DNA from: Gammaproteobacteria bacterium
GTDB lineage: Bacteria; Pseudomonadota; Gammaproteobacteria; Pseudomonadales; Azotimanducaceae
Assembly: GCA_009837725.1 (NCBI GenBank)
Contig: VXSY01000050.1
Coordinates: 1 to 35,776, forward strand
Direction of reading: 5' to 3'
Length of the DNA stretch: 35,776 bases
This document shows, piece by piece, positions 1 through 35,776 of the stretch. The notes beneath the pieces are model-generated. The model ran no database searches, was not told where the DNA came from, and saw only the letters and a list, made by a program, of their open reading frames with translations. Each line of letters starts with the position of its first letter. Positions within the stretch are counted from its first letter, which is position 1. The position numbers and the translations under genes were made by a program.

Positions 1-20
1 CAGCGCGCCAGAGGGCGCGC

Positions 21-43
21 AGGGAAGGCAGGATGCCTTCCCT
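21..43. repeat. Perfect hairpin, 9-10 bp arms
   Basis: GGGAAGGCA and TGCCTTCCC form a perfect stem around a 3-nt loop. There is no U tract, so it may be a terminator of an upstream gene outside the window or a dispersed palindrome. The 12-mer GGATGCCTTCCC inside it recurs at 11026-11037 and, inverted, at 22422-22433, always in intergenic DNA. Confidence 0.6.
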
Positions 44-113
44 CCGAAGGCCCGCGTTGTTCACGCGCTAGCAGTCTGTCGGACTTGGCGGCGATGCACC
101 CGGCTGCCGGACA

Positions 114-133
114 GGGCGACGCATGCGTCGCCC
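114..133. repeat. 20-bp perfect palindrome, dispersed repeat copy 1
   Basis: GGGCGACGCATGCGTCGCCC reads identically on both strands. A copy differing at one base sits at 8739-8758 between convergent genes. Both are intergenic, which fits a REP-like or terminator-like dispersed palindrome. The rest of 1-227 holds no gene that I can support. Confidence 0.6.
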
Positions 134-227
134 CTTCTTCCGGTGGCCCCTCATGCGCTAGCGCGCCCTAACGGGCGACGCGTGCATCGGCCAGCAAGAT
201 CGTTACCATGCCGCTTCGCATTGGCAC

Positions 228-1025
228 GTGGATCATCAAGTGAGAGTTCGAGACAAGGTCGTGGTGGTGACGGGGGCGGCGAGCGGGATTGGCCGCGCGC
301 TTGCGCGCGTCTTTGCCGGGCCGGAGGGGGCGCGGCATGTCGTGTGTGCGGACATCGACGGCGCTGGGGCTGAGGCGGTGGCAACGGAACTCGGCGGATC
401 GGCGCAGGCTGTCGATGTGGGTAGTGAAGCCGACATCGTTCGTCTGATCGAGACGACGGAATCCGAGCTCGGGCCCATCGACCTCTTCTGCTCCAACGCG
501 GGAATCGCCGAGGGCAAAGGCATCGACGAGCCGGACGAGATGTGGGATCGGATCTGGCGCATCAACACCATGTCGCACGTGTGGGCGGCGCGGCATTTGG
601 TGCCGCGCATGGTGGCGCGGGGCGGCGGGTATCTGTTCAGCACGGCATCGGCGGCTGGGCTTCTGACCCAGATTGGCTCGGTGACCTATGCGGTGACCAA
701 GCACGCTGCAGTGGCGCTGGCGGAGTGGCTGTCCATCACTCACCACCGCGACGGCATCCGTGTGACGGTGCTCTGTCCGCAGGCGGTGCGCACCAACATG
801 ACCGGCCCGAACTCGGCCAATCCCAACGCGGCCAGCGTCGCTAGCGTCGACGGCTTGCTCGAACCGGAGGTGGTGGCGCAAGTGTGCGTCGAGGCCATCG
901 ACGAGGAGCGTTTCTTCGCCCTCCCCCACGAGATCGTGACCGAATACAGGCGCCGCAAGGTCGCCGACCCAGACCGTTGGCTAGGCGGCATGAGGCGGCT
1001 GCAGGAACGGTATATGGAAGACTGA
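228..1025 (+). CDS. SDR family NAD(P)-dependent oxidoreductase
   Basis: This is a classical short-chain dehydrogenase/reductase of 265 aa, the usual size for the family. The Rossmann motif TGAASGIG lies near residues 15-22. An acidic patch (CADID) after beta-2 suggests NAD rather than NADP. The NAG motif, the catalytic Ser in FSTASAAG and YAVTK (Tyr-x3-Lys) are all intact. The start is a GTG at 228 with no strong Shine-Dalgarno sequence; GTG at 240 is an equally plausible start that removes four residues. The substrate cannot be read from the sequence. An imperfect hairpin (CGGCCC 1030-1035 with GGGCCG 1048-1053) follows the stop and may terminate transcription. The next gene lies on the same strand but is unrelated in function. 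Confidence 0.9.
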   Translation: MDHQVRVRDKVVVVTGAASGIGRALARVFAGPEGARHVVCADIDGAGAEAVATELGGSAQAVDVGSEADIVRLIETTESELGPIDLFCSNAGIAEGKGIDEPDEMWDRIWRINTMSHVWAARHLVPRMVARGGGYLFSTASAAGLLTQIGSVTYAVTKHAAVALAEWLSITHHRDGIRVTVLCPQAVRTNMTGPNSANPNAASVASVDGLLEPEVVAQVCVEAIDEERFFALPHEIVTEYRRRKVADPDRWLGGMRRLQERYMED

Positions 1026-1027
1026 GG

Positions 1028-1054
1028 GACGGCCCTTCTACAAGGAGGGGCCGC
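1028..1054 (+). terminator. Imperfect hairpin after the SDR gene
   Basis: CGGCCC (1030-1035) pairs with GGGCCG (1048-1053), and a partly wobble-paired TTCT/AGGA extension continues inward. It begins a few bases after the stop codon at 1023-1025. There is no U tract. The AAGGAGG inside the right arm could instead serve as a ribosome binding site for an ATG at 1060. Confidence 0.35.
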
Positions 1055-1095
1055 CGCCCATGCGAGCAAGACCCCCAACCGAGATACCTCTTGAT

Positions 1096-1665
1096 ATGAA
1101 GGCCATATGCGTAATCTGCGGCTCAAACGCCGGTCGTGACCCACGCTACGCTGCTGTCGCTCGTGAACTGGGGCAAGAACTCGCATCGCGAGGCCTGACC
1201 CTCGTCTATGGCGGCGCCGGCGTCGGGCTGATGGGCGCGGTGGCAGACGCCACCCTCGATGCCGGCGGCGAAGCCATCGGCATCATCACGGCGCCACTAG
1301 CCGAAAAAGTCGGCCATCCCAAGGTGCAGGTCGAGACCGTACCAACCCTGCACGAACGCAAGCGACGATTCTCGGAACTCGCCGACGCCTACGTCGCCCT
1401 TCCAGGCGGCTTCGGCACCCTGGACGAACTGTTCGAGGCCGTCACGTGGAACCAACTCGGCATTCACGAGCGCCCCACTGGGCTGCTCAACGTCGCCGGC
1501 TTCTATGACCCGCTCATGGATTTCCTGCGTCGCGTATCGAAACAAGGCTTCGTCCGCCAGCAACACTTGGCGTCGATCCTCATAGGCGATGCCCCCAACG
1601 ACCTCCTGGGCGCCCTGCAAAGCTGGACACCGCCCGACCCGAACAAGTGGGTCGCCGACGACTGA
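1096..1665 (+). CDS. LOG family protein (cytokinin riboside phosphoribohydrolase-like)
   Basis: The product is about 189 aa and belongs to the LOG family, formerly called lysine-decarboxylase-like. These proteins hydrolyse nucleoside 5'-monophosphates to free base and ribose phosphate. The signature PGGFGTLDE is intact, as is the upstream LHERK box and the glycine-rich GGAGVGLMG phosphate loop. I prefer the ATG at 1096 because it places MKAICVICGSN at the N terminus as in the family. An ATG at 1060 would add twelve unconserved residues, although AAGGAGG at 1042-1048 lies upstream of it. The enzyme is cytoplasmic, with no signal peptide. Bacterial LOG proteins are often nucleotide-salvage enzymes, so cytokinin synthesis should not be assumed. 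Confidence 0.88.
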   Translation: MKAICVICGSNAGRDPRYAAVARELGQELASRGLTLVYGGAGVGLMGAVADATLDAGGEAIGIITAPLAEKVGHPKVQVETVPTLHERKRRFSELADAYVALPGGFGTLDELFEAVTWNQLGIHERPTGLLNVAGFYDPLMDFLRRVSKQGFVRQQHLASILIGDAPNDLLGALQSWTPPDPNKWVADD

Positions 1666-1670
1666 GTTCG

Positions 1671-2492
1671 TTAACCCCGGTACAGGCTTAACCCAAAGGG
1701 AGACCAAATCCCCGCCACCAGTAGGCCCCAAATAAGCCACCGCCGCAGCGACCCCCGAAGCGGACATTTCTGGCCTTCGCGCAAGATGGCCCGCAACCGG
1801 CGACGTTCTTCCGCACTTGTGCAGGCGTCGAGCGTCTTCGGTACAAATGCACCCGGGTGAGGGAGGATCACCACGGCACGGGAACGACCCCCGATGGCAA
1901 CGTCAAAGTGGACGGAACGACCACCGTCGATGTTCCAGTGCTTCGTGCAGGCATCCCTCGCGTGGGCACCGAACAAGACGATGACGCGAGCTGCGGACTG
2001 CGACAGCACTTTGTCGAACCACCTTTGTATACAGGCCGGCAGGGCATCCTTGACGCCCTGTTCGCGCTTTGACTTGCAATGCACGACCTCGGTCAAGGCG
2101 AAGTACCTGCCCTCAACCGCGGTACGTTCAAGCAACTCCGTGGCACGTTTCCGCGCGCTCGTCCAATATTTGACCCCGTTGAAGGGCATCCGCTTCGCCC
2201 AACAGCCATCCTTGTCGAAGCGACGCTGGAAGAAATCCTTCGTCTTCGCTTCGCTCCACGATGAGGTCGGGAACACCTCGTCCTCGCTGATGCTGGGATT
2301 CGAGCCCACGAACAGAATCGGGGCGCATTCGATATGACCACTCCAAGGCTCCGGCACTTGGAACTTGGCGGTGTCCCCCTCTTGGACGCCGACGATGGCA
2401 GTACAGGGGTGCGAGGGATTAACGCGGGCGTCGTCCAAGTGGCTGCATCGTGTGATAGCGATCAGCAGCTCGTCGCGCCGATGGTTCGCCAT
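1671..2492 (-). CDS. Uracil-DNA-glycosylase-like protein (predicted)
   Basis: The product is about 273 aa, and I do not recognise a named family with certainty. Near residues 60-75 is ILFVGSNPSIS, resembling the GxNP(S/G) first motif of the uracil-DNA glycosylase superfamily. Further on, EVVHCKS and a conserved Cys precede a beta strand ending VIVLFG. Near the C terminus is ILPHPG, in the position of the HPS/HPG second motif. Together these suggest a UDG/MUG fold, with DNA as a possible substrate; this is inference from motifs. The tail of about 30 residues is hydrophobic and Trp-rich. ATG at 2492 is preferred over an upstream in-frame TTG at 2504. The gene follows the nuclease gene by a gap of under 50 bp and is the last of a three-gene minus-strand unit with lower GC than its flanks. 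Confidence 0.7.
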   Translation of the reverse strand: MANHRRDELLIAITRCSHLDDARVNPSHPCTAIVGVQEGDTAKFQVPEPWSGHIECAPILFVGSNPSISEDEVFPTSSWSEAKTKDFFQRRFDKDGCWAKRMPFNGVKYWTSARKRATELLERTAVEGRYFALTEVVHCKSKREQGVKDALPACIQRWFDKVLSQSAARVIVLFGAHARDACTKHWNIDGGRSVHFDVAIGGRSRAVVILPHPGAFVPKTLDACTSAEERRRLRAILREGQKCPLRGSLRRWLIWGLLVAGIWSPFGLSLYRG

Positions 2493-2538
2493 CACTCGCC
2501 GCAATTGCCAGAGCTGTAGGCACCGATGCAGCCGTCAA

Positions 2539-3858
2539 TCATCGCGGTCGGCCGATGTCGAGTCGCCCAGGCCCCTTGCTCGTCACCAAGCTGACGCCGC
2601 TCGGGTAGTTCTCATGCGCTACACGAAGGCCGTAGTTCTCTTTACCTTGCACCCAAATGCACGGCGCGGTGTCCAGTTCGAAGAGGGCGTGATGCAATTG
2701 CCCATACGGAGAGTCGAGAAATCTGCTGCGATGCTCGAATCTGCTCTGTTTGTGGACTTCGCGAGAGACGAATGGGCTTTGCTTCGTTAGCTCGCCGACG
2801 GCCCGCTTCAACGCAAGCCCTAGTCCTCGGCAATCGAAGTCCTGCACCTCTAACGTGACGCCATTGACGCTGCGCGCTACTCCCACCTCTCCCATCGCAC
2901 TCCAGAACGCACCCGTCGCCTGCTCGCCGAAAAAATGCTCGAATGTCCTGGTTCCGGGAGCTCCCGTACTGACATTGCGTGCTTGCGGTCCTGAAATGTG
3001 CTTGAAGACGTACTCCCTATGCTGTTCCCAAAGCGCGCCATTGGTCCATGGAATTGCTGCGACGTCTAGCCAACTTATGTGTCGCAGGTGGGCATTCGCG
3101 AAGGCATTGCCTTCTCTAGCTGCGAGTTGCTCGGAGAACTCTCGGAAGGCCTGGACGGCCTTCGGAACTCGTGGCTCTTCCTCTAGCGACGCCTCGTTGA
3201 AAGGCGTAAGGAACGCAAGGGCAACGGAGTTCTGGCCGCCGAAGCTCCGGCAAAGGTCTTGCCAGTACTTCGCTAGCTGATCGCTGCGAACCGACGCGTC
3301 GACAGTTTTCACTTCCATTCCAATGGCGCGATCGTTAGCAACGTCGCGGATGAGAACGTCAATGCGGCGACCGTCGCGGAGCTTCGCCTCCGCCTTCACC
3401 TCCGCCGCAGCGGGCACGGACCAATCCGCCGGTGCCAGGAGTTTCCATACGTCCTCAAACAGCGATCGACCGCGGTGAAGACTTGCGCTCAGTGCATCGC
3501 ACACAAACTGGGAATGGAAGGGCTCTTGTCGACTGGTGACTTGCCGGATGCTCTCAAAAATGTTCAATTCTGGAAGAATGGAGCCTCGCCCGAGCACCTC
3601 ATGCCCGGCCTGGAGCTCGAACTCAACGCCTCGTGGGAGACGGCGAGTCTCATGCGGCTGCACTGCCAGTTCCAACCGGACGGAACCGTCGTAGTCTTCT
3701 GAGCCGGATGCCTCTAGTAGCACGCTCACCGGCGGACAGTCCTGGCCCGGGAAAACCGCTACACTGCTGATAGGCTCGCCACGGGCAAGGACGTCGAGCG
3801 GGCGCTCGCAAGAGGGGTGGAAACTCGCCTCAACGGCATGCTGACCCGTCCGTCTCAT
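2539..3858 (-). CDS. PD-(D/E)XK nuclease-like protein
   Basis: The product is 439 aa. A helix with FVCDALSASL and FEDVWKLL is followed by E153 or E157, then GRRIDVLI with D167, a 14-residue gap, and MEVKT with E182 and K184. This E...D...ExK arrangement is the PD-(D/E)XK active site. The following helix RSDQLAKYWQDL is also typical of the larger members. The N-terminal 110 residues look like a beta-rich domain, and the C-terminal 220 residues match nothing I know. The role is probably nucleic-acid cleavage, possibly in defence. The ATG overlaps the upstream stop (ATGA), so the two genes are translationally coupled. The lower GC suggests horizontal acquisition. Confidence 0.78.
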   Translation of the reverse strand: MRRTGQHAVEASFHPSCERPLDVLARGEPISSVAVFPGQDCPPVSVLLEASGSEDYDGSVRLELAVQPHETRRLPRGVEFELQAGHEVLGRGSILPELNIFESIRQVTSRQEPFHSQFVCDALSASLHRGRSLFEDVWKLLAPADWSVPAAAEVKAEAKLRDGRRIDVLIRDVANDRAIGMEVKTVDASVRSDQLAKYWQDLCRSFGGQNSVALAFLTPFNEASLEEEPRVPKAVQAFREFSEQLAAREGNAFANAHLRHISWLDVAAIPWTNGALWEQHREYVFKHISGPQARNVSTGAPGTRTFEHFFGEQATGAFWSAMGEVGVARSVNGVTLEVQDFDCRGLGLALKRAVGELTKQSPFVSREVHKQSRFEHRSRFLDSPYGQLHHALFELDTAPCIWVQGKENYGLRVAHENYPSGVSLVTSKGPGRLDIGRPR

Positions 3859-4160
3859 GTGCGCTCCTCCACACCAACGATGTCAACGTCGGCCAAATCG
3901 ACCACGTAAACAGCGTCGCCGATCCCATCTAGACCGTCACAGCTATACGATTCTTGGACTATGCCTTCGTGTACGTTCACGGTTACAACCCGCCCCGGAA
4001 AGCCATCGTCGAGCGCACGACCCCATGCCCACGCCGCTGTGCTCGTTCGCGCCAACCATTTGCCGTAACCACAGCTATTGGGACCGGCCCTCAGGCAGCC
4101 GAACTCGACGATGTCGTTCCACTCGACCTCCTCCACATACCTGAACAACCGCATGACCAT
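3855..4160 (-). CDS. Small orphan protein, first gene of nuclease cassette
   Basis: The product is about 101 aa with no function I recognise. The sequence begins with a hydrophobic/aromatic RLFRYVEEVEW and contains GYGKWLARTSTAAWAWG in the middle. It ends with a strand DAVYVVDLADVDIVGVEE. The KW(L/F)A...A..W pattern faintly recalls ADP-ribosyltransferase-like folds in small toxins, but this is weak. The start is set at ATG 4160 because a longer reading to 4205 would begin between the -35 and -10 of the best promoter; ATG 4154 is an alternative. It overlaps the nuclease start by four bases (ATGA). It could be a toxin, antitoxin, sensor or regulator of the two downstream proteins. Confidence 0.65.
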   Translation of the reverse strand: MVMRLFRYVEEVEWNDIVEFGCLRAGPNSCGYGKWLARTSTAAWAWGRALDDGFPGRVVTVNVHEGIVQESYSCDGLDGIGDAVYVVDLADVDIVGVEERT

Positions 4161-4185
4161 AATTTCCCAATACAGAGCACACGGA

Positions 4186-4213
4186 ATCCTACGCCCGCGC
4201 GACATACGGTCAA
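4186..4213 (-). promoter_or_regulatory. Predicted sigma70 promoter of the nuclease cassette
   Basis: On the minus strand TTGACC (4208-4213) is followed after 16 bases by TAGGAT (4186-4191), matching the -35 and -10 consensus at 5/6 and 4/6. This would place transcription about 20 nt upstream of the ATG at 4160. It is a pattern match only. Confidence 0.45.
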
Positions 4214-4260
4214 GGTGCGCTGGTTCATCGTCGTTCCGACAGGGCGCGTCAGCGTACCCT

Positions 4261-5046
4261 TCACGGCCGGGTTGCCGTTACCAGAAACTGCGGCAGGGAG
4301 AACAGGAATCGGCCCTCTTCGACTGCCGTCTCCGCTTGCGTGAGCAACGCGCCCGCCTCTTCGCTCGACAACAGATCAAACTGCGTGGCGTAGCTTGCCA
4401 TGTTGCGCAGCACCAGCAGGCTACCGCCTTCGGTATCGGCGCCGGCGCGAATCGTCACGTGAACGTCCTCGAAGCCGGCGTCCAGTAGGTGGCCGCGCAG
4501 GCTGCGCCCGATTTCCGGTTCCTTGAATGCTGGAGCCGCGGCGGCGAAGAAGCGTTCCGTCACGGCCCTGCCCCAGGGCTCGACGATGACGAAGCCCCAG
4601 TCGCTGTCGATGGCGAGCAGGCGACCGCCGGGTTCGATCACGCGGTGGAACTCCGCCAGGGTGGCGGAGAGGTCGGGCACGTATTCCAGCACGTTCTTGC
4701 AAAGGGCCCGGTTGACGGCACCGTCGGCGAGGGGGATGTGGCCGTCCTGCAACAGGTGGAAGGAGACGTTGTCGGTGCCGGCAGCGCGGCCCGTGGCGTC
4801 GGCGACGAAGCGGGCGTTGATGTCCACGCCATGCACCTGTCCGCCTGGCGCGACCATCTCCGCCATGCCGAGCGAGACGAAGCCGGGGCCGCAGCCGTAG
4901 TCCATCACCCGGCAGCCCGGCGCGAGTTCCAGCAGAGCGAGCAGTTCCGCATGACCCTCCCGCCACACGAACATGCGCTCGTAGCGCTCGATGCGTTCGT
5001 CCTCGATCGTGCGCCAGTGATCCGTGTGGTAGGTCTTTGCGTCCAT
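4261..5046 (-). CDS. Class I SAM-dependent methyltransferase
   Basis: The product is 261 aa. Motif I is VMDYGCGPGF (GxGxG at residues 51-55). The acidic SAM-ribose residue follows in GVDIN (D75). A later NRALCKNVLEYVPD segment corresponds to the post-motif II region of the Methyltransf_11/25 type. The protein is cytoplasmic, with no targeting signal. The substrate is unknown; the family includes small-molecule and quinone methylases, and nothing marks it as a DNA methylase. Its GC is like the chromosomal neighbours, so I do not group it with the nuclease cassette downstream despite the shared strand. It is transcribed divergently from aceE, with only about 50 bp between the start codons. Confidence 0.85.
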   Translation of the reverse strand: MDAKTYHTDHWRTIEDERIERYERMFVWREGHAELLALLELAPGCRVMDYGCGPGFVSLGMAEMVAPGGQVHGVDINARFVADATGRAAGTDNVSFHLLQDGHIPLADGAVNRALCKNVLEYVPDLSATLAEFHRVIEPGGRLLAIDSDWGFVIVEPWGRAVTERFFAAAAPAFKEPEIGRSLRGHLLDAGFEDVHVTIRAGADTEGGSLLVLRNMASYATQFDLLSSEEAGALLTQAETAVEEGRFLFSLPQFLVTATRP

Positions 5047-5096
5047 GCCGCGTGGGTCTCCTGTCGCTAATCCGCCGTTGTCGGTATTCTCGCACC

Positions 5097-7763
5097 GTGG
5101 CCACGCAGGAACACATCGCCTCGCGCGCGGACGACGACTGGGAGTTCGAGCAGCAGGAATGGATCGAGGCGCTCGCTGGCGTGCTCTCGGAGAGAGGCGG
5201 CGAGGGTGCCAAGAAGCTGATGGGCCGGCTGCAGCACGAGCTCTCGCGCGCTGGCGTCGTGCTCACGGACGCGGCGCTCAACACCCCCTACAAGAACACC
5301 ATTCCCTTGCGCGACCAGCCGCCGTATCCGGGCGACATCGAACTCGAAACGCGCATCGAGAACATCCTGCGCTGGAATGCGGCGGCCATGGTGCTGCAAG
5401 CCTACGACAGCGGCTCCGGCGTCGGCGGCCACATCGCCACCTATCTTTCCGCCTCGACCATGATGGAAGTGGGGCTCAACCACATCTTTCGCGCCAAAAG
5501 CGACGACTACGGCGGCGATCAGGTGCATTTTCAGGCGCACACCTCGCCCGGCATCTACGCCCGCGCCTTCCTCGAGGGCAGGCTCGGCGAAGAGGAGCTC
5601 GCCAACTTTCGCCGCGAACTCGCCGAGGGCGGCGGCCTGCCTTCCTATCCGCACCCGCGCCGGATGCCTTGGTTCTGGCAGATGCCCTGCGCGAGCATGG
5701 GGCTTTCGACACCGAGCGCCATCTATCAGGCGCGCTTCGCCAAGTATCTGGAGCATCGGGGCCTCAAGGCCAAGAACGGCGGCAAGATCTGGACCTTCAT
5801 TGGCGATGGCGAATCGGACGAGCCGGAGGTGCTCGGCACCATCAACATCGCCGCCCGCGAGCGCCTCGACAACTTTGTGCTGGTGGTGAACTGCAACCTG
5901 CAACGGCTCGACGGCCCGGTACGAGGTAACGGCAAGATCATCCAGGAGCTCGAACGCGCTTTTCGCGGCGCCGACTGGCACGTCATCAAGGTGATCTGGG
6001 GCGGTGGCTGGGACGTGCTGCTCGAACGCGACGCGGACGGCATCCTCGAAACGCGGATGGAACAGGCGGTGGACGGGGACTACCAGATGTACACCGTCTC
6101 GCCCGGCGATTTCGTGCGCGAGCATTGGGTGGAGGACAACCCTGCCCTCAAGCGCTTGATGAGTGCGCTGACCGACGAGGAGATTCGCTCCATCCGCCGG
6201 GGCGGCCACGACCACAAGAAGATCTTCGCCGCGTTCCGTCAGGCCCAGCAAGTGACCGGCAAGCCCTGCGTGCTGCTGCTGAAGACCGTGAAGGGCGATG
6301 GCTTGGGGCCCCGCGTTGAGGGCAGCAATACGGTTCACCAGAAGAAATACCTCTCTCCAGATGAAAGGCGGGAACTCGCAGATCGGCTCGGCATCGTCAT
6401 GCCGCAGGAAGACATCGACCGCGCCGGCTTCTATCGGCCAGAACCCGACAGCCCCGAGACCCATTACCTGATCGAGCGACGGCAAGCGCTTGGCGGGTTC
6501 GTTCCCGAACGCAAGGTACGCTGCCCGGCACTTGCGCCGCCGCCCTTGGACCTCTTCCGCGACATGCTCGAAGGCACCGGCGAGCGTGCCATATCCACCA
6601 CGATGGCGATGGTGCGGATGTTGCAAAAGCTGCTCCGCGACGATGCGCTCGCGCGCTACATCGTGCCCATCGTGCCGGACGAGGCGCGCACCTTCGGCAT
6701 GGACGGGCTGTTCCCGCAGGCCGGCATTTACTCGCCGGAAGGCCAGCATTACCGCCCCGTGGACGCCGGCACCATCGCCCCGTATCGAGAGGCCGAGGAC
6801 GGCCAAATTCTCCAGGAAGGCATTTGCGAGACCGGCGCGATGGCCTCGTTCCTCGCCGCCGGCACCGCCTACGCCAACTACGGCCTGCCGATGGTGCCGT
6901 TCTACATCTTCTATTCGATGTTCGGCTTTCAGCGCGTCGGCGACATGATCTGGGCCGCCGGCGACATGATGTGCAAGGGCTTCCTGCTCGGCGGCACCTC
7001 CGGACGCACCACTCTAAACGGCGAAGGCGTACAGCATCAGGACGGCCACTCCCACCTCATGGCCGCCACCATCCCCAACCTTGTCAGCTACGACCCGGCC
7101 TTCGCCTTCGAGCTCGCCGTGATCGTCACCGACGGCATCCGCCGGATGTACGCCGAGCAGGAGGATGTCTTCTACTACCTCACCCTCACCAACCAGAACT
7201 ACGCGATGCCACCGATGCCGGACGGCGCCGAAGAGGGCATCGTCCGAGGCATGTATGCACTGCACCGAACCGCCGATGCCGACGTGAACCTCCTCGGCAG
7301 CGGCGCCATCATGGACGAGACCCTGGCGGCGGCGGAGCGCCTGCGCGCCTTCGGCCATCGCGTAAACGTGTGGAGCGTCACCAGTTACACCGAACTCGCC
7401 CGCCAGGGCATGGCGGCGGAACGGGCACAGCTCGTGTCCGCCGGCGACTCCGACGAGCGCCCCTACGTCGAGACGCTGCTCGAAGGCGAAGAAGGCATCT
7501 TCGTAGCCGCCTCCGATTACATGAAGGCCCTGCCACTGTCCATCACGCGCTGGCTGCCAAACGCCTGCACCGTCCTCGGCACCGACGGCTACGGCCTTTC
7601 CGAGTCGCGCGAGGACCTGCGCGACTACTTCGAGGTCTCCCGCGACTGGATCACCTTCGCGGCTCTCTCAACTCTGGCCCGCGCCAACCGTGCCAACGTG
7701 CAGGACGCGCTTTCGTTCGCCAACGAAGCTGGGTTGGACCTGGAGAAGACCCTGCCAGCCTGA
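5097..7763 (+). CDS. aceE: Pyruvate dehydrogenase E1 component, homodimeric type
   Basis: This is the thiamine-diphosphate-dependent E1 that decarboxylates pyruvate and acetylates the lipoyl domain of E2. The product is about 888 aa, close to the 887 aa of E. coli AceE, and aligns along its length. The ThDP/Mg motif starts with GDGESDEPE and ends with NCNLQRLDGPV. SYPHPRRMPWFWQ, GGHDHKKI, the FGMDGLFPQAGIYSP region and GRTTLNGEGVQHQDGHS are all present. GTG at 5097 is preferred because a longer TTG start at 5037 would run into the divergent methyltransferase start. No dihydrolipoyl transacetylase (E2) or dihydrolipoyl dehydrogenase (E3) gene follows; the next genes are a toxin-antitoxin pair. 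E2 and E3 must therefore lie elsewhere. Confidence 0.96.
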   Translation: MATQEHIASRADDDWEFEQQEWIEALAGVLSERGGEGAKKLMGRLQHELSRAGVVLTDAALNTPYKNTIPLRDQPPYPGDIELETRIENILRWNAAAMVLQAYDSGSGVGGHIATYLSASTMMEVGLNHIFRAKSDDYGGDQVHFQAHTSPGIYARAFLEGRLGEEELANFRRELAEGGGLPSYPHPRRMPWFWQMPCASMGLSTPSAIYQARFAKYLEHRGLKAKNGGKIWTFIGDGESDEPEVLGTINIAARERLDNFVLVVNCNLQRLDGPVRGNGKIIQELERAFRGADWHVIKVIWGGGWDVLLERDADGILETRMEQAVDGDYQMYTVSPGDFVREHWVEDNPALKRLMSALTDEEIRSIRRGGHDHKKIFAAFRQAQQVTGKPCVLLLKTVKGDGLGPRVEGSNTVHQKKYLSPDERRELADRLGIVMPQEDIDRAGFYRPEPDSPETHYLIERRQALGGFVPERKVRCPALAPPPLDLFRDMLEGTGERAISTTMAMVRMLQKLLRDDALARYIVPIVPDEARTFGMDGLFPQAGIYSPEGQHYRPVDAGTIAPYREAEDGQILQEGICETGAMASFLAAGTAYANYGLPMVPFYIFYSMFGFQRVGDMIWAAGDMMCKGFLLGGTSGRTTLNGEGVQHQDGHSHLMAATIPNLVSYDPAFAFELAVIVTDGIRRMYAEQEDVFYYLTLTNQNYAMPPMPDGAEEGIVRGMYALHRTADADVNLLGSGAIMDETLAAAERLRAFGHRVNVWSVTSYTELARQGMAAERAQLVSAGDSDERPYVETLLEGEEGIFVAASDYMKALPLSITRWLPNACTVLGTDGYGLSESREDLRDYFEVSRDWITFAALSTLARANRANVQDALSFANEAGLDLEKTLPA

Positions 7764-7768
7764 TCACA

Positions 7769-7817
7769 TTTCGCCAGTTGACACTCCATCTGGCGACATC
7801 TAATCTTTTCGCCAGAT
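7769..7817 (+). promoter_or_regulatory. TA promoter with three alternating operator half-sites
   Basis: TCGCCAG occurs at 7771-7777, inverted as CTGGCGA at 7790-7796, and direct again at 7809-7815. The sites are spaced exactly 19 bp apart with 12-bp gaps. TTGACA (7778-7783) lies in the first gap. The -10 candidates TCTAAT (7799-7804) and TAATCT (7801-7806) lie in the second. The second pair extends to nine bases (ATCTGGCGA/TCGCCAGAT). The layout suits cooperative autorepression by the antitoxin or the antitoxin-toxin complex, which would occlude both promoter elements. Confidence 0.7.
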
Positions 7818-7842
7818 TTAGAGATGACCGGGTGAAATCACC

Positions 7843-8349
7843 ATGGACGAGCAAAGACAGCGTGAACGCCGTCCCGACGCAGGCTCGCGCACCGGACGCG
7901 TTTGGGACGTTGCGGACGAAATCACGCGAGAACAGGGTCGCAAGGCCACCCGACGCGAAGTGATGGACCGCATCGTCGCCGAAGGCGGCAACGAAAACAC
8001 TGCTTCCACCCAATACCAGCGCTGGAAGACCGCCCAGGATTCCGAGGTGCGTGAAGAAAGGGCCGCCTATATCGCTTCGCCGGACACCCCTGAAGGACCG
8101 TGCATCGACCCGCGCTGGCTCAAGATCGCTGACGACGGCAGGTTGCTGATCCCCGCCGACATGCGCGCCGCCATGGGGATCGAAGACAACGTAATTCACG
8201 CGCGCGTCGAGAATGGCGAGTTGCGGCTCTTGAGCCGGGACGGTGCGGTGAGGCGTGTCCAGCGGATGGTCGCGCCCTACCGCGGCTCGGGAAGCGTGGT
8301 CGACAGCTTCATCGCGGAGCGCCGGGCTCTCTGGGGAGAAGAGGATTAG
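7843..8349 (+). CDS. AbrB/MazE-type antitoxin with N-terminal helical DNA-binding domain
   Basis: The product is 168 aa, about twice a typical MazE or VapB. Residues about 18-65 (VWDVADEITREQGRKATRRE...) resemble KfrA-like N-terminal helix-turn-helix regions. Residues about 85-145 contain a swapped-hairpin AbrB/MazE domain (LKIADDGRLLIPADMRAAMG). The C-terminal tail (GSVVDSFIAERRALWGEE) would be the toxin-neutralising segment. It is followed after three bases by a PIN toxin gene, which defines a type II toxin-antitoxin module. GGTGA at 7831-7835 supports the ATG. Autoregulation is expected through the triple half-site array just upstream. Two DNA-binding domains in one antitoxin are unusual and may explain three half-sites rather than two. 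Confidence 0.85.
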   Translation: MDEQRQRERRPDAGSRTGRVWDVADEITREQGRKATRREVMDRIVAEGGNENTASTQYQRWKTAQDSEVREERAAYIASPDTPEGPCIDPRWLKIADDGRLLIPADMRAAMGIEDNVIHARVENGELRLLSRDGAVRRVQRMVAPYRGSGSVVDSFIAERRALWGEED

Positions 8350-8352
8350 GGA

Positions 8353-8733
8353 ATGGCTGCAGTGCTCGACAGTTCCGCCGTGCTTGCGATGCTATTCAAG
8401 GAACCGGGTGCTCGGCTTGTTGCGTCGAAGATCAGTGATGCAGCTATCTCGACCGTCAACCTCGCGGAAGTGGTCTCAAAACTGATCGACGAAGGCTTCG
8501 CGCCTGCCGAGGCACGTCGAACAGCGCAATCGATACCAATGCAAGTGCACCTGTTCGACACCGAAAGTGCAGTCCAGACAGGTCTTCTCCGCGCTGCGAC
8601 CCGCGCCCACGGTCTATCACTCGGCGACCGTGCCTGCCTTGCATTGGCCGCACGCCTCGAAGCCGAGGCCGTCACGGCTGATCGGGCGTGGAGCGGAGCG
8701 GATATCGGCGTGGACATCCGCCTGATCCGCTGA
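8353..8733 (+). CDS. PIN domain toxin (VapC-like ribonuclease)
   Basis: The product is 126 aa, the usual length for PIN toxins. The four acidic active-site residues are present: D6 (VLDSSAVLA), E39 (NLAEV), D92 (SLGDRACLA) and D110 (TADRAW). This is the Mg-dependent RNase fold of VapC, which cleaves tRNA or rRNA when freed from its antitoxin. The start codon lies three bases after the antitoxin stop, so the pair is co-transcribed. AGGGA directly precedes the ATG region. The cognate RNA target cannot be predicted from sequence. The gene ends just before a strong bidirectional hairpin at 8735-8762. Confidence 0.92.
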   Translation: MAAVLDSSAVLAMLFKEPGARLVASKISDAAISTVNLAEVVSKLIDEGFAPAEARRTAQSIPMQVHLFDTESAVQTGLLRAATRAHGLSLGDRACLALAARLEAEAVTADRAWSGADIGVDIRLIR

Positions 8734-8734
8734 A

Positions 8735-8762
8735 CGGAGGGCGACGCAAGCGTCGCCCTCCG
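8735..8762. terminator. 13-bp perfect hairpin between convergent genes
   Basis: CGGAGGGCGACGC and its exact complement are separated by AA. The hairpin starts two bases after the toxin stop and ends ten bases before the stop of the opposite-strand SDR gene, so it can serve both. It has no T tract. Its core (8739-8758) is a near-identical copy of the palindrome at 114-133, so it may be a dispersed repeat used as a terminator. Confidence 0.65.
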
Positions 8763-8772
8763 CCTTGCGGCC

Positions 8773-9657
8773 TTACTGCCTTGGGCGCGGCGCTCTCGGC
8801 GCACGCGGATGCGCCGCCGACATGTCCATCAATTGGTCGATGTGCGGCGTGAGGTCTTCGTAGGTCGCGCCGGCGCCGAGTTCCACGGCGTCGTTCACCC
8901 AGACTTCGCTGCGGCTGTAGTTGCCGCCGGAGGCGTGGATGACCGCGCCGTTGGGGGCGTCTTCGCTGCACATGAAAAGGACCGCGGGGCTGACCAGGGC
9001 TGGGTCGCGCAGCGGGTCCACGTGATCGAGGTCCTCATCCCGGCCCGGCACCGTGTTGGTCATGCGCGTGGCCGCGCCCGGGCCCAGGCAATTCACCCGC
9101 ACGTTGCGGTTTGCGCCCTCGAGCGCCAGCACGTTGGCGAGGCCCAGCATCCCCATCTTGGCGGCGCCGTAGTTGGCCTGGCCGAAGTTGCCGAAGATGC
9201 CGGAGCCGGAGCTGGTGAAGACGATGCGGCCGTAGCGCTGCTCGTACATGTGCGGCCAGACGGCGTGGGTGACGTAGGCGGTGCCGGTGAGGTGCACGTC
9301 CATGACAAGATCAAACTCGTCGAGCGTCATGTTCTTGAAGGTGCGGTCGCGCAGGATGCCGGCGTTGTTGACGAGAATGTCGATGCGCCCGAAGGCGTTG
9401 ATGGCATCGGCGGCAATGCTCTTGGCACCGTCCCGGTCTGCCACCGAAGCCTTGTTGGCCACGGCGTCGCCGCCCATGGCGCGAATCTCCTCCACCACGG
9501 CATCCGCCGCATCGCCGGCGCCGGTGCCGTCGACGCTGCCGCCGAGGTCGTTCACCACCACCTGGGCACCGCGCTTGGCGAACTCGATGGCGTGGCAACG
9601 CCCGATTCCCCCGCCCGCGCCGGTAATGATGGCAACCTTGCCTTCGAACTCGCTCAT
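8773..9657 (-). CDS. SDR oxidoreductase of the HSD17B4 (multifunctional beta-oxidation) type
   Basis: The product is about 294 aa. VVVNDLGGSVDGTG after beta-2, NNAGILRDRTF, and GIFGNFGQANYGAAK with YxxxK are diagnostic of the 3-hydroxyacyl-CoA dehydrogenase domain of peroxisomal multifunctional enzyme type 2. Here that domain stands alone, without the hydratase or SCP2 domains. The likely reaction is NAD-dependent oxidation of a 3-hydroxyacyl-CoA or related alcohol. ATG at 9657 begins MSEFEGKVAIITGAGGG and has GAGGGGA upstream; a much longer frame to 9906 is not credible. The C-terminal 20 residues are Ala/Pro/Arg-rich. The gene is divergent from a phytanoyl-CoA dioxygenase-like gene, with a 120-bp gap, which suggests a shared lipid-catabolic role. 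Confidence 0.9.
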   Translation of the reverse strand: MSEFEGKVAIITGAGGGIGRCHAIEFAKRGAQVVVNDLGGSVDGTGAGDAADAVVEEIRAMGGDAVANKASVADRDGAKSIAADAINAFGRIDILVNNAGILRDRTFKNMTLDEFDLVMDVHLTGTAYVTHAVWPHMYEQRYGRIVFTSSGSGIFGNFGQANYGAAKMGMLGLANVLALEGANRNVRVNCLGPGAATRMTNTVPGRDEDLDHVDPLRDPALVSPAVLFMCSEDAPNGAVIHASGGNYSRSEVWVNDAVELGAGATYEDLTPHIDQLMDMSAAHPRAPRAPRPRQ

Positions 9658-9777
9658 CGTCTTCCCCTCGTCGTGGTTTGCGCGCGCTGCCGCCACTGCG
9701 ACATTCGCGCGCCTTCGGGCTACCATGGAGGCGCTTCGAGCCTCACCCCGCCCATTTTTCGGTGCCGAGCCCAATCC

Positions 9778-10563
9778 ATGACCACGCCCATCGGCAGAGA
9801 TCAGATCAAGCAGTACAAGGCGCGCGGTTATACCACCGTTGAGGGCTTTTTCGTACCGCGCGAGGTTCAAGCGATGCAGCGCGAGGTTGCACGCTGGGTT
9901 GATCAAGGGCTGCCGCGCGACGTGGCCATTCCCGATTCGCGCCAGAACCTGCAGCTCATTCCGCTGTTCCCGCAGAGCCGGCTATTTCGCGCCTTGCCGT
10001 TCCACCCCCGCGTGACGGGTGCCGTGTCGGCATTGCTCGGTGACCCGGTGGTGAAGATCCTCGATCAGATGTTCTACAAGCCGCCCCGCGTCGGCATGGG
10101 CACCAACTGGCACACCGACAACGCCTACTTCCACATCCCGAGGCCCATCCGCGGCTGCGCCATGTGGATCGCGATCCACGATGCAAATCGGGACAACGGC
10201 ACCCTCAAGGTGATGCCCGACATGGTGGAGCGCGAACTCCTGCACGAGCGCGATCCAAACAGCGACCACCATATCCGCACCTGGCTCGACGAGACCCACG
10301 CCGTGCACTGCGAACTCGCGGCCGGCGGCGTCACCTTCTTCAGCTTCGGCACTCCCCACGCCACCGGCGCCAATCCCACCGACGCGGGCCGCGCCGGCGT
10401 CGGCATCCACTTCGTGAACTTCGACCATGCCGCGGAAGACATGAAGCAAGGCAAGCGCTGGCAACACGCCCAGCTCACAGGGCCGGGTGCCACTGGCGGG
10501 GAAAGGGAATACGGCGAACGTGTGTCGTTCAGCGAGGAAGTGGAAAGGGCCCTCGCCCTATAG
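9778..10563 (+). CDS. Phytanoyl-CoA dioxygenase (PhyH) family protein
   Basis: The product is 261 aa, typical of the Fe(II)/2-oxoglutarate PhyH family. The iron facial triad is visible as H112 and D114 in NWHTDNAYF and H194 in GTPHATGAN. The Arg in GRAGVGIHF is a candidate 2-oxoglutarate anchor. The double-stranded beta-helix core spans about residues 85-220. The family hydroxylates acyl-CoAs or diverse natural products, and the substrate here is not evident. ATG at 9778 is chosen because longer frames upstream are antisense to the SDR gene. It is divergent from a beta-oxidation-type SDR and convergent with the avidin gene, whose stop lies 23 bp away. Confidence 0.9.
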   Translation: MTTPIGRDQIKQYKARGYTTVEGFFVPREVQAMQREVARWVDQGLPRDVAIPDSRQNLQLIPLFPQSRLFRALPFHPRVTGAVSALLGDPVVKILDQMFYKPPRVGMGTNWHTDNAYFHIPRPIRGCAMWIAIHDANRDNGTLKVMPDMVERELLHERDPNSDHHIRTWLDETHAVHCELAAGGVTFFSFGTPHATGANPTDAGRAGVGIHFVNFDHAAEDMKQGKRWQHAQLTGPGATGGEREYGERVSFSEEVERALAL

Positions 10564-10586
10564 AGCCGAACCTGTGGAGGGCCTCG

Positions 10587-10949
10587 CTAGCCGCCTTCCT
10601 TGGTGAACCGATCTGCGTTCACAAGAAACGCGTTCCACGGCTGGGTCGGTTTGGTCCGCTCGGCGTCCTCAAATTGCCTCGCCAGCACCCAGAGCGTGTG
10701 CAGCGTGGTGCCATCGAGGCGACCCGAGAAGGTGCTGATCGAGTGGAGGTTGGCCGCATCGTCGGCAAAGTTGACGGCGAAGGAGACGACCTCGCCATTC
10801 GCAACGCCGACTACCGGATACGACCTGTCTTGCGCCGCCCGGCCCTTGGCTGATTGGAAGGTGCCGCGCAGCTCGCCGCCGGCATCGACGCCTTCGATGC
10901 GAAGCCTCGAACCGTTCTGGTTCACCCACTCCCCAACCAAGTCCGCCAT
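10587..10949 (-). CDS. Avidin/streptavidin family biotin-binding protein, no signal peptide
   Basis: This 120-aa protein aligns with core streptavidin almost without gaps around the biotin site. Conserved equivalents are N10 (N23), S14 (S27), S33 (S45), S70 (S88), W87 (W108), W105 (W120) and D113 (D128). Substitutions are F31 for Y43, F61 for W79, S72 for T90 and F74 for W92. The C-terminal signature ends ADRFTK as in HDTFTK. GGGAGAGG lies just before ATG 10949, and the protein begins directly at the barrel. It is therefore predicted cytoplasmic, unlike secreted streptavidin. Biotin affinity may be reduced by the Trp to Phe changes. The gene is convergent with the PhyH-like gene and divergent from an SDR gene. 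Its role (biotin storage, sensing or protection) is unknown. Confidence 0.9.
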   Translation of the reverse strand: MADLVGEWVNQNGSRLRIEGVDAGGELRGTFQSAKGRAAQDRSYPVVGVANGEVVSFAVNFADDAANLHSISTFSGRLDGTTLHTLWVLARQFEDAERTKPTQPWNAFLVNADRFTKEGG

Positions 10950-11025
10950 CTGCCTCTCCCGCCGCTGTCGCCGGCATCCTAGCAGGCTGCCGAACTCGGC
11001 ATGCGCGGGCCCTTGCAAGAGGGCG

Positions 11026-11068
11026 GGATGCCTTCCCCCAAGGGGGCCCTCGTCTTCGAGCGCTAGCA
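11026..11068. repeat. Dispersed intergenic repeat copy
   Basis: This 43-base stretch shares its ends (GGATGCCTTCCC and GCGCTAGCA) with 31-73, with an unequal middle of the same length. It lies in the 182-bp gap between the avidin gene and the divergent SDR gene. It may be a degenerate member of a REP-like family. Confidence 0.4.
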
Positions 11069-11131
11069 AGGCGCCATTGCCAACACGGTCTGCGTTAGAG
11101 TTTCGCGCGGCAACACAACGAGCAGACACTC

Positions 11132-11833
11132 ATGAGCGAAGGACGCATCGCACTGGTCACTGGCGTCGGCCCCGGCACCGGCAGCGCCATCGTGCGGCGG
11201 TTTGCGGGCGACTATCAGGTGGCCATGCTGGCGCGCAATACCGAACGGCTGGCTGAGGTCGAACAAAGCGTCCCGAACACGCGCGCCTATCCGTGTGACG
11301 TGTCAGACGCCGCCGCATTGGCGGCCACGACCCGGCAAGTGCAGGACGACCTGGGCCTGCCGGATGTCGTGGTCCACAATGCCGTCGGTGGTGCCTTCGG
11401 CGATTTCCTCAGCATCGATGCCGATGTGCTTGAACGCAATTTTGCCGTCAACGTCATGGCGCTGCTGCACCTCGGGCGGCTTGTCGCTCCCGGCATGATC
11501 GAACGCGGCAGCGGCGCGATCGTCTGCACCGGCAACACCGCCGCCTACCGCGGCAAGGATTTCTTCGCCGGCTTCGCCCCCACCAAGGCGGCGCAGCGCA
11601 TCTTGGCGGAGTCCATGGCGCGCTCGCTGGGGCCCAAGGGCGTCCACGTTGGCTATGTGGCCATCGATGCGGTGATCGACCTCGAATGGACTCGCCGCCG
11701 CAACCCCGACGCCCCCGATGACTATTACTGCAAGCCGGACGACATCGCCGCCGAGGTCTGGCACCTCGCCCACCAGCCAAGGAGCGCCTGGACCTTCGAC
11801 GTGATGATCCGTCCCTTCGGCGAGACCTGGTAG
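11132..11833 (+). CDS. Divergent SDR lacking the catalytic tyrosine
   Basis: The product is 233 aa. The Rossmann motif is TGVGPGTG, and a basic residue follows beta-2 (LARNTERL), suggesting NADP. The usual NNAG is HNAVGG. At the active site, YxxxK is replaced by FAPTK (Phe for Tyr), and the serine position reads CTGNTAAY. It belongs to a recognised group of SDR-like proteins with this (F/Y)A..K pattern, so the protein is probably folded. It may have altered chemistry or be a non-catalytic binding protein. It stops 23 bp before pgk on the same strand and may be co-transcribed with it. No substrate can be proposed. Confidence 0.85.
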
Positions 11834-11856
11834 GCGGCGCGCCGAGGAGCACCGCA

Positions 11857-13029
11857 ATGGCGGAAAGCGGCGCATTCCTTCGCATGGAGGAACAGGACCT
11901 CGCCGGAAAGCGAGTGCTCGTCCGGGAAGACCTGAACGTGCCCGTGCGGGATGGCGTGGTCGCCAGCAGCGCCCGAATCGACGCCGCACTACCCACATTG
12001 CGCCATTGCCTCGACGCCGGTGCGGCCGTGATCGTCATGTCCCACCTAGGCCGACCGAAGCCCGGCCCCATCGATCCAGCGCTTTCCCTGGCGCCGGTGG
12101 CGACGGCCTTGACGGAGGCTCTCGGCCTTGCCGTGCCGCTGGTTGCCGACTGGGAGCACGGTGCCCTTGTGTCACCGGGGCAACTGGCGCTGCTCGAAAA
12201 TGTGCGCTTCTGCCCGGGCGAGACGGAGAACGACGACACGCTGGCGCAGCGCTATGCGTCCCTCGCGGACATTTTCGTGATGGACGCCTTCGCCACAGCC
12301 CATCGAGCGCAAGCATCCACCCACGGCGTGGCGCGGTTCGCTGCAGTGGCCTGTGCCGGGCCCTTGCTGGCGGCGGAACTCGACGCGCTCGACCGCGCCC
12401 TAACCGCTCCGGCTCGACCGGTGGTGGCCGTCGTCGGCGGCAGCAAGGTCTCTACCAAGCTCGCCGTGCTCGAGTCCTTGGCCGACGTCGCCGACACGCT
12501 CATCGTTGGTGGCGGCATCGCCAACACCTTCCTGCTCGCCGCCGGGCAGGAAGTAGGCGCCTCTCTGGCTGAACCGGAACTGGTGGAGGTTGCACGGCGA
12601 ATCGCCGGCAAGGTGAACTTGCCCTTGCCGGTGGACGTGATGACCGCGCCATCCGCAGACGACTCCGCAGCGCTTTTGCGGCTGGCGGGCGAGGTGCCAG
12701 AGGGCGAGACGATCCTGGACATCGGCCCCGAGTCGGCGCGCCGATGTCGAGAGGTCTTGCAGGGTGCTGGCACCATCCTCTGGAACGGCCCGCTCGGCGT
12801 GTTCGAGCGCGACCACTTCGGCGAAGGCACCCGAGTGGTGGCGGAGGCGGTGGCCTCGTCATCCGCCTTTTCGATCGCCGGCGGAGGGGATACGCTGGCA
12901 GCGGTGGAGAAGTACGGGGTCGCCGATGGCGTCTCGTATCTTTCCACCGGTGGCGGCGCCTTTCTCGAGTACGTCGAGGGCAAGCCGCTGCCCGGGGTCG
13001 AAGTGCTGAAACAACGGAGGTTCGGCTGA
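11857..13029 (+). CDS. pgk: Phosphoglycerate kinase
   Basis: This enzyme transfers phosphate between 1,3-bisphosphoglycerate and ADP in glycolysis and the Calvin cycle. The product is 390 aa, the standard bacterial length. [10 protein letters not shown] and SHLGRPK near the N terminus, [17 protein letters not shown] in the middle, [10 protein letters not shown] and the C-terminal [13 protein letters not shown] loop are all intact. ATG at 11857 gives ten residues before the usual start; ATG 11884 is an alternative. The TGA stop overlaps the ankyrin gene start by one base (TGATG), so the two are coupled. Neighbouring gap or pyk genes are not present; fba lies about 13 kb downstream, past the accessory region. 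Confidence 0.97.
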
Positions 13030-14003
13030 TGTTCGAGGACTTCACTGCCGCCGCGACCGCGGCGCAAGACGGCAATCTCAAGGCGCTCGCAGCCATCCTC
13101 GAGCGCGCGCCGGACGTGCTCGGCGAACGGGACGAGGAGGGACAGACTCTCATCGCCCTCGCCTGCCGCGCGGCCACCGGCAATGTTGCCATTCCGCTAG
13201 ACCCTGGCACGTCCGAACAGCACGCCGCAGTGGACCTCATCTTGCAGGCCGGCGCAGACCCCAACGTTGCCGACAAGGATGGCTGGACGCCGCTGCACAC
13301 CGCCGGCATGGCCGGCCACACGAGCCTCGCCGAACGACTCGTCCATGCTGGCGCCTCCGTGGCCGCCGGAGCACACGGCAAGTCTGGAGCCACGCCGCTG
13401 TCCTATGCGCTCTTCTACGCCAAGCCCTACATGGCCGAAGCGCTTTCGCCTGTGGTTCCCGATAACCTCCGCGCCGCTGCCGCACTCGGTCGCGGACTCG
13501 GCCGGTTCTTCGACGGCGAGAACCTGACGGAGGACGCCACCCTTGGCCTCGACTTCTACGCGCCGATCTTCTTCCCCACTTGGCAGCGCAGCCTCGCCAA
13601 GCAAGAAGTGCTCGATGAGGCGCTCTCGTGGGCGGCGCGCAACAACCAATGCGAGTCGATGGCCGGGCTCGTCCAGCGGGGCGCCAACGTGAACGCCAAT
13701 CCGTTCCGGGGCACGCCGCTCCTTTGGGCCTGCTACAGCGACAAGGTGGAGGCGGCCGAATGGCTCCTGGACCACGGCGCGAATCCAGATCTCCGCCACG
13801 ACTGGGGCGGCGAAGGCCACGGCGTCAACGCCGTCGCCATGCACTTGGCCGCACAACACAATGCCGTGAACTGCGTCAAGCTGCTGCTCGACCGCGGCGC
13901 CGACGCCACCATCGTCGACGGCGCCCACGACGGTACACCGCTCGGCTGGGCAGAGTTCGGCGGCGCCACCGAGGCGGTGGAGTTGCTCAAGGCGGCGGGA
14001 TAG
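13029..14003 (+). CDS. Ankyrin-repeat protein
   Basis: The product is 324 aa, with ankyrin repeats in two clusters. The first lies at about residues 60-135 (GADPNVADKDGWTPLHTAGMAGH and the next unit). The second lies at about residues 195-320 (GANVNANPFRGTPLLWACYSDK, GANPDLRHDWGGEG, GADATIVDGAHDGTPLGWAE). The middle segment, residues about 136-190, is non-repeat and aromatic-rich. No signal peptide or membrane segment is seen, so the protein is probably a cytoplasmic protein-binding scaffold. The start overlaps the pgk stop (TGATG); a longer in-frame reading into pgk is rejected. A membrane-anchored protein follows three bases after its stop, making pgk, this gene and that one a tight transcription unit. 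Confidence 0.9.
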   Translation: MFEDFTAAATAAQDGNLKALAAILERAPDVLGERDEEGQTLIALACRAATGNVAIPLDPGTSEQHAAVDLILQAGADPNVADKDGWTPLHTAGMAGHTSLAERLVHAGASVAAGAHGKSGATPLSYALFYAKPYMAEALSPVVPDNLRAAAALGRGLGRFFDGENLTEDATLGLDFYAPIFFPTWQRSLAKQEVLDEALSWAARNNQCESMAGLVQRGANVNANPFRGTPLLWACYSDKVEAAEWLLDHGANPDLRHDWGGEGHGVNAVAMHLAAQHNAVNCVKLLLDRGADATIVDGAHDGTPLGWAEFGGATEAVELLKAAG

Positions 14004-14006
14004 CAG

Positions 14007-14687
14007 GTGGCGACCGAGCGGCAAAGGAAGTTTGTTTGGCACGGCCTGCTGACGGCCTTGGCGCTGGCGGTGCTCATCGTCCTGTACCGCCAAGGGGCGT
14101 TCGATTCAGACCAAGGCGAAAGGGCGGATGAATCGCCGAACGAAGTAGCCACGCCGGTCGAGGCACCGCCCGAGGTCGCGCCGGCGGCCACCGCGCCCTC
14201 GGACGAAGCGACATCGAACGCCTTGCCGGCGATTCCCCCAGACACTGCCTGGGCGGAAGTGAACCTCGCCGACATCAACCCGGAATGGGTGCCCGAATAC
14301 CACGAGACCGTCGAAGGCGCGCTGCTGGTGGCCATAGGCGACGGCATGAGAACCTGGAACGCCGGCGACACCATCGCCCTCCCCGTGCCCCAAATCGGCG
14401 AAGTGTTCCGTCCGGTCATCGACGACGTGGAAACGCTGGTCGGCACCAACCGCTCCTACGTCGGCCGAACCCTAGCCGCCGACGCCCCCTACTCCTTCGT
14501 CATCACCCTCGGCGAACATGAGACGTTCGGCTACGTCGGCACCCCGCAAGGCTCCTACGAACTCGTCGGCAACAGCCGCCTCGCTTGGCTCATGCCCACC
14601 GCCAACATGGACCAACACGTCGACTACAGCAAGCCCGACTGCTTCTACTTGAACGAGGACGGCGAGCGCATTCCGCACGAGCACTGA
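14007..14687 (+). CDS. Membrane-anchored protein of unknown function
   Basis: The product is 226 aa. One N-terminal membrane helix (residues about 11-26, GLLTALALAVLIVLY) is followed by an acidic Pro/Ala/Glu linker to about residue 75. A periplasmic domain ends in YSFVITLGEHETFGYVGTPQGSYELVG. That last part recalls prodomain-like segments of secreted metallopeptidases, but the match is loose. The start is GTG at 14007, three bases after the ankyrin stop, and there is no other good start before the membrane helix. It is the last gene before a repeat element that begins six bases after its stop. A partner relation to the secreted protease at 16680 is possible but not shown. Confidence 0.7.
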   Translation: MATERQRKFVWHGLLTALALAVLIVLYRQGAFDSDQGERADESPNEVATPVEAPPEVAPAATAPSDEATSNALPAIPPDTAWAEVNLADINPEWVPEYHETVEGALLVAIGDGMRTWNAGDTIALPVPQIGEVFRPVIDDVETLVGTNRSYVGRTLAADAPYSFVITLGEHETFGYVGTPQGSYELVGNSRLAWLMPTANMDQHVDYSKPDCFYLNEDGERIPHEH

Positions 14688-14692
14688 CGGTA

Positions 14693-14952
14693 CCCGACAC
14701 ACAAACATTTGACGGCACCTGACACACAGACATTTCGTCCCACAGTCGTCTGGGCAATTTCCTACACTGGGCAATGGGCGAGTAGCGCAGCCGACGAACG
14801 AGCGCGTGATGTGCGAGGCGCGTCGGGGCTGACGGTCACCTACCCACCGTCACGTCCCAGAGGGCTCGCAGCCGCACCCTCCGGCCCGCTAGGCCCGCCG
14901 CCGGCGTGCGAAATGTCTGCGGGAGTGTAGGACGAAATGTTCGTGTGTCGGG
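14693..14952. mobile_element. MITE-like element with imperfect inverted ends, copy A
   Basis: CCGACACACAAACATTT (14694-14710) and its complement (14935-14951) match at 16 of 17 positions. Weaker pairing extends inward to about 45-50 bp on each side, with GACATTTCG at the inner edge of both. The 260-bp element encodes nothing. A related copy is at about 16385-16567. No transposase is present, so mobilisation would be in trans. Confidence 0.6.
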
Positions 14953-15167
14953 AGCGGCCGAGCCAATCCACGAGCCCCTTTGTCCACCCAGCCACAGCTC
15001 ATATAGGCGAGCGCAAGCAGAAGGACAAGCAAGCCCCACGATGCCTCGGAAATGGCCGCGCCAATCAAGGCGAGACACATCGCCGCGCAAGCCGCGCCGA
15101 CCAACATCCGGAGCACGGTCACCTCCGGCTTCCCAAGGCCAAGCGAAACGCGCGAGGACGATCGCAT
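14889..15167 (-). CDS. Possible small membrane protein running into repeat
   Basis: This frame of 92 aa contains two hydrophobic stretches (MLVGAACAAMCLALIGAAI and SWGLLVLLLALAYMS), which suggests a two-helix membrane protein. Its last 19 or so residues are encoded inside the right inverted repeat of the MITE-like element at 14693-14952. The original C terminus was therefore probably replaced or truncated. It lies 31 bp downstream of the dehalogenase on the same strand. It may be a remnant. I see no other gene in 14688-15198. Confidence 0.35.
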   Translation of the reverse strand: MRSSSRVSLGLGKPEVTVLRMLVGAACAAMCLALIGAAISEASWGLLVLLLALAYMSCGWVDKGARGLARPLPTHEHFVLHSRRHFARRRRA

Positions 15168-15198
15168 AGAGGGGGAGCCGCGCGCTTAGGTGGCCGCA

Positions 15199-16293
15199 TC
15201 AGCGCGCCACGTCGTCCGCGTGAATCTGTGCCGGCAATTTCCTGCCCTGCATGAAGTCCACTATCAGCTTGGCCAACCGTCTGCCGGCGTCTTCCTGAAC
15301 GAAGTGGCCGGCGCCACGGATGGTGACGTTCTGGGGCCTCGGCACGCGGGAGAGAAAGTCAGCCTCGCGCCCCCTGGTGATGGGGTCCTCGTCCGTGAAG
15401 GCGACGAGAAACGGCTTGTCCCAGTTCTCGAGCACCGCCCAAGCCTGCTCGTTCTCGCGCAGTTGCGAAGGCACCAGATACGGCATGATCTGGGCTGCGG
15501 CCTTGTAGCGACGGTCGGGGAACGGTGCCTCGTAAGCGGCCAGCACCGCCTCGTCGCCACCCATCGTGGCCATGAGCCGCCCGATGGGCAGATCATCGAC
15601 GTGATAGCTGTATGCCACCCAGCGCGGAAACGTGATGTTGGACACTAGCTCCTCGAACGTCAGTTCTCCTTCCCACCACACCGCGAGCTTGAACAGCGGA
15701 TAGCCCACCCAGCCTTGGATGCCGGTCGCGGCGGGGAGCGCCGTGTTGGAAACCACCACCCGGGCGAAGCGATCCGGCTCGGTCGCCACGACGCGAAGGC
15801 CAATGAGCCCGCCCCAGTCCTGGCCGAAGAAGGTCGCCTCGGAAAGGTCGAGGGCCCGCGTCAGCGCTAGCATGTACTCCACTTGCATCGGATAGCTGTA
15901 GGCGTCCTCGTCCACAAACTTATCCGAGCGGCCAAACCCCACTAAATCTGGCGCAACCACCCGGTAGCCAGCCGCAGTGAACTCAGGAATCATCTTGCGG
16001 AAGAGATAGCTCCACGTCGGCTCGCCGTGGATGAGAAGCACCGTCTCGCCATCGTCGGGGCCCTCATCGACGTAGTGCAGCCGAATGTCGCCGACCTGCA
16101 GATAGTTCGGCGCATAGGGGAAGTCCTCAAGGTCGGCAAAGCGCGCCTCCGGCGTCCGCAACACCCCCGGGCGGACTTCCTCCGCCTGCCCGAGGCAAGT
16201 ACACAGCAGGGCCACCAACGCGAGCACGCCCTTGCCTGCGTGGCGGCAACGCGCTGCACGAACCACCAGGGTAGCGAAACTCGGCGTCGTCAT
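15199..16293 (-). CDS. Haloalkane dehalogenase-like alpha/beta hydrolase, exported
   Basis: The product is about 364 aa. HGEPTW (residues 89-94) forms the oxyanion region, GQDWGG carries the nucleophile D159, and its neighbour W160 is a halide-binding candidate. D301 or D303 (FTDEDP) is the probable acid and H330 (GAGHFVQED) the base. The HGEP and QDWGG pairing resembles subfamily I haloalkane dehalogenases such as DhlA; epoxide hydrolase is a less likely alternative. A basic N terminus followed by GVLALVALLCTCLGQA predicts a Sec signal, so the enzyme would work in the periplasm. ATG 16293 with GAGGGAG upstream is preferred over GTG 16302. Confidence 0.85.
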   Translation of the reverse strand: MTTPSFATLVVRAARCRHAGKGVLALVALLCTCLGQAEEVRPGVLRTPEARFADLEDFPYAPNYLQVGDIRLHYVDEGPDDGETVLLIHGEPTWSYLFRKMIPEFTAAGYRVVAPDLVGFGRSDKFVDEDAYSYPMQVEYMLALTRALDLSEATFFGQDWGGLIGLRVVATEPDRFARVVVSNTALPAATGIQGWVGYPLFKLAVWWEGELTFEELVSNITFPRWVAYSYHVDDLPIGRLMATMGGDEAVLAAYEAPFPDRRYKAAAQIMPYLVPSQLRENEQAWAVLENWDKPFLVAFTDEDPITRGREADFLSRVPRPQNVTIRGAGHFVQEDAGRRLAKLIVDFMQGRKLPAQIHADDVAR

Positions 16294-16384
16294 CCTGTGC
16301 ACTCCCTCACTTACTCAGAGCAGCCCCGCAGTGCCGCCAGAGTCCGAAAACCAGATGACCGATTGTAGTGCGGCGGAGATAGAC

Positions 16385-16567
16385 ACATGGACTGGCGTGC
16401 TGGGTGTCGCACGGCCACGAACGAGGGCCTGGTGGACGGGCCGAATCGGGGCTGACGATCACCGATCCACCTGCACGACCTCGTCCCGAGGGCTTGCGGC
16501 CGCATCCTCCGGCCATCGGTGTGCGAAATGTCTGCGGGAGTGTAGGACGGAATGTTTGTGTGTCGGG
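16385..16567. mobile_element. MITE-like element, truncated copy B
   Basis: The right half matches copy A closely. GTGCGAAATGTCTGCGGGAG is shared exactly, and the terminal part of the right inverted end differs at two positions. Similarity continues back through GGGGCTGACG to about ACGAACGAG. The left inverted end seen in copy A is missing or too degenerate to recognise. Confidence 0.5.
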
Positions 16568-16625
16568 CTCCGTGCTAGCCTGTTTGTTCTGTGACGCGTG
16601 CGTGCAAGCGCCCTGCGGCGCGTGT

Positions 16626-16644
16626 CGAGGGCGAGACGCCCTCG
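16626..16644. repeat. Hairpin upstream of metalloprotease, dispersed copy
   Basis: CGAGGGCG and CGCCCTCG pair around AGA. An almost identical block (TCGAGGGCGAGACGCCCTC) occurs at 32884-32902, just before the NUDIX gene. Both copies lie under 40 bp upstream of the start codons, so they could act in the leader RNA or be dispersed repeats. Confidence 0.5.
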
Positions 16645-16679
16645 CTCCATTGGGACGGGCATGAGGTTCCTCAGAGCGG

Positions 16680-19600
16680 ATGCAACCCATGAACAGAGTC
16701 ACCCGTAGCAGCTTCATCGCGCTGCTTGCGCTCGCCAGCGTGGGGGCGCCGGTGACGTGGGGAAATGGCGAAGAGCTGTATCTCGAGTGCCCGTGTCGCG
16801 TGGTGGGCACCGGGGAACGGCTTACGGTTGCCGCTGGCGTGCGGAGTTTTCGCGATACCAATAGCTCGCCGCTCAGGATCGTCGTTCGGGGGCGGCGACA
16901 TCCCGAGGAGAGTTGGAACTACGATCGGCTCGGTGTCGTTCAGGTCACCGACTCCGTGCCGGCGAATGGGCGCCTGGCGCGAAAAGCGTCGTCGACTCGG
17001 TTTGACGTCAACATCGCCGGCGAACGAACGCTTGAACTCGTGCTTGAGGAACTCGAGGGCGACGACTGGGTGGAGCAGGACCGGGCGCTGATGGAAGCGC
17101 CAGTGAATCCCGCCGGTCGGTTCCGGGTGGACGATCTCGACTATCTGAAAGACACCGATGGCGATGGTGTGGCCGACGCCAACGAGACGTTGCGCCGCAC
17201 CGACCCGGATGATTCGGAGTCGACGCCAGGCCGATCCACCATCGACGTGGTGGTTCTCTACAGCGTTGGCTACGAAGAGCAATACCGCAATCCCACCACC
17301 CGCATCGCGCACCTGTTCACAGTCGCCAACGAAATCGTCGACACCAGCGGAATCGACATGCTTTCGGGTGGTGGGCGTGGCTCCCGTCGAGATCGAGGAC
17401 GAGGAAAACTCGTCGAGCCGAGTGGATGTGTCAACGGTGCGGCTGGCTGCGGAACGGCACGCCGCCGACGTGACCGTGGTGTTCCGCTCAAGCCCCGCCG
17501 ATGTGGGTTCCTGCGGCTGGTCGCCGGTGGGTGCCTACCGCAGTCGCGGGCACTTCGGCGCCGAGGAACTGCAAGTGCTCTCCGGCTGGTACGCCACGGT
17601 AGTCGGTCGCTGTTCCGGCCGCACGCTGGCGCACGAACTCGGCCACTTGATGGGGCTGCACCACTCCGTGTGGCAGGACGATTTTGGCACTTGGCGCTGG
17701 TCTCGGGGCTACGGCGTGGAGGGTGACTTCCACACCACCATGTCTTACGGCAGCGGCGGCGTCAGCATCCCCGTGTTCTCCAATCCCGAACTGAACTGCA
17801 CGGGTCTCCTGCAGGAAGAGAAGCCGTGCGGTGCCGAGCTCGACGAGGTGGACGCTTCCGACTCCACGACCAGCCTCGACGCCGTTCGCTTCCTCATCGC
17901 CGCCCATCGCAAGGGGCTTCCAGATGCCGACCGCGACGGCTTCGTCGACCCCGTGGACGCCATGCCCGACGACGCCGACGAATGGTGGGACACCGACGGC
18001 GACGGCACCGGCGACAACGCCGACCTCGATGACGACAACGACGGTCGCAACGATGTCATAGACGCGTTCCCTCGCGACGCATCGGAGACCCTCGACACCG
18101 ACGGCGACGGTGTCGGCAACAACGCGGACCCATTCCCCGAAGATGCGAGCGAAACGGCCGACACGGATGGCGACGGCGTGGGCGACAACGCCGACGCCTT
18201 TCCCGAAGACCCCGACGAATCTGTCGATAGCGATGGTGACGGCGTAGGCGACAACGCGGATGCATTCCCTCTGGACGCCACCGAGTTCGCCGACACCGAT
18301 GGCGACGAGGCCGGCGACCGGGCAGATCCGGACGCCGACGGCGACGGTGTTGAGGACGCACTGGACCTGTTCCCAGCAGATGCCGCGCGGTCTGAGCTCG
18401 CGTCCTGGCTGTTCATAGGTGAGCAGGAGGGCGACTTGCTGGGCACGGGCCTCGCCGGTGACGACAGCACCTTCGTGGTGACCGCCCCGGGATTCGATGC
18501 TAACGCGGCCAAGGATGCCGGAGCCGTCTATCTTCTTGCCAAATCGGACCTTGCCGCGCTCGATGCCGCCGACGGCACCGCCGATCGCCGCATTCACCTG
18601 CAACACGTCGAGTCAAGCGACGCCTCTTGGCGCATCGAGGGGGCCGCGGCGGGTGCCGAGGCCGGCGCCAGCGTCGCGGGCGCCGGCGACATGGACGGCG
18701 ATGACATCGCCGACGTGCTGATTGGCACACCGGGACAACGATGCGCATCCGGCGGGCGCGATTGCGGCGGCCTCGTTTTCGTCTCGGGCACAGACCTGCC
18801 GGCCGCCGACGCCGCCGATGGCAGCACCGACCGCACCGTGTCGCTCGCCGAGATTGGCGCCGAAGGCGCATCCTGGATGATTCGCGGCGCCACCACCCGG
18901 AGCCGCTTCGGCGCCAGCGTTGCGTTCGCGGGAACCGGCGACGACGGCAACTTCGACATGCTCGTCGGCGCCCCGGCCCGCACCGATGCCGCGCCAAGGC
19001 GGGCTCCCGGCACCGCCTATGCGCTCTCCACAGAGCGACTTGCCGCCGCCGACGCCGCCGACGGCGACACCGACGGCAGCATCGGAGTCGACACTCTTGT
19101 AGGCGAGCGAGGCAACTGGCAACTCACGGGCGAGGCGCGTGGAGACGCCGCAGGGTCTGGCGTGGCCTTCGTGCCGGACATCGACGGCGATGGCGAGCCG
19201 GAAGCGTTGATCGGTGCATCCCATCGGGTTGCAGACGGTCGCGCCGAGGCCGGCGCCGCCTATCTCGTATCGAGTCTTGGCCTCAGCGATGCCGATGCGG
19301 CCGACGGCAACGCAGATCGCTCCATCAGGCTAGGCCGCGTGGCCAAAATTTCCGGCTCCTGGAAGCTCACCGGCGAAGCGAGCCGCGACCGTGCTGGGGG
19401 CACGGTTTCCGCGGCCACGCACATCGATGCCGGCGTGTGGCTGCTGGCCGGCCGCCACATCGTCGCGGCGGCAGACCTCGCCTCCGCAGACGCCGGCGAC
19501 GGCACCGTCGACGGCGAAATCGACCTCGGTCGGGTGACATGGCGACCGAATTCCTGGGAGTTGCCGCGTGGAGGCCGCTACTGGCTTGCAGACGAACTGT

Positions 19601-22338
19601 ATGGGGACGGCCATCCCGTGGTCATTACGGCACGGCCTTGGGGTTTTGGAACCGTGTGGCTGATGTCTGGCGCAAGGCTCGACGCCGCCGACGGCGTGGA
19701 TGATCTCGACGGCCTTGTCGATCCCACCGGTGCGCTGGCGCGAGAACACTCATGGCGAGTGCGCGGGGCCCGCTCTACGGATCGCTTGGGCAGCATGGTC
19801 GCGCCGATTGGCGATGTGGACGGCGATGGCTCGAACGACCTGTTGCTTGGTGCCCCCGGTGGCGCAGACAGCTTCGGCCCAGGGCTTGCCTATCTGTTGC
19901 TGGCGGCGGACTTGCCGGCCCTCGACCGCGCCGACCGCAAGCACAATCGAGCAGTGCATCTTGGCAACTTCGCCGGCGACACGGACGGCGACGGCATAGG
20001 CAACCCGCTCGATGTGGACGACGATGGCGACGGCGTTCCCGATGTTTCCGACGCTTTTCCCCTCGACCCGACGGAATGGAGCGACCTCGACGGCGACTTC
20101 GTCGGCGACGAGGCGGACGTCTTTCCCGACAACGTCGCCGAAGCATTCGACACCGACGGCGACGGCATCGGCGACAACGCCGACACGGATGACGACGGCG
20201 ACGGCATCGCCGATGCAGACGATCCGCGCCCTCGCGACACGGACGACGACGGCTTGCCGAACCGCATCGATCCCGACGACGACAACGACGGCGTGGTGGA
20301 TTCGGAGGACGATCTGCCCCTCAACGCTAGCGAAAGCGTCGACACCGACGGCGACGGCCGCGGCAACCGCGCCGATACGGACGACGACAACGACGGCGTT
20401 CGCGATGCTGACGACGCCTTCCCCCTCGATGCCAGCGAAACCGTCGACAGCGACGGCGACGGCGTGGGCGACAACGCCGACGCCTTCCCGCAAGACGCCG
20501 CCGAACAGGCAGACACCGATGGCGACGGCGTTGGCGACAATGCCGACACCGACGACGATGGCGACGGCATTCCGGATGCGACGGATGCCTTCCCCCTCGA
20601 CGCAGACGCGACCCGCGACGCGGATGGCGATGGCGTGGCCAACGGCCGCGACGCCTTCCCGCGTGACGCCACAGAGTGGCGCGACGCCGACGCCGATGGC
20701 GTGGGCGACAACGCAGATACCGACGACGACAACGATGGCGTGAACGATGACGAGGACGTGTTTCCTTACGACCCCACCCGAACGTCGTTCACGTCCTATC
20801 GCTTCGAGCCGGAAGCCGGCAACGACCGGCTCGGCGTGAGCGTCGCCTCCGCCGGCGACTTGGACGGCGACGGCCGGCCGGAAGTGCTGCTCGGCGCATC
20901 GATGCACGACGAGTGGGGCGCGGTCTATGTCCTCTCCAGCCAAGACCTCGCAAGTGCCGATGCGGCCGATGGCGAGCGCGACGGACGCGTCGATGTCTCC
21001 CGCATCGCGGCGCAGCCAAACTCGTGGAAGCTCGTCGGCGAAGACGGCCTTGCGGCGGGAAGCGCGCTCGCGCCGGTGGGCGACCTCGATGGCGACGGCG
21101 TGGGCGAGTTTGGGGTGGGGGCGGCCGAACTCGTGGGCGGCGTGTATCTGGTATCTGCTGCCAATCTCGCCGCCGCCGACGCCGCCGATGGTGCGGCCGA
21201 CGGCGAGGTCAACATGGGCGAGCTCACCGAACGCACCGGGTCCTGGAAACTCACCGGGGCCTGGGGCGCCTGCATGGGGTGCAGTCTGGTCGATGTTCCT
21301 GGCGCACACCTGATGATCGGCCAGCCTGGGCGGGGAGTGGGAGACGAACCCGGCACGACGCATCTCATCGCCTCACCGGGGCTGGCCGCACTCGACGGCA
21401 ACGACGGCGATGCCGATGGCGAAATCTCAATGTCGAACCATGTCACGCGGCGCTTTGTCGGCGAACGCGAACGCGACTCGGCCGGCAACTCCTTGAGTTC
21501 TGCGGACTTCGATGGCGACGGCGAGGCGGACGTGGTCATCGCGGCGTTCGGCTTCGACGCCGACCGGCGCAACAGCGGCGCGGTCTATCTGGTCGGCAGC
21601 CGCGACTTTTCCGCCAGTCGGATCGAGCTTGGCGCCATCGCCGACGACACCCATTCATGGAAGATCGTCGGCAAGGCTGGCGGCGAGCACGTCGGCCAGG
21701 GCGTTGCGACCGGCGATGTGGACGGCGACGGCCATCCAGACCTCGTCTTCACGCAAGACAGCGGTGCGGTCGCCAACGTGGTTCTTGGCACCCGCGCCAA
21801 CCTCGCCCGGCTCGACCGCGCCGACGGCGAGCGCGACGGCGTGATCGTCAGCAAGAACGTCGGCACCCGCCCAGGAAGCTGGCGCATCACCCGTTCTCGC
21901 GACTGGTTCGCCCCCCGCGTGGTGAACGGCCACATCGCCACCATCGAGTTCGATGGTGATGGCTTTGCGGACCTGTTGGTGGGCCTGAACGATGAGTTCA
22001 CTTCCGGCGCCGCGCCGTTCGCCCGCGCCTACCTCGTCTCCGCGGCTGCCGTGGTTGCCAAACCACCAGGCGAACTGCCGGTTGCGGATTTGGTGAAGGA
22101 AGGCGCGGCCTATGCACTGTCCGAACCCTTCGACAGCGAATACGGCGAGGCAACCGTGGCGAGCGCCGGCGACACCGACGGCGATGGCCTCACCGACTTC
22201 CTCATCGGCGTGAGCTGGTGGAACACCGCCGGCACCGCATACCTCGTCAGCGCCGCCGACCTCCCCCACCTCGACGCCGCCGACGGCAGAAGGGACCACC
22301 GCATCGACCTATCCCGAATCGTCACGCCCCGGCCTTGA
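16680..22338 (+). CDS. Secreted reprolysin-like metalloprotease with TSP3 and FG-GAP repeats, +1 frameshift
   Basis: Two overlapping frames make one protein of about 1880 aa once a shift near 17361 is bridged. The first frame is open from 16680 to 17726 and the second carries on to 22338. From ATG 16689 there is a Sec signal (SFIALLALASVGAPV) and a beta-rich prodomain. The catalytic domain carries HELGHLMGLHH (H315 onward), the zinc site of metzincins, and a Met-turn TTMSYG (M351). Next come a Ca-binding TSP3 block, seven FG-GAP-like units, a second TSP3 block and seven more units. The predicted role is a large extracellular Ca-stabilised peptidase. If the shift is real and unbypassed, the first frame yields only 348 aa without the zinc site, and the gene is inactive. 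Confidence 0.85.
17355..17372 (+). other. Frameshift point in metalloprotease
   Basis: The zero frame reads GAC ATG CTT TCG GGT, and the conserved sequence resumes as TTT CGG GTG GTG GGC (FRVVG) one base later. It is equivalent to one extra base, or to +1 slippage on CTT. It is most simply a sequencing or assembly error or a recent mutation. Confidence 0.75.
17920..18396 (+). repeat. Thrombospondin type 3 repeat block 1 (coding)
   Basis: This encodes repeated DTDGDGVGDNADAFPEDxxE-type units of about 20-24 residues. The Asp/Gly/Asn loops bind Ca. The DNA is correspondingly repetitive (GACACCGATGGCGACGGC). It links the peptidase domain to the first set of propeller units. Confidence 0.85.
18397..19977 (+). 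repeat. First set of seven FG-GAP-like units (coding)
   Basis: Seven units of about 70-85 residues share the pattern sWk(l/i)xGe...G.sva..gDvDGDG..d.LiGaP...a.YLvs...L.aaDaADG.. . The number and pattern fit a seven-bladed integrin-alpha-like beta-propeller. Units four and five have lost most of the DxDGDG Ca loop. Confidence 0.75.
19978..20785 (+). repeat. Thrombospondin type 3 repeat block 2 (coding)
   Basis: This is longer than block 1, with about a dozen DxDxDG loops, many doubled as DTDDDGDG or DTDDDNDG. It separates the two sets of seven propeller-like units, probably as a rigid Ca-dependent stalk. Confidence 0.85.
20786..22310 (+). repeat. Second set of seven FG-GAP-like units (coding)
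   Basis: Seven units follow the same pattern as the first set, starting SYRFEPEAGNDRLGVSVASAGD and ending DTDGDGLTDFLIGVSW. The third unit lacks the Ca loop (it has GACMGCSL). A second seven-bladed propeller is the simplest reading. Confidence 0.75.
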
Positions 22339-22339
22339 A

Positions 22340-22354
22340 GACCCCGAGGGGGTC
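22340..22354 (+). terminator. Hairpin after the metalloprotease
   Basis: GACCCC and GGGGTC pair around GAG, starting two bases after the stop codon at 22336-22338. There is no T tract. The rest of the 103-bp convergent gap contains one inverted copy of GGATGCCTTCCC (22422-22433). Confidence 0.4.
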
Positions 22355-22441
22355 CGGAGTCGCCATCCCGGTGAAGACGGCGAGGCGCTGACGCCAAAGG
22401 AACAGGGTTGAAGGCCTCGGAGGGAAGGCATCCTGTTGACG

Positions 22442-24265
22442 CTACAGGGCCTGATTCTCCATCTGTGGGTGTTGTGGGGGGAACAGCACAGGCAGGAGGC
22501 GCTTGGCGTCGCCGCATACCGCAATCCCGTTTTCGGCCACGATCTCCGCCGGGTCCTCCGTGCCGAGCAGCAATTGGGCGATTGCTTGGTTGCCGGCGAT
22601 GCCGTTGCCACCGGTGGCGCCTAGGTGGACCTGCACAGTGCCGTTCTGCACCGCCAGCGTGACCGCCTCTTCAGTACCGTCCGCTCGAAGCTCGAGGGCC
22701 AGCGTTCCCTGCCAATCCGACAGTTCCGACGCCAGCAGTCGCTCGTGCAGCATGGGTGCGAGCTTAGTCATCGTGGACTTCAGGTCGACGATCTTCAGCA
22801 GATACCAACGCGCCTTGCCGAGTCGCGTGCCGGTCGTGAGTCGACAGGAGCTCATCTGGCGCAACTGCACACCGACTGGGCTCTTGTAGTGCAGTCGGTC
22901 GAACAGCAGTTCCTCGCAGCCTAGACCGTCCGCGGTGGAACGCAGCGCCGTCAGACACGTGCCCGCATCGCCCGCCACCTCGTCCACCCAGAGGCAACCA
23001 TCCGACTCCGGATCGACGCTGACATAGCCTCGCGTGTCACCTCCGGTGTCCCAGCGATAGGTCTTGAACAGGCCCGGGTGCTTGTTCAGACGGTAGGTGG
23101 GCCGCTGCACGGTTCCGGTCAGGCCACTGTGTGTGGCGTTGTAGGCTGTCGCGAGGTCGTCGCGATGGACGGCATCGACGCGCTCAAGACCAGGCGCGGC
23201 GCCCGCTGGCAGGTCGGCCGTGGCTACGCGCCAAGTTAGCGCGCGCCAACCCCGCGTGAACCCTTGGCGCAGCCAGAGGGCGTCGTCGTCGAAGGTGACG
23301 GCAAGGTCGTAGCCGGCCTCCCGCATCGCCCCAACCGCAGCCGCTGCCGTCTGCTCGAGGATCTCGCCGCGTTGGACGGCAATGTCGGGATGCACCACGT
23401 CGCCGTTGACGCCGGCGGCGCGCACTTCCGCCGTGCCAACACGCATCGTCAGGTCGTAGGCGTTGAGCGCTGCGACGACGCGTTCGACATTGTCGCCATC
23501 GCGGGCGAAGGCCACGCGTGACACGTTCCAGTCGGCGTGGCTGTCCGCGAGCCGACCGGCACGCCACTGGCCGCGCGCGGGATGATCCTCCGCCTCGAAG
23601 AGGTTGTAGATGGCCGCTGCATCTTCGGACGGGTCTGGGGACGCGAGGCGCAGGACACGATCGGCGAAGCGTGCATCGCGCGAAGGGCGGTTCGTTTCCA
23701 GAAACTGTTTGGCCATGCCAGACATGCTCCTTCGGAGTTTGGGTTTCGCGTCGTGCAAGCGCTTTTTCACCGTGGTCAGCGGCAGATCGAGGAAGGTCGC
23801 CACCTGACGGCCCGAGCGCTGGCCGATGTAGCAGAGCGACACCACCTCACGCTGGCCTGCCGGCAACGAACCGATGGCCTTGCCGACAAGGCGGGCGATC
23901 TCGGCCTGCTCTGCCGCCATCGGGGGCTCCATGCCATCGGCCGTCAGACGCTCGTCTTCTTCCGCCAGCGACTCGGCGACGGGTCGGCAGCGGCGCAGGC
24001 GATCGCAGTGCTTGAACACCACGGTGCGCAGCCAACTGACGAACGCCTCCGGATGCCGCAGCGTCGGCAGCTTGCGGAAGGCGTCGAGAAACGCCTCCTG
24101 CGCCGCGTCCTCAGCAAGGTGATAGTCGCCAAGCAGGGAGAAGGCGTAGCCAACCGCCATGTCCTGGAACCGCACGACGAGGCCGTGAAACGCGCCAAGC
24201 TCACCCGCTTGCGCCCGCTTCACCTCCGTCGCCAACGATTCGTGGTCAATCTTGGATGGCTGCAT
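22442..24265 (-). CDS. ECF sigma factor fused to Eis-like GNAT/SCP2 acetyltransferase
   Basis: The product is 607 aa. Sigma region 2 is at about residues 20-95 (LLGDYHLAEDAAQEAFLDAFRKL). Region 4 is at about 120-180 (SLPAGQREVVSLCYIGQRSGRQVATFLDLPLTT). The remaining 400 residues match the length and layout of mycobacterial Eis. A GNAT domain has RVGTAEVRAAGVNGDVVHP and ALWLRQGFTRGW, a second GNAT half has YNATHSGLTGTVQRPTYRL, and an SCP2-like end has LLLGTEDPAE and LFPPQHPQ. Eis acetylates amines, including aminoglycosides. A sigma factor carrying a whole such enzyme could couple metabolite sensing to transcription. ATG 24265 is preferred over an upstream extension to 24343. No anti-sigma gene is adjacent. 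Confidence 0.85.
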   Translation of the reverse strand: MQPSKIDHESLATEVKRAQAGELGAFHGLVVRFQDMAVGYAFSLLGDYHLAEDAAQEAFLDAFRKLPTLRHPEAFVSWLRTVVFKHCDRLRRCRPVAESLAEEDERLTADGMEPPMAAEQAEIARLVGKAIGSLPAGQREVVSLCYIGQRSGRQVATFLDLPLTTVKKRLHDAKPKLRRSMSGMAKQFLETNRPSRDARFADRVLRLASPDPSEDAAAIYNLFEAEDHPARGQWRAGRLADSHADWNVSRVAFARDGDNVERVVAALNAYDLTMRVGTAEVRAAGVNGDVVHPDIAVQRGEILEQTAAAAVGAMREAGYDLAVTFDDDALWLRQGFTRGWRALTWRVATADLPAGAAPGLERVDAVHRDDLATAYNATHSGLTGTVQRPTYRLNKHPGLFKTYRWDTGGDTRGYVSVDPESDGCLWVDEVAGDAGTCLTALRSTADGLGCEELLFDRLHYKSPVGVQLRQMSSCRLTTGTRLGKARWYLLKIVDLKSTMTKLAPMLHERLLASELSDWQGTLALELRADGTEEAVTLAVQNGTVQVHLGATGGNGIAGNQAIAQLLLGTEDPAEIVAENGIAVCGDAKRLLPVLFPPQHPQMENQAL

Positions 24266-24398
24266 CGCTGCCCTGACTCTCCGTTTCCATTGCTTGCCCG
24301 GCAAAGACCCACGCCGTGCGCAAATGGATACTCGCATTTGCATCCAGGCCGTCAGACGACGTCCTTCTACTGCTGGACTCGGCCTCCCCTTGCGGGCG

Positions 24399-25781
24399 TC
24401 ACGCTGCCGCCGGGCGCGCCACCGTGATGTCGTCGAAGCAATGCACGAACGTCATGCCGTCGATGACGAGGCGGTCGGCGTGTGGGAGCTGCTTTCCGAT
24501 CGGCCCGCCGGCGCCGGGTACCGCTTGCTCACCGCCGTAGCGGCGGAACAGCACGGTCCGATCCGTTTCGTCAACGTATGCGACGATGACCACATCCCTT
24601 TCAGTGGCCTGCGTCGGCATCTCGATGATGCGCGTACATCTGTGGGTCGACTCGCCGATCCTCACATCGAACATGCCGTCGGCAAACATCTCCGGCGTGC
24701 CTGGGCGGCGGGCAAACCCCCCGCCGGGTTGTGCGGCCAGGTAGTCTCCAGCCGTGACGCGCCGGGGACACGCGCCGAAATCCTCCTCGAAGCCGTCGTC
24801 CAAGCAGGTATAGAGTCGCCTGTGGCCATCGGCCGTCAGACTCTCGACGGCACACCACTGCACCTCGGTGTCCGTCAGTCGGCCCCACAGCCGGGTGTGG
24901 CGCCGCGTCGGCGGCGGATGCGGTGCATCGTCAACAGATAGCCACTGTTCGTCCATGTCGATCTCGATGCACTCGCGATCGTGGATCGTTGCCCGTCGCT
25001 CAGCCGCCATCGTGTTGGTTCGGGTTAGCTGCCACTCCGACCCGCCGTCTGCGGGCTGGTACTCCGCCCAACGGACCTCGTGGTCGAGTTCGGGGACAGC
25101 AAACCACCAAGTGAGTTCGCGCATGTCGACGTCGGCCACGGGCGACGCGGCCGGCTCGACGACGATGCGCGGCCGCTCGGCTGGAAACGGTACGGTCCCA
25201 TGTTCCCTGTTCATGTGGGCATTCCTCTTGAAGTTTGTGATTCCCAACACGCCGCGCACTCGGTCGCGACCTTGCGACAGACGCCGCTTGATGGTGCCGG
25301 GTGGGCTGCGATGGCGCGCTGCGATCTCCCGGATCGTGAACCCCTCTACGTAGAACGACCGCAGTGCCTCCCGCTCGGGTTCCGGCAACGTCTCGAACGC
25401 CTCGACCACATCGTCGATCACGCGTCGCCGGCGCACGTCGGCGACGCCGAGGCGATCAACCATGACCTCCAGCGCGCCATCTTCGGTGGGCATATCACGA
25501 CGCCCCAAAGCGCGCAGGTAGTCGCTGCAACGATTGCGGGCCACCTGATACAGCCAGGCGCGCGGATCACGCGGTTGCCGGGCGCGCAGGCTCACCCAAG
25601 CGTGAACGAGGGTCTCCTGCAGCACGTCTTGAACCGCGTCCGCCGCACCGAGGCGGTGGCGGATCAAGGCCACGAGCGAGCGCTCGTAGCGGCGGATCAG
25701 CGTCGTGAACGCCTGCTGCTCGCCAGCTTGGGTCCGCCGTGCCAGCACGTCGTCCGTTGGAGTTTGCGTCGGTTTCGCCAT
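24399..25781 (-). CDS. ECF sigma factor with large C-terminal domain
   Basis: The product is 460 aa. Sigma region 2 lies at about residues 25-95 (DAVQDVLQETLVHAWVSLRA) and region 4 at about 120-185 (LPEPEREALRSFYVEGFTIREIAARHRSPPGT). After a linker, about 260 residues form a beta-rich domain of unknown function, rich in Trp and acidic residues. It contains several Cys (ECIEID, WCAVES, YTCLDDG, ACPRRV, HRCTRI, VHCFDD). Such C-terminal domains often act as built-in anti-sigma or sensor modules. ATG 25781 is preferred over 25811. It lies 133 bp upstream of the Eis-fusion sigma gene on the same strand and may be co-transcribed with it. A nested dyad sits in its leader, shared with fba. Confidence 0.85.
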   Translation of the reverse strand: MAKPTQTPTDDVLARRTQAGEQQAFTTLIRRYERSLVALIRHRLGAADAVQDVLQETLVHAWVSLRARQPRDPRAWLYQVARNRCSDYLRALGRRDMPTEDGALEVMVDRLGVADVRRRRVIDDVVEAFETLPEPEREALRSFYVEGFTIREIAARHRSPPGTIKRRLSQGRDRVRGVLGITNFKRNAHMNREHGTVPFPAERPRIVVEPAASPVADVDMRELTWWFAVPELDHEVRWAEYQPADGGSEWQLTRTNTMAAERRATIHDRECIEIDMDEQWLSVDDAPHPPPTRRHTRLWGRLTDTEVQWCAVESLTADGHRRLYTCLDDGFEEDFGACPRRVTAGDYLAAQPGGGFARRPGTPEMFADGMFDVRIGESTHRCTRIIEMPTQATERDVVIVAYVDETDRTVLFRRYGGEQAVPGAGGPIGKQLPHADRLVIDGMTFVHCFDDITVARPAAA

Positions 25782-25813
25782 TGCACCCCACAAGGCGCTC
25801 GGGACGGCCATAA

Positions 25814-25859
25814 GGTTCGCGCGAATTCTGCCCGTCTTGGCAGTTCAATCGCGCGAACC
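25814..25859. promoter_or_regulatory. Nested inverted repeat between sigma gene and fba
   Basis: GGTTCGCGCGA (25814-25824) and TCGCGCGAACC (25849-25859) are perfect 11-bp arms. Inside, CTGCC (25828-25832) and GGCAG (25839-25843) form a second dyad. The site lies 33 bp upstream of the sigma start and 73 bp upstream of fba. It could be an operator for both genes or a leader hairpin. GAAC at the arm edges resembles ECF -35 elements. Confidence 0.6.
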
Positions 25860-25931
25860 GCTGGCCTATGGCATTGCGTCGTGAACGGCACTATCGTGGG
25901 GGCATCAGCTTGAGGTCCTCGGGAGATCACC

Positions 25932-26996
25932 ATGCCCGTCGTCAGCATGAGGCAGCTTCTCGACCATGCGGCGGAGAACGATTACGGCGTTCCCGCCTTC
26001 AACGTCAACAACTTGGAGCAGATGCGGGCCATCATGGAGGGCGCCGCAGCCACCGACAGCCCGGTGATCGTGCAGGCGTCTGCCGGGGCCAGGAAATACG
26101 CCGGGCCCACTTTTCTGCGCCATCTCATCCTCGCGGCGGTGGAGGAGTTTCCGCACATTCCGGTGGTGATGCATCAGGACCACGGCGCATCGCCAGCCGT
26201 GTGCCAGCGATCCATCCAGCTTGGCTTCTCTTCGGTGATGATGGATGGCTCTCTGGAAGAGGATCAGAAGACACCGGCGAGCTACGACTACAACATCGAC
26301 GTGACCCGGCAGGCGGTGGAGATGGCCCATGCCTGCGGGGTGTCGGTGGAAGGCGAGCTTGGTTGCCTTGGTTCGCTCGAGACCGGCGCGGCCGGCGAGG
26401 AAGACGGCGTCGGCGCCGAGGGCAGCCTGTCCATGGAAATGCTGCTGACCGACCCGGAACAGGCGGCGGACTTCGTCAAGCGCACGGAAGTCGACGCCCT
26501 CGCCATCGCCATCGGTACCTCCCACGGCGCCTACAAATTCTCGCGGCCGCCCACCGGCGACATTCTCGCCATCGACCGGGTGAAGGAAATCCATGCCCGC
26601 ATCCCCAACACACATCTCGTGATGCACGGCAGCTCGTCGGTACCGCAGGAACTGCTTGCCCGCATCAACGAGTTCGGCGGCGACATCCCCGAGACCTACG
26701 GGGTGCCGGTGGCGGAGGTGCAGGAGGGCATCCGCCACGGCGTGCGCAAGGTGAACATCGACACGGACCTTCGCCTCGCTTCCACCGCTGCCATCCGCGA
26801 GCACTTGGCGAAGAACCGCTCCGAGTTCGATCCGCGCAAATACCTCACCGAGTCGATGAACGCGATGAAGGCGGTGGTGGTGGATCGCTACGAGGCGTTC
26901 GGCACCGCTGGCAACGCCGGCAAGATCAAACCGGTTGGGCTCGAATCGATGTTCGAGCGCTACGCTGCCGGCGAGCTTGATCCAGTGGTGCATTAG
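25932..26996 (+). CDS. fba: Fructose-bisphosphate aldolase, class II (Calvin-cycle type)
   Basis: This is a zinc-dependent aldolase that splits fructose 1,6-bisphosphate into dihydroxyacetone phosphate and glyceraldehyde 3-phosphate. The product is 354 aa, matching the class II subgroup found with Calvin-cycle genes. [18 protein letters not shown] (catalytic Asp and zinc His), the Glu in VEGELG, the zinc His in [15 protein letters not shown], and KVNIDTDLR of the phosphate site are all intact. ATG 25932 is preceded by GGGAGATC. It is divergent from the sigma gene, with a nested dyad between them, and is followed by a strong hairpin at 27017-27042. It pairs functionally with pgk at 11857 but is not linked to it. 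Confidence 0.97.
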
Positions 26997-27016
26997 CGCC
27001 GCTGCGCGGCGCTCTG

Positions 27017-27042
27017 GCAGTTTTCGCTGGCGCGAAAACTGC
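27017..27042 (+). terminator. 11-bp perfect hairpin after fba
   Basis: GCAGTTTTCGC and GCGAAAACTGC pair around TGGC. It lies about 20 bp after the fba stop and 40 bp before the hydrolase start. Without a T tract it could terminate fba or act in the leader of the next gene. Confidence 0.5.
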
Positions 27043-27081
27043 TACGGTCCGGCTGCAACAGCTCCGCTCGAGGAGTCTAGT

Positions 27082-28002
27082 GTGCCCAAGGCAAGCTCTG
27101 CGCAAGTGCCGTCCAACGCGGTCTCTCTTGGGGGATCGAGTCGAGGTAACACCGCGTTCGATCCGAGGGACGGTTTCGGCGCGGACTACCGCGCCTTCTT
27201 CGACCTCGACCTAGGCCAAACCTTCGAGTGGCTGGAGCACGACGGCGTGCGGCTCGCGGTGCAGCGCTTTGCGCCGCCGGGGGAGGCCTGCGGCGACGTC
27301 GTGCTGGTGCACGGCTACTACGACCATGTGGGCCTTTACGGCCACGCCATCCGCTACCTACTCGGGCGAGGCTTCCGGGTTCACTGCTACGACCAGGAGG
27401 GGCATGGCCTGTCGAGCGGAGAGCGTGCCACCATCGCGAGCTTCGACCGCTACGCCTCGGCACTTGCGGCCTTCATCGAGACCATTCCCTCATGCGCCGG
27501 CGCGCGCTGGATCGTCGGCCAGAGCATGGGTGGCTCGGTCATCCTCGAACACCTCGACCGCAATCCGGAGACGGACTTCGACCAAGTGTTGCTGTTGGCA
27601 CCACTGGTGCGTCCCTGGCAATGGCCACTGAACCGGCTCGTCTGGCTCGCGGCCCGCCCATTCCTAGGCAGTATTCCCCGCGCATTTGCAGCCAACACCG
27701 ACAATCCGGAATTCATGGCACTGCTGCGCGCAGACCCCTTGCAGGCGAAGACATTGCCGGTGGCATGGGTGACGGCAATGGCACGCTGGCTGCGCCAATT
27801 CGAGGCCCGCGGCGCTTCCGAGCGCAAACTCACCGTCATCCAGGGCGGCGAGGACCGAACCGTCGATGCCACCTACAATCTTGTGCTCCTTGAGCGCCGC
27901 TATCGCATAGAGGTTTTCGAGTTGCCCACGGCCCGGCACCACCTCGTGAACGAATCGGAGGCCATCCGAGCCGAAATCTGGCGCTACCTCGACGGGCGTT
28001 GA
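27082..28002 (+). CDS. Alpha/beta hydrolase, monoacylglycerol-lipase-like
   Basis: The product is 306 aa. HGYYDH at residues 77-82 is the oxyanion region, GQSMGG contains the nucleophile S148, and GGEDRTVD and ARHHLVNE carry the probable acid and His. YDQEGHGLSSG is the conserved loop seen in bacterial monoacylglycerol lipases and lysophospholipases. No signal peptide is visible, so the enzyme is cytoplasmic. GTG 27082 has AGGAG six bases upstream (27071-27075), which decides the start over a longer frame into fba. Expected substrates are monoacylglycerols or lysophospholipids, but specificity cannot be deduced. Confidence 0.85.
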   Translation: MPKASSAQVPSNAVSLGGSSRGNTAFDPRDGFGADYRAFFDLDLGQTFEWLEHDGVRLAVQRFAPPGEACGDVVLVHGYYDHVGLYGHAIRYLLGRGFRVHCYDQEGHGLSSGERATIASFDRYASALAAFIETIPSCAGARWIVGQSMGGSVILEHLDRNPETDFDQVLLLAPLVRPWQWPLNRLVWLAARPFLGSIPRAFAANTDNPEFMALLRADPLQAKTLPVAWVTAMARWLRQFEARGASERKLTVIQGGEDRTVDATYNLVLLERRYRIEVFELPTARHHLVNESEAIRAEIWRYLDGR

Positions 28003-28051
28003 AGGAACCCGCAATTCCGATGCGGCCTGCATAGCGACCCATCGCGCCACG

Positions 28052-28070
28052 CGCTTTGCAACTCAAAGCG
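28052..28070. terminator. Hairpin after the hydrolase gene
   Basis: CGCTTTG and CAAAGCG form a perfect 7-bp stem with a 5-base loop, 50 bp after the hydrolase stop. It has no T tract and is a possible factor-dependent terminator. Confidence 0.35.
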
Positions 28071-28157
28071 TGACACCACCAAACCTCGCGGACGTTTGCG
28101 CACCGCTGGCATCGGGCGTATGTTCACCGGTTCGAGCTGGCTCTCAAGGGGTCACAA

Positions 28158-31100
28158 ATGCGCGCTTGGTGGTGGCGTCGCTGCTTCGTTGCAGCGGTGA
28201 CCACGGCCTTCGGGTTCTACCCCGCCGCGCAAGCCGATGACGCAACGCAGCGTGGGGAGCGGGCTGCCTCGGAGCAGGCGGCCGAGGCGGGTCGTGCCGC
28301 GCAGGCTGCCAAGGCCGCGTTCCATCCGGCGCATTTGCGCGCGTCCGTCGCCCACGCAAGCGCAACACGCGCCGACCCGGCGCCAATGTCTCACGTCTGG
28401 CACGCGGACAAGGCTGCACGGCCGCCCCCAGCCATCATCCCCCGCATCGCTTACTCCAAAGCTACCGGAGAGTCGTCGGCCACCTACTTCGACGACCACA
28501 TCGACGGCATCATCCAAGGTCAGTGCATCGCCTGCCACGTCGAAGGCGGCACGTCTGCCAACACCCGCATCGTTTTCGTCGCCGGCTCGGATGCTTCGAG
28601 TCGACGCAGCAACCAGCAGACCCTTGCCGATTTCCTCAGCCTCGTCGAGGGCGGCGCCGAACTGCTGCTGAACAAGGTGCAGGGCGTCTCCCACGGCGGC
28701 GGCGTGCAACTGCAAGCGGGCTCGTCAGGTTTCGAGCACATGCGTACGTGGCTTGGCCTTGTCGGCGAGGAGGCCATTGCGCCTGGCGTGACTCCCGAGA
28801 CCTTGTTCGATTCGGTGCGGATGGTCTCCCACGAACGCACACTCCGACGCGCCGCCCTACTCTTTGCGGCGCGCAACCCTACAGCGGAGGAACTGCGCGC
28901 ACTTGCCGAGGGCACCGTTGGCATCCGTCGAGCGATCCGCAACCTGATGCAAGGCCCCGCATTCCACGATTTCCTCATCCGCGCTGGCAACGACCGCCTC
29001 TTCACGGATCGTCACATCCGCTCGGTGCTCGATCCCAACTCCGAGTATTTCGTGCGGCTCGCACAGCTCATGCGCAAGGGCCGGGTGCGCTACGGCGACG
29101 ATTTCTACGGCAGCAAGTGGTTCCACGCCGTGCAGTTCGGCGTCGCCCGGGCACCGCTGGAGCTGATCGCCCATGTGGTGGAGAACGACCTCCCCTATAC
29201 CGAAATCTTGACCGCCGACTACATCATGGCCAACCCGTTCGCCGCCGAGATCTACGACGCGCCGACCGCGTTCGAGAACGACGACCCGTTCGATTTCCAG
29301 CCCTCCGCAATCGTCGGCTACTACGGCAAGCACGAATCCAAGATCACTCGCTTCAACCAGAGATATGGCTTGCACGTCATCTCTCCCGGCACGCTACGAA
29401 TGGACATACCACTCGCGGGAGTCCTCAACACCAACGTGTTCTTGCACCGCTATCCGTCCACGGCGACCAACCGCAACCGCGCCCGAGCACGTTGGACCTA
29501 CTACCACTTCCTGGGCGTGGACGTAGAGAAATCTGCTCCGCGCACGACGGACCCAGTCGCCTTGGCAGACACCAACAATCCCACCTTGCACAATTCCGCA
29601 TGCAGCGTCTGCCATGCGGCCCTCGACCCCGTGGCCGGGGCATTCCAGAACTACGGCAACGAGGGCTACTACCGCGAGAACTACGGCGGCACCGACTCTC
29701 TGGACGAGTTCTACAAGGAACCGCCGGACGGGGCCGACACCCTCTATGTCGAAGGCGATACTTGGTATCGCGATATGCGCGTGCCGGGCTTCGAGGGCGC
29801 CGTGGTACCCGATGCGGACTACAGCCTGCGGTGGCTGGCGAACCGCATCGCAGAAGACCACCGCTTCGCAGAGGCTGCCGTGCGCTTCTGGTGGCCCGCC
29901 GTGATGGGCACCGAAATGGCCGAGGCGCCGGAAGATCAGAGCGATGTCGGCTTCGCTGGGCGACTGCTTGCGGCCAACGCCCAAGCCCTCGAAATGACCC
30001 GACTTGCCGAGCGCTTTCGGCAGGGCATTGGCGGCAAGCGTCCGTACAACGTGAAGAATCTGCTGACGGACTTGGTGCTCTCCAAGTGGTTCCGCGCCGG
30101 TGCCATCACCGACGACGACCCCACGCGCCGGGAAGCACTGCGCAACGCCGGCGCCGAGCGCTTGCTGACGCCGGAGGAACTCACCCGCAAAACCGCGGCC
30201 GTCACGGGCGTCGAGTGGGGCCGGATCCGTCCCAACACCAACCTACGGTTCGTACACAACGGGAGCCATCTAGAGCGCGACTACCGCCTCCTCTACGGCG
30301 GCATCGACTCCGCCGGCGTCACGGAGCGCGCTCCCGACATGACCGCGCTGATGGCGTCCGTGGCGCAGCGTCAGGCCCTGGAACTCAGCCGGATGATCGT
30401 CCTCAAGGAGCTATACCTACTACGGCGGGCAGAACGCCGGCTCTTCGGCAGTGTGGATGTTCGGCATTCGCCGGCCGCGGAGTTCGGAAGGGTGTCGTCG
30501 GTGCGGGGCTTAAGGGACTCGCCGCAAACGCTCGTCACCACAGGTGCCATGAAGCGCGGCACCAAGACGGTGACCCTAGCATTCCTGAACGGCGTGTGGG
30601 ACGAGGAGCAGCGCAAGGGCCGCCACGCGTGGGTGGATCGCATCGCACTCAAGGACTCCGCCGGCGCCTTGGTGGCAAGCGTCGAACTGGAGGAGCTCGC
30701 AAGCTACAGCACCAGCCACAACGGCAACTGCGGCCACTTCACCGACGACGGCTACCAGTTCCACGGCTGCGAAGCGGCTCTGCTGCGCTTCCCCCTAACC
30801 ATTGAAGCGGACGGCGATTATCGCCTCGAAGTCGTCACGTGGGGCGAACGCTTCGGCGATCAACTGCCGCGGCTGGCGGTTTCCGTGGACGGCGACGGCA
30901 TAAGCGCCCGACAAGCCTCCCGCATCAAGGCCCAACTCGCGGCGCTGCATTGGAGCCTGCTCGGCGAGCGGGTCGCGACCGACTCGGCAGATGTGCAAGA
31001 AGCCTATGCACTCTTCACCGATGTCTGGCGCCAGCACCACGACCTGACGAGTGGCAGCCGGCTGTGCGACTGGCCAGCGGGAAGGTGCCTGCTGAACGTG

Positions 31101-31289
31101 GACCAAGCCTTCTTCGAGGGCATCGTGGAGGAACAGCCCCTGAAGGGAAATGCCGACGGCTGGCGCTGGGTGGATTGGCCGCAGGCGCAGGAGATCATCG
31201 GCGCCACCCCAGACCCGTTCCACGTGGCGCAGTCTTGGGCCGTGGTGCTGGCGTTCCTGATGACCGACTACCGGTACCTGCACCTGTGA
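28158..31289 (+). CDS. DUF1592/DUF1588-type dihaem cytochrome-like exported protein
   Basis: The product is 1043 aa with an N-terminal signal (RRCFVAAVTTAFGFYPAAQA). Two c-type haem motifs are visible: CIACH at 123-127 and CSVCH at 482-486. Between and after them the layout follows the DUF1592/DUF1588 Planctomycete-cytochrome-like proteins: helical repeats with WLANRIAEDHRFAEAAVRFWWPAVMG, and a short insert around the second haem (NSACSVCHAALDPVAGAFQNYG). Residues about 745-900 form a beta domain that may bind carbohydrate. The function is not established, but the pairing with a DUF1501 protein downstream is conserved in marine bacteria. AAGGGG precedes the ATG at 28158. Haem attachment implies a periplasmic location. 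Confidence 0.85.
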   Translation: MRAWWWRRCFVAAVTTAFGFYPAAQADDATQRGERAASEQAAEAGRAAQAAKAAFHPAHLRASVAHASATRADPAPMSHVWHADKAARPPPAIIPRIAYSKATGESSATYFDDHIDGIIQGQCIACHVEGGTSANTRIVFVAGSDASSRRSNQQTLADFLSLVEGGAELLLNKVQGVSHGGGVQLQAGSSGFEHMRTWLGLVGEEAIAPGVTPETLFDSVRMVSHERTLRRAALLFAARNPTAEELRALAEGTVGIRRAIRNLMQGPAFHDFLIRAGNDRLFTDRHIRSVLDPNSEYFVRLAQLMRKGRVRYGDDFYGSKWFHAVQFGVARAPLELIAHVVENDLPYTEILTADYIMANPFAAEIYDAPTAFENDDPFDFQPSAIVGYYGKHESKITRFNQRYGLHVISPGTLRMDIPLAGVLNTNVFLHRYPSTATNRNRARARWTYYHFLGVDVEKSAPRTTDPVALADTNNPTLHNSACSVCHAALDPVAGAFQNYGNEGYYRENYGGTDSLDEFYKEPPDGADTLYVEGDTWYRDMRVPGFEGAVVPDADYSLRWLANRIAEDHRFAEAAVRFWWPAVMGTEMAEAPEDQSDVGFAGRLLAANAQALEMTRLAERFRQGIGGKRPYNVKNLLTDLVLSKWFRAGAITDDDPTRREALRNAGAERLLTPEELTRKTAAVTGVEWGRIRPNTNLRFVHNGSHLERDYRLLYGGIDSAGVTERAPDMTALMASVAQRQALELSRMIVLKELYLLRRAERRLFGSVDVRHSPAAEFGRVSSVRGLRDSPQTLVTTGAMKRGTKTVTLAFLNGVWDEEQRKGRHAWVDRIALKDSAGALVASVELEELASYSTSHNGNCGHFTDDGYQFHGCEAALLRFPLTIEADGDYRLEVVTWGERFGDQLPRLAVSVDGDGISARQASRIKAQLAALHWSLLGERVATDSADVQEAYALFTDVWRQHHDLTSGSRLCDWPAGRCLLNVDQAFFEGIVEEQPLKGNADGWRWVDWPQAQEIIGATPDPFHVAQSWAVVLAFLMTDYRYLHL

Positions 31290-31335
31290 CTGGCGGGGGA
31301 CACGTCGTGGCGCAACTCCTGATGCGGGCAGAGCC

Positions 31336-32631
31336 ATGAATCGACGGCGGGCGCTCAAGGCACTGGTCGGTGGCACCGCTGGCGCGTGGGGCGCTTTCCA
31401 CCTCCCACTCGCCCACGCCGACGACTACACCGGCAAGCTCTTCGTCTTCGTCCAGGCAGACGGTGGCTGGGATCCCACGAGCTTCTGCGACCCCAAGACC
31501 AACGTGCCGGGCGAACCCGTCATCAACCATTGGGCGGAGCGGGGCACCGTCGAAGAAGCAGGCGGCATTCGCTACGCACCGTTCGCGGACAACGCCGCCT
31601 TCTTCCGCAAGTATCACCGCCGCATGCTGGTCATCAATGGCGTGGACGCGCAGACCAACTCGCACACCGTGGGCGTCACGCACAACTGGAGTGGCCGCAA
31701 CGCCGAGGGCTTCCCGGCCATGACCGCCTTGCTGGCGGCGCATCATTCGCCAGACATGCCGCTCAACTATCTCAACTTCGGCGGCTTCTCCGCCACCGGC
31801 GGCGTCACGCGCTTCACCCGCCTGTCGGACGCAGGACGAATCCGGGCGCTGGCATACACCAATCGCGTCCACACCAACGAAGAGCTTCTCCGGCCACACG
31901 AATGGACCACGCTGCAGCAGTATCGCGCGAGGCGCATCGCCCGCCTGAACGAAGCGCCAGGCTTGCTGCCGCGTCAGGCACGCAACCGAATGCACTACCA
32001 ATCCGCACTGTCGCCGGCTTCCACCGATGGGCTGAAGCGCTACGCCGAGGCGCTGCCGCCGGACGACCAACTCGAACAGGGTGTGCAGTACGCCTACGAT
32101 GGCGACACCTTCTACAACGGCTTGAGGCGTCAGGCCCAGCTAGCGGTGCTGGCATTCAAGACCGGCATCGCCGTGAGCGCCGACCTCTTCCTGACTGGCT
32201 TCGACAGCCATCGAAGCAACGACGCCAAGCAAGGGTGGCTCCTGGGCGCCCTCACCGGCAGCGTGGACTACCTCTGGGAATACGCCGAAACCCACGGCAT
32301 CGCCGACCGCCTCGTGGTGGTGATCGGCTCGGACTTCGGTCGCACCAACCACTACAACTCCGAGGACGGCAAGGACCATTGGCCCATCGGCAGCTTCGTC
32401 ATCCTGGAAAAGAACCAACCCTGGACAGGCCGCGCCATAGGCGAAACCGACGACCTGCACTTCGCCCAGAAGATCAACCCCACGACCCTCCAACGAGACG
32501 ACGCCCAAGGCACCATCATCTACCCCAAGCACGTACACAAGGCCCTGCGCCGCTACCTGGGCCTGGAAGGCTCCCCCTTGGCCACTGCCTTCCCCTTCCA
32601 TGCCACCGAGGACTTCCGCTTCTTCGGCTAG
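31336..32631 (+). CDS. DUF1501 family protein, Tat-exported
   Basis: The product is 431 aa. The N terminus MNRRRALKALVGGTAGAWG followed by LPLAHA looks like a twin-arginine signal. LFVFVQADGGWDPTSF and later VVVIGSDFGRTNHYNSEDGKDHWP are hallmarks of DUF1501, which has an alkaline-phosphatase/sulfatase-like fold with likely metal ligands (D, H). It starts 46 bp after the DUF1592-type gene on the same strand and is very probably co-transcribed with it. Enzyme activity is not known for these pairs. They may process polysaccharides or act in a redox-linked outer-surface complex. Confidence 0.88.
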   Translation: MNRRRALKALVGGTAGAWGAFHLPLAHADDYTGKLFVFVQADGGWDPTSFCDPKTNVPGEPVINHWAERGTVEEAGGIRYAPFADNAAFFRKYHRRMLVINGVDAQTNSHTVGVTHNWSGRNAEGFPAMTALLAAHHSPDMPLNYLNFGGFSATGGVTRFTRLSDAGRIRALAYTNRVHTNEELLRPHEWTTLQQYRARRIARLNEAPGLLPRQARNRMHYQSALSPASTDGLKRYAEALPPDDQLEQGVQYAYDGDTFYNGLRRQAQLAVLAFKTGIAVSADLFLTGFDSHRSNDAKQGWLLGALTGSVDYLWEYAETHGIADRLVVVIGSDFGRTNHYNSEDGKDHWPIGSFVILEKNQPWTGRAIGETDDLHFAQKINPTTLQRDDAQGTIIYPKHVHKALRRYLGLEGSPLATAFPFHATEDFRFFG

Positions 32632-32920
32632 ATAGGTCGGGCGCACCCCTTTGGTGGTGCCACGTCCCACAGGCGACGCTCGCGTTGCCCGCGTCGGGCT
32701 TAGCGCCGCCATCCCTTCGCTTGCGATCGGGGCCGCCTGGCCCCAGCCCTCACCACCTATGCGCGAGATGGCAAGGACTCTTCGCAAAAGACCCCTTGCC
32801 TTCGCTTGCCACAGACGCGGGAATAGGCTGAAGTTCGCCCATGCCAGCAGTCAGTTCCCAAGGCGCAAGCCTTGCGACCCGTATCGAGGGCGAGACGCCC
32901 TCCCGCCGGATAGGTAGATC
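32632..32920. other. Intergenic stretch with several hairpins
   Basis: Hairpins include GCACC...GGTGC (32643-32660), a terminator candidate, and GGGGCC GCCT GGCCCC (32729-32744). At 32886-32902 is GAGGGCG AGA CGCCCTC, the copy of the repeat at 16626. The stretch begins with AGATAGGTCGGG, repeated as AGACAGGTCGGG right after the NUDIX stop. There is no gene that I can support. Confidence 0.5.
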
Positions 32921-33401
32921 GTGAAACGTCGGCAGGCCGTGCGGGCGCTGATCGTGTCGGAGCCGGACGAGAGCGTGTTGCTACTGCGCATGCAGCGGCC
33001 GGACCGGGCCGGCGACTTCTGGCTATTGCCCGGTGGTGGCGTCAAGCCGAACGAGGACCAGCTCGATGCACTCCTGCGTGAGGTTTTGGGAGGAGACTGG
33101 GCTGACCGTCTCCAGCACACCGCGCCTAATCTGGCAGCGCACGCATCGGTTTGGTCGCAGTGGCAACTGCACTGAGCAGCACGAGGACATCTATCTCGTG
33201 GTCGCGCCCCGCTTTCAGCCGACGTCCGCCCACAACCCCGAACAAAGCGAGGTGGGCATCTTCCGCGAGTTCCGCTGGTGGTCGGCGACAGCCTTGGGGG
33301 CCGCTGGCAACGATGTGTTCGCGCCCCGATCATTGCCTAGCCTCGTCGCTGGCATCCTTGCCAAGGGACCGCCGCCGCAACCGATTTCGCTTCGCGACTA
33401 G
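32921..33401 (+). pseudogene. NUDIX hydrolase gene with single-base frameshift
   Basis: Reading from GTG 32921 gives KRRQAVRALIVSE and LLRMQRPDRAGDFWLLPGGGVKPNEDQLDALLREV. The frame then breaks within TTTT at 33084-33087. One base less in that run restores REVWEETGLTV, completing the NUDIX box (GX5EX7REUXEEXGU), although the first Glu position should be checked. The second frame ends with FREFRWWSA and stops at 33401. Restored, the protein would be about 159 aa and would hydrolyse a nucleoside diphosphate-linked compound. The homopolymer site suggests sequencing error or slippage, so the gene may in fact be intact. Confidence 0.8.
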
Positions 33402-33426
33402 ACAGGTCGGGTGAACAGCCCGCCGG

Positions 33427-33448
33427 AAGGGCGAATCTATGCCCTTTT
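33427..33448 (+). terminator. Hairpin with short T run after the NUDIX gene
   Basis: AAGGGC and GCCCTT pair around GAATCTAT, followed by TT, 26 bp after the NUDIX stop. The stem is short (6 bp). Confidence 0.35.
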
Positions 33449-33498
33449 CGAGTCCACTCTAGGTATATTCCGTCCACGAACGACAAACCGGGGGTTAG

Positions 33499-34956
33499 GT
33501 GAATCGTCACAAGGAGGGAGGACCGCCAAGTCAACTGACGATGACCCCGGAGTCGATGCGGCAGTTGGGTGTTGCTGCACTGGAACTGCTCATCGAGAGG
33601 ATCGACGGCCTCGGGGACGCCAAAGCCTGGGACGGTGAGTTTCGTCAGGTGCTCGAGGATCGGCTCGATTTGGTTCCGCCGGAAGACGGCCGGCCGGCGG
33701 AGGAAGTGTTGCATCAGGCAGTACACGATGTGCTGCCATTTGCCGCTCGGCTGGATCATCCCCGCTCCTTTGGCTTCGTGCCATCGTCGCCTACGTGGCC
33801 CGGCGTCGTGGCCGACTTCCTCGCCGCGGGATTCAACATCAACTCATGCACCTGGCTCGTGTCGAGCGGAACGAGCCAACTGGAGCTGATCGTCGTGGAC
33901 TGGGTGCGCGGCTGGCTTGGTTATCCTGAGACCGCTGGCGGGCTGCTGACAACCGGTGGCTCGGCGGCCAGCGTCGAGGCGCTGGTGGCGGCAAGGGAGG
34001 CCGTCGGGCATCCGCAGCGTCCGACCGTCTACATGAGCGACCAGTCGCATGGCGCCTTGAAACGGGCGGCGCTGATCGCGGGCGTGCGTCGTGAGCACAT
34101 TCGCCTGGTTCGTTCGGACGATGACTTCCACATGGACCTGGCCGAGCTCGGGCGTCTGGTCAGCGAGGATCGCGCCAACGGGCTCGTACCCCTGGCGGTG
34201 TGCGCCAATGCCGGGACGAGCAGTACCGGCGCGGTCGATCCACTCGCGGACATGGCCGACTGGTGCGAGCGCGAAGGCATTTGGCTGCATGCGGATGCGG
34301 CCTACGGCGGATTCTCGGTGGTGACCGAGGAAGGGAGGGAACGGCTTGCTGGCATAGACCGGGCAGATTCTGTTGGGCTCGACGCCCACAAATGGTTCTT
34401 CCAGCCCTACGAGGCGGGCATGCTGATGGTGAGGAACGCGGAACACCTCGAGGGCGCCTTCCTGATCGGCAACGACGTGCTTCAGGACACGGTTTGGGGC
34501 GCCAACCATCCCAACTTCGCCGATCGCGGCCTGCAGCTCAGCAGGGCGGCACGAGCGCTCAAGATCTGGATGTCCGTGCAGACCTTCGGCATGGCCGCGT
34601 TTCGCGGCGCGGTGCAAAACGGGCTCGACCTCGCGCGGCGGGCGGAAGCGTACGTGGAGTCTTCACCGACGCTGGAGTCGACCGCGCCGGTTTCGCTGGG
34701 AATCGTGTGCTTCCGCGTCAATCCCGGCGGCTACGACGAAGACGCCTTGGAGGCCGTGAACAAGAAGGTGCTGACGCACGTGTTCTGGGACGAACTGGCG
34801 TTTTTCTCATCCACATCGCTGAAAGGAGTCTTCTCCTTGCGGCTCTGCATCATCAACCACACCACCACGTGGGAGGACGTGCGCAAGACGCTGGGTCTGG
34901 TCGTGCGTCTCGGCGAGGAGGCCGCCGACGAGTGGCGCGACGAGGCGCGCACTTGA
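33499..34956 (+). CDS. Group II PLP-dependent decarboxylase / aromatic amino acid decarboxylase-like
   Basis: The product is 485 aa. TTGGSAASVEAL contacts the PLP phosphate, H184 (DQSHGALKRA) stacks on the ring, and D266 (LHADAAYGG) bonds the pyridine N. K298 (DAHKWFFQPYEAG) forms the Schiff base. These are the fold-type I, group II decarboxylases, which include aromatic L-amino acid, tryptophan, glutamate and diaminobutyrate enzymes. The substrate is uncertain, as the residues that set it are not diagnostic by eye. GTG 33499 has GGGGG upstream; ATG 33541 is an alternative. The stop overlaps or nearly touches the next hydrolase frame, suggesting an operon. Confidence 0.9.
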   Translation: MNRHKEGGPPSQLTMTPESMRQLGVAALELLIERIDGLGDAKAWDGEFRQVLEDRLDLVPPEDGRPAEEVLHQAVHDVLPFAARLDHPRSFGFVPSSPTWPGVVADFLAAGFNINSCTWLVSSGTSQLELIVVDWVRGWLGYPETAGGLLTTGGSAASVEALVAAREAVGHPQRPTVYMSDQSHGALKRAALIAGVRREHIRLVRSDDDFHMDLAELGRLVSEDRANGLVPLAVCANAGTSSTGAVDPLADMADWCEREGIWLHADAAYGGFSVVTEEGRERLAGIDRADSVGLDAHKWFFQPYEAGMLMVRNAEHLEGAFLIGNDVLQDTVWGANHPNFADRGLQLSRAARALKIWMSVQTFGMAAFRGAVQNGLDLARRAEAYVESSPTLESTAPVSLGIVCFRVNPGGYDEDALEAVNKKVLTHVFWDELAFFSSTSLKGVFSLRLCIINHTTTWEDVRKTLGLVVRLGEEAADEWRDEART

Positions 34957-34988
34957 AGCCGACTGGGCCCGGCGAGTTGCGATGGAGA

Positions 34989-35738
34989 GTGCCGGCCCCC
35001 TTGGCGACCACCGAGGCCGTGATGGACGACGGCACCGAAATCGTCGTGCGCCGCCACGGCAATCCCGCCGCAACGCGCATTGTGCTGAGCCACGCCAACG
35101 GCTTCGCCGCGGACGCCTACTATCCGTTCTGGAGCCTGCTCACGGACCAGTTCGACGTGGTGGTTTACGATTTCCGCAACCACGGATGGAACGCAATCGG
35201 GGACGTCACGGCGCACGCCATTCCCACCTTCGTTCGGGACATGACGATCGTGGCGCAGGAGGTCGAGCGCGCGTTTGGGGCAAAGCCGGCGATCGGCGTG
35301 TTCCACTCCCTGTCGGGGCAGACGGCGGCGATCGAGGCATGTTCTGGGGCGGCGTCGTTCGCCGCGCTGGTGCTGTTCGACCCTTTCATTTGCCCCCAAG
35401 GCTGCCACCCCGACCACAGGGAACGCCTCAAGACGACCATGGCACAGATGGCCAAAGGCGCCTTGCGCCGCCGCAGTTCCTTCGACAGCGAGGATGCATT
35501 CGCAGAGCGACTGCGTCGGACGCCGGCGTTTGAGCGCCTGCGGCCGGGCGTTGCCGAGCTTCTGGCACAGACGACACTGCGCGCCGCGGACCAGGAATCC
35601 GGCTATGTTCTGAGGTGTCCGCGGGAATACGAGGCGCAGGTCAGCGAGCAAGGCTACGCCTACGCCGCCACGGTGGATGTCGATGCCATCGCCTGCCCCG
35701 TGAAGGTGATCGGCAGCGATCCCCTAGGGAAGCTCTGA
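34989..35738 (+). CDS. Alpha/beta hydrolase, C-terminally truncated
   Basis: The product is about 249 aa. RRHGNPAATRIVLSHANGF, AYYPFWSLL, DFRNHGWN and the nucleophile elbow GVFHSLSGQ match a well-known alpha/beta hydrolase group. The family continues after the CPVKVIGSDP strand with about 40-50 residues carrying the catalytic His. Here the frame reads GSDPLGKL and stops at 35738. No other frame in the remaining 38 bases resumes the expected sequence. The start is uncertain: TTG 34953 overlaps the decarboxylase stop, GTG 34989 and ATG 35022 follow. It is either a truncated, inactive enzyme or one disrupted by a rearrangement near 35725. Confidence 0.75.
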   Translation: MPAPLATTEAVMDDGTEIVVRRHGNPAATRIVLSHANGFAADAYYPFWSLLTDQFDVVVYDFRNHGWNAIGDVTAHAIPTFVRDMTIVAQEVERAFGAKPAIGVFHSLSGQTAAIEACSGAASFAALVLFDPFICPQGCHPDHRERLKTTMAQMAKGALRRRSSFDSEDAFAERLRRTPAFERLRPGVAELLAQTTLRAADQESGYVLRCPREYEAQVSEQGYAYAATVDVDAIACPVKVIGSDPLGKL

Positions 35739-35776
35739 ACTGGCGTTGCGAATCGCCGGTGTTGGGTTGTCGACGA

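Follow-up and report, generated by a model that had tools for sequence, protein, structure and literature searches.

The window analysed here is the whole of contig VXSY01000050.1 (35,776 nt), one of the 303 contigs of genome assembly GCA_009837725.1 from the Azotimanducaceae. Close to one end of the contig, with the edge on the gene-3 side only 1.7 kb away from it, lies a compact group of three genes, whose features are as follows:

4186..4213, minus strand: sigma-70-like hexamers TTGACC-N16-TAGGAT, at chance level
3855..4160, minus strand: gene 1 (P0001), 101 aa, orphan; alternative start at 4205 giving 116 aa
3855..3858, minus strand: ATGA overlap of genes 1 and 2
2539..3858, minus strand: gene 2 (P0002), 439 aa, putative PD-(D/E)XK nuclease, PDDEXK_4 at residues 99-222
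3307..3315, minus strand: codons E182-V183-K184 of gene 2 (nuclease motif)
1671..2492, minus strand: gene 3 (P0003), 273 aa from ATG, UDG-fold DNA glycosylase
2088..2090, minus strand: codon of gene 3 E135, aligned with the base-reading Asn of family-4 UDG
1671..1766, minus strand: last 31 codons of gene 3 and stop, absent from most relatives, low model confidence

The arrangement given in the first-pass annotation was reproduced: three minus-strand genes, the first two overlapping by ATGA (3855-3858) and the third lying less than 50 bp further on, with 46 bp separating gene 2 from the ATG of gene 3 (an alternative TTG start at 2504 would give a protein of 277 aa). The overlap, the short gap and the common strand suggest that genes 1-3 form a single transcript. 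A promoter had also been proposed upstream of gene 1: the hexamers are indeed present, but their status as a promoter was not borne out, with one such site found in a pattern scan against 0.5 expected in shuffled sequence; the start codon of the 116-aa version of gene 1 falls within the hexamer spacer. The low GC content of the cassette was likewise recovered: positions 1671-4213 have a GC of 0.598, below the minimum of 0.638 found in 580 equally long windows taken every 50 bases and beginning beyond 4213, whilst on the gene-3 side, where the flank of 1.67 kb is too short for a cassette-length window, 500-base windows up to base 1500 gave values of 0.644-0.676. The longest direct repeat at the cassette edges is 7 bases. 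In an empty-site test, the flanking methyltransferase found a match in 59 of 61 genomes of the family, many of them weak; relatives of the other flank genes were not found beside it in 19 relative loci, with the exception of one SDR-type match of 28% identity at L051, nor in three longer stretches, and hence no insertion boundary could be read. By eye, the translations of the window revealed no defence gene besides gene 2 and a pair at 7843-8733, in which an AbrB-like ORF is followed by a PIN-domain-like ORF and which reads as a VapBC-type toxin-antitoxin pair. A 1726-aa ORF at 17158-22338 contains many D-rich repeats of the DxDGD type and reads as a large calcium-binding-like surface or secreted protein.

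Gene 3 adopts the fold of the UDG superfamily, as seen both in a profile match and in the predicted structure: its best match is to family-4 UDG, and the closest structure to the model is the family-4 UDG of S. tokodaii. The initial designation of this protein as UDG-like was therefore upheld, and pocket features resembling those of the anti-phage glycosylases of the Brig type can now be added to it. Position 135 is Glu in all 12 family sequences compared and aligns with the Asn of 4zbx (N82) and 1ui0, albeit in weak HMMER profile alignments (E 0.016 and 0.021); the Asn expected at the uracil-reading position of a family-4 enzyme is thus absent from gene 3, which otherwise shares the fold of these proteins. 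Residue 109 is F or Y in 12/12 (Y109 here), with N65 and W110 invariant, and four cysteines (C16, C30, C139 and C154) are equally invariant in 12/12, two of them aligning with Cys of 1ui0. The first two of these residues are spaced C-x13-C, unlike in family 4, where the corresponding spacing is C-x2-C. Four-Cys [4Fe-4S] clusters are known from family-4 and family-5 UDGs (available text of PMC5295032), and the protein encoded by gene 3 may carry a cluster of this kind.

According to the available part of the Brig1 report (PMC11078745), the best structural match of Brig1 is likewise the S. tokodaii UDG, and E147 of Brig1 occupies the position of N82 in that enzyme, at which other glycosylases often have Asn; E147 is predicted there to bond with the Watson-Crick face of the flipped base, and the changes E147A and E147Q affected immunity. 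Both traits of Brig1, an acidic residue reading the Watson-Crick face and an aromatic stacking residue, are present in gene 3 (E135 and Y/F109, in 12/12). Given the Glu at the position equivalent to E147, gene 3 is predicted to have a base reader of the Brig type, from which we infer a cytosine-derived base as the target. For Brig3, the accessible portion of PMC13160076 reports D127 as a pocket residue and, in comparing Brig3 with Brig1, names Q81, W122 and Q147, the last of which differs from the E147 of PMC11078745.

Five of the 12 gene-3 sequences were aligned using MAFFT with three Brig1 proteins scoring above the NCBIfam cut-off (from 3/296 genomes in the phylum to which the Rhodococcus genome G835 belongs) and with P0004, a second protein from the genome studied here. 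P47, P49, G52, N65, P66, W110, E135 and S141 are invariant in this alignment. Gene 3 and Brig1 (NF047634) have the UDG fold and the PEPxxG, NP and Glu positions in common; in contrast, the four Cys kept by the gene-3 family are missing at the aligned columns from the three Brig1 proteins and from P0004, and in the cassette described here a nuclease gene adjoins the glycosylase. Scores remained below the thresholds of both candidate families: 16.8 bits (E 0.0036) against NF047634 with a cut-off of 230, and 13.8 bits against the family-4 model TIGR00758 with a cut-off of 125.3. Alignment of the gene-3 profile with Brig1 by hhalign gave a probability of 19% (E 0.0013, 130 columns), with the motif in the second half out of register. 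Owing to this weak profile comparison and to both scores falling under their cut-offs, we class gene 3, on sequence grounds, as Brig-like without assigning it to Brig1. A match of gene 3 to a PADLOC cyclase (E 0.003) was set aside as chance. The 31-codon tail has a second-position GC of 0.59 as opposed to 0.48, a weak signal from few codons, and is possibly read-through after loss of the original stop.

The gene-3 family is patchily distributed. Among 398 genomes of the phylum it occurs only in the genome studied here, at two places, one further hit being judged spurious (it crosses a stop and lies antisense to a long ORF); among 90 genomes of the same family it was again restricted to this genome, and three other members of the genus lack the gene. 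Pattern and profile searches included, no relative was found in plasmids, phages or viral contigs, nor did two relatives of gene 3 used as queries detect anything in plasmids. Further UDG matches lie on three contigs of the genome, C22, C168 and C82, with the one on C82 staying under the cut-off; the protein on C22 is recognisable by eye as Ung from its motifs, which shows that the housekeeping role does not fall to gene 3. Contig C20 carries a broken relative of gene 3 (L007:8818-9055; 50% identity over 38 residues and 36% over 42 in another frame) next to an ORF that reads as exonuclease-like. When 229 genomes of the class were searched for the Brig1 family, only this genome was returned, on contig C248: the protein concerned, P0004 (L009:8447-9181), is a different, Brig1-like protein scoring 36.2 bits with NF047634, under the cut-off, and on reading it adjoins a very large protein and lies near a caspase-like protein, surroundings that are possibly a defence island.

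The identification of gene 2 as a putative PD-(D/E)XK nuclease held up: the protein passes the cut-off for PDDEXK_4 (PF14281; 31.7 bits, cut-off 22.3) over residues 99-222 and matches the PADLOC candidate PDC-S26 (E 1e-7) with its best stretch at residues 98-222 of 439. With both families gene 2 has the nuclease core and motif in common, although the match is confined to residues about 97-227 of 439, so that the hit to PDC-S26 falls short of full length and both ends of the protein are unassigned. D167, E182 and K184 are intact, and Q194 was noted alongside them. The name PDC-S26 was not found in open-licence papers. No relatives of gene 2 were detected in plasmids, phages or viral contigs, nor in genome contigs using exact peptide patterns, which register close relatives only; among the 398 phylum genomes it was seen in its own genome alone. 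Three further PDDEXK_4 matches lie on other contigs of this genome.

Gene 1 has a codon-position GC pattern resembling that of coding sequence. Its best family matches are at E 0.065 (Pfam) and E 0.32 (PHROGs), its best match in the PDB is at E 0.11, and profile searches of NCBIfam and PADLOC found none; an AF2 model computed without an alignment reached a pLDDT of 41. Using tblastn, nothing was found in plasmids at E 0.01, and a single hit at E 7 was obtained in phages; three plasmid hits at E 3 share one stretch of the query, and the one inspected lies within an ORF that looks flavodoxin-like on reading. Among 244 genomes of the order, gene 1 was matched in its own genome and by one other hit, which was discarded because a long ORF covers that stretch in another frame, and a motif pattern gave no hit in viral contigs and only the own genome among 115 genomes of the order. 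A steered profile returned 32 stretches from viral contigs with no relative among them and, from 149 genomes in the same phylum as G835, the Rhodococcus genome that carries locus L020, one weak hit (E 0.009) that was judged to be chance. An ADP-ribosyltransferase-like or polymorphic-toxin domain was considered for gene 1 but is backed by no search result; a role as sensor, switch or toxin, as originally proposed, is a guess.

The first-pass annotation had treated the three genes as one system. The case for this rests on gene order, overlap and common low GC, and it was not supported by a survey of 14 loci with relatives of gene 3: relatives of gene 1 or gene 2 occurred at 0/14 (tblastn, E 0.1) and PDDEXK_4 in 0/14 of the genomes (E 0.001). 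The sample is small and pattern-limited, most flanks end at contig ends and most genomes are MAGs, such that this absence is soft. Taken together with the collections searched above, in which no relatives of gene 1 or gene 2 were found, the survey gave the outcome that the annotation itself had named as speaking against a single system. A nuclease also does not appear to be needed for defence by a glycosylase, given that the host AP endonucleases tested were dispensable for Brig1 (available part of PMC11078745) and that the account of Brig3, as far as accessible (PMC13160076), mentions no nuclease partner.

We also analysed what surrounds gene 3 in other genomes. ORFs of 110 to 1200 aa were called at the 14 loci and 120 of 136, glycosylases and overlapping calls excluded, were scanned against PADLOC, with 123 families matched at E 1e-5; the neighbours scanned vary from locus to locus. 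Ten promising-looking neighbours were additionally scanned one by one, and six matched PADLOC: an AbiEii-WYL protein and a PDC-S11 protein at L019, a Schlafen-type helicase and an HNH_4 protein at L020, a CBASS-type cyclase at L024 and, as a weaker case, an HNH protein at L021. By eye, Cas proteins were recognised at L015 and L022, and L025 was read as repeating the arrangement of L020. Well-matched defence-type genes thus lie at 3/14 loci (L019, L020 and L024), with L021 weaker and three more identified by eye. The neighbour control was not clean: of 54 proteins encoded next to the methyltransferase at 19 loci of relatives, none matched Cas, AbiE or a cyclase, yet the set returned eight further PADLOC families, including mad2 (five proteins) and mad3 (E 1e-39). 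Since this control is smaller (56 versus 139 kb), stems from other genomes and itself contains eight PADLOC families, an enrichment of defence genes beside gene-3 relatives is suggestive only. At L019 (3609-5066 and 5713-6501), a relative of gene 3 adjoins the PDC-S11/DUF4268 protein, which reads like a PD-(D/E)XK nuclease, with AbiEii-WYL nearby; here a nuclease-like protein other than gene 2 accompanies a glycosylase of this family. L020 and L025, both from Rhodococcus, have a common arrangement of the gene-3 relative with HNH and GIY-YIG-like proteins, traced at L020 partly by scanning and at L025 by reading; the glycosylase copy at L025 has a broken frame.

The cassette is probably of lateral origin and probably defensive, and likely encodes a Brig-like glycosylase and a nuclease, which may be coupled. 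Our best explanation, which we hold tentatively, is that of a laterally acquired anti-phage cassette in which glycosylase and nuclease act on the same phage DNA. Gene 3, having kept four Cys like the Fe-S UDGs with Glu replacing the uracil-reading Asn, would flip out and excise a modified, most likely cytosine-derived base of incoming phage DNA and so create abasic sites; gene 2, probably expressed from the same transcript, would destroy this DNA at the abasic sites or through recognition of its own, and gene 1 would serve as an accessory. A defensive role is supported by the Brig-like E135, the separate Ung, the patchy occurrence, the low GC, the defence neighbours and the PDC-S26 match; the explanation as a whole is weakened by the trio being unseen elsewhere, the low Brig1 score and profile probability, the chance-level promoter and the imperfect neighbour control. 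It is a quite conceivable alternative, ranked after this one, that gene 3 works on its own as a defence glycosylase of the Brig-like kind, with the nuclease as an unrelated defence gene and a chance neighbour in a small island. The absence of PDDEXK_4 from all 14 genomes and of gene 1 and gene 2 relatives from all 14 loci, as well as the differing neighbours, speak for this, as does the observation that one gene of the three-gene Brig1 operon conferred immunity (PMC11078745, part available); the ATGA overlap and the 46-bp gap on one strand, suggesting a single transcript, argue against it.

A role in repair, with gene 3 as a family-4-like accessory UDG and a cassette devoid of defensive function, appears distinctly unlikely: whilst such an enzyme would be in keeping with a UDG fold best matched by family 4 and with the conservation of four Cys, of which two align with 1ui0, Glu replaces the uracil-reading Asn in 12/12, the genome already encodes Ung as well as a further two UDG matches (one under the cut-off), the score with TIGR00758 is far too low and the family is missing from the rest of the phylum and family genomes searched. 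We consider an addiction or conflict module, with gene 1 or the nuclease as a toxin against the host chromosome and the others as control parts, very improbable; a small first gene overlapping the second is in keeping with such a module, yet the matches listed for the three proteins, from which most of those above E 0.1 had been filtered, include neither a toxin nor an antitoxin family, and the gene 1 model, at its pLDDT, is unusable. That the arrangement is decaying or due to chance, gene 1 not being a real gene, the end of gene 3 degenerate and the cassette a remnant, seems scarcely credible: the orphan first gene, the tail missing from most gene 3 relatives and the broken copy on C20 could be read in this way, but the named active-site residues of genes 2 and 3 are intact and gene 1 has its coding-like codon-position GC.

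Amongst known systems, Brig3-BapA (PMC13160076, accessible portion) resembles the cassette in that a glycosylase shares an operon with a second enzyme, with the acidic D127 in the Brig3 pocket. Restriction glycosylases of the PabI type also use base excision as a means of restriction, to which AP endonucleases can add strand breaks, but differ in their HALFPIPE fold and in methylation-guarded site recognition (available text of PMC10273834). Further anti-phage glycosylases, Brig2 and Dag1/Dag2, are named in the part of PMC13216743 at hand, and a figure legend of PMC13092281, likewise available in part, includes UDG among the domains of predicted systems; among open-licence papers, none was found that describes a UDG-fold glycosylase paired with a PD-(D/E)XK enzyme. 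Returning to the anti-phage cassette, a bolder version of this explanation is that gene 3 represents an undescribed branch of anti-phage glycosylases across archaea and many bacterial phyla, in which the Fe-S Cys were kept and Asn was exchanged for Glu, and which here would act with a dedicated PD-(D/E)XK nuclease cutting its abasic sites in a two-step restriction; we regard this version as unlikely. If true, it would link the Fe-S UDGs of the repair type with the defence glycosylases of the Brig type via a single base-reading switch, and would represent base-excision defence equipped with its own nuclease, an arrangement not encountered in the open-licence literature. The exchange of Asn for Glu moreover leads to substrate predictions that are directly testable in vitro.
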